64,000 nucleotides of DNA from Alteromonadaceae bacterium (GCA_013216015.1 JABSOI010000032.1:1-64000), one strand, 5' to 3'. Shown: positions 1 to 64,000, counted from the first letter of the stretch. Notes: generated from the letters alone by a model not told the origin. Program-made: numbers and translations.

Positions 1-283
1 TTTTAGGCGCAGGTATTTCGTCAAACGACCATGACTTTTTTAACGTCACTTGGTAAAGAAATCGCAGAGCAGATACCGTAATACACATACTGCTAGGCGA
101 TAACTTCTTCGTATTGATGAGATAAATTTGATATTCACGAATTTCATCTGGCCCAAGATTACCTGGGGATTGATCAAAATATTTAGCAAATGCAGATATC
201 TGTGATAAGTAAGTTTGCTGGGTATTTAAAGCCAAGTTACGGATTTGCATGTCTTCAATCATACGTTGACGTAATACTGTCAT
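1..283 (-). CDS. Tyrosine recombinase, N-terminal part (runs off the window)
   Basis: Reading leftward from an ATG at 283, an open frame encodes about 94 residues starting MTVLRQRMIEDMQIRNLA and leaves the window still open. The helical segment with TQQTYLSQISAFAKYF and the LSPSSMCITVSALRFLY stretch is the SAM-like core-binding domain of phage-type integrases. The catalytic Arg-His-Arg-Tyr domain would lie outside the window. Such short recombinases are common beside IS91-like and other mobile elements. The N-terminus does not resemble integron integrase IntI. It lies just downstream of a group II intron remnant on the same strand. Family is fairly sure; the specific role is unknown. Confidence 0.8.
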   Translation of the reverse strand, partial: MTVLRQRMIEDMQIRNLALNTQQTYLSQISAFAKYFDQSPGNLGPDEIREYQIYLINTKKLSPSSMCITVSALRFLYQVTLKKSWSFDEIPAPK

Positions 284-394
284 GTGTTGCTCCTATTGGA
301 ATGTAAAGAAAGTGTGGAGAACACAATCATTACATTCCCAAGAGCGAATGATTAAGACAACTAAGTTATAGGTTAGTAGTAAATATGCTTAAGG

Positions 395-1298
395 CTGGCT
401 GTGGGGTTTACCGCGAGAGCGGTTTAGTCCAAGCACGGTTATGGGGCTCTCTCCATTACCGTGCATGCGAGTTTCCCAGCACACGGCTCAAGCCTGCTTA
501 AGTCCAGCAATGGACCGACAATAGACTCAAAAATGAGTGGACGAGTATCCATTGCAAGGCTTTCGCCTTGCTATAGCGACCCGCCTTTATTGCCTTCGCA
601 ATACGCGTTTGCAGTCGAAAGACCTGTTGTTCCATGACTTGACTATTAATATCATGCCATTGTTGACCTGCCGAGGAGGCACCAGCATAAACTTCAGCCG
701 TCATTTGCGTTTCCTCATTATTTCGATTCTCCAAACTCTCTCACGATTTTAGACCAAATGGACGTCTGCTCACTTTCGTGCCGGATAACATTTAAACCCG
801 TATCCACGCGATTACAGCATGGCATTCGCTTCTTCCATCCTCCCAATCTGCACATCCATAGGTTCACTTTGCAGTAAACTGTCCCTTTGAGGGAGATGTA
901 CAGGGTTACCACGTTCCACCTTTGAAGCACGTTGGGTTAGGTGCCCGCTTTCGACCGGTCAGGACTGTTGGCCATGTGTGTCCAACAAAAAATAACACAC
1001 CTCCCGACGTTGCCTTTTGGCTCAAGTGTATCAACCTTTTTTTCACTTGTTTATCGTTACGGTCTTTATCACGGATTCAGTTAATTTCACCATACCAACT
1101 CTCTAGCACTCACCCGATCATGGTTATCAGGAGGGCGCTTGTCTCACGATTTGCACCCCGGTTACCAATTGATAACCTTCGTTACATTGTCCGAGCAGCT
1201 CTTTATTCATGCCCGTAGAGTCACCTGATGGCACAGGTGGTTTGATCAACATCCTCTGTTTTAAGCCAAACAACTTCGCAGGCGACCTCGTGTCGCAC
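395..1298 (-). mobile_element. Group II intron remnant with large internal deletion
   Basis: On the minus strand a GTGCGAC motif at 1298-1292, the usual 5' end of bacterial group II introns, opens about 590 nt of structured leader. The leader runs into the start of an intron-encoded reverse transcriptase at 704. At the other end, around 490-457, is a hairpin of the form GAGCCGTGTGC-TGGGAAACTC-GCATGCACGG that matches intron domain V, followed by further short hairpins (domain VI region). The 3' boundary near 395 is approximate. A full element would be about 2-2.5 kb; here the reverse transcriptase core and most of domain IV are missing. The element cannot encode its own mobility but might still splice if helped in trans. 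Confidence 0.75.
498..704 (-). pseudogene. Group II intron reverse transcriptase, N-terminal fragment
   Basis: From ATG 704 the product starts MTAEVYAGASSAGQQWHDIN and continues with VFRLQTRIAKAIKAGRYSKA. This is the conserved N-terminal (RVT_N-type) region of group II intron maturases. After LVHSF the match stops: a deletion joins it to a few unrelated codons and a stop at 498, directly followed by the intron domain V hairpin. The finger-palm motifs (including YADD), domain X and endonuclease are absent. About 68 residues remain of a typical 420-600. Upstream codons back to a TTG at 734 are open, but ATG 704 fits the family start. Confidence 0.8.
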
Positions 1299-1360
1299 AT
1301 TTGTATCGATAACGCCATGCTCTGGGGTAAATTTGTCCTACAGCAGTGTATAGTTATTCT
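1299..1360 (-). other. attC-like imperfect palindrome at the end of the Gabija-like operon
   Basis: Just past the helicase stop, the minus strand reads TAACTATACACTGCTGTAGG, then CAAATTTACCCCAGAGCATGGCG in two parts, then GGCGTTATCGATACAAA. The arms TGCTGTAGG and CCCCAGAGCA pair imperfectly and the end is GCGTTAT, as in the 3' half of integron attC sites. The same 17-base GGCGTTATCGATACAAA ends the attC-like site at 45028-45128. The group II intron begins right after it. It is shorter and less symmetrical than a canonical attC, so it is called attC-like only. Confidence 0.4.
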
Positions 1361-2505
1361 TTTTTCCATTCCGGCAATTTACATTTTTCAACTTGATTAT
1401 CCGGAAGAACAAAAGTTGCACTGTATCTGGCCCTAGTTATAGCTACATATAATTTGTTTTTTGATTCATCTGTTTTATCAGAATCAAAAACCCGATGTTC
1501 TCCCAAAACGAAACGAACATACGGCTTAGTTGGAATTATTAACGTCCGATCAAAACCAAGACCCTTTGACTTTCCGAAATTAACCTTTTTTATATTCATA
1601 TCATTGAACTGCTTACCAGAACTAACACCATATCTTAAAAGTACGGGTTGATGTTTGCTAATATAATCATCAACGTTCGATTCACGAACACAAAAAACAC
1701 CAACGTGATTCTTGATATGGTCTGGCACATCCACACTAGTTGATATTGTTCTTTTATAGCCTTCCCCTACATGAATTTGATCTGCATAATCGCATATAAC
1801 TTGCACTGATCTTCGGCTAATAGCTAAGTGCTCATCTTCAAATTTAATAGACTTAAACTTTTCAAGTTTTTTCTCGCTAGTTTTTGGTCCTTTCGAGGCT
1901 ACTGAAGTGTCATAAATTGTTTGTCTAAAGTCGCCCACGCAAGTAATCGCCAATGATTTTGATTTACTTAGCATTTTAAGAACTTCGTAATCCCACCCAA
2001 CAAGATCTTGAACCTCATCGAAATATAGATGTGTATATATGCTCTCTATGCGGTCTAGTACTTCATTTTCTCTCTCTTTCATTATTTTGAAAGCAAGCTT
2101 TGACAGGTAGGTGGTGTGTGCTTTCTTTTTACATTTTGTTAAGTAGTAATCAGGGTTTAAGTTTCCACAGTCTAAAAGCTCCTTTCTACCGAGAATCGTT
2201 CTTCCATTTCTTTTATGCGGATCACCATTACTATTAAAATTTATTGTTTCAATGCGATCACTAAAAAAACAACTTTGATATGGTCTTACAATATCTTCCA
2301 ATAAGAAACGGAAAAGTCCTTTCACAACAAATAGCTGGCCTTCAGAGCTAGTTGAAGTAAATCGTGAAAGTAGCTCTTTCTGATTATTTTCTGTATAAGT
2401 AACAACTAGAACTTTGTTTCCGTGCGCGACATGATTCTTCGCTTCAGAAATAATCCTGTGAGTCTTACCAGCCCCAGCTGATGCAATGATTAGTTTCCTA
2501 CTCAA
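1354..2505 (-). CDS. UvrD-like superfamily 1 helicase, GajB-like
   Basis: A 383-residue superfamily 1A helicase-like protein. Visible motifs: Walker A ASAGAGKT near residue 9, Walker B YFDEVQD near 161, motif III GDFRQTIYDT near 191, and motif VI KLYVAITRAR near 352. It is shorter than UvrD/Rep (about 700) and somewhat shorter than usual GajB (about 490), so accessory subdomains are reduced. The start is a TTG inside the end of the nuclease gene (8-nt overlap), implying translational coupling. In Gabija systems the GajB helicase partners the GajA nuclease and is thought to sense DNA ends or nucleotide depletion during phage infection. The assignment rests on gene pairing and domain types. Confidence 0.8.
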   Translation of the reverse strand: MSRKLIIASAGAGKTHRIISEAKNHVAHGNKVLVVTYTENNQKELLSRFTSTSSEGQLFVVKGLFRFLLEDIVRPYQSCFFSDRIETINFNSNGDPHKRNGRTILGRKELLDCGNLNPDYYLTKCKKKAHTTYLSKLAFKIMKERENEVLDRIESIYTHLYFDEVQDLVGWDYEVLKMLSKSKSLAITCVGDFRQTIYDTSVASKGPKTSEKKLEKFKSIKFEDEHLAISRRSVQVICDYADQIHVGEGYKRTISTSVDVPDHIKNHVGVFCVRESNVDDYISKHQPVLLRYGVSSGKQFNDMNIKKVNFGKSKGLGFDRTLIIPTKPYVRFVLGEHRVFDSDKTDESKNKLYVAITRARYSATFVLPDNQVEKCKLPEWKKE

Positions 2506-4147
2506 AACTAAGCGCCTTAAGGATAAACTCTGGGTACTTTATTTTCTGTTCAGCCTCGAATACTCTCATCGCTGAATCTACTTTCTTTTTTCCTGCCCCT
2601 CCCTCGTCTGCGTACCATTTTACTAAGAATTTTGATTTATCATCTAAAGACTTTTCATCATTGTATTTATTATAGGTCTGTGTAGAAAGGGTTATCTTTG
2701 CATAGCTATCAAGTTCCTTTTCTGACGATTTATTTGTAGATATCAAAACGGGTTCAAGAGAATACTGCTCGTTGTCTGGGGTAGCTAAAAAGTTTATCCA
2801 TTCACAATCGCCATATTTTTTGGAGTACTCACCGATATTGTTTTTATGATTTCCATCATTATCTTTAAGAACATTAACTCTAGTCCTCACTTTTTTTGCG
2901 ATTTCTAAGTAATTATTAAAGCCAATACCTCTAACAACAATAATATCAATTCCATCATCTTCTGGTAGTCGGTCATGTAGATCAAGATAGCTTCTCTTCA
3001 AAATCAACTCGTCTGAAGGTCCTTCGACCAAAACAATTTTTTGAGAAAGTACCACCCTCAGAGTGTCATAACCAGGTAATCTTTTTAAGCTTTTTGATAC
3101 ACTTTTATCTATTTCATTTAGCCTGATATAACTTTCATTGATGAGACATAGTTTTTCTAAGCTAAGCTTATTTAATACATAAGAGCTATGTGTTGTTATA
3201 AATAATTGTTTGTCTTGTCGTTGTTGTTCAATGTATTTGACGAGCTTTGCAAGATTAGTATGCGACAGGTGGTTTTCTGGCTCTTCTAAAAGGATAACAT
3301 CTACATTGCTAGCCTTATTTTGAATGGCTAGTTTTATCTGAATTTTATTTTGCTCACCTTTTCCAACTTGTGGAAGATTTACGTCATCAACTGACAATTG
3401 TAAACCTGTTTCAAAACTTGAAACAGATACATCTGCAATAATCTCAAGTTTCTTACTAGTGACAATATTCTCGTTATCTAGGTTTTCATTTATCAACTTA
3501 ACTTGAGGCTGGTCATTGAATAGTTGCTTCAATTGCCGATAGTTGACACTTAAAAGTGCTTGCTCTTCTTTTGTTAATGAGGAGTTGATTATTCTTGAAA
3601 TATACTGATTTCTACCATAAGCTGGGTGTAGCCTGCTAGGGTCTACAAACAAGCCATTCATTTTTTTGTTTAGAAACTTTATCTTATTCCATGCAAAGTC
3701 AACCCATTCAATTTTGTAAAACTCAACAGGGATAGACTTTATTGCATCAGGTGATTTAATGAACTCTTCGTAGACTGCTTGCAAGTCATCATCAAACTTG
3801 ATGGTCAACGAAATCCCATCACTATTTTTGTTTATTGAGTTATTTTGACCACGATACTCTGCTATACCATCTAAAAAGAGTTCAATTTTTATATATGGTA
3901 AGTTTTTCGAAGATTTGTTACTTTTTAAATATGTCCTTGTTGCATCAAGGTTGAATAACTCAGGTTTAATTTCTCCTGATAATGGTTTTCCTCGATAGCT
4001 ACAATTTAATGCTATTTCTATAGCCTCTTGGATTGTACTTTTTCCTGAATCGTTATCGCCTACCAGTATATTTAAGTCCTGATTGAAATCGAATTCACGA
4101 TCTGAAAATTTCTTAAAGTTTTTAATTATAAGTTTCTCTATGTGCAC
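2498..4147 (-). CDS. OLD-family ATPase/TOPRIM nuclease, GajA-like
   Basis: A 549-residue protein with an ABC-type ATPase followed by a TOPRIM nuclease. Walker A is GDNDSGKST near residue 30, the signature-like VGKGEQNK near 261, Walker B VDVILLEEPEN near 282, and the H-loop FITTHSS near 317. The TOPRIM part shows VLVEGPSDE (catalytic Glu near 375) and a KDNDG acidic motif near 428. Class 2 OLD nucleases sit next to a UvrD-like helicase, exactly as here, which is the Gabija arrangement. Translation starts at GTG 4147, preceded by AAGGA about 11 nt upstream. An alternative is an unnamed OLD/helicase pair that is not strictly Gabija. Expected role: ATP/NTP-gated DNA nicking on phage infection. 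Confidence 0.82.
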   Translation of the reverse strand: MHIEKLIIKNFKKFSDREFDFNQDLNILVGDNDSGKSTIQEAIEIALNCSYRGKPLSGEIKPELFNLDATRTYLKSNKSSKNLPYIKIELFLDGIAEYRGQNNSINKNSDGISLTIKFDDDLQAVYEEFIKSPDAIKSIPVEFYKIEWVDFAWNKIKFLNKKMNGLFVDPSRLHPAYGRNQYISRIINSSLTKEEQALLSVNYRQLKQLFNDQPQVKLINENLDNENIVTSKKLEIIADVSVSSFETGLQLSVDDVNLPQVGKGEQNKIQIKLAIQNKASNVDVILLEEPENHLSHTNLAKLVKYIEQQRQDKQLFITTHSSYVLNKLSLEKLCLINESYIRLNEIDKSVSKSLKRLPGYDTLRVVLSQKIVLVEGPSDELILKRSYLDLHDRLPEDDGIDIIVVRGIGFNNYLEIAKKVRTRVNVLKDNDGNHKNNIGEYSKKYGDCEWINFLATPDNEQYSLEPVLISTNKSSEKELDSYAKITLSTQTYNKYNDEKSLDDKSKFLVKWYADEGGAGKKKVDSAMRVFEAEQKIKYPEFILKALSFE

Positions 4148-4241
4148 TTCTTAGTCCTTATGCAATACCTAATTCACCTATTCAAGAGATTAACGTTTAT
4201 TGTGAGTACGTTTTTATAATATTCGCTCACAAAAAAATCAT

Positions 4242-4500
4242 TAATTAATGATGGTAATATCACATAATTTCAAAGCGTTAGAAAGTTATAAATAAAATAT
4301 TTTATTATATCTTTAATATTACGAAGACATCTTAGTAATACTTATTGTATAAACCAATGTTATACACCTTAAAATCAATTAAATACAACCATATAGGTAA
4401 GTATCCTGAGTGTTACTGAGGAGACCACCTAGTAACTGATTTATTCGAAAATATATTGCAAAAAATCAATCCTAATATCAGGAGTGCGAACGGTGCTAAC
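4242..4500 (-). repeat. Dispersed repeat copy C, inverted, upstream of the Gabija-like operon
   Basis: Read on the minus strand, this stretch carries pieces also found at 44371-44511 and 46741-46966: a CTTTGAAATTATGTGATATTACC-like block (4250-4272 region), GTTCGCA near 4487, TTTTTTGCAATATATTTTCG near 4445-4465, and GTTACTAGG-TGGTCTCC-TCAGTAAC at 4411-4436. Order and spacing are partly shuffled. It separates the defence operon from the next genes and carries its promoter region. No coding potential is seen. Confidence 0.55.
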
Positions 4501-4550
4501 CTCAGTGCTAAATAATATTTAATAAAATTTATTGTGACAGTGGCAATTTT

Positions 4551-4659
4551 GGTTCTGTCGCATCTTGCTTTTTTAGCCAAAAATCTGAAATTTAAAAAGA
4601 ATATAATCAATAGGTTAAAAAATCGAAAAACAGTAAAATACGCAAGATGCGACAGAACC
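4551..4659. mobile_element. 109-bp miniature inverted-repeat element
   Basis: Perfect 18-bp terminal inverted repeats, GGTTCTGTCGCATCTTGC at 4551-4568 and its reverse complement at 4642-4659, bound a 73-bp AT-rich centre with no gene. The GGTTCTGT-GCA start resembles ends of IS6-family elements, which suggests a non-autonomous derivative of such an IS. No matching 8-bp target duplication is visible in the flanks (GCAATTTT left, GTTAACCA right), so the insertion is old or the flanks have rearranged. Confidence 0.6.
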
Positions 4660-4699
4660 GTTAACCAATGGTTGATGGGAAAATGGTTTAGATTAACTA

Positions 4700-4956
4700 G
4701 ATTGGTCGATATTAAGTTGGGAAGTTACAGATGAACGCATTGTTTCTACAATCAATTACTCTGACTGTGATCCGAGCATGATCATTATATCGTTATGAAT
4801 GGGCGTTGTGTGACGGCCAGTGGGTTTATCAAACAGTCTGAGAAGGCGGATTTTGTGGCGTTTATTAAAGAGGAAAATTTAGGCAATTGTGAGGAAATTG
4901 TTTTTGGTATTAAGAGTACGTTTTTGTTTTATGAAGAAAGTAAAAAGGAAGGTTAA
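4700..4956 (+). pseudogene. Frameshifted remnant of an unrecognised small gene
   Basis: Two frames together read like one protein: an upstream frame giving SWEVTDERIVSTINYSDCDP (about 4715-4775), then, after a frame change near 4771, EHDHYIVMNGRCVTASGF and on to a TAA at 4956. The downstream part can be read alone from ATG 4795 (53 codons, hydrophilic, ends FYEESKKEG). No convincing ribosome binding site is present. I do not recognise the family. It is called a pseudogene because of the apparent frameshift; it could instead be a short intact gene from 4795. Confidence 0.35.
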
Positions 4957-5179
4957 TTTTTAATTTACCCCTTCAGTTTATATTATTCATTCCAAATGAA
5001 TCATAGGGACTTTTTGTCCTGCTAAGTCATGTGTATAATCATTTTTTCTTGTTATAAATGCGATCACAGCAGTCATACAACACAATAAAACAAAGTTTTT
5101 TGTGATTCAATCATATGCTATGTCCCATTTTTTTTAAGAAGTGTTTAGCTTTAGGTTTTCGATTTCACATCATTATCTT

Positions 5180-5359
5180 TTACTTATTAAGCCCATCAAT
5201 TTTTTTAACAATTTTTGATTTACAGCTAAAACACATTGCCTCAATGCATTCAATACCCCCACTAGTTATATCCGTATCTTTTTCAAAAATATCTAAAGTA
5301 AATTTTTCGCCTTGTTTAACTTCTTTCTTGCATAATTCACAGGTGAATTTAAATTTCAT
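5180..5359 (-). CDS. Small CxxC-CxxC protein, unknown function
   Basis: A 59-residue product from ATG 5359, starting MKFKFTCELCKKEVKQGEKF and containing a second CFSC motif near residue 43. Two CxxC pairs spaced about 34 residues apart suggest a zinc ribbon. It follows the 5400-5603 gene by 40 nt on the same strand, so the two are probably co-transcribed. No family is recognised; such small zinc-ribbon proteins are common in phage and plasmid accessory regions. Coding nature is supported by the start codon, cysteine spacing and lack of frame breaks. Confidence 0.55.
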   Translation of the reverse strand: MKFKFTCELCKKEVKQGEKFTLDIFEKDTDITSGGIECIEAMCFSCKSKIVKKIDGLNK

Positions 5360-5399
5360 GATTAATTACCTTGTTTAGTTTGTTGGTTAAAAGGTTAGT

Positions 5400-5603
5400 T
5401 TATTTTGCTGGTTCTTTAATTTCTCCTATTAGTTTAACATCAGTGAAAAACATGTTTTTTGGACCATCAATTTTGTTAACATGAACAAATTGAAACTTTA
5501 ACCGTTTATCAGACGGTGCGTTATAAATAAGAATGTCCCCAACGTTAGGCGGATCAAGTAACTGACCGCGTACACGCAAATCAGGCCAATTAGACCACTC
5601 AAT
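5400..5603 (-). CDS. Small protein with possible ATT start, unknown function
   Basis: A frame of 67 codons reads IEWSNWPDLRVRGQLLDPPN and ends LIGEIKEPAK. No ATG, GTG or TTG lies between the upstream in-frame TAG (about 5618) and this point. A strong AGGAGG (minus strand, 5617-5612) lies 8 nt before an ATT at 5603, so ATT, as used by infC, is the best start. Alternatively it is the 3' end of a truncated gene. The product has no signal peptide or membrane segment and no family I recognise. It precedes the CxxC gene on the same strand. Confidence 0.45.
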   Translation of the reverse strand: MEWSNWPDLRVRGQLLDPPNVGDILIYNAPSDKRLKFQFVHVNKIDGPKNMFFTDVKLIGEIKEPAK

Positions 5604-5660
5604 TAAATCCCCCTCCTATCAAAAAACAACCAATCAAGGGAAGCCAGATAATAAAGTAAT

Positions 5661-5831
5661 TTAATAAAACTTTGTTTCAGGATGATTCATTTTATGCGTA
5701 TCAATAGCATCTTGAGCATGATTTGTCGTAATATCAACATGCGGCTTAAGCCTTAATTCAATTCCTGTACTAGCGTCCCCGCCATCCGCAAAGTTATCAA
5801 CGATTATTTTATTTTGTAAAAGTACAAAGAA
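5661..5831 (-). pseudogene. Gene fragment without a start codon
   Basis: An open stretch between in-frame stops encodes IVDNFADGGDASTGIELRLK, then PHVDITTNHAQDAIDTHKMN and ends ETKFY. The residue composition looks protein-like, but there is no usable start codon or ribosome binding site and an in-frame TAG lies at 5834-5832. A short ATG frame upstream (about 5843) runs out of phase, compatible with a frameshift. The family is not recognised. It lies upstream of, and in the same direction as, the two small minus-strand genes. Confidence 0.3.
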
Positions 5832-5867
5832 CTACGCATAATCTAATATGATTAAATTATTAATCGT

Positions 5868-5908
5868 ATACGGTTATATGTCAACCGTATTTTAATCATA
5901 TATGATTA
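5868..5908. promoter_or_regulatory. Paired palindromic operators before the DUF6471 gene
   Basis: Two dyads lie in the divergent promoter region: ATACGGTT-7nt-AACCGTAT at 5868-5890, and the perfect 16-bp palindrome TAATCATATATGATTA at 5893-5908. A related TAATCTAATATGATTA lies just upstream near 5840. A plausible -10 (TATAAT) follows at 5913-5918. Such dyads suggest binding of a dimeric repressor, possibly the small regulator encoded at 5949-6194 acting on itself and on the opposite-strand genes. The binding protein is inferred. Confidence 0.5.
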
Positions 5909-5948
5909 TTGCTATAATTGTTTTAGATTATTTTATAAGGTTGGTTAA

Positions 5949-6194
5949 ATGAACAATCCCTCACGGGCAAAAAGTGACGTTGAAAAAGAATTAGATACAA
6001 ACGCAGCAAAGGAAATTAAACGACATATAAAAGCCGAAATGTTAATGCATAATGTAGACATGGCCACAGTAGCCGAACGTCTAACTGCTATGGGACGTGC
6101 TATCTCTGAGCAGGGTTTAAAGAATAAAATTAGTACGTGCAAGCATCAAACGACCTGGTATTGGGATTTAATGAAGATGATAAAGGGAAAATAA
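5949..6194 (+). CDS. DUF6471-type helix-turn-helix protein
   Basis: An 81-residue product from ATG 5949, preceded by TAAGG. The segment KRHIKAEMLMHNVDMATVAE followed by RLTAMGRAISEQGLKNKIS matches the pattern of DUF6471, a small lambda-repressor-like fold (IKxEM, DLAERL, SExNLxNKIS, basic end). These proteins are common in accessory DNA and are presumed DNA-binding regulators. The palindromes just upstream fit autoregulation. No toxin partner is evident next to it: downstream is a REP-like repeat block. Confidence 0.7.
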   Translation: MNNPSRAKSDVEKELDTNAAKEIKRHIKAEMLMHNVDMATVAERLTAMGRAISEQGLKNKISTCKHQTTWYWDLMKMIKGK

Positions 6195-6495
6195 TAAAAA
6201 TAACGGATACTGGATTATTAAAAGCAGGAAAGGGGTCAAGTCGCATTTTTAAAGAAGCAGGAAAGGGGTCAAGTCGCATTTTTAAAGTGTTGGCCTAAAT
6301 AAAGAACATAAATGTGTGGGGATCAAGTCTTGCCTTTTGCATTTTAGGCAAGCTCACGTGGGATCAGGTCTTGTTTTTTGTACTTAATGCAAAATGAAAG
6401 ACCTGCAGCAGTTTACTGGCCACGCAGGTTATGTGGACTAAATATATGGGATCATGTTGAAAAAGTCAGATCACTTTGATTTATGGAATCAAACA
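6195..6495. repeat. REP-like repeat block (GTCAAGTC/GTCAGGTCTTG family)
   Basis: No gene is seen. Two tandem copies of a 30-bp unit containing GTCAAGTCGCATTTTTAAA lie at 6224-6253 and 6257-6286 (33-bp spacing). They are followed by GGGGATCAAGTCTTGCC and GGATCAGGTCTTGTTTTTTG near 6330-6380, with a partly complementary GAAAGACCTG near 6397. The same unit occurs at 45594-45736 and a relative at 8545-8585. GGTCTTG/CAAGACC repeats of this kind accompany REP-associated tyrosine transposases (Y1 family) in marine gammaproteobacteria; no transposase gene is present here. Confidence 0.6.
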
Positions 6496-7443
6496 TTATT
6501 GAGTTACACTAAATAACTCTGGTAAAACCCGTTGAAGTGCAATATATGCACTGGGGTTTTTTAACTTTAGTTTTTCCAATAATTGCCGGTGGCTATTCTC
6601 TATAGGAGCACCATAACGAATTAATTGCTCAATATAATAAACTGCAATATGTTTGTTGTTAAGGATATGATTAAGTGACTGAGCAAGCGGGTCAATACCT
6701 TGTGGGCTCGGCTTAACATTGACATTTTGTGTAAGTAGAAAGTCGAACATCTCTTTTGAATGGAGCGTAATTAACGTCTGACTAATTGCATTTTGTCCGG
6801 ATGGATCAAGGGTATATAGATCTAAGCCAAAAGGTAAGAGTTTTTTCGCGAGTGTTATATTATTAAAGAGCGCTAATATCTGTGTTATTTGTGGTGTTAA
6901 TACAGCACCACGGGCAAGCAAATTTTCAATAAGAGTAAATGGAGCATCATATTTTACTGCCTGAAGTAATGCCAAATTAAGCATACTGCTATCAATGTTA
7001 TCTAGCCAGTTTACAGATTCCTTAAACTTGTCCCAGTCCTTTTCTTTTGCGGAGTTAAACAACCCTGTCATATTTGTGTGTAACTCTTCGGGTATATTTC
7101 CCTCGGCAAGATCTTTATTGTAGTCGGAGACTATTTTATCTAAATCTTCCTTGCTCAGCTTGCCATATGTCAAACTACCTTCAATATTACTCTCTTTTTC
7201 AGAGGGAGCTATATCATGGTTTATTTTATCATCCCTTTTGCTTTTCGGTAATTTCTGTATAACCACAGACGTTTCTTTGTTAGCTTTTTGAGAAGAACTG
7301 ATTTGAATTGCAACCGGCATACCCCCTGTTGATTCTTCTAACTTATTTTCAACAAGTACACTCAGAGGCTCACCATGCCAATAAAGTACATAGGCAGAAA
7401 TAAGAATGATTGACAAAAAACCAAGAACTAATTTCATCCGCAC
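6496..7443 (-). CDS. Membrane-anchored or secreted ankyrin-like protein
   Basis: A 315-residue protein with an N-terminal hydrophobic segment (LVLGFLSIILISAYVLYW) acting as signal or anchor, a charged linker to about residue 110, and a C-terminal half of short helical repeats such as LLQAVKYDAPFTLIENLLARG and FDFLLTQNVNVKPSPQGIDPL that resemble ankyrin repeats. The start is GTG 7443 or ATG 7437; GTG overlaps the upstream stop by one base (TAGTG), so the two genes are coupled. Ankyrin proteins of this kind usually mediate protein contacts in the periplasm. No specific function can be assigned. Confidence 0.65.
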   Translation of the reverse strand: MRMKLVLGFLSIILISAYVLYWHGEPLSVLVENKLEESTGGMPVAIQISSSQKANKETSVVIQKLPKSKRDDKINHDIAPSEKESNIEGSLTYGKLSKEDLDKIVSDYNKDLAEGNIPEELHTNMTGLFNSAKEKDWDKFKESVNWLDNIDSSMLNLALLQAVKYDAPFTLIENLLARGAVLTPQITQILALFNNITLAKKLLPFGLDLYTLDPSGQNAISQTLITLHSKEMFDFLLTQNVNVKPSPQGIDPLAQSLNHILNNKHIAVYYIEQLIRYGAPIENSHRQLLEKLKLKNPSAYIALQRVLPELFSVTQ

Positions 7444-7655
7444 TATTCCTCTTTATCTTTTCCCGATTTTTTATTATTTCTATAGGCAAAAATATAAGAA
7501 GGAATCATAAAAAAGATAGCATCATACAAAGATATATCTATATAGCCTTGATTATAATAAGAAAAAAAAGCAAGTATGCAACAAAGAAAAATATATGAAA
7601 TAAAAAACATCTTAAAATTTATACTTAATAATTTAGTCATCATCTGGTACTCCAC
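7443..7655 (-). CDS. Small two-TM membrane protein
   Basis: A 70-residue product with two hydrophobic segments (MFFISYIFLCCILAFFSYY and AIFFMIPSYIFAYR) and a lysine-rich tail (NNKKSGKDKEE). It overlaps the start of the ankyrin-like gene by one base, so both are likely made from one mRNA, possibly as inner-membrane partner and periplasmic protein. The start could be ATG 7655 or the later MMTKLL at about 7643. No family is recognised. Confidence 0.5.
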   Translation of the reverse strand: MEYQMMTKLLSINFKMFFISYIFLCCILAFFSYYNQGYIDISLYDAIFFMIPSYIFAYRNNKKSGKDKEE

Positions 7656-7718
7656 TATCCAAAAATTAAGATTTCCATAAACTGACCTGCCTAAAGGAGG
7701 TCTGATATAAGTTTATTA

Positions 7719-8333
7719 CTATATGCATTCGTTTGCCATCTTCAAATATTTAACGTCAGCTTTACCTTTTGCATCTGTTGCAGCCCACACTGCAACCGTA
7801 ACACATCCAGCTTTTACATCGTTGCCGAATTTAATAAATTGACATGCGAATACAGATCCGCTCATAACACTTTCAATCCAGACATATCCTTCAGCTTTCT
7901 CAACTGCAACGTCTTCTTTGCATTTTTTTATTCGTTGTTCTTCTTCTTTTCGTTGCTCCTTCTCTAATTCCTTTTGTCTTTTCTCATTTTCTTCTTTCAT
8001 TGCTGCAATTTGATCAGCATATTGAGCTAAAATATAATTAGTCATTCCAGAGTAAGCATTATCCCTGTTAGCCGAAAGACTACCTTGAGGATTCCAGTCA
8101 TAATCCCCCCAGTCAATATTTAAAGCTGGTCTTTCTGGTGTCGTCCCGGTAACGGGAATACATTCCATCATAGGGCATTCATCAGCATGAGCTTTTTTAA
8201 ATCCTAAATTCCAACCGGAATTTAGTTTTTTGGAAAATTGTTGATAATTAATGTTGCTAGGAAGGGTGATATTACCCATGAACAAAGCTACAGCAGTAAT
8301 AGATAGTGAAATTTTCTTTATACAACTAGACAT
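7719..8333 (-). CDS. Secreted cysteine-containing hypothetical protein
   Basis: Starting from ATG 8333 (a TTG seven codons upstream is also open), the product is about 204 residues. A hydrophobic N-terminus (KKISLSITAVALFMGNI) suggests export. Then come a region with ECPMMECIPVTGTTP, a strongly charged coiled coil near residues 115-140 (EENEKRQKELEKEQRKEEEQ), and a C-terminal domain with several cysteines (CKEDV, FACQF, AGCVTVA, NECI), plausible as periplasmic disulfides. It lies about 60 nt downstream of nothing recognisable and upstream of the 7443-7655 gene on the same strand. Function unknown. Confidence 0.55.
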   Translation of the reverse strand: MSSCIKKISLSITAVALFMGNITLPSNINYQQFSKKLNSGWNLGFKKAHADECPMMECIPVTGTTPERPALNIDWGDYDWNPQGSLSANRDNAYSGMTNYILAQYADQIAAMKEENEKRQKELEKEQRKEEEQRIKKCKEDVAVEKAEGYVWIESVMSGSVFACQFIKFGNDVKAGCVTVAVWAATDAKGKADVKYLKMANECI

Positions 8334-8354
8334 ATGTAACCACTTTAATATCAA

Positions 8355-9283
8355 AAATTAAACGGCAACAACAAACTTTTAAAAGGTTTGGTTGTTAGTA
8401 ATTCGATCATATAGTAACCATGTTCAGCCTAAAAAGTAACCAGTTATTTTGGTTGTTTGTGTGTTTGTGAATGAATTTTTGTAATGTATTGATAATGGGG
8501 GAAAAGATTTTAAAATTAATTTTATCTTTTTCAGAGTGTGTGGGGTCAGGTCTTGTTTTTTGCACTTGATGCCAAATGAAAGACCAGACTCCCCAGCTTC
8601 TACTGAATGTAACTAAAAACAAACTACTGTATAAGGGTACGGATAGGGTACGCGCTAAAAACAAAAAAGTCCGTAAAACGAATTACACTGGTTTGCATTA
8701 CATCATTTTTCAATGAGTAAAATTATTTTTTTACCAATTTCTCTTTAATTCTTGCATATTTACCTGATCTTTCACGCAAGTAGTTAAGTTGCACTTGACA
8801 AAAATCACCGCGTAGCTTGATTTGAATTGAATAAACATTGGACTATCTTTAAGAAAGGGTCAGTTTACTTTGATTTATAAGTTTGATTGTCCGTATTGAA
8901 TCGATGCATAATCTTTAATTATCAGGTGAATTTAACTGTGGTTACTTGGTGAAATTGAACAACTAATTCAGCCTAAAAAATAGTATTAGATTGTAAAAAA
9001 TAGCGTACCCTTATACAGTGCTTTTTTAAAATGAAGAGAATGAAAATCATTGAATTTTAGGCGGTTTATTTTCCAGTTTTTTCGCTTTTTCCTATTTTTC
9101 TAGTGCGTAGCATAGGTTTATACTGTATTAAGTTATTGTTATTTAAGTTGAAATATTGGTTTTAGCGACAGACATTATGGCTCAGTTCTTAAAGGAGCGT
9201 GAATCTAATAAATAGTTTTGGTTTGTAAGCTAGTGCCCATTCAGAAAAGGATAGGAAGACATGAATAGGATAGAAGAAAAATA
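8355..9283. repeat. Gene-poor stretch with REP repeat, inverted repeat and gene debris
   Basis: Near 8545-8585 is a REP-like unit (GGGGTCAGGTCTTGTTTTTTG, then GAAAGACC) like that at 6360-6405. A 15-bp inverted repeat, ACTGTATAAGGGTAC at 8626-8640 and its complement at 9005-9019, bounds 394 bp and may mark a non-autonomous element. Inside, on the minus strand (about 8734-8840), a start-less frame reads [20 protein letters not shown] and ends EKLVKK, looking like the C-terminus of a lost gene. The last 250 bp upstream of dtd are AT-rich with no clear signal. Confidence 0.45.
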
Positions 9284-9721
9284 ATGATAGCTTTATTACA
9301 GCGAGTTAGTGAAGCCAGCGTAACGGTTAATAACCAGATTATTGGCGAGATAAATCAGGGTTTATTAGTATTTTTAGCAATTGAGCCTCAAGATAATGAG
9401 GTTAAAGCAAAGAGATTATCGGAGCGTGTTTCCGGTTATCGAATATTTGAAGACGAACAAGGAAAAATGAACCTTAATGTAAAACAAATAAATGGTGAAA
9501 TTCTTGTTGTTTCTCAATTCACTCTGGCAGCTGATACAAGTCGCGGCATGCGTCCTAGTTTTACCAGTGCAGCAGCACCACAAATGAGTAATCGATTATA
9601 TGAATTGTTTTGCCAAAAGCTTAGAAATCAAGGTTTCAAAGTTCCAACAGGTGAATTTGGAGCGGATATGAAGGTTAGGCTGTTGAATGATGGTCCTGTA
9701 ACGATTAGGTTGACTTGTTAG
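9284..9721 (+). CDS. dtd: D-aminoacyl-tRNA deacylase
   Basis: A 145-residue protein, the usual length for bacterial DTD. It hydrolyses D-aminoacyl-tRNAs (and misacylated Gly-tRNA), keeping D-residues out of translation; it is a cytoplasmic homodimer. Diagnostic features are the start [13 protein letters not shown], the SQFTLAADT catalytic motif near residues 77-86 and the GPVTIRL cross-subunit motif near the C-terminus. It is transcribed toward, and convergent with, the methyltransferase gene at 9756. Nothing unusual is seen. Confidence 0.97.
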
Positions 9722-9755
9722 TTCATCTGCGAATTGTTTAGTTATACACTCTGAA

Positions 9756-10526
9756 TTATTTATTCTTCGTGAGTTTTATGCCATTAGGCCAAAATTTACG
9801 CCAGTGTAAAAAGGTTCTATTTGGCAAATAACTATATACATTCCTTTTCAATGATCGGAAAACATTCCAGTGATTTGGCATTATCTGAACAACAATATTG
9901 AGATAATTAGGTATGTGAAAATAGGTAATTTGATGGGCTGTAAAAAGTTGTTGCAGTAGCGTTAAGCATAAGTTAACTTCTTCGTCAGTTGAATCGGATA
10001 AATTTATTGATAGGCAAGTTGTTGGTGATATTGTTGCGGCCAATAATTCAAAATGATCAATAACCAGTTTGAAATTAATCAGTTGATCTTGATAAATATC
10101 ACAAATAAGCCAATCTATTTTTAATGAATCTTGTTGTTTAAGCCAATTCTCTGATCGGCTATTCGTAATTGATAAAGGTGATTTTTGCGGATTAAAGTAT
10201 CGTTGAAAACAATCGATGACAGTTTGGTTGCATTCAATACTGCTAAAGGATATTTTGCTGTTTAAATTAGTTAAATAACGGCCCAAATTTCCGCCTCCCA
10301 AGCCTAATTCAACAACCTTGTCAGGACGAAAAAACAACAAAGGTAACATCATGGCAATTTGATGGGGCAGGGTAAGTTGATATGGTTTTCTTTTTAACAT
10401 AACACTTTGTATAACATCGTTAAAAGCTAACCATCGATAATGCGTATTTTCACTTATAGATATTGCATCAGTACTTTTAGTGAAAAAGAGTATCGAACCT
10501 TGTTCAATGTGTTTTGTTAGTTGCAT
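9756..10526 (-). CDS. Spermidine synthase-like methyltransferase-fold protein
   Basis: A 256-residue protein with a SAM-binding-like Rossmann motif VVELGLGGGNLGRYL near residue 93, an acidic strand-2 end (SSIECNQ) and LICDIYQD near 165. This layout matches the SpeE-like family of fused methyltransferase-fold proteins. The aminopropyltransferase catalytic context (GGGDGG and a D-x-D pair) is not canonical, so a polyamine role is not assured. It stands alone, convergent with dtd and divergent from the yiiD-like gene at 10615. Confidence 0.6.
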   Translation of the reverse strand: MQLTKHIEQGSILFFTKSTDAISISENTHYRWLAFNDVIQSVMLKRKPYQLTLPHQIAMMLPLLFFRPDKVVELGLGGGNLGRYLTNLNSKISFSSIECNQTVIDCFQRYFNPQKSPLSITNSRSENWLKQQDSLKIDWLICDIYQDQLINFKLVIDHFELLAATISPTTCLSINLSDSTDEEVNLCLTLLQQLFTAHQITYFHIPNYLNIVVQIMPNHWNVFRSLKRNVYSYLPNRTFLHWRKFWPNGIKLTKNK

Positions 10527-10614
10527 TTGTTTAACTGCATTAGTTTAGTTAAATTGATTAGATGTATAGTTCAAGGATTTAAAAATTTGAGAGTCAATAG
10601 GGCAATCATAGACA

Positions 10615-11688
10615 ATGAATGTGTGCAACGCACCAAAAAATAAGAAAGAATTTCAAAGTTATTATCAATTCAGATGGCAAGTCCTTTGTAAAGAATGGGA
10701 AGAAGAACCTGGTTCAGAACAAGATGATTTGGAAGAGCAATCTTTCCATCGAATGATTGTCGATGAAAATGAGGCTGTTTTGGCTATTGGTAGACTACAT
10801 CAAACGGACCAGCACAACGGGCAAATCAGATACATGGCTGTCGCTCCCGATCAGCAGGGTCAGGGATCAGGCAAGCAAATTCTCAATGAATTAGAAAATA
10901 TAGCGAGCCGTCTGGGGCTTAAACAGTTGTCGTTAAATGCCAGAGAAAATGCAGTTTCATTTTACCAGCAGCTGGGGTATTCACATTTACTCTTTGATCA
11001 AATAAAACATTTTTCGATGAGTAAAACCATAAATTGTGTAGATGACCATCAAAATGAATTAGCAAAAAACTTACAGACTATCTGGCATAAAACTATTCCG
11101 CTCAGTAAAGTAATGAATCTTGAATTAAACTATTATAATGGCCAATTTTTGCAGACAAGTTGTGATTTGCTTTTCAATAAAAACCTGCATAACACTATGT
11201 TTGCCGGAAGTATTTATACTTTGGCTACTTTAACTGGCTGGGCGTGGGTTTATATGCAATTAAAACACTTTCAGCAGCATTTTCAACACCATTTCCCAGA
11301 ACTTGAAATACCAGAAGGGGATATACCCGTGGTCATTCAAGATACGGGAATTTGAGGTGAATTTGAAAGTTTATCTAAAAGGCGCTTGATTGAGCAATAG
11401 CGGGCTATTGGGATTGAAAGCAACGCAATAGATAATCTTTTAAAACGCTTCAAAACCTGCATTTTGAATGATTACGGGTATATAGTCCTGGCCAATGCAA
11501 ATATTCGTTACAGGGCTCCTTTGCGGGGAGTCGCACATGCTTTTACGAATATGAAACAAGTCAGTGGCGATCTTGACGGATTAGCTTCAGGAAAAAAATC
11601 TAGATTTAACATAGAAGTAAGTGTTGCTTGTGGTGATAAAGTGGTTGCCACTTTTGAAGGTTTATACGTAGTGGCTCCTAAAAAATAA
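10615..11688 (+). pseudogene. YiiD-like GNAT/thioesterase gene interrupted by a small insertion
   Basis: The first 246 codons (10615-11355) encode an N-terminal GNAT acetyltransferase (YMAVAPDQQGQGSGKQILNE, ENAVSFYQQLGY) followed by a YiiD-type hot-dog thioesterase domain that breaks off after DIPVVIQD. The rest of the domain (YGYIVLANANIRYRAPLRGV through FEGLYVVAPKK) resumes at about 11472-11688. Between them lies about 124 bp of repeat DNA flanked by TACGGG on both sides. Removing it and restoring one T would rejoin the frame as QDYGYIVLA. The acetyltransferase half may still be made; the thioesterase half is very likely lost. Confidence 0.8.
11349..11472. mobile_element. About 124-bp insertion inside the yiiD-like gene
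   Basis: The insertion is bounded by the hexamer TACGGG (11343-11348 and 11473-11478), a likely target duplication with one neighbouring T lost on the left. It contains the hairpin AATAGC-GGG-CTATT and, on the minus strand, CTTTCAATCCCAATAGCC. A closely related core occurs inside the MITE at 56555-56731, so this is a member of a dispersed short repeat family. No coding capacity is seen. Confidence 0.65.
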
Positions 11689-11702
11689 GAAGACTCAAAA
11701 AT

Positions 11703-11777
11703 ATGAAAAATATCCTTATAGTATTTGGTTTACATTTAATCAGCCGTTTTGTTTATGTAAATTCTGTAATTTCATGA
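11703..11777 (+). CDS. Possible 24-residue leader peptide
   Basis: A short frame, MKNILIVFGLHLISRFVYVN and four more residues, ends in a TGA that overlaps the ATG of the next gene (ATGA). A purine-rich AAGAAGA precedes it. The overlap would allow translational coupling of the downstream oxidoreductase. The peptide is hydrophobic with no known family; it may also be chance. Confidence 0.25.
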   Translation: MKNILIVFGLHLISRFVYVNSVIS

Positions 11778-12643
11778 ATATTTCTGTTCTACCAATAAGT
11801 ATTGGTATTATAGGTTGTGGTTGGCTTGGTAAAGCGCTGGCTAAAGATCTTCTTAAAAAGGACAGTGGTCAAATGTGTTCTATTTTAGCGACCAGTCAAT
11901 CGACCGAAAATATTGAGATGTTACAGCAACTCGGTATTAAGGCGACTGAATTAACGCTACCTGCTACACGGGCAGAGTTAAATAAACATCCGATTTTTGA
12001 ACAGGAAAATATTATAATTTGCATTCCACCTAAGCTAAAATATGGGCAGTCAGATTATTCAGATAAAATACAACAATTAGTTCACGCCGCAGAATTTAAT
12101 CAAGTTAAACGTTTAATTATGGTGAGTACAACGGCAGTATACAATGGTTTGACAGGTGATGTAGATGAGCAATCTGCATTAGAATTTTCCGCTGAAAAAG
12201 TCAGTATTATGAATAAAGCTGAGCAAGCCCTTTTGTCATTTGAAGGAAACTCGGCAATTATTCGTCTGGCTGGTTTAATTGGACCAGAAAGGCACCCAGG
12301 CAGATTTTTATCTAGGGGAAAAAAGATTTCCAATGGTAATGCCTGGGTTAACTTGATCCATCAAAAAGATGCCGTTGGTTTGCTTAAGTGTTTGCTTTTG
12401 CAACAAGAGCTAACAGGTATTTTTAATGGTGTTAGTAAAACTAAAGCGAGTAAAAAGGAATTCTATCAAGCGGCTGCAAAATCTCTTGGTTTACCCATGC
12501 CTGAATTTTTAGTTGATGACCAAATTACTGAAAGTCTGAATGGTAAGAGCAAAAAAATTAATGGTACAAGAACATGTCGACAATTAGCTTATCAATTTGT
12601 GTATGATGATTTGCTGATGTGGCTTACAAATAATTCTGCTTAA
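11774..12643 (+). CDS. NAD(P)-dependent epimerase/oxidoreductase, YeeZ-like
   Basis: A 289-residue Rossmann-fold protein. The N-terminal nucleotide-binding motif is IGIIGCGWLGKALAKDL near residue 10. The SDR-like core includes VSTTAVYNGLTGDVDE (Ser-Tyr region near 118-125) and IIRLAGLIGPERHPGR near 160, typical of the YeeZ group of extended SDRs. No substrate can be read from the sequence. The start ATG overlaps the stop of a possible leader peptide. It is monocistronic or paired with the small membrane gene at 12731. Confidence 0.75.
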   Translation: MNISVLPISIGIIGCGWLGKALAKDLLKKDSGQMCSILATSQSTENIEMLQQLGIKATELTLPATRAELNKHPIFEQENIIICIPPKLKYGQSDYSDKIQQLVHAAEFNQVKRLIMVSTTAVYNGLTGDVDEQSALEFSAEKVSIMNKAEQALLSFEGNSAIIRLAGLIGPERHPGRFLSRGKKISNGNAWVNLIHQKDAVGLLKCLLLQQELTGIFNGVSKTKASKKEFYQAAAKSLGLPMPEFLVDDQITESLNGKSKKINGTRTCRQLAYQFVYDDLLMWLTNNSA

Positions 12644-12730
12644 CTAACCTGAATTCGGGTTAAATAGTAAACAAAAGTTTTTAATGAAGTTTGATGCTCA
12701 ACTAAAATAGGTATTAGGGGTGAAATAAGA

Positions 12731-12958
12731 GTGAATAAAATGTTCTGGTTAAAAAATAAATCGGTTTTGTTGTTTATTGTCCTTTTTATACATATTACTT
12801 TTTTGGATTTATTTAATGGAAATGGTTATGAACTTTTTGTTTTGTGGGAAAAAAGCATTGAATTATTGACGATTATTACTCACTTAGTGATCGCTGGGTT
12901 ATCAGTGTTATTTTATCTGTTAATTGGTAAATTACGGGCGAAATCACCGGAAGGATAA
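12731..12958 (+). CDS. Small two-TM membrane protein
   Basis: A 75-residue product starting at GTG 12731 (an ATG lies at 12740), preceded by GGGGTGAAATA. It has two hydrophobic segments: SVLLFIVLFIHITFLDLF and ITHLVIAGLSVLFYLLIG. The C-terminus is basic and cytoplasmic-like. The gene lies 88 nt after the oxidoreductase, same strand. No family is recognised. Membership of an operon is uncertain. Confidence 0.5.
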   Translation: MNKMFWLKNKSVLLFIVLFIHITFLDLFNGNGYELFVLWEKSIELLTIITHLVIAGLSVLFYLLIGKLRAKSPEG

Positions 12959-13046
12959 CTTACATTGGAGGGAGTTTGATAGGGGGGGATAGAATTTGAT
13001 AGGCGTTTGCTGGGTAAAGCTGTTGTCGAATAATACAAAAAATAAA

Positions 13047-13082
13047 CCAGCCCAGTCGATTCAATGAAACAAGCAGGGCTGG
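13047..13082 (-). terminator. Rho-independent terminator of the SPFH operon
   Basis: On the minus strand, CCAGCCC (13082-13076) pairs with GGGCTGG (13053-13047) and is followed by TTTATTTTTTG. It lies 17 nt beyond the stop of the second SPFH gene. Confidence 0.75.
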
Positions 13083-13098
13083 ATTAATTGTCTAACGA

Positions 13099-14034
13099 CT
13101 ATTTTGAATTAATGTTAATAGTTGCCAGCCATTGATCGAAATCTAATAAGTTAGCAGGCAGGATCACCTTTCTATTCTTCTGACTTAAACCACTGAGTTG
13201 CTGTAAATATTGCTCACTCAGTTGCATGTTTATTGCCTGCTGACCACCTGGTTGTTCAATTGCAGAAGCAATTTTGCTAATAGAATCACCAGTGGCTTTG
13301 GCAATAGCCAGGATCTCAGCTGATTTACCTTCTGCAGCATTGATTCTACGTTGTTTCTCACCTTCAGAAATATTAATCATCTCAGTCATTAAGCCTTCCG
13401 AACGATTAATTCTACTGGCTTTATCCCCTAAGCTTTTAGCTAAAATAGCACGGCGTTCACGTTCAGCGTTAACTTGCAGTTCCATCGCATTTTTAACGGT
13501 TAATGGTGGTGTGATATTTTTTATTTCATAACGATGAACACATATACCCCAGGATTCACCAGCCTTATCTAATACATCAACTACTTTGGCACTGATAATA
13601 TCTCGTTCTTCAAAAGTTCGGTCTAAATCCAGAGTACCAATAATAGAGCGTGTAGTGGTTTGGGCTAACTGCATGGCAGCAAAGCGATAATCAGTAATAC
13701 CATAGCTAGCTTTAAGTGAATCGACTACCTGGATATAAATAACCCCATCAACTTCAACGTTTACTTCATCTTTTGAAAAACATTCCTGTGGCGGTACATC
13801 AATGGTTTCTTCTTTTAAATCCAGTATAAATGCAACACGGTCAATAAAGGGTAATAGCATATGAAATCCCGGATCTAGCGTACAACGGTATTTCCCCAGT
13901 CGTTCTACCACATAAGCTGATTTTGTTGGTACCAGACAAATGGCTTGAACAAATTTGTAAGCGAGAAATAAAAATATTGCTGCCCAAATGGCTAACATGA
14001 CCATATCTAGTTGGCTGGTATTTGCTGGCATCAT
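13099..14034 (-). CDS. SPFH/band 7 membrane protein (QmcA-like), second paralogue
   Basis: A 311-residue protein with one N-terminal membrane segment (MVMLAIWAAIFLFLAYKFV) followed by an SPFH domain (YVVERLGKYRCTLDPGFHML, DVPPQECFSKDEVNVEVDG) and a long alpha-helical region with RRINAAEGKSAEILAIAKAT. This is the QmcA/paraslipin group, which forms ring-shaped assemblies on membrane microdomains and links to proteases such as FtsH. Its start overlaps the stop of the upstream SPFH paralogue (ATGA), so the pair is translationally coupled. Together with NfeD it forms the usual NfeD-SPFH operon. Confidence 0.88.
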   Translation of the reverse strand: MMPANTSQLDMVMLAIWAAIFLFLAYKFVQAICLVPTKSAYVVERLGKYRCTLDPGFHMLLPFIDRVAFILDLKEETIDVPPQECFSKDEVNVEVDGVIYIQVVDSLKASYGITDYRFAAMQLAQTTTRSIIGTLDLDRTFEERDIISAKVVDVLDKAGESWGICVHRYEIKNITPPLTVKNAMELQVNAERERRAILAKSLGDKASRINRSEGLMTEMINISEGEKQRRINAAEGKSAEILAIAKATGDSISKIASAIEQPGGQQAINMQLSEQYLQQLSGLSQKNRKVILPANLLDFDQWLATININSK

Positions 14035-14951
14035 GATTTAGCTCCCTGTACTGTTTGTGTTACTTTGTCCATACCCTCGAAAAAGCCTTCTAATTTTGCC
14101 ATTTCAGCGGGTAAAACAGAGACATCTGCTGTTTTTAGAATATTACCTGTTTGTTGAATAAATTGTTCCAGCAGGCGTGTTTTAATTGCTTTGTCGCCCC
14201 CAGGTTTTGATGCCGCGGAGGCAATTAAATCGATACCTTTAGCTGTTGCCTTTGCCAGAATTTCAATTTCTCTGGCCCTACCGTGAGCTTCATTAATTTG
14301 ACGTTGTTTGTCACCTTCGGATAAGTTTATAGCTTCTTGGCGCTGCCCTTGTGAAAGATTAATAGTGGACTCTTTTTCAGCTTCAGCAAGGGTGATTTCA
14401 GCGCGTTTTTGACGCTCTGCTTCCATCTGTTTTTCAAGTGTATGAATAACATTTTCTGATGGCGTGATATTACGCACTTCGTAACGTAGAACTTTAATAC
14501 CCCATGGATCAGACGCTTTATCAATTTCTTTGACTATGGTTTCATTTAAAGTATCTCGTTCTGAAAAAGTCTGACCGAGATTGAGTTTACCTATTTCAGA
14601 GCGCATGGTCGTCTGGGCCAGATTGACACTGGCGCGGCGATAATCTTCAATACCATAACTTGCTTTGGCACCATCCATTACTTGAATATAAACCAAACCA
14701 TCAACCTCTATTTGCACATTATCACGTGAAATACAGCTTTGAGACGGAATATCTAATACTTGTTCTCTTACCTCATGACGATAAGAAACTTTATCGAAAA
14801 AAGGGATCAGAAAATGCAGGCCGGGCTTCATAACCGCACGAAATTTCCCTAATCGTTCAACCACACAAACTTCGCGCATCGGGACGATTAAGACAAGCTT
14901 TACTACAATAAATAGTAAAGCCATAAATATAAAGGTGATTGTAGCTAACAT
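14031..14951 (-). CDS. SPFH/band 7 membrane protein (QmcA-like), first paralogue
   Basis: A 306-residue paralogue of the next gene: N-terminal membrane segment (FIFMALLFIVVKLVLIVP), SPFH core (CVVERLGKFRAVMKPGLHFL, DIPSQSCISRDNVQIEVDG), and helical tail with RQINEAHGRAREIEILAKAT. Two adjacent paralogues probably co-assemble as hetero-oligomeric cages, as HflK and HflC do; that is inference. It lies about 145 nt downstream of the NfeD gene. It belongs to the stomatin-like paraslipins rather than to HflKC. Confidence 0.88.
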   Translation of the reverse strand: MLATITFIFMALLFIVVKLVLIVPMREVCVVERLGKFRAVMKPGLHFLIPFFDKVSYRHEVREQVLDIPSQSCISRDNVQIEVDGLVYIQVMDGAKASYGIEDYRRASVNLAQTTMRSEIGKLNLGQTFSERDTLNETIVKEIDKASDPWGIKVLRYEVRNITPSENVIHTLEKQMEAERQKRAEITLAEAEKESTINLSQGQRQEAINLSEGDKQRQINEAHGRAREIEILAKATAKGIDLIASAASKPGGDKAIKTRLLEQFIQQTGNILKTADVSVLPAEMAKLEGFFEGMDKVTQTVQGAKS

Positions 14952-15094
14952 AGCTTTCTCCTGTGCTAATATTATTGAAATTGATAGATTTTATTATTAG
15001 TTTTACTTGTGTTTATACTTTAGTTGTAAATTGTGATAATTACCATACAAACTAAACTGGTTGCAGATTAATTATTAGTTCAGTACAGTGGTGG

Positions 15095-15547
15095 TTAATT
15101 GGCCTTTTCGACTACTAATGATATGTTTTCTTTACAGATAATGGTTGCGCGTTCCCCAGCCGGTATTTCTGAGCCATCACCTAATGCTGTCCAGGTGGAC
15201 CCTTGAAATTCTACTCTGCCTGTTTGGTTGCCGGGTCCTATTTTTTCAGTAACCAAAACCTCTTTGCCATAAATATCAACCTCTTCATAAACATTATCAA
15301 TACGTTGTCCACTATTTAAAAAGCGTTCAGTAAATAAATAGGCGACAAAAAGTAAAATAGATGCGGAGATAAACCAGGTTGTTAACGTTAATACCCAGGT
15401 ATCAAGATATTGTTGATGGACACCAATGGCGACAATAAGCGAAGCAATGCCTAAATTTAATAAGATACCTCCCGGTACAAAAATTTCGGCAAGAGAAAGT
15501 ATAACAGCAATAACGAGCCAGGTTTCGAGCAGTAATAAAAAGTCCAT
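15095..15547 (-). CDS. NfeD-like (YbbJ) membrane protein
   Basis: A 150-residue protein with three or four N-terminal membrane segments (LETWLVIAVILSLAEIFVPGG, then IASLIVAIGVH, and ISASILLFVAYLF) and a C-terminal OB-fold: DIYGKEVLVTEKIGPGNQTG then VEFQGSTWTALGDGSEIPAG. This is the short NfeD form that is encoded next to SPFH proteins and acts with them in the membrane. It is first in the operon. Promoter elements were not clearly resolved. Confidence 0.88.
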   Translation of the reverse strand: MDFLLLLETWLVIAVILSLAEIFVPGGILLNLGIASLIVAIGVHQQYLDTWVLTLTTWFISASILLFVAYLFTERFLNSGQRIDNVYEEVDIYGKEVLVTEKIGPGNQTGRVEFQGSTWTALGDGSEIPAGERATIICKENISLVVEKAN

Positions 15548-15715
15548 TATTTATCCCTTCCTTTTGTTAGTGTCATGCTTATTGGTATGTCGTGCTTCGT
15601 AATGAAGATAATTTAAATAAGCGAGCTAGTTACTAAAGTTAGCAATGATGACATAATATGTCAATGATAGAGGTGAAAAACGTTAGCTTTTCACATCCTT
15701 TATGAATATAAAAAA

Positions 15716-15735
15716 GCCAGTTTAAATTAACTGGC
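15716..15735 (-). terminator. Terminator downstream of hutH
   Basis: The hairpin GCCAGTT-TAAATT-AACTGGC lies 23 nt after the hutH stop and is followed on the minus strand by TTTTTTATATTC, a standard intrinsic terminator. Confidence 0.8.
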
Positions 15736-15757
15736 TTTAGGTAGAGGAGGTTTTTGC

Positions 15758-17302
15758 TTAGAAACTCGGTAGTAAATTTACAGGTATAAAGCTATTTAAA
15801 TCACCGTCAGAAATTATGACGGAAGCATCGGCAATATCCGGGGCAAAGTATCTGTCTTTATCGTAGAAGCTTACTTGCTGACGTAAGATTGCTTTCGCTT
15901 GTTCTATTTTAGTTGAGCTTTTAAGTGGTGCTCTAAAATCTAATCCTTGTGCCGCAGCTAAATATTCAACAGCTAAAACACCGTTGGTATTTTCAGCCAT
16001 ATCTGCCAAACGGCGACCGGCAAATGCTGCCATTGACACGTGATCTTCCTGATTAGCTGAAGTTGGTAAACTGTCAACAGATGCAGGGTGAGCCAGACTT
16101 TTATTTTCAGAAGCCAATGCAGCAGAGGTAACTTGTGCGATCATAAAACCAGAGTTAACTCCTCCATTTTCAACTAAAAATGCCGGTAATTTACTTAAGT
16201 TGGCATCAATTAACAACGCCATACGACGTTCTGACAACGAACCAATTTCAGCTATGGCTAATGCTAGATTATCTGCCGCCATGGCAACAGGCTCTGCGTG
16301 GAAGTTACCGGCAGAAATAAAATCGCCTTCGTTGGCAAAAACTAACGGGTTATCAGTTACACCGTTTGCTTCAATATGCAGAACTTCAGCGGCCTGACGA
16401 ATTTGTGTTAAACAGGCTCCCATTACTTGTGGTTGACAACGTAATGAGTAAGGGTCTTGAACTTTTTCACAATCGATATGTGAACGACCAATTTCAGAAT
16501 CATCGGTTAATAATTGACGATAAGCACTGGCTGCGTCGATTTGTCCTATTTGACCACGTACAAAATGTACACGGTGATCAAATGGAGCACGGCTGCCTAA
16601 TGCTGCTTCAACCGACATTGAACCTATGGTGACAGCAGCTGCAAACAAATCTTCCGCATGGAATAAACCTTCTAATGTAAAAGCGGTCGATGCTTGTGTT
16701 CCGTTTAATAAAGCTAAGCCTTCCTTCGCTTCTAAATCAATGGGTTCAAGACCTGCAATTTTTAACCCTTCATTCGCAGGAATGATTTGGTCTTGATAAG
16801 ACATTTCACCTTCACCTAATAAAGGCAATACCATGTGTGATAATGGTGCTAAATCACCAGAGGCACCCACTGAGCCTTTTTTGGGTACACAAGGATAAAC
16901 TTGTGCATTTAATAGTTGAAGAAGTGCCTGAATAACTTTTAAACGTATGCCGGAAAAACCACGGGATAATGAATTAATTTTTAATACCATCATTAGGCGT
17001 ACGGTAGCATCTTCCATATATTCACCAAAACCAGCCGAATGAGAAAGTACTATTGAGCGTTGTAATAACTGAAGTTCATTTGTTTGAATGCGCGTGTTGG
17101 CAAGTAAACCAAAACCGGTGTTGATACCGTAAACCACGCAATTTTCTTCTATAATTTTTTGAACTGCTTCGGCACTTTTGTTGATTTCATTAAATGCACT
17201 TTTGTCCAGGCTGTAAGTAATACCATCGTAACGGCTTACATCGCGTAATTGTGCCAAGGTTAATTGTCCCGGAATGATATTTAATTCTGTAATAGCAGAC
17301 AT
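15758..17302 (-). CDS. hutH: Histidine ammonia-lyase
   Basis: A 514-residue protein of normal family length. It deaminates L-histidine to urocanate, the first step of histidine degradation, as a cytoplasmic tetramer. The MIO cofactor triad Ala-Ser-Gly is in [15 protein letters not shown] (residues 147-149); YGINTGFG near 58 and [11 protein letters not shown] near 365 are further signature regions. It lies downstream of hutU on the same strand with a 116-nt gap, so a hutU-hutH operon or two close transcription units are both possible. A terminator follows. Confidence 0.98.
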
Positions 17303-17418
17303 TTTAATTTCCTTTAATTTAAAGCTAAAGAACCTTCTCTTTAGCTTGTTTTAATTGTTGTAATAGGGTTTAACTTAATAAGATAAAAGTTTATGGTTAA
17401 TCACTATCTGATACGCGT

Positions 17419-19125
17419 TTATTTTTTGCCATCGGCACCATCTATCATAGGTAAGTCTAAACCTTGTTCTTTCGCGCAATTAATCGCGATATCGTAACCT
17501 GCATCGGCGTGACGCATAACGCCTGTGGCAGGATCATTCCAAAGTACCCGGGCAATACGTGTGTGTGCCTGCTCTGTCCCGTCAGCAACAATTACAATAC
17601 CGGCGTGTTGACTGAAGCCCATTCCTACACCGCCTCCGTGATGAATACTTACCCAGGTGGCACCGCCAGAAGTTGACAATAAAGCATTCAGTAACGGCCA
17701 ATCTGAAACTGCATCAGAGCCATCCATCATGCTTTCAGTTTCACGGTTTGGTGAAGCAACTGAGCCTGAGTCCAAGTGGTCGCGACCAATAACGACGGGA
17801 GCAGATAATTCTCTATTTTTTACCATTTCGTTAAACGCTAAAGCTAAACGAGCACGATCTTTTAAGCCAACCCAGCAAATGCGTGATGGTAAACCTTGAA
17901 AGGCAATGCGCTCCCTCGCCATATCCAACCAATTATGAAGTTGTGGATTATCAGGAATTAATTCTTTAACTTTGGCATCTGTTTTATATATATCTTCCGG
18001 ATCTCCGGATAATGCCACCCAACGGAATGGACCAATACCTTCACAAAATAAAGGACGAATATAGGCGGGTACAAAACCTGGGAAATCAAAGGCATTTTTA
18101 ACGCCTTCTTCGAAAGCCATTTGACGAATATTGTTACCGTAATCAGTTGTTGCAGAGCCTGCTGCTTGTAAATCAAGCATAGCTTTTACTTGTATTGCCA
18201 TAGATTGCTTGGCAGCTTTCACTACTTTAGCTTCGTCCTTCTCACGCATTTCTGCTGCATATTCCATGGTCCAACCTTTAGGCAGGTAACCATTTAATGG
18301 ATCATGAGCCGAAGTTTGATCAGTAACAACATCAGGAGCAATACCACGTTTTACTAATTCAGGAAATACATCTGCGGCATTACCTAACAAGCCAACTGAA
18401 ATTGTTTCGCCTTTGGCCTTTGCTTTATTGATGATGTCTAATGCATCATCCAAGCTGGTTGCTTTAACATCAACGTAACGTGTCTGAATACGGAAATCGA
18501 TACGAGACTCATCACATTCAACCACTAATGCTGAAAAACCTGCCATAGTTGCAGCTAGAGGTTGTGCACCACCCATACCGCCTAAACCACCGGTAAGTAT
18601 CCATTTGCCGCTGGCGTTGCCATTAAAATGTTGTTTTGCCATAGAAACAAAAGTTTCGTAAGTCCCTTGAATTATGCCTTGAGAACCAATGTAAATCCAT
18701 GAACCTGCGGTCATTTGACCGTACATCATCAAACCTTTTTTATCGAGCTCGTTAAAGTGTTCCCAGTTGCCCCAATTAGGTACCAGATTTGAGTTCGCGA
18801 TTAATACACGGGGTGCATCAGTATGAGTTTTAAAAACACCAACTGGTTTGCCTGACTGCACCATTAAGGTTTCGTCGTCTTCTAACCTGTCAAGTGTTTC
18901 AATAATTTTGTCGTAGCATTGCCAGTTACGGGCAGCACGACCAATACCGCCATAAACCACTAATGATTTCGGATGCTCAGCTACTTCTGGATCCAGATTA
19001 TTCATCAGCATGCGTTTTGCTGCTTCCGTTAACCAGCTTTTGGCTGTTATTTTACTGCCTCGTGGTGCACGAATGATACGGCTGTCATCAAAACGGCTGG
19101 CTGCTACATTTTTTGCTGTCGTCAT
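17419..19125 (-). CDS. hutU: Urocanate hydratase
   Basis: A 568-residue protein, close to the usual 550-560. It hydrates urocanate to imidazolonepropionate using bound NAD+ as electrophile. Recognisable blocks are [39 protein letters not shown] (NAD-binding glycine-rich region near 175) and [17 protein letters not shown] near 490 with the active-site region. It is flanked by hutC upstream (107-nt gap) and hutH downstream, all on the minus strand, giving the order hutC-hutU-hutH. Confidence 0.98.
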
Positions 19126-19231
19126 GCTGTAATCCCCAATAGGTGTTCTAAAATTATTGTTACTAAAATTGATGTGTTCAAAATTAATGCGTACTTAAAT
19201 ATATACCCAAATAGTTTGGCTTGATCGTCTT

Positions 19232-20017
19232 TTAAAAAACTAAATGGCCGCCAAGACGGTACTTGTTTCCAGGTGATGTTAATATTGCAAAACTAACAAC
19301 ACCTTGACTTGACCAAGTTCGGCGTTTTATTTGCAGGCAAGGAGTGGATTCACTTATCGCAAGTAATTTACAGTTATTGGCCGGTGCTAATATCGCTTCA
19401 ACCTCATGAGTGGCTTCTGTTAACGGTGCTTCGCAAGATAAATATTCGTGTGGTGTGATTTCGGCAAAATTCTGTTGTAGATAATCAGGTACCAGGCTGG
19501 TGTTGACATAACGTTGCTCTAACTGGATCGGTTCATTATTTTCAAAGTGTAGAACTTCTGAATAAAATACTGATTCAGTGAGTTTAAGATCCAGTAAAAT
19601 AGCTATTTCTTCATTGACTGCTACAGATTTCAATTGTAACTGCATGGCACTGTGGGTATGGCCGAGATCACTGATTTCATCAGCAATGTTTCTTATTTCC
19701 AATAATGAAGACTGAGATTTCAAGGTAGCAACAAAAGTTCCTGCGCCCTGTGATCGAATTAGCAAGCCTTGCTCAGTAAGCTCTTGCACGGCGCGTCTGG
19801 CGGTCATACGACTGACATTGAACTGCAAGGCCAATTCATTTTCTGAAGGGACTTTAGTGTGTTGTTGCCATTGACCTGATTCAATATTGTCACAAATATG
19901 TTTTTTGATAATGGTGAACTTGGGCGGGTTGGCTGGTTTAACCTTCTGTCTGGTATTTTCTTTTGTGATTTTTTTTGTACTGTTGTTTTTACTGTTTATT
20001 TTAAGTAATTGGGTCAT
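19232..20017 (-). CDS. hutC: Histidine utilisation repressor, GntR family
   Basis: A 261-residue GntR/HutC-type repressor: N-terminal winged helix (ENELALQFNVSRMTARRAVQ near residues 60-78, GLLIRSQGAGTFVA near 87) and a C-terminal UTRA ligand-binding domain (HTHSAMQLQLKSVAVNEEIA to the end), which in this family binds urocanate. An N-terminal lysine-rich extension of about 30 residues precedes the domain and is unusual in length. It is divergent from hutI with two HutC-type operators between them, so it presumably represses both directions including itself. Confidence 0.95.
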   Translation of the reverse strand: MTQLLKINSKNNSTKKITKENTRQKVKPANPPKFTIIKKHICDNIESGQWQQHTKVPSENELALQFNVSRMTARRAVQELTEQGLLIRSQGAGTFVATLKSQSSLLEIRNIADEISDLGHTHSAMQLQLKSVAVNEEIAILLDLKLTESVFYSEVLHFENNEPIQLEQRYVNTSLVPDYLQQNFAEITPHEYLSCEAPLTEATHEVEAILAPANNCKLLAISESTPCLQIKRRTWSSQGVVSFAILTSPGNKYRLGGHLVF

Positions 20018-20042
20018 TGTTATATCTGTTCACTCACTTTAA

Positions 20043-20096
20043 CTTGTATATACAATGTCACAAATTATTGGCAAAAACAAGGGTTGTATATACAAG
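20043..20096. promoter_or_regulatory. Two HutC operators in the hutC-hutI divergent region
   Basis: The 12-bp palindrome TTGTATATACAA occurs twice, at 20044-20055 and 20084-20095, exactly 40 bp centre to centre (nearly four helical turns, same DNA face). TTGTATATACAA is the known core of HutC operators in proteobacteria. A half-like TTGTATATTCCCG follows near 20136. The arrangement suggests cooperative or looped repression of both hutC and hutI, relieved by urocanate. Confidence 0.85.
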
Positions 20097-20245
20097 TTTG
20101 CTTGTCAATTTTATATCGGTTAAGGTGGTGTGCATTGTATATTCCCGTATAATTTAGCAAAATCATCACACTTTTGTTTTTTGATTTTTTTCTTGATTTA
20201 GTTACTTGAATCAGTTTATTTTTTGTTTCTCAAGCAGGCAGGTTT

Positions 20246-21475
20246 ATGAATACTTCACGTTGGCAAACACTTTGGTTAAACATTAATTTAGCAACAATGA
20301 CACAAGGAAGCTCTGGTTATGGGGTTATTGAAGAGGCTGCTTTAGCTATTAGTGAAGGAAAAATAGTCTGGCTTGGTAAAGCACAGGACTTACCCGGGTT
20401 TGATAAAGCGAATGTAGATGTTATTGATGGTAAAGGGCACTGGATGACACCGGGCTTAATAGATTGTCATACTCATCTGGTTTATGGAGGTAACCGTGCC
20501 AATGAATTTGAGATGCGATTACAAGGTAAAAGTTATGAGGAAATTGCTAAAGCAGGCGGTGGAATAGTTTCTACGGTGAAGGCAACAAGAGCAGCAACGG
20601 AAGATGAGTTGTTAGCTGAAGCATTACCTAGACTGACTGCTTTACATCAACAAGGTGTGACTACAGTTGAAATAAAGTCAGGATATGGATTAGATACGAT
20701 AACAGAAATTAAAATGTTGAAAGTAGCTGGCCAGCTCAGTGAAAAGCTGCCGGTAACGGTTAAGCGTACCTTTCTTGGTGCTCATGCTGTTCCAGTGGAA
20801 TATAAAGATGATCCTGATGCTTACATCAATTTAGTTTGCAATGAAATGATACCACAAGTGGCTGAGCAAAAGTTAGCTGATGCTGTTGATGTGTTTTGTG
20901 AAGGTATTGGTTTTGATCTCCAGCAAACCGAATGTGTTTTTGCCACAGCGAAACAGCATGATTTACGTATAAAAGTGCATGCAGAGCAGTTATCTGATTT
21001 GGGCGGCACAGAATTAGCAGCAAGATATAATGCATTGTCTTCAGATCATCTTGAATTTTTATCCGAAGCTGGCGTTAAAGCAATGAGTGAGGCAAACATG
21101 ACCGCGGTTTTATTACCGGGTGCTTTTTACTTTTTACGGGAAACAAAACAGCCGCCAATAGAATACTTACGTAAATATGGTGTGGCTATGGCTATTGCCA
21201 CAGACGCTAATCCAGGCTCTTCACCAATTTGCTCCTTGCAATTAATGCTGAATATGGCCTGTACCCTGTTCAGATTAACACCAGCAGAGGCTTTGGCAGG
21301 AGTGACTTGTCACGGTGCAAAAGCTTTGGGTTTATCAGCAACTAAGGGTATGTTAAAAGTAGGATACGATGCCGATTTAGCCTGTTGGGATATTGAACAA
21401 CCAGCAGAGCTTTGTTATCAGTTTGGCGTTAATCCTTTGTCTGCATTGATTAAAGCTGGAAGAAAAGTAATCTAA
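20246..21475 (+). CDS. hutI: Imidazolonepropionase
   Basis: A 409-residue amidohydrolase. It hydrolyses imidazolone-5-propionate to N-formimino-L-glutamate, the third histidine-degradation step. Metal-binding [10 protein letters not shown] near residue 73, [13 protein letters not shown] near 245 and the metal-ligand Asp in [12 protein letters not shown] near 318 are all intact. It is transcribed divergently from hutCUH, behind the HutC operators. No formiminoglutamase (hutG) or formiminoglutamate deiminase (hutF) gene is in the window, so the last step must be encoded elsewhere. Confidence 0.98.
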
Positions 21476-21514
21476 TTGGTATTTCTGTACAAAACTCATC
21501 GTATTGCGTAGTCT

Positions 21515-21926
21515 TATACCCAAGCTGCTTGGAAATGCAGGATTGTGCAAGTCGAGAAACGGTTATATGCAAGGCATTGAATTTTGTACATGGTTTTTCC
21601 ATTTAAAAATTCAATAACGCAGGAGATAGCCGTTTATCGCCTTGCCGAAGGGAGCAAAGCTAGAACATCAGTACCGCGTTGCATACATGGATGTATGTAC
21701 TTAGGTTTTGTCTGGAACTAAAAACCTGTGCATACATGGATGTATGTACTTAGGTTTTGTCTGGAACTAAAAACCTGTGCATACATGGATGTATGTACTT
21801 AGGTTTTGTCTGGAACTAAAAACCTGTGCAACACTTTATAAGGGAATAACCATTATATGCGTGTTGCGCCTTGCTCTGATGTCCTAGCTTAGCTCTGAAC
21901 CTGTATTTCCAAGTAGCTTGGGTATA
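21515..21926. mobile_element. MITE-like element with internal 49-bp tandem repeats
   Basis: Imperfect terminal inverted repeats (TATACCCAAGCTGCTTGGAA at 21515-21534; complement at 21906-21926) bound about 412 bp. Inside are three identical 49-bp tandem units (21681-21729, 21730-21778, 21779-21827), each with the hairpin AGGTTTT-11nt-AAAACCT. Related hairpins recur at 27841-27867 and 27941-27966, and the left-end sequence recurs at 61411-61470. It fills the space between hutI and the EAL gene and has no coding capacity. A duplicated spacer-free unit excludes CRISPR. Confidence 0.65.
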
Positions 21927-21966
21927 ATGTTATCTGTATTGGTTTTCATTGAGTTACAGGTTTTAT

Positions 21967-24135
21967 ATGACTTGCTGTTATTTACAAAATTTCTCTTTAG
22001 TAAAGATCTTACTTGCTGGTTTTGTTGCAGGCTTTAGTTTGCTGCCATTTCCGGCATTTGCTGCATTGCCCGTTTTCTCTTTTGTTGAATTCAACATTGC
22101 CTTTGTGTTGGGTTTAAGTTTACCTGTACTGATTATTGCCGCATTGATGAAACCAGTCGTTGAGATAAAATGGCGATTTCCTGCACTTATTACTTTGTCT
22201 TTGCTAAGTATGTTATATGCGATTGCATATTTGCATTCATATCAGGTTATTGTCTTATTATCCTCAGGAATGATTTTTTTAACTTTACTATATTTGTGGC
22301 CATTCAGTAAAACTAATGATGAGCCACAGAGTATTTCTGAACATAGTTCTTTATTTTCAAAAGCGAAAAAGATTAGTCGTATCAGTATTAGCAGCTGTGC
22401 GATTATATTTTTAGTCTTATTATGGTTTTTTCCAAAAATAGATGCATATAATTCATGGGCATTATGCTCATCGGTAATTTTACTCATTGCTGCTTTACAC
22501 CTAGCTATTTATTTCTTTAATCAAATTCGTAAACAGGATCATAAACAACGAAATAAAAGCACAGAAATTTATCGTTTGGTGATCCAGTGGTTGGTTAACT
22601 CGACCTATGTTGTTGCTATGTTTTTATGGCTAAATACTACAATTGATATTGTTTGGTTAGTTATTGCCTGTGTTTTAAGTTATTTAGTTACTTTAATTAA
22701 TGGTAGTTGGTTTTTGGTACAACGGGTATTAGCTGTATTGCCGACCAAAGTTGAAGATGAAAAAATAAGCCTGGAAGATTTATTTTCTTTTACTCATGAT
22801 CCTGCTACTAACTTACCTTCATATCAGCAAGCACTAAATCGATTTGAACAATTAGTTAAATTAAGTGAAAAAAAGAGGTTTGCTGCGATAGTCTTCAAAC
22901 CCATAAATTTTCAGCAGGTAAATACTGTTTTAGGCCATCATAATTCCGATATTTTATTGTTACAGCTTGCTTATTGTTTGCAGAAAAAAGTGGTGGAGAA
23001 TGATTATTTAGTTAATTTTGATGGTGATCAGCAACCGATCAGATTAGCACGGTTACATGGATTACACTTTTTAGTGGTTATTGATTTAGCGGCTAGTCAC
23101 CATCCTGAAAAAATACTTATTAATGATTTATGTCAGCAACTATCGGCCGCTGTGCCCGACGCGATGAGTTTTAAGAGTTTTTCATTGAATTTTAAATTAT
23201 TATTTGGTGCGGCTATTTTTGGCGAGCATGGTGATAACGTATCAGAAGTAATTGCTCACGCAGGTGATGCATTATTATCAACAGAAACAGAGCAACAATT
23301 CTTAACTTATTTTGATAATAGTAGCGTGCTGTATACTGAGCAACAATTGTTACTAATGGAATGCTTAAAACAAGATATTCTGAATGAAAATTTGCTCTGC
23401 TATATTCAACCGCAAATATCTTTGTCAGATAAAAAAATTACTGGTTTTGAATTAAAAGTACATTGGTATCATGATCAAAAGCCTCAAGAATTACAAGAAT
23501 TTGTTAAGTTAGCTGAGCATAGCGGAGAATTGTATTTGTTAACCATGCAAATGATAAAACAGGCGTTTAAAGTTTTATTTACCCTCAATAAATTAGGTTT
23601 TCCAATTCCTGTTTCCCTTAAATTGTCGAGTAAGAATTTACTTGAACCAGACTTGATTGATTTTATTGAAATGCAAATGAATCATTATAATATATCAGCA
23701 AATTATTTTTTGGTTGAACTCACTGAAAATATTATTGCTGAAGCTGGCGATCGCGTAAATGTTATTATTGCTCAGTTGAAATCTTTGGGAATTGGTATCG
23801 TTATTGACAATTTTTCAGGTAGTTATGAGGCATTACGCTATTTACGCAAGATGTCATTTGACCAAGTGAAAATTGATTGTTTCCAATTAGCCAATAGTAT
23901 TGAAAACATCGCAGATAAGGTCATTATAGATGCCTTAGTTCATTTAACGCATTCGATGCAGGTTCCTTTGGTTGGTACCAGAGTTGATTCCAATACCATC
24001 TTACGCGCATTTGAATCATTGGGAGGTGAATGCGCGCAAGGAAATACTATTCATCGGGGAGTTGTGCTGGATGAAATTGAAATATGGTTGGAAAAGTGGT
24101 TTGAACAGTACCCTGACAGCAAACCCCAGGTTTAA
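21967..24135 (+). CDS. Membrane protein with degenerate GGDEF and EAL domains
   Basis: From ATG 21967 (ACAGG before it) the product is about 722 residues; a TTG 18 nt upstream is less likely. The N-terminal 260 residues hold about seven or eight membrane segments. A GGDEF-like domain follows (about 275-450) with no GG(D/E)EF signature. The EAL-like domain (about 470-715) has FELKVHW instead of EALxRW, VELTENI, DNFSGSYEAL instead of DDFGTGY, and QVKIDCF. Loss of the catalytic acidic pair suggests no cyclic-di-GMP turnover; a receptor or scaffold role is likelier. The N-terminus may sense a membrane or small-molecule signal. Confidence 0.8.
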   Translation: MTCCYLQNFSLVKILLAGFVAGFSLLPFPAFAALPVFSFVEFNIAFVLGLSLPVLIIAALMKPVVEIKWRFPALITLSLLSMLYAIAYLHSYQVIVLLSSGMIFLTLLYLWPFSKTNDEPQSISEHSSLFSKAKKISRISISSCAIIFLVLLWFFPKIDAYNSWALCSSVILLIAALHLAIYFFNQIRKQDHKQRNKSTEIYRLVIQWLVNSTYVVAMFLWLNTTIDIVWLVIACVLSYLVTLINGSWFLVQRVLAVLPTKVEDEKISLEDLFSFTHDPATNLPSYQQALNRFEQLVKLSEKKRFAAIVFKPINFQQVNTVLGHHNSDILLLQLAYCLQKKVVENDYLVNFDGDQQPIRLARLHGLHFLVVIDLAASHHPEKILINDLCQQLSAAVPDAMSFKSFSLNFKLLFGAAIFGEHGDNVSEVIAHAGDALLSTETEQQFLTYFDNSSVLYTEQQLLLMECLKQDILNENLLCYIQPQISLSDKKITGFELKVHWYHDQKPQELQEFVKLAEHSGELYLLTMQMIKQAFKVLFTLNKLGFPIPVSLKLSSKNLLEPDLIDFIEMQMNHYNISANYFLVELTENIIAEAGDRVNVIIAQLKSLGIGIVIDNFSGSYEALRYLRKMSFDQVKIDCFQLANSIENIADKVIIDALVHLTHSMQVPLVGTRVDSNTILRAFESLGGECAQGNTIHRGVVLDEIEIWLEKWFEQYPDSKPQV

Positions 24136-24161
24136 ATTTATGCAATTATTTGCATAAATTT
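24134..24161. terminator. Bidirectional hairpin between the EAL gene and rraA
   Basis: A 12-bp perfect inverted repeat (AAATTTATGCAA, 4-nt loop, complement) sits between the convergent genes, overlapping the stop of the EAL gene. AT-rich runs flank it, so it can serve as terminator in both directions. Confidence 0.55.
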
Positions 24162-24177
24162 ACTTTGAAAAATTTTA

Positions 24178-24663
24178 TTATTCAATATCTAATGCTTCAG
24201 GTGAAAGGATCACACCAGTGTTATCAGCGTAAATATGATCATCAGGTAAAAAAGTAACACCGCCAAAGTTAATTGCCAGATCACTTTCACCAATATCATC
24301 GTCAGATGCACCCACAGGAATCGAAACTAGGCCTTGTATGCCAAGTTCAATTTCTTCTAGTGTATCAACATCACGTAGACTGCCAAAACAGATTATACCT
24401 TCCCAGCCGTTTTTTCCTGCGGTAGCTGCGATTTCACCATCAATTAATGCACGTCGTGTTGAACCACCGCCATCAATAACCAGAACTTTACCATGGCCAT
24501 CAGTAGCAACGATTTGGCTGATCAAGCCATTATTTTCAAAACATTTGATTGTAACAACTTTACCGCCAAAAGAGTTTCGACCACCGTAGTTACTAAAAAT
24601 AGGTTCAACCACATCAACAAGGTCTGCATATGTGTTACATAATTCTGAGGTATTGTATTCCAT
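24178..24663 (-). CDS. rraA: Regulator of ribonuclease activity A
   Basis: A 161-residue protein, the usual RraA length. RraA forms a trimeric ring that binds RNase E and RhlB and dampens RNA decay. Family features: [20 protein letters not shown] at the N-terminus, [25 protein letters not shown] (glycine-rich loop split near 50-75) and [20 protein letters not shown] near 85-105. It is convergent with the EAL gene and downstream of a MITE-bearing intergenic region. Confidence 0.95.
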
Positions 24664-24932
24664 AATATTTCCTTTGGGAAAGCCGAATTCGGACTAGTGG
24701 ACTATTATTGTTTATGAGTATAACGTGCTGGTTGATAGTCTCAATAGTAACTTGTTATTACTTTTTAAATTTAGCACATCAACATTTAAATACAATAAAG
24801 TTTTTTATCATCATTGTTCTATCTTTGGTTATTTATAGCTATATAAAATAAATATCTGGTTATTAATTGATTAGGTAAAACTCATGTTAATTAAGCATAA
24901 ACTTATCGCAAATTTTGACGTATTGGTTGTTA

Positions 24933-25145
24933 ATACCAATTGTACTAAGTAAGTGATCACCCTCGATGGTCTATGTAGTTCCTATTAAGGATATTGCACA
25001 GCATCAGGGCAGGCAGCACAATGCAATGCGCAGATGAGTGAATAGTTAACCTGAATTCAGGTTAGTTATCTAAACAAGCGATGATACTACAGGATGAAGT
25101 TAGCCAGTTTCAGGTATGATCGCCATTAATTATTGTAATTGGTAT
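24933..25145. mobile_element. ATACCAATT-family MITE
   Basis: Starts ATACCAATTGTACTAAGTAAG at 24933 and ends with AATTGGTAT at 25137-25145, giving short terminal inverted repeats around 213 bp of non-coding DNA. Relatives with the same ends lie at 27765-28024 and 56555-56731. The rest of the 24664-25219 gap is AT-rich and shows no gene. Confidence 0.5.
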
Positions 25146-25219
25146 TAAACAAGCTTAAACACCTGATCAACTTACATTCGCTAGCTTGGTTATATGCGAT
25201 ATAAATGAGGGAATTAATA

Positions 25220-25591
25220 CTAAACTTCTTTAAAATTTATTGAAGCTTCACGGCTTTTATTGCTGGCATTAGTTTCAGTTAAATAAAGTTGCCACCGTTC
25301 GTTTTGTTCCTGATAAAGAGCATTTAGATATTCTGCAGAGTAAATAGCGTTGTGATTATCATCGAAAATAAAGCGATAACCGTGTTTACCGACTGATTCA
25401 ATGTTGAGTAATTTAACTTGTTTTTTATGAAATACGCATGAAAAATTACCTATTTCCACACTGGCCTTTTCTTTTAAGGGTGAAAAGACCCTTAAATATT
25501 CAAAACTATATTGGTAAATATTGTCAGGTTCGAAAGTAATGTGTAAAGTTGATTGTGATGAGTCAATTTTCAACTGGCTAATATTCATCAT
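25220..25591 (-). CDS. DUF971 family protein
   Basis: A 123-residue protein of the DUF971 (gamma-butyrobetaine hydroxylase-like N-terminal) family: LKIDSSQSTLHITFEPDN, YSFEYLRVFSP, and VGKHGYRFIFDDNHNAIYSA are the typical blocks. Several proteobacteria encode such a protein directly after hslU, as here (126-nt gap, same strand). In larger proteins this domain binds zinc, but the cysteine/histidine set is incomplete here. Function is unknown; a link to HslUV is only by neighbourhood. Confidence 0.85.
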   Translation of the reverse strand: MMNISQLKIDSSQSTLHITFEPDNIYQYSFEYLRVFSPLKEKASVEIGNFSCVFHKKQVKLLNIESVGKHGYRFIFDDNHNAIYSAEYLNALYQEQNERWQLYLTETNASNKSREASINFKEV

Positions 25592-25666
25592 TTATTTGTC
25601 TTTTATGTATTTGTCTATTAAGTATTAGTATTTAATGTTGTTTGTTTTCGTGTTCGGGTTGAAGAT

Positions 25667-25694
25667 AGAGCTAAGTCATTGCTGAATTAGCTCT
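25667..25694 (-). terminator. Hairpin downstream of hslU
   Basis: AGAGCTAA at 25667-25674 and TTAGCTCT at 25687-25694 form an 8-bp stem with a 12-nt loop, 24 nt past the hslU stop. No U-tract follows on the minus strand, so it may be a processing or stabilising hairpin rather than an intrinsic terminator. Confidence 0.4.
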
Positions 25695-25717
25695 TCTGTC
25701 TATAGAGTAAAACAAGT

Positions 25718-27049
25718 CTATAGAATAAAACGACTTAAATCTTCATTTTTAACAAGTTCAGTTAACTTGCTTTCTACATAACTTGCGTCAATTATAATGG
25801 TTTCACCAGCACGTTCGTCTGCATTGTAGGAAATTTCCTCAATTAAACGTTCCATCATAGTATGCAGTCGACGAGCACCAATATTTTCGGTACTTTCATT
25901 AACTTGCCATGCTGCGTCAGCAACTGCCTTAATGCCGTCATCGCTAAATTCAATTTTGAGACCTTCGGTAGCCAACAATGCTATGTATTGCTCTGTTAAT
26001 GAAGCAAAAGGCTCAGTTAAAATACGAACAAAATCATCAGCACTTAATGCCTGTAACTCAACTCTTATCGGTAAACGACCTTGCAGTTCCGGGATCAGAT
26101 CTGATGGTTTTGACATTTGAAAGGCACCAGAGGCGACAAATAAAATGTGATCGGTTTTTACCATTCCATGTTTAGTACTAACGGTAGAACCCTCAATAAG
26201 AGGTAGCAAATCACGTTGTACGCCTTCACGGGATACATCAGGACCTGATGAGTCACCACGTTTGCAAATTTTATCAATTTCATCAATAAAAACGATACCA
26301 TTTTGTTCAACCGCATAAATGGCTTTTTCTTTAATGTCGTCTTGATTGACAATTTTCGCAGCTTCTTCTTCCTGCAAAGCTTTAAATGCGTCTTTAATTT
26401 TTAATTTACGTTTTTTGGTTTTGTCACTCGACATATTTTGGAACATGCCTTGCAATTGTGAGGTCATTTCTTCCATTCCTGGAGGAGCCATGATCTCTAC
26501 TCCCATTGAAGGGGCAGCTAAATCAAGTTCAATTTCTTTATCGTCAAGTTTACCTTCTCTGAGTTTCTTACGAAAAACCTGGCGAGTACTACTGTCATCA
26601 GGTTGTTCTTCATTATTACCGAAGCCATCACGTGGGGGGGGTAATAAAATGTCTAGAATACGTTCTTCGGCGGCTTCTTCAGCAGTATGCTTAACTCTGA
26701 CCATTTCTTGTTCTTTAGTGATTTTTATTGCGACATCGGCTAAATCACGAATAATAGTTTCAACTTCCTTACCAACATAACCCACTTCAGTAAACTTAGT
26801 TGCTTCAACTTTTATAAAGGGTGCGTTAGCTAATTTCGCTAACCTGCGGGCAATTTCTGTTTTACCAACACCCGTCGGGCCGATCATTAAAATATTTTTT
26901 GGTGTGACTTCAGCGCGCAATTCTTCATTAAGTTGCATTCTACGCCAGCGATTACGTAAGGCAATTGCTACGGCACGTTTTGCGTCACTTTGTCCGATAA
27001 TGTGACTATCTAATTCACTAACAATTTCACGAGGTGTCATGCTCGACAT
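25718..27049 (-). CDS. hslU: HslU, ATPase subunit of the HslUV protease
   Basis: A 443-residue AAA+ unfoldase. It forms hexamers that feed proteins into the HslV peptidase during heat and envelope stress. Visible motifs: [20 protein letters not shown] (Walker A near residue 60), the I-domain insert rich in charged residues (110-240), [12 protein letters not shown] (Walker B near 255), sensor region FVASGAFQ, and the C-terminal LSRFIL tail that docks into HslV. It follows hslV by 24 nt, the standard operon order. Confidence 0.98.
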
Positions 27050-27073
27050 AATAATTTCCTTACAGCTAAAGTG

Positions 27074-27592
27074 TTACAGCTCATCAATGGTGTGATTCTG
27101 ATTGGTGAAGACGCAAATGTCGCCAGCAATTTTTAGTGATTTTTCTACGATTTCTTTGGCAGACAGGTCAGTATTTTCTAATAATGCAGTGGCGGCTGAT
27201 TGGGCAAAATTGCCGCCACTGCCTATAGCGATCAGGTCTTGTTCTGGTTGTACGACATCACCATTACCCGTAATAATAAGTGAAGCTGTTTCATCGGCAA
27301 CGGCTAATAACGCCTCTAACTTTCTTAATGCTCTATCGCTACGCCAATCTTTAGCAAGCTCTACAGCTGCTTTAGTTAAATGACCCTGGTGCATTTCAAG
27401 TTTGCTTTCGAAACGTTCGAACAAAGTAAAAGCATCAGCTGTACCGCCAGCAAAGCCAGCTAATACTTTATCGTTATATAAACGACGAACTTTACGAGCA
27501 TTACCTTTCATTACTGTATTGCCAAGCGATACTTGACCGTCACCACCAATAGCTACTTTGCCGTTGCGTCTGACTGATACGATAGTAGTCAC
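27074..27592 (-). CDS. hslV: HslV, peptidase subunit of the HslUV protease
   Basis: Start chosen at GTG 27592 (GAGG nearby upstream), giving 172 residues and placing Thr2 ([20 protein letters not shown]) as the N-terminal nucleophile after Met removal; the frame is open for 17 more codons upstream but that would bury the catalytic threonine. [20 protein letters not shown] and [17 protein letters not shown] are typical of the family. It is a dodecameric threonine peptidase. It heads the hslVU operon. Confidence 0.97.
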
Positions 27593-27764
27593 ATTAAACC
27601 TCAATATATTGGCCGATACCAGGAATGTATCAGCATTAATCATTCTAGATTAAGTTGGGTATATTTGAGAAATTTTCAAGGGGAGGGAGATGACTATTTT
27701 AAGTTCTATTAATTGTATACCCAGTCTAGTTGCTGAAATCTGCATTTCCAAGTAGCTGGGTATA

Positions 27765-28024
27765 ATACCAATTGTAATAAGTAAGTGATACTGGATTGAA
27801 TACAAGACTGTGGCCAAAAAACTTGACCACTTCAGTACTTAGGTTTTGTCTTGAACTAAAAACCTGTGCCGACATGGCAGCTCCTAGGCATCCATGCCTA
27901 CGCTGCATTAGTGCATCCATGCACGTCGATGTCAGTACTTAAGTTTTGTCTGGAACTCAAAACCTGTGCTCTTGAAAATTTATTCTCATCGATCCCTGAG
28001 TACTAATTTAATACAATTGATATC
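27765..28024. mobile_element. ATACCAATT-family MITE carrying two AGGTTTT hairpins
   Basis: Ends are ATACCAATTGTAATAAGTAAG at 27765 and ATACAATTGATAT at 28011-28024. Two copies of the AGGTTTTGTCT-GAACT-AAAACCT hairpin lie inside, at 27841-27867 and 27941-27966, showing composition with the repeat of 21681-21827. An adjacent REP-like hairpin (TATACCCAG at 27716, CTGGGTATA at 27757) abuts its left end. The block separates hslV from the ftsN-like gene and holds no gene. Confidence 0.5.
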
Positions 28025-28030
28025 AGTTAT

Positions 28031-28597
28031 TTATTTCCATAACCAAATTTGGCAATAGTGAATTTTATTACTTTTCAGTTTGTTTTTATCTTTTTCTGCT
28101 TGTCGTTTACGCTCATAAGGTCCTAAAACAACCTTGAACCAAATGCCACTTTTCCCTTTAACTTTATGAATTTTTGATGCAATACCATTAAAAGCTATAT
28201 TAGCTTTTAATACTTCAGCTTGTTTCTGACTTCTGAATGAACCGCATTGCATGGCATATGGGCCTGCCTGTTTTACTTCATATTCACCCACTTCAACTTC
28301 TTTGCTTTTTAGTCCGTCAACATAGGTCCATTTTTCTTTAGGGGGTGCAGGTAATTCAGCTGATGTCATTTTTTTTACATCTGTCGTTTTATTAGTGGCG
28401 TTATTCGTAGGTTGATTATCTTTTATTGTCCAGAGAAAATAGCTGAAGATGATAATTGCGACAAGCGTAAATAGACCAATAAGTTTTACTTTAAAGGGTA
28501 AGCCTGCTTCGTCTGGAGATGATCCAGTTGATTGTTTGGATTTATAGGGACTGTTTTTTTTATTTGATGAACGGGAAACGTAATCTTGATGCGCCAT
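28031..28597 (-). CDS. FtsN-like SPOR-domain cell-division protein
   Basis: Start taken at ATG 28597 so that the product begins MAHQDYVSRSSNKKN, the typical FtsN N-terminus; 188 residues. A short cytoplasmic basic tail, one membrane segment (VKLIGLFTLVAIIIFSYFLW), a linker, and a C-terminal SPOR domain (GPYAMQCGSFRSQKQAEVLK to GPYERKRQAEKDKNKLK) that binds denuded peptidoglycan at the septum. Its place between priA and hslV matches the conserved priA-ftsN-hslVU order of gammaproteobacteria. Family assignment strong, though the linker is short. Confidence 0.88.
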   Translation of the reverse strand: MAHQDYVSRSSNKKNSPYKSKQSTGSSPDEAGLPFKVKLIGLFTLVAIIIFSYFLWTIKDNQPTNNATNKTTDVKKMTSAELPAPPKEKWTYVDGLKSKEVEVGEYEVKQAGPYAMQCGSFRSQKQAEVLKANIAFNGIASKIHKVKGKSGIWFKVVLGPYERKRQAEKDKNKLKSNKIHYCQIWLWK

Positions 28598-28739
28598 GAA
28601 ATCGGTAATATACAAGGGAGAATATTACAATTTTAACTAACTGGAGTGAAATTAACAGCAATTTATGGTTAAAGACTAAGGAAATGTTAATAAAGTGTTT
28701 AAAAAAATATGCTGAGCCCATTAATTAGTGGATATGGCA

Positions 28740-30974
28740 TTACCAACTCATATCAATAGGGTCAATGTCGACAGACCAGCGTACTTTTTTTTGCCATTCA
28801 TTTTGTTGAATTTGCTGGATGAGTTGCTGAACACCCAGGTGTAGTGATTTTCTTGATTTAGCTTGCACAATCAGATGAAAACGGTATTTCCCCGCCTTTT
28901 TTTCCATTGCAGCAGGAATAGGGCCTGCGAATTCACATCCCTCAATATTACCTTGTGCAATAACATGTAAAAACTTTTCAGGATAAGAAGGATAATTAGC
29001 ATCTGCTCTGAATAATGCCTGAAAACCGAATGGTGGTAACCATGCTTGTTTGCGTTCTACCAAGGCTTGCTTGGCAAAGTGAGCATAACCATTATTAACC
29101 AGATCTTGTAGGATAGGGTGTTCTGGATAATGAGTCTGAACTAACACTTTTCCGGGTTTACTTTCTCGGCCAGCTCGCCCGGAAACTTGTACCAGCAATT
29201 GCGCCATGTGTTCAGCGGCACGAAAATCAAAGCTGAATAATGCCCCGTCAACATCTAAAATAGCAACTAGGGTAACATCGGGGAAGTGATGCCCTTTTGC
29301 CAGCATTTGTGTGCCAACCAATATTTGATGCTTTTTCTCGGTAACTTCTTGCAATAATTTAGCTAACTCACCTTTTCTGCGGGTACTATCCCTATCAATA
29401 CGCACTATGCTTGTATCCGGGAATAAATCACTAATACGTTGCTCTAACTGTTCGGTACCTTGGCCTATAGGGGCGATTCGTATACTGCCACAGCCTGGAC
29501 ATTGTGGCGGAACACGTTTTTGACTACCGCAATGGTGACAGATTAATAACTGCTGACTTTGATGCAAAGTATAAGGTTTATCGCAGCGCTGGCAGCCCGC
29601 AATCCAATGACATTCCTGACAATTGATTGCAGGAGCATAACCACGGCGATTTAAAAATATTAATACTTGTTCGCCACGGGTTAAGGTATTTTTAATGGCT
29701 TGCTTTAAATTACTCGATAAACCGTATTCCATTGGTTGTTGAACAACATCCACTAATTCAATTTTTGCTGTATTACTTTTTCCGGCCCGTTTAAGTAACT
29801 GGTGATAATGATATTTCCCAGACAATGCATTTTGTAACGTTACTAAACTCGGTGTAGCACTTCCCAGAATAATTGGAATGTTCAATTGTCTGGCGCGCAA
29901 TATGGCCATATCTCTGCCATGGTAGCGAAAACTATCTTGTTGTTTTAATGAATTGTCGTGTTCCTCATCAACGATAATTAACCCCAAATCATGCAGCGGG
30001 GTAAAAATTGCCGAGCGGGTACCAATAACTATTGCGGCACACCCTCTTTGCGCAGCCAGCCAAGTTTCCAGACGCTCTGAATTGTTCAGGCCTGAGTGGT
30101 GCAAATATATAGCGACATTAAAACGTTGTTCAAACCTGTTTAATGTTTGGGGCGTTAAACCAATTTCAGGCACCATAATCAAAACTTGTTTGTTACTTGC
30201 CAGTATAGGTTCCATGGCCTGCAGATAAACTTCTGTTTTGCCACTGCCAGTAATGCCATCAATTAAATGGCAGGAAAATCGATTGATAGAACCTTGTAAT
30301 GCGGCGACGATCAAGGCTTGTTCAACTGAAAGGTGCAAGCGATTGTCAGCGTTTATTGAATCAGCTTGCCATTTAAACTTTTCGATAGCTCTTTCTTGTT
30401 CTATGACGATATTTTTATTTTTTAGTGCGCTAAGTTGGCTTTTGCTGAATCCTAACGTGCGGATTTCCGCCCAGGTGAGGGTTTTACGAGCATTAAATAA
30501 TTTGTATAAGGCTACTTGTTTAGGTGCTTTTTTCTGTATTTTATCTAATTCTTTCTGCTCTAGATTATTGATTAAGCACCATTCTAGAGGAGGGCTGACG
30601 TTAGCTTGCTGAAGGTTTCCTGACTGAATGTTTCCTAGCTTAATATTTCTCAGTAATACGGGCAATGCTTGTTGGAAAACATCGCCAATAGGGTGGTGAT
30701 AATAATCTGCACACAGGCGAAGAAAATGCAGTAATGGTTCACTGAATTTATAAGGATCGGTAATACGAGATAATATGTTTTTTAATTTTTCTACAGGAAT
30801 ATCACAAGTGTGTTGTACCGCCATAATAATGCCGATAACTTGTCTGCCACCAAAAGGAACAATAACGCGTTCACCTAAATTAACTTCAGGCGACTGTAAA
30901 TTGGTCGGAACTTGATAAGTAAAAAGCTGTCGCATTGGAACTGGGATGGCGACTTGTATGTACTGAACTTGCAT
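28740..30974 (-). CDS. priA: Primosomal protein N' (replication restart helicase)
   Basis: A 744-residue superfamily 2 helicase that reloads DnaB at stalled forks. The N-terminal 3' DNA-binding domain starts MQVQYIQVAIPVPMRQLFTY. Walker A is DGITGSGKTEVY near residue 239, Walker B VDEEHD near 335 with the FRYHGRDMA aromatic-rich loop. The zinc-binding insertion shows paired cysteines (CQECHWIAGCQRC, CHHCGS, CPGCGS) near 460-510. Length and domain order are normal. It is monocistronic or leads the downstream ftsN-like gene. Confidence 0.98.
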   Translation of the reverse strand: MQVQYIQVAIPVPMRQLFTYQVPTNLQSPEVNLGERVIVPFGGRQVIGIIMAVQHTCDIPVEKLKNILSRITDPYKFSEPLLHFLRLCADYYHHPIGDVFQQALPVLLRNIKLGNIQSGNLQQANVSPPLEWCLINNLEQKELDKIQKKAPKQVALYKLFNARKTLTWAEIRTLGFSKSQLSALKNKNIVIEQERAIEKFKWQADSINADNRLHLSVEQALIVAALQGSINRFSCHLIDGITGSGKTEVYLQAMEPILASNKQVLIMVPEIGLTPQTLNRFEQRFNVAIYLHHSGLNNSERLETWLAAQRGCAAIVIGTRSAIFTPLHDLGLIIVDEEHDNSLKQQDSFRYHGRDMAILRARQLNIPIILGSATPSLVTLQNALSGKYHYHQLLKRAGKSNTAKIELVDVVQQPMEYGLSSNLKQAIKNTLTRGEQVLIFLNRRGYAPAINCQECHWIAGCQRCDKPYTLHQSQQLLICHHCGSQKRVPPQCPGCGSIRIAPIGQGTEQLEQRISDLFPDTSIVRIDRDSTRRKGELAKLLQEVTEKKHQILVGTQMLAKGHHFPDVTLVAILDVDGALFSFDFRAAEHMAQLLVQVSGRAGRESKPGKVLVQTHYPEHPILQDLVNNGYAHFAKQALVERKQAWLPPFGFQALFRADANYPSYPEKFLHVIAQGNIEGCEFAGPIPAAMEKKAGKYRFHLIVQAKSRKSLHLGVQQLIQQIQQNEWQKKVRWSVDIDPIDMSW

Positions 30975-31122
30975 GGCCTTTCTTTTGGGCTGATAACTTT
31001 ATTATTTGATAAAGTTATTCTCGCATTAAATTATGTTATTAAATAGTCCTGTGATGAACCATTTACTTATTCACATAAGAATCTTTTAAGATAATTCATC
31101 TCAAAAGTTGCCTTACTAAAGA

Positions 31123-31575
31123 TCATGACTTGCTGAGTCTCATATCCAGATGAGGTATATCGTCTTCAAGGTATACTTGTGATATGGCTTTAAAACCATT
31201 CCTGTCATAAAATCCCAATAGATATTCCTGAGCGCCAATATCAATATCCTGATTTGGCCATAACTGCTGGCAATGCGTTAAAATAGTGGATAACAGTGTT
31301 TGTCCTAAGCCACTTCCACGACAGTCTTCATCAATAGCGACACGCCCGAAACTTACATTTTTATAAGATAACCCGGGACAGAGCAGACGTGAATACGCAA
31401 CTAATTTATCATCTTGATAGCCGAGTAAATGATATACACCTTCAATTCGATCTTTATTGTCGAGTTCAGGGTAGGGGCAGGTTTGCTCAACCACAAAAAT
31501 ATCTACTCTAAGTTTTAGCAGCTCGTAAAGTTGTTCGGTACTTAGTTGTGAAAAAGAAAGACACATCCAGTTCAT
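31123..31575 (-). CDS. ElaA-like GNAT N-acetyltransferase
   Basis: A 150-residue GNAT protein. The start MNWMCLSFSQLSTEQLYELL, LRVDIFVVEQTCPYPELDNK, and the acetyl-CoA motif FGRVAIDEDCRGSGLGQTLL near residues 76-95 match the ElaA family. Its ATG overlaps the stop of the marR-like gene (ATGA), so the two are translationally coupled and the regulator probably controls it. Substrate unknown. Confidence 0.85.
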   Translation of the reverse strand: MNWMCLSFSQLSTEQLYELLKLRVDIFVVEQTCPYPELDNKDRIEGVYHLLGYQDDKLVAYSRLLCPGLSYKNVSFGRVAIDEDCRGSGLGQTLLSTILTHCQQLWPNQDIDIGAQEYLLGFYDRNGFKAISQVYLEDDIPHLDMRLSKS

Positions 31576-32153
31576 TGTTCAAGCCCTTTTTTATACCATC
31601 GGATCAGCTCTTTTTGATCCGCTGGGGGTTCATTACCTTGTTTTATCAATTCAAGCGCTTGTTCGGCAAGAAATTGCTCTGCTTTATCTTCAATTTTTTC
31701 CAGCATGCTATAAAACTTTTGTTGTTCTTCAGCCGTTAAAACGTTTTCAAGCTCTTGGGAGCGAAGGTCTAAAGCTTGAGTTAATTTTTTATACAATGCC
31801 TGACCTTGTTTATTCAATAGTAAATTTTTAATGTTTTTATTTACCGGATCTGCCTGAACTTCAATTAACTTTTTAGACTTAAGTTTAGTTACTGCTCTGC
31901 TTATTGTGTATGAATCCAGTCGGGATTGGTATGCGATGTCAGCTGATTTTATTGGCATATATGAACCAATGTTAAGTAAAACACGCATTTCTCTTGGCTC
32001 AAGATCGCATAATGTTCTAACTTTCCAATCTCTGTTTAAGGCGAGAAGATTACTTACAACAGCGACCCTGAAAGGTAAATGACTGGTTAAATCAAGAGGG
32101 GAGTCTATTTTGTCAGACAGCTTAAATGCTTTTTTACGTGCTGAGTTATTAAT
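31572..32153 (-). CDS. MarR family transcriptional regulator, apparently starting at ATT
   Basis: The full winged-helix domain needs the segment beginning LSDKIDSPLDLTSHLPFRVA, upstream of the first in-frame ATG (31988). In that frame a TAG lies at 32165-32163 and no ATG, GTG or TTG follows before the domain. An AGGAG (32164-32160) lies 6 nt before an ATT at 32153, so ATT is the best start, giving 193 residues. DIAYQSRLDSYTISRAVTKL is the recognition helix region and KKLIEVQADPVNKN the wing. It probably regulates itself and elaA. The alternative, ATG 31988, would remove the first helices. Confidence 0.75.
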   Translation of the reverse strand: MNNSARKKAFKLSDKIDSPLDLTSHLPFRVAVVSNLLALNRDWKVRTLCDLEPREMRVLLNIGSYMPIKSADIAYQSRLDSYTISRAVTKLKSKKLIEVQADPVNKNIKNLLLNKQGQALYKKLTQALDLRSQELENVLTAEEQQKFYSMLEKIEDKAEQFLAEQALELIKQGNEPPADQKELIRWYKKGLEQ

Positions 32154-32398
32154 TACTTTCTCCTAATAAAATATAAGTACATTGAATAAATTGAGTTTAA
32201 TATTAACTAATCACATATATTTCCAGCACTTTAGCATTTCTTTAAAACAAGTTGAATTATTTACTGATTTTTGTCTTTATTTTGCTCATTTTAGTTGCAG
32301 TAAGTATAAGGATCATTTATTATTCGCCACCATTATTTTTAACTCGTATGGTGCTTGGCAAAGATCAAGTGGCGATACGGCCTTAAACAGAGGTTTCC

Positions 32399-32611
32399 AT
32401 GAAAGACGGTATTCATCCTAAATACACAGAGCTCAAAGCTAACTGTTCTTGCGGTAACGTGATTGTAACACGTTCAACTGTAGGTAAAGATCTTCACCTA
32501 GATGTATGTTCAGCATGTCATCCATTTTACACTGGTAAGCAAAAAGCTGTCGAGTCTGGTGGTCGTGTTGATAAATTCAACAAACGTTTTGGTGCACTTT
32601 CTAAGAAGTAA
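32399..32611 (+). CDS. rpmE: Ribosomal protein L31 (zinc-binding type)
   Basis: A 70-residue ribosomal protein with the zinc-binding cysteines of the C+ form (CSCGN near 16-20 and CSACHPF near 37-42). This zinc form is used under zinc sufficiency. It stands alone between the divergent marR-like gene and a clear terminator at 32689. The 230 bp upstream show no further gene. Confidence 0.98.
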
Positions 32612-32688
32612 TTATTCTTATTATAAAGTAAGTTACAAAGCAAACTGTTCAGTTATTCACGAAATGTCTGTTCAGTACAAAATATAAG

Positions 32689-32724
32689 AGCGCTAAGCCA
32701 GTTTATGGTTCAGCGCTTTTTTTT
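32689..32724 (+). terminator. Rho-independent terminator after rpmE
   Basis: AGCGCTAAGCC (32689-32699) pairs with GGTTCAGCGCT (about 32708-32717) around a short loop, followed by eight or nine Ts. Confidence 0.9.
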
Positions 32725-32796
32725 ATGTTTCATTTAAACCATTTTCCTTCATACTGCATCTAACCTTTCAACTAACGTAATTCGAGATAATACTGT

Positions 32797-33369
32797 TTGG
32801 ATAAATCAAAAGTTATAGATGCCCAAAATTTATTTTCTGTTGATCCTGAGCAGGAATGGATTGCCAAGGCAAAACAAGGCGATCAGCAAGCATTTCATGA
32901 AATTTATAACAGTTATCATCGTAGAATTTATGCGTTGTGCTGGCGTATGCTAAGCGATAAAGATAGTGCAGAAGATGTTTGTCAGGAAGTTTTTGTTCAG
33001 TTGTGGCAAAAAATTAGTAATTTTCGTGGTGAAAGTAAATTTAGTACCTGGTTACATAGTGTTGCTACTAACATAGTGCTTGGACATATACGTAAACACA
33101 AAAATTGGCTTGGGCGTGTTTTTAGTATCGAAGATCAGACAATACCTGATATGGCAGTTGAAATGTCGACACAAACGCCTGATTTATCGGAATTAGATAA
33201 GCAAATTATGCGATTGCCAGAACGTGCAAGGTTAGTGTTTGTATTGTTTGCTGTTGAAGGTTACCGGCATGAAGAAATATCGAAAATGTTAGGCATGGCT
33301 GTAGGCTCCAGTAAATCTCAATATCATCGGGCCAAAGGTTTATTACGGGAATGGGTTAGTGAGAACTAG
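32797..33369 (+). CDS. ECF-type RNA polymerase sigma factor
   Basis: A 190-residue sigma-70-family protein with region 2 (EIYNSYHRRIYALCWRMLSD, DVCQEVFVQLWQKISNFRGE) and region 4 (LPERARLVFVLFAVEGYRHE, KMLGMAVGSSKSQYHRAKG). The only start in frame after the upstream TAA is TTG 32797. The next gene (anti-sigma-like) starts one nt after its stop, and a DUF4097 secreted protein follows, a common cell-envelope ECF unit. No matching ECF promoter was pinned down. Confidence 0.9.
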   Translation: MDKSKVIDAQNLFSVDPEQEWIAKAKQGDQQAFHEIYNSYHRRIYALCWRMLSDKDSAEDVCQEVFVQLWQKISNFRGESKFSTWLHSVATNIVLGHIRKHKNWLGRVFSIEDQTIPDMAVEMSTQTPDLSELDKQIMRLPERARLVFVLFAVEGYRHEEISKMLGMAVGSSKSQYHRAKGLLREWVSEN

Positions 33370-33370
33370 T

Positions 33371-33877
33371 ATGAATAATAAAATGTCAGAACAAGACTTA
33401 TTTAAGAAGGTTGGTGAATTACCGACCGAAATGGTTCCTGAACGTGATTTATGGTTGGGCATAGAGCGGGCAATTCAAGGTAAACAACAATCAGACATTG
33501 TTTCAAACAGCCCTAAAAAAATCCTACCAATGGCATGGGCTGCATCAGTTGTCGCTGCGGTGTTAGTCACTTGGTTATCGTTTTCGCCATCACCACAAAT
33601 TTCTCAGCCGTCTGTTAATTTAGTGGCTGAAATGCGACAAAATTTCAATCAGCAAAAGCAGGCCATGCTGGTGAATTTTGGTCAGCCTCAAATAAGTCAG
33701 TTACCTAAAGAAATGCAAGAGCAATTAGCGCAATTAGCTTCTGCTCGACAATCAATTGAAACAGCCTTGTTAAGTGATGTTAATAATTCAGACTTACTGA
33801 ATTTATTACGCTGGACACAAAAGCAGGAATTAGAATTAATTAAACAACTTTATAGTCCGCAATGGCAGTCTATTTAA
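33371..33877 (+). CDS. Putative anti-sigma factor, single-pass membrane
   Basis: Start ATG 33371 is used, just past the sigma stop; a GTG at 33359 overlapping the sigma gene is also open. The 168-residue product has a short cytoplasmic N-terminal part (VGELPTEMVPERDLWLGIER), one membrane segment (ILPMAWAASVVAAVLVTWLSF) and a glutamine-rich periplasmic helix. No ZAS HxxxCxxC motif is seen. Position after an ECF sigma gene and topology support the anti-sigma role, which remains inference. Confidence 0.7.
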   Translation: MNNKMSEQDLFKKVGELPTEMVPERDLWLGIERAIQGKQQSDIVSNSPKKILPMAWAASVVAAVLVTWLSFSPSPQISQPSVNLVAEMRQNFNQQKQAMLVNFGQPQISQLPKEMQEQLAQLASARQSIETALLSDVNNSDLLNLLRWTQKQELELIKQLYSPQWQSI

Positions 33878-33917
33878 GCGTTTTCAAGTGACAAACTGGA
33901 ACAGGACAGGGGTTAAT

Positions 33918-34865
33918 ATGCGTATTTCACAATGGATTATTTCATTAGTTTTTACCGGGTTTGCAATGCAGAGTATTGCAGGAGAAAAAATTAATAAAAG
34001 TTTGCCAGCTGATGGCGTTAGTAATATCACCATAGAAAATTTAAGCGGTGAAGTAAAAATTGTCGGCTGGGATAAAGAAGAAGTTAGCGTTAAGGGTGAA
34101 TTAGACGACAAAGCAAAAGGATTGATTTTTGAACAAACTGGTTCAACCATAACTGTTAAAGTTAAAATGCCACGAAATTCCTACAGTGGTTGGAATGATA
34201 GAGGCTCAGAATTAACGATTAAAATTCCTGAAAATCTGCGGATGAAATTTACAGGGGTGTCTAGTGATGTATCGGTAAAAAATCTATTGAAAAGTACCGA
34301 AATAAAAACGGTTAGCGGTAAAATCACAGCAACTGCTTTGAATGAGTATATTGAACTGGCAACAGTAAGTGGTTCTATACACAGTCAAGATTTGTCGGGC
34401 AAGGTGCAATTGGTCAGCGTGAGTGGTGATATAACGGATGTTGATTCAACGGGTAGGCTACAGCTTAAATCTGTAAGCGGAAGCATAGAGTCTAAGTCTA
34501 TGGCAAATGAGGTGCTTGCGAACACGGTTTCAGGAGATATTGATTTGAATTTAACCGGGATAGATGAATTAACGATATCAACAGTGAGTGGCGATACTAT
34601 TAGTCGACTGTCACTGAATGAAAATGGGTTAGTGAAATTATCAAGCGTCATCGGTGATCTCGATATGTATTTTCAATCTGATGTACAGGCTAATTTTAGA
34701 TTGAATGCCAGTGCTGGTGGCGATTTAATTAATAAACTTACTTCTGCCAAAGCAAAACATGCTAAATATGGACCCAGCTCTAAACTATACTTTGAAACAG
34801 GTAATGGCAATGGTTCAGTGCGAACGAGTACCGTGAGTGGTACGATAAAAATATTAAGTAAGTAG
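33918..34865 (+). CDS. Secreted DUF4097 beta-helical protein
   Basis: Start ATG 33918 (AGGGGT upstream) gives a 315-residue product with signal peptide MRISQWIISLVFTGFAMQSI-AG. The mature part is a series of short beta repeats rich in VSG: KTVSGKITATA, ATVSGSIHSQD, VSVSGDITDVD, LKSVSGSIESK, NTVSGDIDLNL, the DUF4097/DUF4098 adhesin-like beta-helix. It is the third gene of the sigma/anti-sigma unit and likely a target or sensor of that regulon. Where it acts (periplasm or outer membrane) cannot be read. Confidence 0.85.
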   Translation: MRISQWIISLVFTGFAMQSIAGEKINKSLPADGVSNITIENLSGEVKIVGWDKEEVSVKGELDDKAKGLIFEQTGSTITVKVKMPRNSYSGWNDRGSELTIKIPENLRMKFTGVSSDVSVKNLLKSTEIKTVSGKITATALNEYIELATVSGSIHSQDLSGKVQLVSVSGDITDVDSTGRLQLKSVSGSIESKSMANEVLANTVSGDIDLNLTGIDELTISTVSGDTISRLSLNENGLVKLSSVIGDLDMYFQSDVQANFRLNASAGGDLINKLTSAKAKHAKYGPSSKLYFETGNGNGSVRTSTVSGTIKILSK

Positions 34866-34891
34866 TCACTATCTTTCCAGATTTAAGGCAG

Positions 34892-34930
34892 GGATCAACA
34901 TTTCCAAGTTGCTTGAGGGAATATCCAGCA
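34892..34930. repeat. REP-like palindrome
   Basis: TTTCCAAGTTGC and GCAACTTGGAAA form an inverted repeat around GGGAATATCC-type DNA just after the DUF4097 gene. The TTCCAAG core belongs to the same REP family as the ends of the 21515-21926 element and the sequence at 27747-27765; a further TATACCAATTATATCC/GGGTATAA pair lies at 35007-35047 before dnaB. Confidence 0.5.
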
Positions 34931-35099
34931 ACTTGGAAATTCAGTCATTAAATTATTCCAATCTATATTTTTCTATATGTTAATAATCTGCTACATTAAG
35001 CACCTTATACCAATTATATCCAAACTGTATTTGTAAAGTTTGGGTATAAAAATGATAATGCCCATTTTATATTATTTAATGCTATTAAAGGTGTTCTAA

Positions 35100-36518
35100 A
35101 TGGCCGAGCGTAAGCCAGGTAAATTTTCAAAAAGCAGAAGTTTCTCAAGTGATAAACAAGTTGATCAATTAAAAGTCCCGCCACATTCACTAGAAGCTGA
35201 ACAGTCGGTTTTAGGTGGTTTATTACTCGATAATGAAACCTGGGATCGAGTCAGTGAAAAAGTGGTGGCCCAAGATTTTTATAGCCGTTCACATCGACTT
35301 ATTTTTGAAAGTTTCGGCATATTGGTTGAGCAGGGTGAGCCTGTTGATTTGATCACCTTATCTGAAGCGTTAGAAAATGACCAGAAATTAGAAGATGCCG
35401 GTGGTTTTGTTTATCTCGCAGAGATGATGAAAAACACCCCAAGCGCTGCTAATATTGTTGCTTATGCAGATATTGTTCGCGAAAGAGCGGTAACCCGGGA
35501 GCTAATTGGGGTTGCAAATGAAATTGCTGAGTCAGCTTATGATCCACAAGGCCGTACCAGTGCTGAGTTGCTGGATTTTGCAGAAACCAAAGTGTTTCAA
35601 ATTGCCGAGCAAAGAGCGAATAAATCAGAAGGGCCAGAAAGTATTCATTCGGTATTGGAAAAAACGGTAGACAGAATTGAAAAACTTTATCAACAACCAC
35701 ATGATGGCGTTACTGGGGTTTCTACGGGTTTTACTGATTTAGATAAAATGACCGCAGGTTTGCAACCTTCAGATTTGATCATTGTTGCTGCTCGTCCTTC
35801 AATGGGTAAAACAACTTTCGCGATGAACTTAGCTGAAAATGCGGCAATGACACAAGATAAACCTGCCCTTATTTTTAGTTTGGAAATGCCTTCAGATCAA
35901 TTAATGATGAGGATGCTAGCCTCGCTTGGCCGGATTGATCAAACCAAAATTCGTACAGGGCAATTAGATGATGAAGATTGGGCTCGGTTATCATCAACCA
36001 TGGGGTTGTTAATCGAAAAGGGCAAAATGTATATTGATGATGCGGCTGGCTTAACACCAACGGATATTAGGTCTCGTGCGCGTCGTATTGCAAGAGATCA
36101 TGGTGGTATTAGTATGATCATGATTGATTACTTACAATTAATGCGTGTACCTGCTTTGTCTGATAACCGAACATTGGAAATATCTGAAATTTCCCGTTCT
36201 TTAAAAGCCCTGGCAAAAGAACTTAAAGTGCCTGTGGTTGCTTTGTCTCAGTTAAACCGAGGTTTGGAGCAACGGTCTGATAAACGCCCAATTAACTCAG
36301 ATTTACGTGAATCAGGAGCGATAGAGCAAGATGCTGATTTGATCATGTTTATTTACCGTGACGAGGTATATAACGATGATTCAGAGTTTAAAGGCATGGC
36401 TGAAATTATTATAGGTAAACAGCGTAATGGTCCAATTGGCCGTATACCACTAACATTCCAAGGTAAATATTCCCGTTTCGATAATTACGCGGGTGCACAT
36501 GTATTGGAAGAAGATTAA
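35100..36518 (+). CDS. dnaB: Replicative DNA helicase DnaB
   Basis: A 472-residue hexameric helicase. N-terminal domain (VPPHSLEAEQSVLGGLLLDN) mediates primase interaction; RecA-like C-terminal domain has Walker A ARPSMGKTTFAMNL near residue 231, Walker B MIMIDYLQLM near 340, and the arginine finger region QRNGPIGRIPL. It is followed by alr 106 nt downstream on the same strand, the conserved dnaB-alr order of gammaproteobacteria. No intein is present. Confidence 0.98.
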   Translation: MAERKPGKFSKSRSFSSDKQVDQLKVPPHSLEAEQSVLGGLLLDNETWDRVSEKVVAQDFYSRSHRLIFESFGILVEQGEPVDLITLSEALENDQKLEDAGGFVYLAEMMKNTPSAANIVAYADIVRERAVTRELIGVANEIAESAYDPQGRTSAELLDFAETKVFQIAEQRANKSEGPESIHSVLEKTVDRIEKLYQQPHDGVTGVSTGFTDLDKMTAGLQPSDLIIVAARPSMGKTTFAMNLAENAAMTQDKPALIFSLEMPSDQLMMRMLASLGRIDQTKIRTGQLDDEDWARLSSTMGLLIEKGKMYIDDAAGLTPTDIRSRARRIARDHGGISMIMIDYLQLMRVPALSDNRTLEISEISRSLKALAKELKVPVVALSQLNRGLEQRSDKRPINSDLRESGAIEQDADLIMFIYRDEVYNDDSEFKGMAEIIIGKQRNGPIGRIPLTFQGKYSRFDNYAGAHVLEED

Positions 36519-36624
36519 ATTTTTTAAGCCGAAGTTTGTTTCGTCGATATCTATACCTGTACTACTTGTTGGACTCTGCACTTTCAGTAGTTTGGGTATC
36601 AGAACAAATAAGTGATAATTTCAA

Positions 36625-37722
36625 ATGAGTTTACGCACAGCAACAGCCGTTATTGATTGCCAGGCTTTGGTGAAAAATTTTCAACTAATTAAAAAAATGT
36701 CACCAAACAGTAAAGTATTAGCGGTATTAAAGGCTAACGCTTATGGTCATGGTTTAGAGCGTATTGCTACTACACTTATTCAAAAAAATGTTATGGCAGA
36801 TGCATTTGGCGTTGCTCGAATTGATGAAGCGTTAGTTTTACGTGCAGCTGGTATTGTTAAGCCAATTGTATTATTGGAAGGTTTTTTTTCGCCTGATGAC
36901 CTGCCCATTCTGGCAGTGAATAATTTACAAACTATTGTGCACAATGAAGATCAATTGCACGCAATTTTGCAGGCTGATTTGGATAAACCGTTAAAAGTTT
37001 GGTTGAAAATAGATACGGGAATGCACCGGTTGGGCATTAATCCTGATGAATTTCAGCATTATTATCAAAGTTTATCGAAGAGTAAAAATGTACAAGAGCC
37101 ATTAATATTAATGAGTCATTTAGCTTGTGCCGATGAAGAAGGTAATGAATTAACCGCTCAACAAATGGCGTTATTTGACCAGCTTACCCGTGGTTTAAAT
37201 GAAGAACGTTCGGTAGCAAACTCTGCTGCTATTTTTACCTTACCACCAGCACAAAATGAATGGATCCGCCCTGGGTTAATGCTTTATGGTGTTTCGCCAT
37301 TACCGCTATCAAGCAAAAATGCAAATTGTGTTGAACTTGAACCTGTGATGACTCTGCAATCAAGCTTAATTTCAGTACGAAAGTTAAAAGCAGGTGAATT
37401 TGTGGGTTACGGTAGTGCTTGGCGTAGTAAAAAAGAGACGATGATTGGTGTTGTCGCTATTGGTTATGGTGATGGTTATCCGCGGCATGCACAAAATGGG
37501 ACACCAGTATTAATTAATAATCGTCGTGTTCCTTTGATTGGTAGAGTCTCCATGGATATGATCACGGTCGACTTAGGGCTTAATGCACAGGATAAAGTTG
37601 GCGATTGTGCTATTTTGTGGGGTAAGCAACTACCCGTTGAAGAAATTGCTGAATATGCCACGACCATCCCTTATGAGCTATTGTGTAATATAACGCGTCG
37701 TGTGCAAATAGAAGTTGTTTGA
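36625..37722 (+). CDS. alr: Alanine racemase
   Basis: A 365-residue PLP enzyme converting L-alanine to D-alanine for peptidoglycan. The PLP lysine is in VLAVLKANAYGHGLERIA near residue 35-40; the catalytic tyrosine lies in VGYGSAWRS near 257. RVSMDMITVDLG near 310 is also typical. Start ATG 36625. It follows dnaB; a REP-like stretch separates the two. Confidence 0.97.
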   Translation: MSLRTATAVIDCQALVKNFQLIKKMSPNSKVLAVLKANAYGHGLERIATTLIQKNVMADAFGVARIDEALVLRAAGIVKPIVLLEGFFSPDDLPILAVNNLQTIVHNEDQLHAILQADLDKPLKVWLKIDTGMHRLGINPDEFQHYYQSLSKSKNVQEPLILMSHLACADEEGNELTAQQMALFDQLTRGLNEERSVANSAAIFTLPPAQNEWIRPGLMLYGVSPLPLSSKNANCVELEPVMTLQSSLISVRKLKAGEFVGYGSAWRSKKETMIGVVAIGYGDGYPRHAQNGTPVLINNRRVPLIGRVSMDMITVDLGLNAQDKVGDCAILWGKQLPVEEIAEYATTIPYELLCNITRRVQIEVV

Positions 37723-37796
37723 TGGTTGTATACCTAAGCAGTTTTGGTCTGTTTTTCCAGATAGCAGGTGATTCTTTCCTTCAATAATAGTTATAA

Positions 37797-38216
37797 TTAA
37801 TTTCCTTGCAGGGTAGCAACGATTGTTCTTGCCCCGCTCTGGTTACGATGTTCCCCTAAATAAATTCCCTGCCAAAGCCCTAAATTAAGTTGTCCGTTAC
37901 TGATGGGAATTGTGACACTACAACCTAAAATACTTGATTTTATATGAGCAGGCATGTCGTCACTGCCTTCATAGGTATGTTGATAATAAGAACGGTTTTC
38001 TGGCACAAAATGATTGAAATGGGCTTCCATGTCGCTACGTACGGTAGGATCAGCATTTTCATTAATTGTTAGTGATGCTGAGGAATGTTTTATAAATAAG
38101 TGCAGCAACCCACAATTTATTGAAGCTAAGGTGTCTAAATTTTCGATAATATCATCGGTAATCAAATGAAACCCCCGTGCTTTTGCAGATATTCTAATTT
38201 CTTTTTGCACAAACAT
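37797..38216 (-). CDS. YjbQ family protein
   Basis: Start ATG 38216, directly after AGGAGAATAT, gives 139 residues, the exact usual length; longer upstream reading adds 15 unsupported codons. The YjbQ fold is shown by FVQKEIRISAKARGFHLIT, INCGLLHLFIKHSSASLTIN and PIDNGQLNLGLWQGIYLGE-like GQLNLGLWQGIYLGEHRNQ with the conserved Glu-His. Members were reported to have weak thiamine-phosphate synthase activity; the physiological role is unsettled. Confidence 0.9.
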   Translation of the reverse strand: MFVQKEIRISAKARGFHLITDDIIENLDTLASINCGLLHLFIKHSSASLTINENADPTVRSDMEAHFNHFVPENRSYYQHTYEGSDDMPAHIKSSILGCSVTIPISNGQLNLGLWQGIYLGEHRNQSGARTIVATLQGN

Positions 38217-38546
38217 ATATTCTCCTATTTTCTTTGTATATAGCCTTGAATGGAGGTACATACGGTTCCAAAGATTATGTTTTTATACTAGTAATTAACT
38301 CGATACTTTTGTTCTATTAAATATATACATTTTTATTTTTATGGTTTGAAAACCAGAGGTTGGCAAGAAACTAAGTTCCAGCTAATTGGTATTAGCACTG
38401 CAAAAAATGGTGTTAGCGACCAGACACGTACATGAAATATAAGCTAGATAATATATAGAAATAAAAAAACCCAAAATTAATTGATAATGAAGGGCTTAAT
38501 GTTCTGTAATTATATTGGCAAAATCGTTACAGATTTAGTCGTTAGC

Positions 38547-39011
38547 TTAGTCATCAAAGCTAAATTCAATATACGCTTTACCATGCTCACAGCTAAGAGG
38601 AATGATAACAACTGGCCCCTTAGCTTTATGATGAATTGTATGACTTTTGCCAGACACCACCATAGGAGTAGCCATATTAAAGTCAAAGCCTTTTTCGCTA
38701 AGCATGCGTTTTGCGCCGCCAGTAACCATATTGGTTATCTCGCCAATTAAGTCAGTAATTTCTTCGTTAATTGTATCAGGTGCTTCGCCAACCATACCTT
38801 TCATCGTAGCAAGTGCTAAACCAGTATCAAAAGATATAGATAATGACCCCTTTGCCTGATCGCTTATCATGCCAATTAAACCTGATACATCTCCTTTTGC
38901 TACATCCGATTTTTTCAAACTTGGCTTTTGTGGAATCAACGTTACTTTTGCCATAGTTGACATAACATTTAACAGCGATGTTAAAAACGGGTTTATAAAC
39001 TCTACATTCAT
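38547..39011 (-). CDS. CheX-like chemotaxis protein
   Basis: A 154-residue protein of the CheX/CheC type: MNVEFINPFLTSLLNVMSTM at the start, then SLSISFDTGLALATMKGMVG and EITDLIGEITNMVTGGAKR near residues 84-102, whose E-x2-N arrangement is the catalytic motif of CheY-P phosphatases. It dephosphorylates response regulators of CheY type, in chemotaxis or related pathways. No other chemotaxis gene is nearby, which is common for stand-alone CheX in marine gammaproteobacteria. Confidence 0.88.
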   Translation of the reverse strand: MNVEFINPFLTSLLNVMSTMAKVTLIPQKPSLKKSDVAKGDVSGLIGMISDQAKGSLSISFDTGLALATMKGMVGEAPDTINEEITDLIGEITNMVTGGAKRMLSEKGFDFNMATPMVVSGKSHTIHHKAKGPVVIIPLSCEHGKAYIEFSFDD

Positions 39012-39086
39012 GAAAGTTTTGAGCCTTATCTATATACTAGTATCCTAATTCTGCATGCTTATTCAGCAAATGTAAATCAGTCTAGC

Positions 39087-39587
39087 TTAATTTTTGTCAG
39101 CAATTTCAACAATTCGTTTAGAATCGGTGAAAGTTAAACTGCCTGAAAGGGTATTATCTTGATAATTTACGGTATTAATTTGTTTAGCATAAGTGTCTAT
39201 GAGTAAATCATTTTTGACCACTAAACCAGTTAAGATACTGTGTTTATCTACTTCCTGATAAATAATCACCTTACCCTTATTGATTTCAAGACCGACCCAA
39301 TTTAAAGTTAGTGGTTGATTTTTCTGGGACAGTTGAAAATTCTGCTCAAGGTATTTACGAATATATAATTCATACTTTGGATGAGCGGGCGAAAAGGCTA
39401 TTTGTTCAATTTCTGCGATGGCATTGTCAATATCATGGGCAGTAAATTGATGAATAACCTCAATATGGCGATTATTAGGGTTGACTGAAAGTTCAGTCAA
39501 TCCAAAAAAGTAGGTGTGACTGGCAGCGGGTGCTGCCAGTCCTAATAACAATATGTAAAATAACCATTGCAACAATGATTTAAACAT
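39087..39587 (-). CDS. DUF6702 family exported protein
   Basis: A 166-residue protein with a cleavable-type signal (LLQWLFYILLLGLAAPAASH) and a body starting TYFFGLTELSVNPNNRHIEV, the hallmark of DUF6702 proteins (HxY at the mature N-terminus). Predicted periplasmic beta-rich fold. It follows the M1 peptidase gene by 18 nt, same strand, and DUF6702 genes commonly pair with such a peptidase, so a shared function on envelope peptides is likely but unproven. Confidence 0.82.
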   Translation of the reverse strand: MFKSLLQWLFYILLLGLAAPAASHTYFFGLTELSVNPNNRHIEVIHQFTAHDIDNAIAEIEQIAFSPAHPKYELYIRKYLEQNFQLSQKNQPLTLNWVGLEINKGKVIIYQEVDKHSILTGLVVKNDLLIDTYAKQINTVNYQDNTLSGSLTFTDSKRIVEIADKN

Positions 39588-39605
39588 TATTTAGCGTTAT
39601 CCTTT

Positions 39606-41960
39606 TTATTCATCGTCATCGTCATCGTCTTCTTCGTCTTCGTCAGAATCAGATTTTAGCTCTTTATTATAATCACGCATCATATCTTTCTTTTTACTTT
39701 TATATAATTCAAAGCGTGATTTAATCGGACGGGCTGGCCAGTAGTTATTATTAACATCAACATCAGCTGTTTCCCACTTAGGATCAATAACAATAGACGT
39801 AATTTCTTTATCGCGAATTAATAATTTAGATACTTTTGTAGCGTTTCTGCGCCAAATTTCTGCTGGAATGCGAACATGTTCAGTGGTGCCGTCAGCATAA
39901 GTCACGTCTAATAAAATAGGCATAACCAGCCCACCTTTGTTGACAAAGTCTATGATATAAAAGTTGCTGTCATTAACCAGTAAATCTTTTTGCCACTGTT
40001 CTAGTTTCTTATACCTGCTGTTATATTTATTTCTAGCCGCATTTGTTGCCGTAAATTTATCGTGTTCATTGTAAAAATCTAATAATTCAGGTTTATCCTG
40101 GGTACGTACCCACTGACCTTTATTAAGGATATCACTAATAAATTCAGGCTTTTCGTTATCAAGCGCACGTTCCCATGCTTCTTCAGTATCAGGGTTTTGG
40201 CTATCAGGGCGATATAAATGAATACTACCCAGTTCAATATCTACATGATCTGTAGTGTAGAACCAACCACGGAAAAACCAATCTAAATCTACACCTGAAG
40301 CATCTTCCATTGTACGGAAAAAGTCTGCTGGTGTTGGACGTTTGAATTTCCAGCGTTGGGCATATTCTTTAAAAGCGAAATCAAATAATTCACGACCCAT
40401 AATAGTTTCACGTAAAATATTTAATGCGGTAGCAGGTTTGCCATAAGCATTATTACCAAATTGTAGAATTGACTCTGAGTTAGTCATAATTGGTACTTGA
40501 TTTGTACTTTTCATGTACTCGGTAATGTTATGTGCATGACCTCGACGAGAAGGATAGCCTTCTTCCCACGCTTGTTCTGCCAGAAACTGTACAAAAGTAT
40601 TTAGACCTTCATCCATCCAGGTCCACTGACGTTCGTCTGAATTGACTATCATCGGGAAATAGTTGTGACCTACTTCATGAATAATAACGCCAACTAAACC
40701 GTATTTAGTTCGGTGAGAATAAGTTTTTTCACCGGTCTTTTTATCTAAAGTTGGACGAGGACCATTGAAAGTTATCATTGGATATTCCATTCCGCCTACA
40801 GGTCCATTTACCGAGATTGATACCGGATAAGGGTAATCAAAGGTATATTTACTGTACTGTTCCATGGTGTGAATGATCGCTTCTGTTGAATATTTCTCCC
40901 ATAAAGGATTACCCTCGTTAGGATAATATGACATTGCCATAGTATTGGTACGATTATGTTTATAACCTTGAGCATCCCAAATAAATTTACGGCTGGAAGC
41001 AAAAGCAAAATCACGAACATTTTTTGCTTTGAAGTGCCATGTTTTGGTTGTTGACGCACGGGACTTTTCGTTTTCTAAAGCTTCATCAACGGTTACAATC
41101 AGTACCGGTTTTTTAGCCGTTTTTGCTTTATCAAGACGTTTACGTTGGGTTTTAGTTAAAACCTTTTTAGCATTTTGCAATACACCTGTGGCAGCTACAA
41201 TATGATCAGCCGGCACAGTAATTTTCACATCATAATCGCCAAATTCTAAAGTAAATTCGCCACTGCCGATAAACGGCTTATTTTGCCAGCCCATTACATC
41301 ATAATAAGCAGCCGCACGAGGAAACCAGCTAGCGACTTCATATAGGTAGTTATCGTCTTCTTTAAAGTATTCGTAACCTGAACGACCACCTAAAACTTTT
41401 TGTTCATGCAGTTGATAATGCCAATTAATGTTTAGCTCTACCTTGTCACCCGATTTTAATGGTTTTGGTAAATCTATTCGCATCATGGTGCCGTTAATCA
41501 CATAATGTAATGGTTTATTACGGTTGTCAGTTACCTTAGAAATGTCATAACCACCATCAAACTTTGATGATTCAACATAGTTTCGAAGGCTTTTATAAGT
41601 GATTTTTTTACTCGGGGCTGTTCGAGACATTTTACCGTCGGAATTACGTTTCATTCTATTTTGGTCTAGTTGCAACCAAAGGTAACGTAAAGTATCAGGA
41701 GAATTATTTTTATAAGTTAATGTTTCAGCGCCTGTTAATTTCTGCTTTTCATCATCAAGTGTTATCTCAATATCATAATCAACTTGTTGTTGCCAGTAGG
41801 CGTGACCCGGAGCGCCTGAAGCTACCCGGTATGTGTTAGGTGTTGGTAATGACTCTTCCAATTGACGAAATTTTTCGCTCGCCGATGAGTTGTTTGCTAA
41901 AGCACTGCCAGAGACAGCAACACATAAGCAAATAATCGCAGACTTAATAGATTGTTTCAT
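39606..41960 (-). CDS. M1 family metallopeptidase, exported
   Basis: Start ATG 41960 (AGGAAGCGC before it) gives 784 residues with signal peptide MKQSIKSAIICLCVAVSGSA. The gluzincin motif HEVGHNYFPMIVNSD, with the third ligand in WMDEGLNTF, lies near residue 425; the exopeptidase loop is GGMEYP (G-x-MEN relaxed to MEY). The C-terminus is extremely acidic (SDEDEEDDDDDDE after an ESD run), unusual for an enzyme and possibly calcium-binding. It probably degrades peptides in the periplasm together with the adjacent DUF6702 protein. Confidence 0.92.
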   Translation of the reverse strand: MKQSIKSAIICLCVAVSGSALANNSSASEKFRQLEESLPTPNTYRVASGAPGHAYWQQQVDYDIEITLDDEKQKLTGAETLTYKNNSPDTLRYLWLQLDQNRMKRNSDGKMSRTAPSKKITYKSLRNYVESSKFDGGYDISKVTDNRNKPLHYVINGTMMRIDLPKPLKSGDKVELNINWHYQLHEQKVLGGRSGYEYFKEDDNYLYEVASWFPRAAAYYDVMGWQNKPFIGSGEFTLEFGDYDVKITVPADHIVAATGVLQNAKKVLTKTQRKRLDKAKTAKKPVLIVTVDEALENEKSRASTTKTWHFKAKNVRDFAFASSRKFIWDAQGYKHNRTNTMAMSYYPNEGNPLWEKYSTEAIIHTMEQYSKYTFDYPYPVSISVNGPVGGMEYPMITFNGPRPTLDKKTGEKTYSHRTKYGLVGVIIHEVGHNYFPMIVNSDERQWTWMDEGLNTFVQFLAEQAWEEGYPSRRGHAHNITEYMKSTNQVPIMTNSESILQFGNNAYGKPATALNILRETIMGRELFDFAFKEYAQRWKFKRPTPADFFRTMEDASGVDLDWFFRGWFYTTDHVDIELGSIHLYRPDSQNPDTEEAWERALDNEKPEFISDILNKGQWVRTQDKPELLDFYNEHDKFTATNAARNKYNSRYKKLEQWQKDLLVNDSNFYIIDFVNKGGLVMPILLDVTYADGTTEHVRIPAEIWRRNATKVSKLLIRDKEITSIVIDPKWETADVDVNNNYWPARPIKSRFELYKSKKKDMMRDYNKELKSDSDEDEEDDDDDDE

Positions 41961-42261
41961 GCGCTTCCTGATTAATGGTAATAAAATTAATGTATACAAC
42001 GACAGCTTATAACATGTTTGCTTGCATTAGGTTAAGGTTGGTGTGTGTAAAAATGAGATGAGGTGTCGGATATTTGGGATCAGTGTCCGTTTTTAAATTT
42101 ATATTAGCAAATAAAGAGGTTAAAGAATTTTATTCGACGCACTGACATTACGGTTTTGACATTATGTTAGTCACTCAGGATTTTAGGAATTTGATATCTA
42201 AGCTAATAAGCAGGAAATCCAACATTAAAAACCATAAAAACTGGAGTTTTAGAATGGAAAT

Positions 42262-42936
42262 TTAGTGATGGATGTCCGCCTTAATTTGCTCTCTTTCAAT
42301 TTCAGTTGAAGATTTTGTTTCCTTTGTATATAAATAGTTGATTGAACGCCCAATGATATCTGCGGATAATGCATCACCTAATTTTTGTATCTCAGCCCAT
42401 GCAGTATCATAAACATTAATTCCGGCAATTTTCTTAATTTGAGGTGTTTTACGAACAGTAGGGCAAAACTCTCTTGTACCAATAGCATTGTTGATTACAC
42501 GAGTTCTTTTGTTTTTATTACCATTTTCTATCGTGTAATAATATTTATCTTCAAATAATTGGATATAATTACCTGTTGTTAGATCAGGAATATCGAGCTT
42601 TTTATCTGTAATCCACTCATATAAAAACCATAAGACTCTGTTATATTTTGAATTAGGTTTATTTAATATAAACTGAGTAAATTCTTCAATATTAATCAAT
42701 TTAAACATAGCTGCAAAAAAATGAAGCCTGATCCCTTGATACTTAATCGCAATGTTCATTTGTTCATATGGCGAGTCAATCATTTTCTTGTGGTGAGGAA
42801 TTATTTTGCGCTTTGAAGCGCCGTATTGTTGAAAGCCCTCGACATCTGCATTTGAACCTTGGTAAACGTCAACACCAAGTTTTGGCAGTAATAATCTGTA
42901 GTGTTTGTTTAAGTAGCTGTATCCGATTGGTTTCAT
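42262..42936 (-). pseudogene. Fic family protein, N-terminal part only
   Basis: The 224-residue product matches the N-terminal half of large Fic proteins: MKPIGYSYLNKHYRLLLPKL, YNRVLWFLYEWITDKKLDIP, GTREFCPTVRKTP, and the SxxxE inhibitory-helix region INYLYTKETKSSTEIERE. It ends 8 residues later, before the Fic core. No HPFxxGNGR motif follows in any frame downstream, so the AMP-transfer domain is lost by deletion. Two direct repeats lie in its promoter (43032-43067). An inert leftover is most likely; a free N-terminal domain cannot be excluded. Confidence 0.7.
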
Positions 42937-43031
42937 TTAATTCTTTAATTATTTAAATTGATGCTATAGTTTAAGAAGGAGCTGGTTTTGTCTATATGAA
43001 TAGATAATCATAAAAACTGTAACATATCAAG

Positions 43032-43067
43032 AAAAGCACTTACAAATCACCAAAAGCACTTACGAAT
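43032..43067. promoter_or_regulatory. Tandem direct repeats upstream of the Fic remnant
   Basis: AAAAGCACTTACAAAT (43032-43047) and AAAAGCACTTACGAAT (43052-43067) are spaced exactly 20 bp, two helical turns, about 100 nt upstream of the Fic start. The pattern suggests a regulator binding site. Further left-right structure lies at 43211-43262 (GGGGCGTATATGGGGC, then GCCCCATATA inverted), which resembles the sequence in front of the integrase remnant at 53500-53522. The 42937-43286 gap holds no gene. Confidence 0.45.
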
Positions 43068-43286
43068 ACTATATATCACTTTTAACTCGAAGGGATCTTT
43101 GAAATTAGTATCTTGTAGGGTATTTATAACTTATTGATTTTCAAGTTGTTGCGGTGTTTATTTATGCTGGATTGGATATGTATCTGCATAAACAAAGGGT
43201 TGTGAGTGGTCATGGGGCGTATATGGGGCCTTGATTAAAATGGTGCCGTATGAAAGGTGCCCCATATATTTAAAAATGGATACTCT

Positions 43287-43979
43287 TTAATTACTTAGGC
43301 TTAATGAATTTATTGTTTTGATAACAATATCCATCATATTCCCTTTCTCATAACCATAGTTCCTCTTAGGAAAATACTCTTGAAATATAGTGTCCCATCT
43401 TGTTCTATTTACCTGTTCTGTTGGATTAAATAAATCATTATTGGTATGACATTCTTGACCTAGCATTGCTAAAGCTACTTGATGGTACTGCGGATAATTT
43501 TTATTATCATTTAAAGGTGCAATTTTTTGTTCTCCCAAAAATTTTGCGAAAATTTTAGCGTCTGCACGGTTACTCAATATAGCTTTAGTAAGATCAGAAT
43601 TAAAACAAAATATAGTTACACCAAGGAGTCTAAGTAATCTACAGCCAAATTCAACTTCATGGTTTAAGGCTTCTTTATTAGAAATTAGTTGGTAAATTTC
43701 AATGTGTCGAACCAAGGTTTCAACTTCTCTTAAAGAAAGGTTATGGATTTTAATTATATGTTCAATGATATTAAAATCACTATTTTTATCTAAGATTGTT
43801 CCTTCAAGGGTTTGGCTTTGCTGGATTAAATTAAGGTAGTGTACTACTGAGGCCTTATCTTTTTTATATCCATTATCACTGAATTCATCAGGCAAGCAAA
43901 AAGTGAATTTTAAAAATTTATCTAAATAACTCTGAGAAACAACTGAATCACCGTAACAATGATTAATAGAAGCTTTCAA
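43287..43979 (-). pseudogene. KAP family P-loop NTPase, C-terminal part only
   Basis: The frame, open from about 44008 to a stop at 43287 with no good start (TTG 43979 at best), reads FVLITNIQQLKASINHCYGD, SYLDKFLKFTFCLPD and LSLREVETLVRHIEIYQLIS. These match the sensor-to-C-terminal region of KAP NTPases. The Walker A and B parts are missing; upstream is only repeat DNA. KAP proteins are often found in phage-defence and mobile regions. It is read here as a truncated remnant about 230 residues long. Confidence 0.6.
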
Positions 43980-44174
43980 CTGTTGTATATTTGTTATTAA
44001 AACAAATTGTACTTATACCTAGGAAATCCCTCTTGGAGCCCTTTATCCATGGGTGTCTAAAAATTAATGATTAATTAACTAGTGACATTTCAGGTGGGTT
44101 CTATATTACATATTTGCACTTGGCTAGCAGGTTGTGGTTTTTGTTCTCGACCATAAGAGGGACTATTTATAACT

Positions 44175-44332
44175 GGCTCTATTGTAGATAATTGTTGTCC
44201 CTTCAAATGGAATTAAACTCAACCCTTATATCTAGGACTCTGTGACTAATTCTCGTTAAAAAACCAATTTATCGCCTAACCCTTTAAAAATAGGGGATTC
44301 ATCGAGGGACAACAGTATTATGGAACAGAGCC
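44175..44332. mobile_element. 158-bp MITE with ISL3-like ends and 8-bp target duplication
   Basis: Imperfect 28-bp terminal inverted repeats start GGCTCT and reach TTGTTGTCCCT inside (44175-44202, 44305-44332). The 8-bp sequence TTATAACT flanks it on both sides (44167-44174, 44333-44340), a perfect target-site duplication. GGCTCT ends and 8-bp duplication are typical of the ISL3 family. The 100-bp centre has no coding capacity, so a full ISL3-type transposase would be needed in trans. Confidence 0.85.
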
Positions 44333-44370
44333 TTATAACTATATAAAGTAGTTTTCATATTTATGATTAC

Positions 44371-44511
44371 TAATGCTTTGAAATTATGTGATCTTATCCA
44401 AAGGACTTCTTTGTTCGCATTAGAGACCTTAGCAATAAATTTTTTGCCATATATTTTCTAATGAATCTCATGTGTCATATTACTGAGAAGTCTCCATAAT
44501 AAGCGTTAGGG
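44371..44511 (+). repeat. Dispersed repeat copy A ending in an attC-like half-site
   Basis: Contains CTTTGAAATTATGTGATC, TTCTTTGTTCGCATTAGAGA, TTTTTTGCCATATATTTTCT and ends ATTACTGAGAAGTCTCCATA-ATAAGCGTTAGGG. The last part looks like the 3' half of an attC site (GTTAGGG at 44505-44511 as the R' box), directly upstream of the cassette-like gene at 44650. Copies: 46741-46966 (same strand), 4242-4500 and 46470-46545 (inverted). A sequence half-complementary to the ATAAGC end lies at 46255-46280. Confidence 0.65.
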
Positions 44512-44649
44512 TTAAGTTCTAAATGTAGTGAACATAAACTTAAAACACATTAAAAATGAAAGTTTATTAAACTGAGTTTAATTATTGTTGCAAAATAATA
44601 ACTCTTAGTTTATGATGTCATCTCTAATAATGTTACAGAGTGATAAACA

Positions 44650-45027
44650 ATGAAATCAGAAGAACTAAAGAATAAGTTAAACTCAATTAATGTGAGCCAG
44701 GTGAGATTCGCAATTCAATGCGGGGTTTCTGGAGTTCAGGTGTCAAAATGGGTTAATGGTCATGCAGATGTTCCAGAGTATGCAAAAACTATTATTAAGT
44801 TACTCGAAGAAAAAAAAGAGAAGTCTTCGATTGAAAAGCTTACTAATTTAGCCAATGCAGTCGCTGATGGACATTATACCTTGTGTAAATTTACAAATAA
44901 TTACCGCGTTGGTTTAGGGACTCCAAGTGAAAGGGATTCAATTAATAAAATGGTTGCAGGTAAGACTCTCAATGAAGCTATTGATAATTTGTTAAGTAAA
45001 GTTAGTGGTGTGACAGAAATTGATTAA
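44650..45027 (+). CDS. Cassette-borne helix-turn-helix protein
   Basis: A 125-residue protein. Residues 10-55 form a lambda-repressor-like HTH (NVSQVRFAIQCGVSGVQVSK then WVNGHADVPEYAKTIIKLLE); the rest, with YTLCKFTNNYRVGLGTPSER, is a short domain of unknown role. A GTTAGGG half-site lies 139 nt upstream and an attC-like site begins at its stop codon, so the gene is organised as an integron cassette of about 615 bp. Its product may bind DNA or act as a solitary antitoxin-like regulator; no partner is adjacent. Confidence 0.75.
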   Translation: MKSEELKNKLNSINVSQVRFAIQCGVSGVQVSKWVNGHADVPEYAKTIIKLLEEKKEKSSIEKLTNLANAVADGHYTLCKFTNNYRVGLGTPSERDSINKMVAGKTLNEAIDNLLSKVSGVTEID

Positions 45028-45128
45028 CCCTAACAAGCCAATCAAGCGGGACTAAAAACAGTTTTCTCGGTTTCGCTGCGCTACACATTGTAGCAAACAA
45101 TTTTTAGCCCCTTATTTGGGCGTTATCG
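45028..45128 (+). other. attC site resembling the Vibrio cholerae repeat
   Basis: CCCTAAC at 45028-45034 (R'' box) is followed by AAGCCAATCAAGCGGGACTA. The far side reads TTTTTAGCCCCTTATTTGGG then GTTATCG at 45122-45128 (R' box). The two arms are complementary over about 25 nt apart from extra bases, and the wording TAACAA-GC-CAATCAAG-CGGGAC...GCCCC-TT-GGGCGTTA closely follows VCR-type attC sites. It begins right at the stop of the HTH gene, the normal cassette position. Confidence 0.8.
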
Positions 45129-45269
45129 ATACAAAATCTAATCCGAATCAACGCTACAGGCTAAATGCTTTATGTCCGCTGTGTGGTAAAAGGGAATATT
45201 AGATTGTCCAATCTAAAATTCCCTAAATCATAAACTCCAAAATAAAATTTGAACAAATCCCCATACCCC

Positions 45270-45592
45270 CTAACCATTAGCAATATCCAAACTAATCTGT
45301 TCCATCACATCTTTATTGTTCCGTTGATACAAACGCAAATAAGTCTTAGACCCCGTAATGCTAATCGAATCAGCAATGGCTTCCATCGCTTTTAACCACT
45401 GTTCGTCTTTAATATCTAAACGGCGTAAACCTAAAATACGCGTTACTGAAATATTACCAGCTTTATCGGTTTGAAAGGCATGTTCAACTAACGCTTTAAT
45501 GTTGTCGTTACCACCTTGTGTCCAACGATGAATGCAATCATCAATTAGTGATTTAGCCACTTGTAAGCGTTCATCAAAGGTAAAACAAACAA
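45270..45592 (-). pseudogene. DUF3164 family (Mu-like phage) protein, C-terminal fragment
   Basis: About 107 residues, FTFDERLQVAKSLIDDCIHR through LGLRRLDIKDEQWLKAMEAI and DSISITGSKTYLRLYQR, match the C-terminal half of DUF3164 proteins, which are encoded in Mu-like transposable phages. The upstream boundary is exactly a REP-like repeat beginning at about 45593; the first six codons of the open frame come from the repeat. About half the protein is missing and no other Mu genes are in the window, so it is a relic. Confidence 0.75.
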
Positions 45593-45593
45593 G

Positions 45594-45736
45594 GGGGTCA
45601 AGTCGCATTTTTAAAGTATTGGCCTAAATAAAAAACAGGGAGCAAGTCGCTGACCGCAAGATTGTCGATATTATTCAAAATATCTTTAAAAATGCGACTT
45701 GACCCCTTTCTCATTTTAAAAATGCGACTTGACCCC
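45594..45736. repeat. REPIN-like cluster of GTCAAGTCGCATTTTTAAA units
   Basis: One unit on the plus strand (45594-45616) faces two units on the minus strand (45684-45706 and 45715-45736) around about 65 bp, so the outer pair can fold into a long hairpin. The unit and the following GGCCTAAATAAA are shared with 6224-6300. The cluster truncates the DUF3164 relic on one side and the attC of the inverted cassette on the other. Confidence 0.7.
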
Positions 45737-45737
45737 T

Positions 45738-45770
45738 TTCTCATTGTCCTTCTTAAACAGCTTGTTAGGC
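45738..45770 (-). other. Truncated attC of the inverted cassette
   Basis: On the minus strand GCCTAAC (45770-45764) overlaps the stop codon of the YcxB-like gene and continues AAGCTGTTTAAGAAGGACAA, the usual 5' arm of attC sites (GCCTAACAAGCTGTTTAAG-GGA). The 3' arm is absent because the REPIN-like cluster starts here. Confidence 0.7.
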
Positions 45771-46229
45771 ATTTGTTTGCACGACAGTCTTAAATTCTGT
45801 TAACACACTTTCGTTGGAAAATGCTCGTTTAGGTATGCACATAAAGTTACCTGCATTAGACAATACGAATAGATATTTGTCACTTTCCTCAATCCCACCA
45901 ACCTGCTTCCAGTCGATTAGTTTATTTTTAACTCCAATTGAGACATCCATTCCTTTGGCAGATACAGAAATCGTTTTAGACCCTTTCTTTGCCATTTTAC
46001 GGGCAAGAAAGATAACCATAACTGGATATATACAAACAAAAACAACACCAATACAAATAGAATATATTGAAATTGATTTGCTAATAGCTAATTCAATTAG
46101 CATTGGGAATATTAAAAAAAATAAAGCATGGACTAATACTTTTTTTAGATAGACCTTCGAAGTTCTCAACATAAGCCAATATGAATCTATAACTTCCTTA
46201 TCGCTTACTTCATAATTTACAGATGCCAT
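45765..46229 (-). CDS. YcxB-like membrane protein in an inverted gene cassette
   Basis: A 154-residue protein: an N-terminal cytoplasmic strand, two membrane segments (VLVHALFFLIFPMLIELAIS, then ICIGVVFVCIYPVMVIFLA) and a C-terminal domain with VSAKGMDVSIGVKNKLIDWK and GIEESDKYLFVLSNAGNFMC, the YcxB-like pattern. The start is ATG 46229. A GTTAGGC box lies 20 nt upstream on the minus strand (46255-46249) and GCCTAAC overlaps the stop, so the gene with its short leader is a typical integron cassette, but opposite in direction to the neighbouring ones. Function unknown. Confidence 0.75.
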   Translation of the reverse strand: MASVNYEVSDKEVIDSYWLMLRTSKVYLKKVLVHALFFLIFPMLIELAISKSISIYSICIGVVFVCIYPVMVIFLARKMAKKGSKTISVSAKGMDVSIGVKNKLIDWKQVGGIEESDKYLFVLSNAGNFMCIPKRAFSNESVLTEFKTVVQTNA

Positions 46230-46981
46230 ACTACCCTCTGATTAAACTGCCTAACAGCTTATTATGTAGACGTCTCAGTAACTCCCATCTACTTGATTAT
46301 TGAATAAAGTAACTCAATATTCTTTAATTTCAAAGTCTTATTATTTTGTTATAGGTGTTTTTTATGGGCAGCTCAGGTTATTACTGATATGTATCAGTAA
46401 TAACCTGATAGAAATAACACGTTAATTACATTATTTTCAAATACTTAAAGGAAATGGCGCACTGGTCGACGTGTGTTACTGAGAAGTCTCAGTAACACAC
46501 ATGAATTATTCATTAGAAAATATATCTCAAAACTTCACAACGCTTAAAATCCAATATTTACAGTCTAAGGCGCTTTGGGGCGTTAGCGCCATAGCTAATT
46601 TATGTAGATGTCAGCTATATCTGGAAATAGGGAGCACAATTCTAGCGTTTTTTAATCAGAATTTTTAGTCAGAAATGTGGTAACCACTGTCCTTCAGCTA
46701 TGAATTTATCAAATTATAAATTTTTATCACCTGTTACCTTGGTCCAAAGGTCTCTTTAGTTCGCATTGGAGACATTAGCATTTAATTTTTTGCCATATAT
46801 TTTCTAATGAATATTTTATGTCATGTTACTGAGCTGGCTTAGTAACATCCTACTTTTGTTAAAATATTGGTTGTAGTGGTTTCTAACGCTTTGAATTTAT
46901 GATATATTAATGTGATTTAAATTATAGAATGGTCATTACTGAGCTGGCTCCATAATAAGCGGTTACAAGGATCGTCTGACC
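46230..46981. repeat. Inter-cassette region with attC-like half-sites and dispersed repeats
   Basis: No gene is seen. The outer ends are inverted to each other: GCTTATTATGTAGACG-TCTCAGTAAC at 46256-46281 and ATTACTGAG-CTGGCTCCATA-ATAAGC at 46935-46960. Repeat copy D (inverted, 46470-46545, with TTATTCATTAGAAAATATAT) and copy B (46741-46850, with TTTGCCATATATTTTCTAATG) lie inside, plus GTTACTGAG palindromes at 46475-46497 and 46824-46846, and a GGCGCTTTGGGGCGTTAGCG block at 46571-46590 that recurs at 47711. It is either a composite of attC-type sites or a decayed element of about 700 bp. Confidence 0.6.
46373..46408. repeat. Perfect 17-bp hairpin
   Basis: TCAGGTTATTACTGATA at 46373-46389 and its exact reverse complement at 46392-46408 with a two-base spacer. 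It has no U-tract. The TTACTGA core echoes the TTACTGAG palindromes of the surrounding repeats. Confidence 0.7.
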
Positions 46982-47512
46982 ATGCGCATATTTTATATTC
47001 TAGTTTTAACCTATCTACTTGTAAGTTGCTTATCTTTAAAACAGAATAATATTGAAATATCGAATCATATAGCTGATTTAAAAAGAATTATATCAAAACC
47101 AATCTTTAATAAATCATCAAAAACTATTATCCATGAGATTGAACTATGTAAGGTTGGCTTTTCATCGCAATGGTCAAGTACAGTAAGTAAGCGAAAGGGT
47201 TTTCATTCTGTAAAAACAACAGTTGTAATTGATTTTATAAATAATTATGAGAACTCACTTTTCATTTCTGCGCATTATGAAACAGGAGATGGAATTACAA
47301 TCCAAATATGGGGTGATTTAATAGAGATCAACTTATTTGAAGAAGTGGAAGTTAAAAAAGTTACATTAATCGATTCTAATTCGGATAAAAATATAACCAA
47401 TTATAATACCGATTATGTTTCAATAGGCGTATCTGACCCAAGTAATATCGAGAAAATCTCAGAGTTATTAGATGTACTTAGTTTAATTTCGACTAGTTGT
47501 AAATCCTTGTAA
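46982..47512 (+). CDS. Putative lipoprotein in a cassette-like unit
   Basis: A 176-residue protein with a short signal ending in a lipobox (YILVLTYLLVSC, Cys16), then a soluble beta-rich domain (ISAHYETGDGITIQIWGDLI) and no further membrane segments. An attC-like end (ATAAGCGGTTACAAGG) lies about 20 nt upstream and an attC-like palindrome begins at its stop, so it is arranged like the HTH gene at 44650 and on the same strand. No family recognised. It would be an inner- or outer-membrane-anchored periplasmic protein. Confidence 0.65.
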   Translation: MRIFYILVLTYLLVSCLSLKQNNIEISNHIADLKRIISKPIFNKSSKTIIHEIELCKVGFSSQWSSTVSKRKGFHSVKTTVVIDFINNYENSLFISAHYETGDGITIQIWGDLIEINLFEEVEVKKVTLIDSNSDKNITNYNTDYVSIGVSDPSNIEKISELLDVLSLISTSCKSL

Positions 47513-47592
47513 CAAGGCGTTCAAACGGACACGTAACAGCTGGCTGTTGTTCGTGCCTCACACATTTTAGCCAGCTATTAGGGGTATTGCGC
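47508..47592 (+). other. Degenerate attC-like site after the lipoprotein gene
   Basis: From the stop codon: TGTAACAAGGCGTTCAAACG, then the arm CAGCTGGCT near 47542, then the arm AGCCAGCTATTAGGGG near 47568-47583. TAACAAGGCGTTCAA-CGGA is typical of Vibrio/Shewanella attC sites, but the R' box reads GGTATTG instead of GCGTTAG, so it is probably no longer a good substrate. Confidence 0.5.
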
Positions 47593-48134
47593 CCATTTCC
47601 TCGAATATGCTGTGCACAGCATATTCGAGAATATGTAGAGTAAAATAATATATAAAGCTAATGAAATAAAGTCGAACAAATACAATGAGTCAGGCTTATT
47701 TTGCATCCTAGGGCGCTTTGGGGCACTTAGCGAGATAGAATTTATTGTGCCAATGTTGTTTTTTGGATTAGTTATTGTAATGAAAAATTTGAAATTTATT
47801 GGGGGAGTTTTTATTTTCGCCTTAAATATAAAAAAACAAGACGCGACACCATCCCGTTAACGCATTCTGACTAGCTCAATCAGCAATTTATTTCTTGGGA
47901 TGCATCAATAGCTTTTAATAGAAAAGAATGTTCCGGTAACCATTTGACAAAAAACTCTGGATAAAAGGTTGCCCTACCATAGCAGAACAGTTGATTTAAT
48001 CACTAGCTAAATAGCGATTTTATCAGGGCCTCTCCCTAAAGTACTATAGGCAAGTCGATAATCTGTTCACATAATGTACATAATTAAAAAATAACAATTT
48101 GCTGAGTGCTCCCTGCTCAGATTCAGGAATTTAT
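47593..48134. other. Gene-free stretch before the GntP gene
   Basis: Holds a hairpin TGCTGTGCACAGCA near 47608-47621, a GGGCGCTTTGGGGCACTTAG block near 47710-47729 shared with 46571-46590, and, on the minus strand at about 47893-47975, a start-less frame FYPEFFVKWLPEHSFLLKAI that may be gene debris. The last 70 bp should contain the GntP promoter, but no clear -35/-10 pair was resolved. Confidence 0.35.
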
Positions 48135-49442
48135 ATGATCAGTTTATTTGGCCTTATTGGCGCGTTAGCTTTATTAATTTATTTAACCATACGTGGTATG
48201 AATTTATTAATTGCTGCGCCGTTAACTGCCATCATTATTGCTTTAACTGGTGGTTTAACGCTGCTTCCTTACGGGCAAGGTGGTGATGATTTTATCCACA
48301 GTTATATGAACGGCTTTGCTGGTTTTATTTCATCTTGGTTCTTTATGTTTTTGCTTGGCGCACTGTTTGGAAAATTGATGGAAGACAGTGGATGTGCCGA
48401 TAGTTTAGCGCAATGGATTGTAAATAAGTTAGGCATGCATAATGCGGCGCTAGCTGTTATTTCCGTGTGTGCCATTTTAACCTACGGGGGGGTTAGTGTA
48501 TTTGTTGTTGCTTTTTCTGCTTATTCAATTGCTTTAAGTTTGTTTAAACAAGCGAATTTACCACGCCGTTTTATTCCTGCGGTAATGGCTTTTGGCTCTG
48601 TTACATTTACCATGACTTCGGCCGGCTCACCGGAAATTCAAAATTGGATCCCTATTAAATACTTAGGTACTTCACCTTATGCCGGTTGGGAGGTTAGCTT
48701 GGTTGTGGCAATTTTTATGGCGTTATTTGGCTATTGGTGGTTGCAACGCATGATGAATAAAGCCATTGCCAATGGTGAACATTTTCAGGCTCGTGATGGT
48801 GACCCCGTAGCCCGAGATAAAACCTTGCCGAGCCCTATTATGGCTGCATTGCCTATTTTAGCGGTATTAGTGGTGACTTTTTTAGGACATCAAGCCTTTG
48901 CTCAATACGCGTTGATTTTAGCGCTATTGTCTGGTTGTTTGGCAGTGTGGTTACTCAATATTCGCTTTTTTTCTAATTTAAATATGACGGTTAGTGCTGG
49001 TACTGCTGGGGCGCTGTTGGCTATTGGCAATACCGCAGCTGTAGTGGGCTTTGGCGCAGTGGCGAAAGTATCGCCCGCTTTTGATATCGCCGTCAATTAT
49101 TTAACCGCTATGCCGGGTAATGAATTAGTGGGTGCTGCGGTGGCGGTGTCAGTTATTGCGGCAATGACCGGCTCTGCATCAGGCGGGCAATCTATCGCCT
49201 TGCCGGTATTAGCCCCACATTATATTGATGCCGGTGTTGACCCCGAGGCTTTGCACCGCGTTATCGCTATTTCATCTGGGGCGCTAGATTCATTACCACA
49301 CAACGGCTATGTGGTTACTACCATACGTTCCATTTGCGGTGAAACGCATCAAGCCGCTTATGCACCAATGGCAGCATTGACCGTGGCGGTGCCTTTAATA
49401 GGAACCGCGATGGCTGTTGGGCTATTTTTGCTCATTGGTTAG
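48135..49442 (+). CDS. GntP family permease
   Basis: Start ATG 48135 after CAGGAA gives 435 residues; a TTG 36 nt upstream is less likely. About 12 membrane segments with AILTYGGVSVFVVAFSAYSI, GSVTFTMTSAGSPEIQNWIP and SSGALDSLPHNGYVVTTIRS, blocks typical of GntP-type carboxylate/sugar-acid:proton symporters. The next gene, 102 nt downstream, is a TonB-dependent receptor, so the pair may import one substrate across both membranes. The substrate cannot be read from the sequence. Confidence 0.9.
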   Translation: MISLFGLIGALALLIYLTIRGMNLLIAAPLTAIIIALTGGLTLLPYGQGGDDFIHSYMNGFAGFISSWFFMFLLGALFGKLMEDSGCADSLAQWIVNKLGMHNAALAVISVCAILTYGGVSVFVVAFSAYSIALSLFKQANLPRRFIPAVMAFGSVTFTMTSAGSPEIQNWIPIKYLGTSPYAGWEVSLVVAIFMALFGYWWLQRMMNKAIANGEHFQARDGDPVARDKTLPSPIMAALPILAVLVVTFLGHQAFAQYALILALLSGCLAVWLLNIRFFSNLNMTVSAGTAGALLAIGNTAAVVGFGAVAKVSPAFDIAVNYLTAMPGNELVGAAVAVSVIAAMTGSASGGQSIALPVLAPHYIDAGVDPEALHRVIAISSGALDSLPHNGYVVTTIRSICGETHQAAYAPMAALTVAVPLIGTAMAVGLFLLIG

Positions 49443-49543
49443 CTCCAATATAAAAAATTACCCAACAAGTAGTAAGCCTTCAACCTTAGGTTGGAATAAT
49501 AATAATATAAATATAATTACAATAAATAACGTTAGGAGCACAC

Positions 49544-52246
49544 ATGAATACAACAAGCAAACAATTCAAATTAAGCCAGTTGGCTATAGTGGTGGGGATA
49601 TCTTTGGCGTCAAACTATGCCATATCAGCAGAAGTTGCCAAGGTCACTGAAGAAGAAAAAATAGAAAAAATCAGTGTTTTAGGTAGTTATATTAAAGGCT
49701 CTGATACCGTATCAGCTAATCCAGTTTCTGTGGTTACCGCTGAAGATATGGAGTATACCGGCGCGGTTGATACTACCGATTTGGTCAATTTGTTACCGGT
49801 GAATTCTGGGGCTGAAAATCGCCCAGATACGTTCACTAGTTTCTATAATCAAGGGACCTCTAATGTGAACTTACGTGGATTGGGTTTATCATCAACCTTA
49901 GTCTTGATTAATGGTAAACGGCAAACCTTAAGTGGTGCTAAAGCACAAGATGGCAGTGTATTTGTCGATACTTCTTCTATTCCTGCTATTGCCATAGATA
50001 GAGTTGAAGTACTAAAAGAAGGGGCCGCTGCTTCTTACGGCTCAGATGCGGTTGCTGGGGTGGTAAACTTTGTTACCAATGACCATTACGAAGGTATTAA
50101 AGTGGCTGGCTCTTATCACACCATTGATGGTTATGATCAAGACGATAAAAATATGAGTATTTTAGCGGGTTTTGATATAGGCGACTCTGGCCATGTAGTC
50201 GTGGCTGCTTCAATTTTACGTCGCAGTAATTTACGTGGCTGGGAGCGTCCAGATTTAGTACAAGCAGCAGCGAGTAGTTTAGGTACTGGTTTTAAAATGA
50301 CTGAAGACTCTGTGGTAACAGCAGGTCCTTGGGTCGGCACCTATGCTGCTGGAGAACAAGTCGGTAATCCTAATTGTGCCGGTGTTGGTGGTAATATTTT
50401 AGACCTAGATGGCGATGGTGATATTGATCGCTGTGGTTTTAAATATGGTTTGCATTACAACATCATTAATGAAGAAGAGCGCGAGCAATATTATGCCGCG
50501 TTAACTCATACTTTCTCTAATGATATTGAGTTTAAATCTGCGCTTACTTATTCAGATTATCGTATTATTGATAATTACTCTGTGCCATCACTGCCTAATT
50601 TAAGCTTTCCTACCGTAGTTGGCGATAATGCAACTAATCCCTTTGGTGTTGATGTCATTATTTTTGGTCGACATAATCCAACGTTAGATTTTTCTGAATC
50701 TCGAGCTGCGCCGAGAACCAATGAAACCTTTCGTTTAGAAGGGAGTTTATCAGGTGATTTGTCTAATGGCTGGGGCTGGAATACCTCACTAGCTTATAGT
50801 GCTAATAAATATGAAATTTCTCAACCAGAGATGTCTTTATCGCGTTTGTTTTTGGCAATGGATGGTCAAGGTGGCCCTAATGGCGATATGACCTTTGACC
50901 ATTTTAGTACCGATTTACAACATGATGCAGAGATGATTGATTGGTTAAAAACCGACTTTAAATCTAGCACTGAAACGAGTTTGATTGTATGGGATGGCGT
51001 AGTAAGTGGTGAGCTTTTTGAAATGCCAGCGGGCACAGTACAGGGGGCTGTAGGTGCGCAATACCGCAGTGAAACTTATAAGGTATCACCGGCAGAAAAT
51101 AGCCGTATACAGTATGATGCTGCAGGTAACCCAGATCCATCGTTGAATGACTTTACCTTTTTAGGTCAAGTTAACCCGGTGGATGAATCACGTAGTGCCT
51201 ATGCCATATTTGCGGAAATGGAAATGCCATTAATGGAAGATCTAACCATGAATGTTGCTTTACGGTATGAAGATTTAGACACGGACAGTAATGTGAGCCC
51301 GAAAATAGCTTTTTTGTATAGTGCTACCGAAAACCTATCATTTCGCGCCTCTGCTAGTACCTCCTTCCGTGAACCATCATTATCACAATTCAATGCGGAT
51401 GTGACTAATACTGTTAATTTAGTTGATTATCAACTCAACCTTGATGGTACACCCGTATTTGATGCAAATGGTAATATGATTCCAAATAGTTCATCAATAT
51501 TCATCCGTCAAGCAACCACGGGTAACTCAGATCTTAAAGCAGAAACAGCCACTAACTTTAACCTTGGCGGGTTATGGTCAAGTAGTAATTTACAAGTACG
51601 ATTAGATTACTGGAATATCGCTTATGAAGATGTGATTACTATCGAGTCTGCTCAAGCGGTGTTAGATGCCGACCCTAATGGTCCTAGTATAGTGCGTCAG
51701 GATCCTAATGATCCAACCAGTACGTTAGCGGGTATTTCTACCGATTATTTCAATGCTGCGAATATTGATGCAAGTGGTATAGATGTTGAAGTTAACTATG
51801 GTATGGAGTTTGGTGAGGCAACGCTTGATTTAAGCTTTGGTTGGTCACGTTATTTAACCTATGAAGTACCAGGGAATGGTGAAACCTATGACGCGGTTGG
51901 CTTCTTTAACTTTGGTAGTTTTGTTCGTTCAATGCCAGAAGATAAAGGAAATTTTTCTGCCCATTGGATTAATGACAATCACAGTTTTATGGCACGGGTT
52001 GATTATGTTTCTAGTTATGTTAATAATCGCCAAGGCGATAGCATAGAAACGTTTACTCCCGTTGAAATCCAGTACCGTTATGTTATTGACTTTAATGAAT
52101 CAGAAGCAACAGTTAGTCTAGGTATACAAAACCTATTTGATGAAGCTGCGCCCTTTGTTGCCGATGGAGCCAACTTTAGTTACGATCCTAAACACCATGA
52201 CCCCCGTGGGCGGGTGTTTTATATGAAGGCAAGTTATGAGTTTTAA
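49544..52246 (+). CDS. TonB-dependent outer-membrane receptor
   Basis: A 900-residue protein with a signal peptide (LAIVVGISLASNYAISAE), a TonB-box-like KISVLGSYIKG, plug domain (SVVTAEDMEYTGAVDTTDLV, NLRGLGLSSTLVLINGKRQT, VEVLKEGAAASYGSDAVAGV) and a 22-strand barrel ending DPRGRVFYMKASYEF. The plug resembles receptors of the Oar/catecholate-like group with the GSDAVAGVVN motif. It is intact and followed by a strong terminator, unlike most neighbours. Base composition is slightly richer in GC than the flanking island, hinting at separate acquisition. Confidence 0.93.
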   Translation: MNTTSKQFKLSQLAIVVGISLASNYAISAEVAKVTEEEKIEKISVLGSYIKGSDTVSANPVSVVTAEDMEYTGAVDTTDLVNLLPVNSGAENRPDTFTSFYNQGTSNVNLRGLGLSSTLVLINGKRQTLSGAKAQDGSVFVDTSSIPAIAIDRVEVLKEGAAASYGSDAVAGVVNFVTNDHYEGIKVAGSYHTIDGYDQDDKNMSILAGFDIGDSGHVVVAASILRRSNLRGWERPDLVQAAASSLGTGFKMTEDSVVTAGPWVGTYAAGEQVGNPNCAGVGGNILDLDGDGDIDRCGFKYGLHYNIINEEEREQYYAALTHTFSNDIEFKSALTYSDYRIIDNYSVPSLPNLSFPTVVGDNATNPFGVDVIIFGRHNPTLDFSESRAAPRTNETFRLEGSLSGDLSNGWGWNTSLAYSANKYEISQPEMSLSRLFLAMDGQGGPNGDMTFDHFSTDLQHDAEMIDWLKTDFKSSTETSLIVWDGVVSGELFEMPAGTVQGAVGAQYRSETYKVSPAENSRIQYDAAGNPDPSLNDFTFLGQVNPVDESRSAYAIFAEMEMPLMEDLTMNVALRYEDLDTDSNVSPKIAFLYSATENLSFRASASTSFREPSLSQFNADVTNTVNLVDYQLNLDGTPVFDANGNMIPNSSSIFIRQATTGNSDLKAETATNFNLGGLWSSSNLQVRLDYWNIAYEDVITIESAQAVLDADPNGPSIVRQDPNDPTSTLAGISTDYFNAANIDASGIDVEVNYGMEFGEATLDLSFGWSRYLTYEVPGNGETYDAVGFFNFGSFVRSMPEDKGNFSAHWINDNHSFMARVDYVSSYVNNRQGDSIETFTPVEIQYRYVIDFNESEATVSLGIQNLFDEAAPFVADGANFSYDPKHHDPRGRVFYMKASYEF

Positions 52247-52283
52247 TCTTTGTATGAGGTAAGTTATTTATTTTCTGAGAAAC

Positions 52284-52312
52284 AACCCACTATTGAATTG
52301 TCATAGTGGGTT
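52284..52312 (+). terminator. Rho-independent terminator of the GntP-receptor unit
   Basis: AACCCACTAT (52284-52293) pairs perfectly with ATAGTGGGTT (52303-52312), followed by TTCTTATT, 37 nt after the receptor stop. Confidence 0.88.
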
Positions 52313-52368
52313 TTCTTATTGGTTGTTTTTGCTCAATTTAATAAAGGTTAATGTATCAAAAAGCACTT

Positions 52369-52503
52369 GAGTTTCCAGCCAACACTGTCAGAGGAAGCCG
52401 TTTCACTTCGACCTTTACATGAAGATGACTTTTAACAATTATTTCATTGTGCTGCTGATAAAGAACTATGGCAAGGTCATCCAGCAAAAAATAGGTAACA
52501 GGA
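52369..52503 (+). pseudogene. GNAT acetyltransferase N-terminal remnant
   Basis: One frame reads FQPTLSEEAVSLRPLHEDDF, stop, QLFHCAADKELWQGHPAKNR, stop. This is the N-terminus of a GNAT protein of the type LxPLxxxDFExLYxxAxDxxIWxxHP. Two in-frame stop codons interrupt it, and the acetyl-CoA motif is absent, replaced by the PIN remnant at 52504. Confidence 0.6.
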
Positions 52504-52788
52504 ATGCGGTATCAGTTACCTAAAGATAAAATTGTTGATGTTATTCCCGCCTTGTTCGCAGAGAAAAACATTCAGTTTGAAGATCCTCAAGCTGTTTGGT
52601 GTGCATTAAAAGATTATGTTAATGCACCACCAATAAAAGTAAAAGGTAAAACGAAGCAGGCCGATTTTCCTGATGCATTAATTATCAATAAAGCAAAGCG
52701 TTATGGTCAGATAAACAATATAAAGGTGCAGCCTATTTATACCTTTGATAAAGCAGCACAAGAAATAGAAGGTACTGAAGAACCCTAA
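52504..52788 (+). pseudogene. PIN-domain toxin-like protein, C-terminal part
   Basis: The frame from ATG 52504 encodes 94 residues. IQFEDPQAVWCALKDYVNAP, KQADFPDALIINKAKRYGQI and YTFDKAAQEIEG match the C-terminal half of VapC-like PIN nucleases (conserved acidic residues in ADFxDALI and TFDxxA). The N-terminal half with the first catalytic Asp is missing; the GNAT remnant precedes it directly. No antitoxin gene is present. Probably non-functional. Confidence 0.6.
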
Positions 52789-52925
52789 ACTCTAACTCGT
52801 TCAGAGGGCGTTAGCGAGATAGGTTTACGGCAAGTCTGTGCTTAACTCAGGTCTTACATTATTTTTTGAGTAATTAAAAATGTTAATGACATGCACAAAT
52901 AATTGATATACGTGTTTATGTTACG

Positions 52926-53040
52926 TGCCTATGCATTTTGCTCAGGCTAGTCGATAACTCTCCTTAACTTAAGAGATATCGATTAATTTTATAGATATCC
53001 TGTGGATATTTTCCAATTACCTGAGCTAACTGCATAGGCA
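52926..53040. repeat. Imperfect 21-bp inverted repeat, attC-like in size
   Basis: TGCCTATGCATTTTGCTCAGG at 52926-52946 has its near-complement CCTGAGCTAACTGCATAGGC at 53020-53039, enclosing about 73 bp, for a total of 115 bp. Two mismatches in each arm. Outer flanks TTACG/ATGTTA are also partly complementary. The size and asymmetry are compatible with a large attC site or a small MITE. No gene lies in the 52789-53136 gap. Confidence 0.5.
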
Positions 53041-53136
53041 TGTTATGTTATTGCTATAAGCACAACAAAATGCAAAAATGTGTGTGTATAGAGTGGACGT
53101 GCACAGAAAACAGGTTTTATTTAAGGATATACAACA

Positions 53137-53284
53137 TTGAATTGTGATTATAAATTTGTCCCGTTAGAAAAACTCGGTGACATAGAAAGCAAAGCTGTTT
53201 TAAAGGCTACAGCTAAAGCACACCAAGCATTAGGTGAACTGAAGGGCCTTGCGGTCACTATGCCTAACCAATACCTTTTATTGG
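53137..53284 (+). pseudogene. Fic N-terminal domain remnant
   Basis: From TTG 53137 the frame reads NCDYKFVPLEKLGDIESKAV, LKATAKAHQALGELKGLAVT and MPNQ, matching the Fic_N domain (LPPLxxIETxAVLKxxxxAxxALAELKGxAxxxPNQ). It stops matching at about 53270-53284, where sequence of the opposite-strand integrase remnant begins. It belongs to a different Fic subfamily from the fragment at 42262, so two separate Fic genes once existed here. Confidence 0.65.
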
Positions 53285-53465
53285 CGATCCCTTCCAGTTC
53301 AATTTCATCAATTCGTAGTTTTGCCCAAGTACGAGCTAATTCTTTTTTACTGAATGTTTTAGATTCGCGATGTATAATCTCACCGTTTTTTTTAACACGA
53401 ATTGTACAACGGTAACTAAAATCACCGTTTGTTTTTTTTCGTTTTTCAATTGTTGAATATGCCAT
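53272..53465 (-). pseudogene. Tyrosine integrase N-terminal remnant beside dusA
   Basis: From ATG 53465 the product MAYSTIEKRKKTNGDFSYRC, TIRVKKNGEIIHRESKTFSK and ELARTWAKLRIDEIELEGI is the N-terminal arm-binding domain of a phage/island integrase. After about 65 residues the match ends and the frame runs into the Fic_N remnant on the other strand. The catalytic domain is gone. A GGGGC-TTATATGGGGCG motif lies about 40 nt upstream (53503-53521). Its place next to dusA fits integrative elements that use dusA as target site. Confidence 0.75.
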
Positions 53466-53589
53466 GTTAATCCTTGTTTTGATCAAATCGTCCAATCCAC
53501 CGTGGGGCTTATATGGGGCGCTTGTGTTGCGGAATGTATCGAAACTCAAAGAAGTTATGGGCATTCAGAGCAGTTCAGGTAAAGTATAA

Positions 53590-54594
53590 ATGCAAGTAAA
53601 ACCACACGTTACACCAGTAGATACAGGCTCCTTCGGCAATCACAAGCTATCTGTAGCGCCTATGCTTGATTGGACTGATCGGCATTGCCGTTACTTTTAT
53701 CGGGTGATGTCTAAACATACTGTTTTGTATACTGAAATGGTGACAACCGGGGCTATTTTATTTGGTAAGGGCGATTATTTATCATTTAACAATGAAGAAC
53801 ACCCTCTAGTTTTACAACTGGGTGGTAGTGATCCTAAAGCAATGAGCGAATGTGCAAAAATTGCTGAGCAACAGGGTTATGATGAAATTAATATTAATGT
53901 TGGCTGTCCTTCTGATCGGGTGCAAAATGGTCGGTTTGGCGCTTGTTTAATGGCTGAGCCAAATGTGGTTGCTGAATGTGTTCAACAAATGCAGTCTGTG
54001 GTTGATATTCCTATTACGGTTAAGTCTCGTATCGGTATAGATGATTTAGATAGTTATTCTTTTTTACATGAATTTATCAATACGGTCGGTGATGCCGGAT
54101 GCCGGCATTTTATTATTCATGCACGAAAAGCCTGGTTGAGTGGTTTAAGTCCAAAGCAAAACCGGGAAGTTCCCCCGCTTGATTATGAACGTGTATATCA
54201 GATAAAACAAAGCTTTCCTCAAATTGAAATTTCTATAAACGGTGGTATTAAATCACTGGCTGAGGCTAATTATCACTTATCTCAATTGGATGGTGTAATG
54301 ATTGGTCGGGAAATATATCAGAATCCTTATGTGTTGGTTCAAGCAGACAGAGAAATATGGCAAACCGAATCACCTGAACTTTCTCGTCAGGAGATTGTAG
54401 TAGCAATGATAGAATATATTGATCGTTACGTTGCTCAAGGAGGTAAACCTTGGCATGTATTGCGTCATATGTTGGGATTATGTAATGGTTTGCCTGGTGC
54501 TCGTCAATTTCGTCGGTATTTAAGTGAAAATTCGAGAGTAGATGGTGCAAATGGGAATGTATTACGTGCAGCATTCGAAATAGTGTCAAAGTAG
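53590..54594 (+). CDS. dusA: tRNA-dihydrouridine synthase A
   Basis: A 334-residue FMN enzyme reducing uridines 20/20a of the tRNA D-loop. Visible: LSVAPMLDWTDRHCRYFYRV near residue 20 (FMN-binding start), NVGCPSDRVQNGRFGACLM near 102 with the catalytic cysteine, HARKAWLSGLSPKQNREVPP near 178, and SINGGIKSL near 218 (phosphate site). The 5' part of dusA is a known integration site for genomic islands; an integrase remnant lies just upstream here and the gene itself is intact. Confidence 0.96.
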   Translation: MQVKPHVTPVDTGSFGNHKLSVAPMLDWTDRHCRYFYRVMSKHTVLYTEMVTTGAILFGKGDYLSFNNEEHPLVLQLGGSDPKAMSECAKIAEQQGYDEININVGCPSDRVQNGRFGACLMAEPNVVAECVQQMQSVVDIPITVKSRIGIDDLDSYSFLHEFINTVGDAGCRHFIIHARKAWLSGLSPKQNREVPPLDYERVYQIKQSFPQIEISINGGIKSLAEANYHLSQLDGVMIGREIYQNPYVLVQADREIWQTESPELSRQEIVVAMIEYIDRYVAQGGKPWHVLRHMLGLCNGLPGARQFRRYLSENSRVDGANGNVLRAAFEIVSK

Positions 54595-54739
54595 CTTGCG
54601 GTGCAAATGTATTTAATTTCTTAATATTTTAAGCTGTTCACATTTTACAATAGCTGAGCTATCCTTATTCTCACTGGTCAGCTATTGTTCAATCGCAAGT
54701 ATTGTTGTTGAAAATTTCATTTAGATAATAACTTCTACG

Positions 54740-54774
54740 CTTCCTACTTCCTACTTCCTACTTCCTACTTCCTA
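54740..54774. repeat. Five tandem copies of a 7-bp unit (CTTCCTA)
   Basis: CTTCCTA is repeated five times without change in the gap between dusA and the sigma-54 promoter at 55007. It may vary in copy number by slippage. The remainder of 54595-55006 is AT-rich; a GATTTAGGGAATG/CATTCC-like hairpin lies near 54806-54842. Confidence 0.7.
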
Positions 54775-55006
54775 TTTTCTTGCCGATAATTTCCTTAGTT
54801 AATCCCGATTTAGGGAATGTATATCTCTATTTCGGGAATCGTCAAATTGGAATGTCTTTTCAAAGAAACAATTTGTTAATATTTTTTACTAAATAATGGT
54901 TTATTTAACCAAAGCTACCTTTATTCATATCTATTGTGTTTAACTATAAAATTATTTTAAATTAAATTTTCTTATTTATCAGTGTGTTAATCTTTTTGTC
55001 ATTTTA

Positions 55007-55021
55007 TGGCACAACCTTTGA
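55007..55021 (+). promoter_or_regulatory. Sigma-54 promoter of the first small secreted protein
   Basis: TGGCAC-AACCT-TTGA at 55007-55021 matches the -24/-12 consensus TGGCAC-N5-TTGC. The transcription start would be near 55033, about 28 nt before ATG 55061. The same kind of promoter lies before 57016, so both genes should respond to one enhancer-binding activator, PspF being the candidate by context. Confidence 0.7.
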
Positions 55022-55060
55022 AGTAGTTATTGCATCTTAAGTAATAAATATTGTTGGAAA

Positions 55061-55342
55061 ATGAATATGAAATTGTTAATTTCGGCCGTTTTAGTAACTG
55101 GCTTATTAACCACATTACCTAGTTTTGAAGTTAATGCTAACCAATTTAAACTAGAACAATCACTAAATTTGATGATGCAGGAAAATGCTTTGCAGATGAA
55201 TCAACAATTAGCTTCACAGCTTGGTCGTGATGTTCAAATGAGTTTAAAGAAGCTGCAAGCTCCAGTTTTAACAAACTTAAAGAACAAAACTTTAGTTGTT
55301 AAAAATAGTAGCAAAAATGAAATAACGTTCACAGAAGAATAA
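55061..55342 (+). CDS. Small exported protein, sigma-54 controlled
   Basis: A 93-residue protein (start ATG 55061 or 55067) with signal peptide KLLISAVLVTGLLTTLPSFE-VNA and a mature helical part QSLNLMMQENALQMNQQLAS followed by a short basic tail. Length, signal, helical pattern and promoter type resemble the product at 57016, which suggests paralogy. It is followed by a 39-residue membrane peptide. Likely a periplasmic part of an envelope-stress (Psp-like) response; function unknown. Confidence 0.7.
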   Translation: MNMKLLISAVLVTGLLTTLPSFEVNANQFKLEQSLNLMMQENALQMNQQLASQLGRDVQMSLKKLQAPVLTNLKNKTLVVKNSSKNEITFTEE

Positions 55343-55352
55343 GGATTATAAA

Positions 55353-55472
55353 ATGATGCCAAGTTTATCTATATTATTTAGTTTGATGATGTTTCCATGT
55401 GTTTGTTTATTAGCTACATCCTTGGTGGTAAGTTATTTTGAAAAAAAATATTAGTACAGGTAACCGAATATA
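55353..55472 (+). CDS. 39-residue single-TM peptide
   Basis: ATG 55353 preceded by AAGGA. The product MMPSLSILFSLMMFPCVCLL-ATSLVVSYFEKN ends a few residues later. It forms one membrane helix and lies 10 nt after the exported protein gene, so it is likely co-expressed from the sigma-54 promoter. Position and size recall the small membrane partners of Psp systems (PspB is about 75 residues), but there is no sequence match to PspB. Confidence 0.5.
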
Positions 55473-55650
55473 ATGAATGCAGATTGGTTTTGATTGATCT
55501 GCTTTAAACCTTTTTTATACTAAATATTTACTCATTAACGACAAACCCATATTTTCATCCTGTCCTAATTACAGGCTTCACCTGTACAAATACAATAAAA
55601 CCTTATAGCTTGTATAGCTAACTTTTAGTTATCAAAATTTGTTCAAAGCT

Positions 55651-56517
55651 ATGCACCAACAATTTTTTACTGATGTTATTACTCCCGCACAATTAAGTGC
55701 TTGCTTAAATGTTGGCGATCTAGTTGTTTTAGACGCAAGCATAGGCCCTGTAGGTAAAATGGTTAAGCCAGAACAAGCTTGGCCCGATACAATTATTCCA
55801 ACAGCTAATTTCTTTGATTTAGAAGAAGATTTCTCAGATCAAAATTCAGAATTCTCTCATACAATGCCGTCCTCGAAGCAATTTATTGAGCAAGCCCGAG
55901 AATTGGGTATTAATAGCTCCAGCCAAATTGTGGTTTATGATAGCTACGGTATATTTTCCAGTGCACGGGCCTGGTGGATGTTTAAGGCTATGGGGCATAA
56001 GAATATCGCAGTGTTGGAAGGTGGTTTACCTCAGTGGATAGCTCAAGGTTATCCGGTGGCGCGGGCGCAAGAGGGCTCCGATAAAAAATTACGAGCTAAG
56101 TGCGGTAATTTTGAAGGTGAATATCACGGGCAATATTTCTCGGATAGATTTGATGTACAGGAAGCATTAGGCTTAAAACAAAGTTCAGTATTAGATGCCA
56201 GAGCACAATCACGGTTTTATGGTCAGATGGCAGAGCCTAAAAAAGGTATACGTAGTGGTCATATGCCAGGAGCAATAAATTTACCTTATACCGAGCTTTT
56301 AGTGTCAGGGCAATTTGCATCGCGAGAGCAATTAGTTAAATTATTTTCAGCGAGAGTTAATTTTACAGATTCATTAATTATGTCATGTGGCTCTGGTGTT
56401 ACTGCTTGCGTATTAGCTTTGGCTGCAGAGTTATGTGGTTATAGTGCTATTTCAGTTTACGATGGTTCATGGAATGAATGGGGTAAGCTAATTGAATTGC
56501 CCGTCACTACTGAATAA
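55651..56517 (+). CDS. sseA: 3-mercaptopyruvate sulfurtransferase (rhodanese)
   Basis: Start ATG 55651 gives 288 residues. Two rhodanese domains: N-terminal non-catalytic (LVVLDASIGPVGKMVKPEQA, GINSSSQIVVYDSYGIFSSA) and catalytic C-terminal (SVLDARAQSRFYGQMAEPKK, GHMPGAINLPYTELL) with the active-site loop CGSGVTA (Cys near 249). The CG(S/T)G(V/I)T(A) loop marks mercaptopyruvate sulfurtransferases rather than thiosulfate rhodaneses. It is monocistronic, between the two sigma-54-controlled secreted-protein genes. Confidence 0.93.
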   Translation: MHQQFFTDVITPAQLSACLNVGDLVVLDASIGPVGKMVKPEQAWPDTIIPTANFFDLEEDFSDQNSEFSHTMPSSKQFIEQARELGINSSSQIVVYDSYGIFSSARAWWMFKAMGHKNIAVLEGGLPQWIAQGYPVARAQEGSDKKLRAKCGNFEGEYHGQYFSDRFDVQEALGLKQSSVLDARAQSRFYGQMAEPKKGIRSGHMPGAINLPYTELLVSGQFASREQLVKLFSARVNFTDSLIMSCGSGVTACVLALAAELCGYSAISVYDGSWNEWGKLIELPVTTE

Positions 56518-56554
56518 TTTCCCCTTTATATACTTAACTTACTTAGGCATATAA

Positions 56555-56731
56555 TACCAAATCCATTAATAAAGTGATCATTTTCAAATAGTCTATATCA
56601 CCACTAGCTGCTTTGTCTTCAATCCCAATAGCAGGCTATTACTCGATAATTGCTTCTGCATTATTCTAATTACGTGCATGCATGCATGCACTAATCATTG
56701 AATATTGATCACTTTATTAATGGAGTTGGTA
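56555..56731. mobile_element. 177-bp MITE with 26-bp terminal inverted repeats
   Basis: The arms 56555-56580 and 56706-56731 are complementary at 25 of 26 positions (TACCAA...TAATAAAGTGATCA). The interior has TTCAATCCCAATAGCAGGCT near 56610, shared with the insertion in the yiiD-like gene, and an alternating GTGCATGCATGCATGCAC stretch near 56674-56691. It is the best preserved member of the ATACCAATT family in the window. Confidence 0.8.
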
Positions 56732-56932
56732 TAACTATTAAATTCCTTTCAATTTTTACTTATTAAATTAAATCTTATTATTCTGTGGTTAAAAATAGCG
56801 TGGTCAATTTAACCATAGAGTTGGTTAAATCCCCTACAAGTTCGTTAGACATATTATGTCATCGCTGAAGGGGTGTTTTTGAATTGCTTGTAAACCTTTT
56901 ATTATTCAACGTGTTAAATAAAAATAAATTGT

Positions 56933-56947
56933 TGGCATATAGCTTGT
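56933..56947 (+). promoter_or_regulatory. Sigma-54 promoter of the psp operon
   Basis: TGGCAT-ATAGC-TTGT at 56933-56947 fits the -24/-12 elements with correct spacing. It lies about 70 nt upstream of the first gene (57016) of the psp cluster. In enterobacteria psp operons are transcribed by sigma-54 with PspF; no pspF gene lies in this window. Confidence 0.65.
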
Positions 56948-57015
56948 AATAGCTACAATAAGATTAAAAGTTAACGGTTAACTTTTTAACAAATATTAAA
57001 ATAAGGATATAAGAA

Positions 57016-57303
57016 ATGAAGCTATTTAATCGGAAAAATACAGCAGTCGCACTGTTATTAAGTATGGGTGTAGTGTTTAGTGCTAATGCAGATCAATCAT
57101 CATTAGAAAGTGCAATAACCAAAGTTGTTTTTGAGCAAAGTCAGTTAGTGATGAAAGAACTAAGTCTGGAGCTACAGCAATCTATAGCTAATGGAGTTAA
57201 AAGTTTTTCAATCGATAATGTTTTAATTGGATTTACCCCAGAAAGTAAAATAGTGGTAAAAGCGACAAAAAATCAAAAACAAAATTCAACAGCAGACGAG
57301 TAG
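57016..57303 (+). CDS. Small exported protein, first gene of the psp operon
   Basis: A 95-residue protein with signal peptide KNTAVALLLSMGVVFSANA-D and a mature helical part SSLESAITKVVFEQSQLVMK then ELSLELQQSIANGVKSFSI and a charged tail. It ends 10 nt before pspA. Its similarity in size and pattern to the product at 55061 suggests duplication. A periplasmic protein ahead of pspA is not part of the classic pspABCDE operon. Function unknown. Confidence 0.75.
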   Translation: MKLFNRKNTAVALLLSMGVVFSANADQSSLESAITKVVFEQSQLVMKELSLELQQSIANGVKSFSIDNVLIGFTPESKIVVKATKNQKQNSTADE

Positions 57304-57313
57304 GAGAATTATC

Positions 57314-57976
57314 ATGGGTATGTTTTCACGTTTTACAGACATTATAAATGCCAATATTAATAACATGTTAGACAAGGCTGAAAATCCTGAAAAAATGATC
57401 CGTTTGATCATTCAAGAAATGGAAGAAACGCTTGTTGAAGTTAGATCAACTGCAGCAAAACATATTGCTGATAAAAAAACGCTGGTACGGGAAGTTCGTT
57501 CATTAGAGACCAGTATTGCTCATTGGCAAACAAAGGCAGAGCTAGCTTTAACCAAAGGGCGAGAGGATTTAGCAAAAAGTGCATTGGTTGAAAAACATAA
57601 AAACCAGGAAAAATTGTCAAGTTTGCAAGAAGAATTGTCGCACGTAGATGAATTTTTAACAGCTGTGCAAGAAGATAGTCAGCGTTTACAAGCAAAGCTA
57701 AGTGAAGCAAAACGTAAACAGGAAGCTTGTGCTTTACGTAAACAATCAGCGCAAGTTAGGTTAAAAGTAAGAGAAACAGCTGCAATTTATAATATAGATG
57801 AAGCAATTAGTAAGTTTGAACGTTACCAACAAAAAATAGATAAAGTTGAAGCTGAAATTGAAGCTTTTGACATGATGCACAATAACGATTTGGATAGTCA
57901 GTTCAGGGACTTGGAAGTAGATGACAACATTGAACAAGAACTTGAACAGATGAAGAAAAAAGTAGTCAACGGTTAA
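57314..57976 (+). CDS. pspA: Phage shock protein A
   Basis: A 220-residue PspA/IM30 (ESCRT-III-like) protein. MGMFSRFTDIINANINNMLD is the membrane-inserting N-terminal helix, NPEKMIRLIIQEMEETLVEV the conserved second helix, and the rest a long coiled coil to about residue 185. It polymerises on stressed inner membranes and, in enterobacteria, inhibits PspF. RBS AGGAG upstream. It is the second gene of the operon 57016-58681. Confidence 0.97.
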   Translation: MGMFSRFTDIINANINNMLDKAENPEKMIRLIIQEMEETLVEVRSTAAKHIADKKTLVREVRSLETSIAHWQTKAELALTKGREDLAKSALVEKHKNQEKLSSLQEELSHVDEFLTAVQEDSQRLQAKLSEAKRKQEACALRKQSAQVRLKVRETAAIYNIDEAISKFERYQQKIDKVEAEIEAFDMMHNNDLDSQFRDLEVDDNIEQELEQMKKKVVNG

Positions 57977-57996
57977 TTAAATATCACTTTTTTGTT

Positions 57997-58031
57997 TAGC
58001 CCTGTATTAGTTCTTTATACGTGCGGGGCTA
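57997..58031 (+). other. Hairpin between pspA and pspC
   Basis: TAGCCCTG at 57997 pairs with CGGGGCTA at 58024-58031 (one mismatch) in the intergenic region. No U-tract follows, so it may adjust mRNA stability so that pspA, needed in excess, is made more than pspC. Confidence 0.4.
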
Positions 58032-58080
58032 GCATTAGCTTTAAGGTTTTATCGATTAACAGAATAAGAGGAATTAAATC

Positions 58081-58299
58081 ATGAGTCACGATCGTAAATA
58101 TTCAATAAATAAAACTTTAGAAAAAGATTTATTACACAAAAAGTTGTCTGGTGTTTGTGCAGGAATAGCTAAACATTATGATTTTCCCAGATTAGTAGTT
58201 CGTGTTGCAGCAATTCTTGCGCTACTAATGTTTCCGGTAGCTACAGGTGTGGCTTATTTAGTTGCTTCTATTTTGATGCCAAATAGCAAATATCGTTAA
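58081..58299 (+). CDS. pspC: PspC domain protein
   Basis: A 72-residue protein carrying the PspC core: KLSGVCAGIAKHYDFPRLVV then RVAAILALLMFPVATGVAYL with one strong membrane segment. It is shorter than E. coli PspC (119), lacking the C-terminal periplasmic part. Starts at ATG 58081 after AAGAGGAATTAAATC. PspC is the membrane sensor that recruits PspA under stress. No pspB gene was found between pspA and pspC. Confidence 0.88.
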   Translation: MSHDRKYSINKTLEKDLLHKKLSGVCAGIAKHYDFPRLVVRVAAILALLMFPVATGVAYLVASILMPNSKYR

Positions 58300-58339
58300 A
58301 AACCAATATTAATAGAAATAATGGATCCCCGGAGGTTTT

Positions 58340-58681
58340 ATGTCATTTTTTAAATCATTTATGCTAGCGATCATAGCAACTTTATTTTTAACTTATGCTT
58401 TTGGTGTCAGCTTAATTGAAATGCTTGATATCGATGTTTATGTTGGCAATGAACTTATAGAACCTCTTAAAGCGATCAGTATTTCAGCATTAGTGGTGGT
58501 TTTGTTAGTTGTTGTTGCTTTAGCTATTGTTTTGAGTGTGTTTGGTTCAATTATTTTTGCAGTTATGCTTATTTTTGGTGGTGCGGCAATGGTGATGCTT
58601 GGTTTCTTTTGGCCTATTTTTCTAATCGCTGGAGTGATTTGGTTGGTGGCAAGAGACAAGCAAAGTTATCATCACAGTTAA
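58340..58681 (+). CDS. Membrane protein of the psp operon
   Basis: A 113-residue protein with strong RBS GGAGG. About three or four membrane segments: FKSFMLAIIATLFLTYAFGV, ALVVVLLVVVALAIVLSVFG and MVMLGFFWPIFLIAGVIWLV. Starts 40 nt after pspC. It occupies the place of pspD/pspG-type genes but is not recognisable as either. It is probably the last operon gene: the following 389 bp lack genes. Confidence 0.7.
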   Translation: MSFFKSFMLAIIATLFLTYAFGVSLIEMLDIDVYVGNELIEPLKAISISALVVVLLVVVALAIVLSVFGSIIFAVMLIFGGAAMVMLGFFWPIFLIAGVIWLVARDKQSYHHS

Positions 58682-59070
58682 AAAACACACCTACATAGTA
58701 ATAATAGTTAAAAATGCAGAAAAATAATTTTTACATTTTTCTGTATTTATTAATCAAGTTAAATGCAGCTGATTCATCATTTTCGTGAGTACCAATATAA
58801 ATTTGGTAAATTATTACCTGCACAAAAAATGTAGGTTGCCACGAATTAATCAGCAATGAATGCTATTTGGTTGGCTAGCATATGGAAATGCTTAGCTAAG
58901 CTGTAGGTACATTAAATTGTTTAACACATTTGTTATCTGCCCAATATAAGGTAATAGTGAATACCCCATGATTTTCTTCATTAATAATAAAATTATCCAT
59001 TTTGCTTAGGCTTGGTTACAATACATGATAATTAACAATAATGATTCTGGATTGGGAAGTATAGAAAGAT
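58682..59070. other. Gene-free stretch after the psp operon
   Basis: AT-rich, no open frame worth calling. A weak GGTAAATTATTACC palindrome lies near 58805-58818, and GCTTAGCTAAGC near 58892-58903. No clear terminator or promoter was resolved, apart from AT-rich DNA before ATG 59071. Confidence 0.3.
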
Positions 59071-59580
59071 ATGGGCAAAGTGTATTCAAACATTCTTATT
59101 ATGTGTATTTTATTGACTTATGTTATAGGTTTTAATGCTATAGCTGAAAAAAAAAGTGATAAAAATTTTCAGAAAGCGGAAATTTCTGTTAATACTGGCT
59201 ATATTAGAGAAACAATCCCAGGAACTTCTATTTCGTCTGCCTATATGACGATACACAATACATCAATGAAGAAATTAAGTTTCATTGGTGCTAGTAGTGA
59301 ATTTAGTCCAAGGATTGAAATTCATGAACATACTATGGACAATGGAATGATGAGAATGCGACAACGACGGTCAATAGAAATACCAGCACAAAATACAGTT
59401 GTGCTGCATCCTTCTGGTTTACATTTGATGATTTTTGATTTGAAACAACCATTGAAACAAGATCAAGTGGTATCAATAACCTTGCACTTTGCCACTCATG
59501 AAGACCTTACAATACAGTTGCCTGTGCAAAGCATTAAGAATAAGCAGCGTTCCAGACAACATCAGCATAAACATCATTAA
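59071..59580 (+). CDS. Periplasmic copper chaperone PCu(A)C-like
   Basis: A 169-residue protein with an N-terminal signal (ILIMCILLTYVIGFNAIAE) and the PCuAC (DUF461) fold. The copper ligands H-x(n)-M...H-x-M are visible as IEIHEHTMDNGMMRM near residues 88-105 and HPSGLHLMIFDL near 128. The C-terminus is His-rich (RQHQHKHH), which may bind further metal. It delivers copper to cytochrome oxidase. The following DUF2333 gene starts 3 nt downstream, so they are co-transcribed. Confidence 0.88.
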   Translation: MGKVYSNILIMCILLTYVIGFNAIAEKKSDKNFQKAEISVNTGYIRETIPGTSISSAYMTIHNTSMKKLSFIGASSEFSPRIEIHEHTMDNGMMRMRQRRSIEIPAQNTVVLHPSGLHLMIFDLKQPLKQDQVVSITLHFATHEDLTIQLPVQSIKNKQRSRQHQHKHH

Positions 59581-59583
59581 GGG

Positions 59584-60582
59584 ATGGATATGAAAATTAA
59601 TTTTTCAATCAAAACGGTTATATCACTTACTTTTAGTGTTTTCTTTATTTTTTATCTACTCGGTGTTTACTGGAGTTTTGAGCCAGAGACCTTTAACGTT
59701 CGTGATGAAGTGGTAAAAGATGCAAAATCGGAAAACGTAACTCCAGTTATTGGTTATACAACAACGACTGCCCTAATTCGGGTAACTGAAACCCTATTGA
59801 ATAAACCAGGGGGATACTTATCTAACGATGCTATACCACCATCGGTTTTTCTTGATAATATTCCTGCATGGGAATTCGGTGTGCTGGAAATGATCCGTGA
59901 TATGGCGTTGGTTATGCGCCAGGAATTTAGTCGATCGCAATCGCAATCATTAGAAAATAAAAACCTGCAAACGGCACAACCAAAATTTAATATCAGTCAT
60001 ACCAGTTGGGCAATGCCAAGTGCAGAAAGTGAATATGGTAAGGCGGTTAAAGAACTTTACGCTTACCGCACAGCGCTTACTAACGTTAATAACCAAAGAG
60101 CACAATTTTACGCTCGAGCTGATAACCTCAGGGATTGGGTCGGGGAAGTTACTCAACGTTTGGGTAGTTATTCACAAAGACTAAGTGCCAGTGTTGGTCG
60201 AGAACAAATAAACACTGATTTGGCCGGCGATAGTGTTGCACAACAATCAACCACAACTGAAAATACACAACAATTAAAAACAAGTTGGTGGAAAATTGAT
60301 GATGAATTTTATGAAGCGCGTGGAGCGTGTTGGGCTCTTTTACACTTCTTAAAAGCAGTGGAGATTGATTTTAATGATGTATTAGAAAAGAAAAATGCCA
60401 GAGTGAGCGTAAAGCAGATTATTCGAGAATTAGAAGCTAGCCAGCAAACTGTTTGGAGCTTAATGATTTTAAATGGTGATGGTTTTGGTATGATGGCGAA
60501 TCACTCTCTGGTGATGGCAAATTATATTTCACGGGCCAACGCTGCTTTAATCGATTTAAACGAATTACTTAGCCAAGGTTAA
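59584..60582 (+). CDS. DUF2333 family membrane-anchored protein
   Basis: A 332-residue protein with one N-terminal membrane anchor (TVISLTFSVFFIFYLLGVYW) and a long helical periplasmic part. WSFEPETFNVRD just after the anchor, LLNKPGGYLSNDAIPP and NIPAWEFGVLEMIRDMALVM are the DUF2333 hallmarks. Function of this family is unknown. It is preceded by the copper chaperone and followed at 30 nt by a barrel protein gene, likely one operon. Confidence 0.85.
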   Translation: MDMKINFSIKTVISLTFSVFFIFYLLGVYWSFEPETFNVRDEVVKDAKSENVTPVIGYTTTTALIRVTETLLNKPGGYLSNDAIPPSVFLDNIPAWEFGVLEMIRDMALVMRQEFSRSQSQSLENKNLQTAQPKFNISHTSWAMPSAESEYGKAVKELYAYRTALTNVNNQRAQFYARADNLRDWVGEVTQRLGSYSQRLSASVGREQINTDLAGDSVAQQSTTTENTQQLKTSWWKIDDEFYEARGACWALLHFLKAVEIDFNDVLEKKNARVSVKQIIRELEASQQTVWSLMILNGDGFGMMANHSLVMANYISRANAALIDLNELLSQG

Positions 60583-60612
60583 TATCAATAATAGTTAATT
60601 AGGGAAATCAAG

Positions 60613-61365
60613 ATGAAAAAAATAGTAATTGCCGTAAGTTTGCTAGCACTTATGTCAATGAGCACTAAAGCAGATGTTGTTGGCGTGTATATTGGTGGTC
60701 AGGTATGGGATAACGAAGCACAAGGTGTGTTTGGAGAAAAGAATAATTACCAACAAAACTTTAATTTTTCTGATCAACAACAAGGTAGTGCATTCATTGC
60801 CGTTGAACATCCATTACCTTTGATCCCTAATATTAAAATTTCAAAAACAAAGTTAGATACTGATGGTACAACAACCCTTAATAGCGATTATATTTTTGGC
60901 GAAACTAGCTTTGCAGATGGTATTGACGTAAATACGGTATTTAATGTTAGTTACGTAGATTACACTTTATATTATGAATTATTTGATAATGACTTATTAA
61001 CTTTTGATTTTGGGATAACAGCCAGAGATATTAAAGCAGATATCAATGTTAAGGCTGCGGAAGGCTCTCTAGCAGGAAATTTGAAATCTTCTGCCATTAT
61101 ACCCTTATTATATGTTTCTACTGTTGTAGGATTACCTTTTACGGGTTTTAATGTTTTTGTTCACGGTAATTTATTAACTATTGATGATAATACATTATAC
61201 GATTACCAAGCCGGTATTAGTTATGAATTGCTTGATAATATCGCTGTCGATTTAAACCTTACCCTGGGTTATCGTTCTGTTAAATTAGAATTAGAAGATT
61301 TAGATAATCTTTACGCTGATCTAGATTTTAAAGGGGTCTTCGTTGGTGCTGTTTTACATTTTTAA
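60613..61365 (+). CDS. TIGR04219-type outer-membrane beta-barrel protein
   Basis: A 250-residue protein with signal peptide IVIAVSLLALMSMSTKA-D, then VVGVYIGGQVWDNEAQGVFG, aromatic-ended beta strands and a terminal ADLDFKGVFVGAVLHF with C-terminal Phe, the BAM recognition signal. The VGxYxGxxxW start is characteristic of TIGR04219. Function unknown. It is the last gene of the PCuAC-DUF2333 cluster. Confidence 0.88.
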   Translation: MKKIVIAVSLLALMSMSTKADVVGVYIGGQVWDNEAQGVFGEKNNYQQNFNFSDQQQGSAFIAVEHPLPLIPNIKISKTKLDTDGTTTLNSDYIFGETSFADGIDVNTVFNVSYVDYTLYYELFDNDLLTFDFGITARDIKADINVKAAEGSLAGNLKSSAIIPLLYVSTVVGLPFTGFNVFVHGNLLTIDDNTLYDYQAGISYELLDNIAVDLNLTLGYRSVKLELEDLDNLYADLDFKGVFVGAVLHF

Positions 61366-61576
61366 CGTTTTATTTGAAAGTAATGGTAAAACGGCTATAA
61401 CCAAACCACGTTGAAATGCAGGATTCAGCAAGTTAAGAAAAGGCTAAATGTAAGGTGCCAAGCATTAAATTTTGCTAATAGTCATTCTCGGCTCGGGCGT
61501 CCTGCTTCGCCCTGTTTACTTCATTCATGCTTTTGTATTAAAAGGTTTTCGCTACAAATTATCCAGCCCGCCGGGA

Positions 61577-61894
61577 TTGCTAAAAAAGTACTTTTATGTT
61601 TTGCGATCCTTGCTAGCCATTAAGTGGATAGAGAGATATAAAGAGCTTGCGTCTATAGTCCTCGATCAACTAAGAAAGCTAGTAGCTGACGACAAACTTC
61701 TTGATGGCGAAATATCTAAGTTACTGGAACGCAAGCGAGTAAGCCTAGAGAAGGATGTTGCGCCAGCAATTACAGTACTCAATAAGTACATTGAATCGGA
61801 ACTAGAGCGGCTTGAAAGTTATGGTGAAAAATCTAACGAAAGAACTGTTGAGTTTGATACTTTGAATGAGTTGTTTCTTGAAGTGTTAGAATGA
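61577..61894 (+). pseudogene. RlaP-type nucleotidyltransferase, C-terminal remnant
   Basis: From about 61577 the frame reads LKKYFYVLRSLLAIKWIERY, KELASIVLDQLRKLVADDKL and ISKLLERKRVSLEKDV, matching the C-terminal part of COG3541/RlaP (RNA ligase-associated nucleotidyltransferase) proteins. The upstream part of the open frame (61472-61576) is repeat DNA related to 21530-21600, so the polymerase-beta-like catalytic domain has been lost. It faces the RNA ligase/HD-Pnk operon, which it would normally accompany. No start codon is available; presumed dead. Confidence 0.65.
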
Positions 61895-61910
61895 TAATAA
61901 AGACGGCATA

Positions 61911-61938
61911 AAATTACCCGACCAATGGCGGGTAATTT
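61911..61938. terminator. Terminator between the RlaP remnant and the HD-Pnk gene
   Basis: AAATTACCCG (61911-61920) pairs with CGGGTAATTT (61929-61938) and is followed by TTTG on the plus strand, with AAAA/TTTT tracts on both sides so it may serve both directions; the HD-Pnk gene ends 50 nt away. Confidence 0.8.
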
Positions 61939-61988
61939 TTTGTAAGTGTCAGATAACGTCTGACCTGCGTTCTAAGTCCCTTTCAAAG

Positions 61989-63251
61989 TTACATGAAAGT
62001 GCCTTGTTTAGACAAAACTACTCCTTTATCACCTATAGTTAGCATTCGGTGACCTTCAGTAAAAGAGGGCCATTCGAGCTTATTTATTTGGTTAGAGATA
62101 ATGTCATCATCAATGGCATGTTCACGACTGTTGTTGTTTGCTCGCAAACTGCCTTCCTTAATCTGAAAAGCAACAATCGTGATCAGTGCACCATAGTTTA
62201 ATCCGAGATCGCAGATTATTTTTCTGAAATCTTTTCGAATATTGGTAGCATCCCATACGACGTTACGTTTACTAGCTAAGGCTATTTTTAATCGAGATTT
62301 AGCAAGCTGTAACATCTGCCCTCGACTTTTCAGGCAGTCCCTTTTGCCATTGAGTTCTTCACGGATTTCATCCAATGAAATGATCTCAAAGCCTTCAAGG
62401 TTCTTCGCTATCCATGTAGATTTTCCACTACCGCTGATGCCACACATCACATACAAATGGCTGTAAGTTTTAGAGCCTTGATAGTTTTTCGCTAACGCTT
62501 CTTCAGCCATACTAATTTGGTCATTTGCCAATTGGCGAACAGCATAACCATTAATATATGCTTGTTCTGAATGCGAAGGCTTTACCTGAATACTATTGAG
62601 TATGGATTTAGTGGGATCTTCCACAGACCATAGTTCATAGTCCTCAGCAAACATTCGGAACTGCTCTAACAGGTCGACTTGTTTTTCCAAGTCTTGACAT
62701 ATTCGACCTTTCATATCTGCTAATTCGAGCCAATAAAGAAGCTCTAAATCAGCATTAAGCGAAAGATGAAAGTAGTCGCAGTAACTTTTGTTCCTAACTA
62801 CCAATAGTTTAGGTACCTGGTGAAAGCCCACAAGACCCATAATTGTCATGATTGACTTATGTTCAAGTGGCAACTCAATCAACTTAGTTGCCAAATAACT
62901 TGCACCGACTTCTTCATGCTTTGAGGCTACTACTCGCTCGGTGCCTGCAATCTCCTTACGCCTTGTTGTTAAAGGTTTCGCAATATCGTGCAACAAGGCT
63001 GATAGAATCAGTATCTGGCGTTTAGCTCCAACAATATGGTTTGCATCAGAACGCAACAAGTCATACAACTGGTTCAATACCATATCCGTATGAATGGCGA
63101 CATCGCCTTCTGCATGCCATATCTTGTCTTGCTCAGTCTCTGCAAATGCATTAAGCAGTGGAAAATACTCACCTAAGAACGAGACACACTCTTTAAAGTT
63201 TGGTGTGTGTTCTAAGGTTAAGGTTTCTAACCACGATTCTAGCTTTTTCAT
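61989..63251 (-). CDS. HD-Pnk: HD phosphoesterase fused to polynucleotide kinase
   Basis: A 420-residue two-domain protein. The N-terminal HD domain (about 40-190) has IWHAEGDVAIHTDMVL, ALLHDIAKP with the HD pair at 88-89, and KHEEVGASYL. The C-terminal P-loop kinase has GISGSGKST at 271-279, SLDEIREELNG near 292 and VVWDATNIRKDF near 332. This is the layout of HD-Pnk, described from Runella, whose HD domain removes 2',3'-cyclic phosphates and whose kinase phosphorylates 5'-OH ends. It starts one nt after the RNA ligase stop, so the two act together in RNA repair. Confidence 0.88.
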   Translation of the reverse strand: MKKLESWLETLTLEHTPNFKECVSFLGEYFPLLNAFAETEQDKIWHAEGDVAIHTDMVLNQLYDLLRSDANHIVGAKRQILILSALLHDIAKPLTTRRKEIAGTERVVASKHEEVGASYLATKLIELPLEHKSIMTIMGLVGFHQVPKLLVVRNKSYCDYFHLSLNADLELLYWLELADMKGRICQDLEKQVDLLEQFRMFAEDYELWSVEDPTKSILNSIQVKPSHSEQAYINGYAVRQLANDQISMAEEALAKNYQGSKTYSHLYVMCGISGSGKSTWIAKNLEGFEIISLDEIREELNGKRDCLKSRGQMLQLAKSRLKIALASKRNVVWDATNIRKDFRKIICDLGLNYGALITIVAFQIKEGSLRANNNSREHAIDDDIISNQINKLEWPSFTEGHRMLTIGDKGVVLSKQGTFM

Positions 63252-63252
63252 C

Positions 63253-63888
63253 TTAACCTCTCTTTTTTTCGCTCAATAATCCGTTAGGTATGACGTCAGC
63301 GTGCATCCAGTGCTTGTCCGTAATCACGTGATTATTTCTAACCCATTTTGCGACACTTTTTGTAAAGTCTGTGTAGTGGTAACTATCAGCAATTCTTACA
63401 ACATACCCTTCTTGGCTGTTAGTATTTAACACAATACTTTTTATCGTATTTTTGCACCACATACCCACGTATAACTCAGTAGGTGTAGCTAATCCTAACT
63501 GTTCAAAAAGACGCTTGCTATCATCCCAGCTTAAGCATTCGTTCTTTTCATTCCATGCTGAAAAAGCCATGAAGAAGCTTGTTAAGGTCTCATAAGCAAT
63601 AGAATGTCTTGCATAAAGGTTTTCACCACAAATGCGCCAGCCTTCTGGGATTTTGTAGCCAACCTCTGCTTGTAAAGCTTTTACCCAAGTTCTTGATGGG
63701 TGAAAGGGACTATCTATCGAACGAGCATGTACAAAGTCCGGATATATGGTGGTGTTTTCACCATCCATTTTTTCCGTTACAACTACGACTTTGTTTTCAA
63801 AGTAACTTAAATGTCCTTGGTGTATATCATCACTAGTAGCACCCAGTGACCAAGGTAAATGTGGGGTGCGTGGATATTTAACTCTCAT
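63253..63888 (-). CDS. ATP-dependent RNA ligase
   Basis: A 211-residue nucleotidyltransferase-type ligase. Motif I is VTEKMDGENTTIY with the adenylated Lys40; motif III-like GENLYARHS near 88; motif IV EGYVVRI at 160-166; motif V KSVAKWVR at 177-184. It is short, with almost no C-terminal domain after motif V, like the small RNA_ligase-domain proteins. Start ATG 63888. Its product would seal 3'-OH/5'-phosphate ends prepared by HD-Pnk encoded immediately downstream. Substrates may be tRNAs cut by toxins or phage-triggered nucleases. Confidence 0.88.
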   Translation of the reverse strand: MRVKYPRTPHLPWSLGATSDDIHQGHLSYFENKVVVVTEKMDGENTTIYPDFVHARSIDSPFHPSRTWVKALQAEVGYKIPEGWRICGENLYARHSIAYETLTSFFMAFSAWNEKNECLSWDDSKRLFEQLGLATPTELYVGMWCKNTIKSIVLNTNSQEGYVVRIADSYHYTDFTKSVAKWVRNNHVITDKHWMHADVIPNGLLSEKKRG

Positions 63889-63915
63889 AATGTAACTCCA
63901 TTTTCTTTAGATCTT

Positions 63916-63938
63916 AAGTTGAGTTAAAAACTCAACTT
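63916..63938. promoter_or_regulatory. 10-bp hairpin upstream of the RNA ligase operon
   Basis: AAGTTGAGTT (63916-63925) and AACTCAACTT (63929-63938) form a perfect stem with a 3-nt loop, 28 nt before the ligase start. It may be an operator or 5'-leader hairpin for the ligase, or a terminator (TTTTC on the plus strand) for a gene outside the window. Confidence 0.45.
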
Positions 63939-64000
63939 TTCAAAAAATAACTAGACACAACTAAGCTATATCCCCATTTAAAAAATGGTGATACTTGAAC

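Follow-up and report, generated by a model that had tools for sequence, protein, structure and literature searches.

Candidate units of a dispersed family of integrase-deleted mini-integrons in an Alteromonadaceae genome

How did integron cassettes come to lie in a chromosomal region that has no integron integrase? This question is raised by the window analysed here, a stretch of 64,000 nucleotides (positions 1-64000 of contig C168) from a 6.45-Mb gammaproteobacterial genome that is assembled in 240 contigs and 99.9% complete; repeat and attC copy numbers for this genome are lower bounds. The initial annotation described three genes of the window as cassettes of one orphan array in decay (a CALIN), one of them inverted, with loose GTTRRRY boxes as cassette starts, an attC site at each stop codon and no integrase gene (intI).

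Cassette genes and attC sites

The three reading frames are present as described. The HTH-like gene (44650-45027, + strand) encodes 125 aa, the YcxB-like gene (45765-46229, - strand) 154 aa with a PF14317 domain (E 1.6e-7), and the lipoprotein-like gene (46982-47512, + strand) 176 aa with a hydrophobic start and an LVSC motif, as judged by eye. Neither the HTH-like nor the lipoprotein-like protein has a Pfam match, and no plasmid homologue of the latter was found. Homologues outside an attC context had been counted in advance against the cassette reading. They are seen for two of the genes, on the Moritella plasmid pMR24b (HTH, 60%) and in genome G098 (YcxB, 64%), both with no attC match nearby. 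They do not refute cassette status, because cassettes can carry genes found elsewhere.

We searched for attC sites with a covariance model (R1) whose input was 26 attCs solely from integrase-bearing relatives, with the window's genome left out; in these training sites, pairing is kept through double changes in 16 of 26 pairs. The attC of the HTH cassette (45028-45128, + strand) is complete: it covers model positions 1-101 end to end with exact ends (85.4 bits, E 6.7e-19), and the site called here by the initial annotation withstood the test against an attC model. The G|TT crossover lies at 45122/45123. Folded as single-strand DNA, the site has z-scores of -2.5/-2.8, and it is 76-85% identical to DNA of Pseudoalteromonas, Aliivibrio and Vibrio blaVMB-1 plasmids.

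The other two sites are damaged. The next R1 match in the window belongs to the attC of the lipoprotein cassette (47510-47584, + strand), which has lost its 3' half (match 47529-47584, model positions 24-80, 29.9 bits). The YcxB cassette retains an attC start, GCCTAACAAGCTGTTTAAGAAGGAC (45740-45772, - strand), that stops after about 30 nt at an inverted repeat, where a group of 26-bp inverted and direct repeats (45591-45739, from a repeat search) cuts the site; the remnant is below R1 detection. Only one of the three attCs is therefore complete, and the claim of an attC at every stop holds in full for the HTH gene, with a truncated site and a short remnant at the others. Next to these repeats lies the Mu-phage debris that had been noticed, a DUF3164 (Mu-type) gene fragment at 45270-45608 on the - strand (PF11363, E 1.8e-46, profile positions 93-194 of 194). 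Local decay, seen as truncated attCs and insertions, is thus borne out. Between 45 and 47.6 kb there are one complete and one partial attC and no intI, where the CALIN criterion asks for two or more attC.

Further attC sites occur across the genome: R1 has at least 46 matches with E<=1, usually single ones, distributed over about 33 contigs. On 129 matches the stem pairs covary far above shuffles and slides (0 of 500 shuffles were as good), in an alignment that was fitted to the model, so that the count is biased towards it.

Repeats flanking the cassettes

The boxes upstream of the three genes have 25 bases in common, TTACTGAGnnnnCTnCATAATAAGC, followed by GTTA. Their consensus, CATAATAAGC(T/G)G|TTA, lies near 44480-44506 (+), 46281-46254 (-) and 46936-46961 (+). 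Profile searches showed that each box terminates, on the right, a repeat about 340 bp long (338 bp), so the boxes are not loose cassette starts of one array. The part of this repeat upstream of a cassette is called the Head and the part that follows an attC the Tail; in tandem units the two abut and form the full repeat.

Head A (44396-44506, + strand), upstream of the HTH gene, is a short form with the right end CATAATAAGCG|TTAGG (nhmmer 44397-44506 against HMM positions 114-223, E 1.4e-26; R2 21.6 bits). It joins a segment of the intI 3' flank to the right end of attI at the shared junction, located at 44451, and the middle part with the putative promoter Pc is absent. Head B (46257-46536, - strand; R2, nhmmer and junction), upstream of the YcxB gene, ends in CATAATAAGCTG|TTAGGC and contains the intI 3' flank and the attI/putative Pc region (R2 46257-46405, 67 bits, E 9e-20). 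Head C (46668-46961, + strand), upstream of the lipoprotein-like gene, has the right end CATAATAAGCG|GTTA and is nearly full (HMM positions 52-338, nhmmer E 5e-53; R2 46819-46960, 81 bits, E 3.8e-24). The window holds a fourth unit, led by Head D (4194-4516, - strand), which was placed by R2 (4196-4342, 50 bits, E 1.7e-14), nhmmer (4348-4516) and the junction.

The identity of the repeat follows from relatives that keep an integrase. Genome G001, of the same genus, has an intact integron made up of intI, a non-coding stretch and six attC cassettes, and the non-coding stretch beside intI corresponds to the right half of the repeat (Head HMM, E 7e-17). Of the 16 closest intI loci, 12 also have a Head HMM match in the attI region immediately upstream of intI, with E-values down to 1e-24. 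Over their full length, 18 dispersed Head copies can be aligned with 8 regions adjacent to intI, so copies of attI stand in front of the genes; the Heads are putative attI sites by homology. A promoter consensus scan of the Heads gave no site above shuffles, so Pc in the Head is termed putative, and the region is still conserved with true attI loci. We also considered whether the repeat could itself be a cassette that ends on the right in an attC of its own and rejected this, as neither an attC-like fold nor a model match was found there.

A 20-bp dyad, TTACTGAGnnnnCTCAGTAA, with four variable bases in the middle, is present two or three times per attI region, with one copy overlapping the attI core. 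Examples are located at 46476-46495 and 46826-46845 in the window and at 3715-3950 in locus L143. It is a candidate site for IntI or a regulator.

The Tail, GTTATCGATACAAAATCTAATCC..., follows the last attC, that of the HTH cassette (45122-45208, + strand; nhmmer HMM positions 1-86, E 6e-18). When up to 3 mismatches are allowed, its motif is found at least 20 times in the genome (reversed control pattern, 0); it occurs at 56 or more loci in named genomes, nearly all of them Colwellia; the few remaining ones are in Thalassotalea, Thalassomonas and Paraglaciecola. Among 80 Tails from named loci, 43 start within 10 bases of a same-strand attC crossover (chance, 0.7%), and 37 have no detectable attC. 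At several loci (L122 2531-2599, L032, L071) the place expected for attC just before the Tail is occupied by another repeat, GGGTAGCCGGAGGTATCTAGCCTCCAGCCCC...CACAGGGC. Across 57 Tails, positions 24-48 of the Tail HMM form a segment of about 25 nt between conserved blocks; several distinct sequence types of this segment can be told apart, and some of them contain inverted repeats.

The fourth unit carries a Gabija defence system. Head D is followed by gajA (2498-4147, - strand; OLD-type ATPase/TOPRIM; PADLOC GajA, E 1.7e-194), gajB (1354-2505, - strand; UvrD-like helicase; PADLOC GajB, E 1.2e-107), a short hairpin, attC-like and located at the stop codon of gajB (1307-1359, - strand; R1 17.8 bits, E 5e-4 for 351 bases searched) and the first 14 nt of a Tail, GTTATCGATACAAA (1300-1313, - strand). 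A group II intron whose start is apparently at 1298 (Rfam RF02012 at 1106-1240) interrupts the Tail there. Group II introns (GTGCGAC...) appear to start right after GTTATCGATACAAA(A) in two separate Tails, that of the window (1100-1313, - strand) and L044/L227 on contig C12 of the same genome; the Tail start, some 14-15 nt past the attC crossover, may be a target of such introns. In a set of 53 proteins, mostly cassette ORFs of Head-led units, PADLOC matches included ThsB and others; in the window's genome, NsnA is found in contig C26 and a caspase-type match in C221.

Architecture, dispersal and origin of the units

The common order is Head, one or more cassettes, attC and Tail, and units of this form are dispersed without intI in the window's genome and in Colwellia relatives. 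Same-strand attC lies within 3 kb downstream of 19 of 25 Heads. Units with a single cassette include the HTH unit of the window and one on contig C227 of the same genome; units with more than 20 cassettes are also seen (G009, L199), and at L199 a Head, over 20 attCs and a Tail are present and intI is absent. The idea of a spacer between every cassette was dropped, as L121 and L199 have many cassettes per Head. The three genes of the window represent three Head-led units and thus adjacent units in opposite orientation: the YcxB gene does lie on the other strand, and this is better read as a unit of its own than as a cassette inverted within an array.

In the single-contig genomes G154, G066, G133 and G009, several Heads are hundreds of kb to Mb apart. 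Only one or two of them adjoin an intI; in G009 a further intI lies about 450 kb away from the largest array. As a negative control, three other family genomes are without Heads. Two neighbouring genes of G009 have between them 4.2 kb that include a Head and three attCs; in four congeners the corresponding gap measures 51-161 bp, and by this comparison the stretch is an insertion at a site empty in those four. On each side it extends past the unit by roughly 150-300 bases. In this one case we found neither a clean target duplication nor an insertion with exactly the ends of the unit. Between the outer arms of Head and of Tail there is a weak inverted similarity, which 167 of 20,000 random segments match as well. 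Separately, 4,761 bases of locus L189 (5156-9916, contig C47 of the window's genome) are 99.98% identical to L089, a scaffold of the metagenome-assembled genome (MAG) 'Alteromonadaceae bacterium DT_5'; recent transfer, a shared strain and MAG contamination are candidate readings.

The ends of the units bear on an alternative that takes the 338-bp Tail-Head repeat for a cassette without a gene but with a promoter. It would have G|TT crossovers as its borders and be mobilized by IntI (attC x attI), at times also into non-classical genomic sites (attG). In the tandem arrays L122, L108 and L199 the left border of the repeat is indeed the GTT of an attC, and its right border is the G|TT belonging to the following gene. 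Cassettes of the delta-attI type work with IntI1 (PMC12901181), and insertion at attG has been described (Loot 2024, as cited in PMC12901181). Isolated units, however, have both their ends close to the centre of the Tail-Head junction instead of at G|TT, and we regard this alternative as unlikely.

Integron integrases belong to family TIGR02249, for which nothing in the genome comes near the 265-bit cut-off (best match 82 bits, a fragment); the absence of intI noted for the window extends to the whole genome. The family is above cut-off in 40 of 60 relatives, and a homologue of the G001 intI is present at E<=1e-80 in 65 of 197 family genomes. Candidate intI pseudogenes at C123/C205 and at 26-265 of the window were rejected as other tyrosine recombinases (~30% identity) or short fragments. 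The window begins with the N-terminal end of a tyrosine recombinase (2-283, - strand), cut by the contig end.

What became of intI is suggested by the left part of the Head, segment C. In the Colwellia loci L105 and L131, it directly follows the stop codon of a truncated intI, and is therefore the intI 3' flank there. One common junction, ATATTTTCTAATGAAT-n13-TTACTGAG, with about constant spacing, joins this flank to attI in the window's four units and in dozens of Heads across many genomes, which argues that the Heads are intI-deleted platforms. The simplest reading of these sequences is that intI was probably deleted once and that the Heads then multiplied.

This junction also weighs on the reading as an ordinary CALIN, that is, one large chromosomal integron that lost intI and was then broken up by rearrangement. 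The missing intI, the truncated attCs, the insertion debris and the 240 contigs of the genome speak for it, and attC cassettes without an integrase, as initially annotated, are present. Breakage would spread attCs, however, and yields neither many attI copies nor one junction in many genomes; copies of the attI region head the genes, a Tail follows the HTH cassette, and isolated Heads also occur in single-contig genomes with an intact integron. We consider this reading improbable. The view that cassettes entered singly at attG sites, beside unrelated REP- or MITE-type repeats that settle near attC hairpins, draws on repeat arms found alone and on group II introns that, in two loci, occupy an identical position behind attC. 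It is disfavoured as very improbable, because a dozen integrons have the right half of the repeat next to intI as their attI region and two loci have segment C as the 3' flank of the integrase gene.

We therefore favour, as fairly probable, the reading of the region as units of a dispersed family of intI-deleted mini-integrons. The Head would be the 3' flank of the integrase gene fused to its attI/Pc region, with intI itself deleted, and the Tail the sequence past the attI crossover once cassettes are in place; a Tail after attC could alternatively stem from an element inserting next to attC. One ancestral platform would have lost intI, and its copies would have multiplied across chromosomes as a non-autonomous element. 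Each copy would have been loaded with cassettes at the G|TT of attI by IntI acting in trans from a complete integron, of the kind kept in sister lineages. The putative Pc region of the Head would drive the cassettes, Head A being without this part. With IntI gone from the window's genome, the units would now be fixed, partly broken and decaying; expression of their cargo (Gabija, HTH, YcxB, lipoprotein) may continue. More tentatively, and with a chance that we place slightly below even, the family may act as a distributed integron: a single IntI would work in trans on many attI platforms, spread as non-autonomous elements after one intI deletion, and each captured cassette would gain a first-position slot and a promoter at its own locus.

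Comparison with known systems

Integrons are described with one attI by the integrase, and the cassettes nearest attI are best expressed. If the proposal is true, many attI platforms per genome would relax the first-position limit, and some 'orphan' attC clusters would be loaded platforms and not wreckage. Standard annotation seeks intI and attC and not attI copies of this kind; it would overlook such units or list them as CALINs. As the cargo includes defence genes (Gabija, and the NsnA and ThsB matches), the units bear on how phage defences are stored and deployed in marine bacteria. In the open-access literature searched for Colwellia integrons and multiple attI, we found no account of dispersed attI platforms, which does not prove its absence.

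MITEs are non-autonomous internal-deletion elements, in which one deletion removes the enzyme gene and many copies follow. The Heads resemble them as an internal-deletion derivative in many copies, with the C-attI junction common to dozens, and differ in carrying cassettes and in having no proven terminal repeats or target duplications. Integrons typically contain one attI, beside the integrase (PMC9024848). Sedentary chromosomal integrons share with the units the attI region, the attC cassettes and their order and orientation within a unit, whereas here intI is deleted from each unit and a genome has many platforms. CALINs and single attC sites without integrase, as defined by IntegronFinder, likewise consist of attC cassettes with no neighbouring intI; in the present units a copy of attI stands at the head and a conserved Tail often closes the unit.

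The delta-attI-type cassettes of mobile integrons also place extra attI-derived sites inside cassette arrays (PMC12901181). In these, a piece of attI replaces attC at the 3' end of the cassette (PMC12901181), whereas here attI is upstream, the attC of the HTH cassette is normal and the copies are chromosome-wide, which sets the units outside that class. Insertion at attG sites (Loot et al. 2024, 10.1038/s41564-023-01548-y), in the part of that work reported in PMC12901181, similarly disperses cassettes outside the integron. The attG sites are described there as divergent from classical att sites, while the left neighbour in our units is a copy of one attI repeat. To the extent covered by that account, delta-attI-type cassettes and attG insertions are the nearest precedents for these units, with a different layout.
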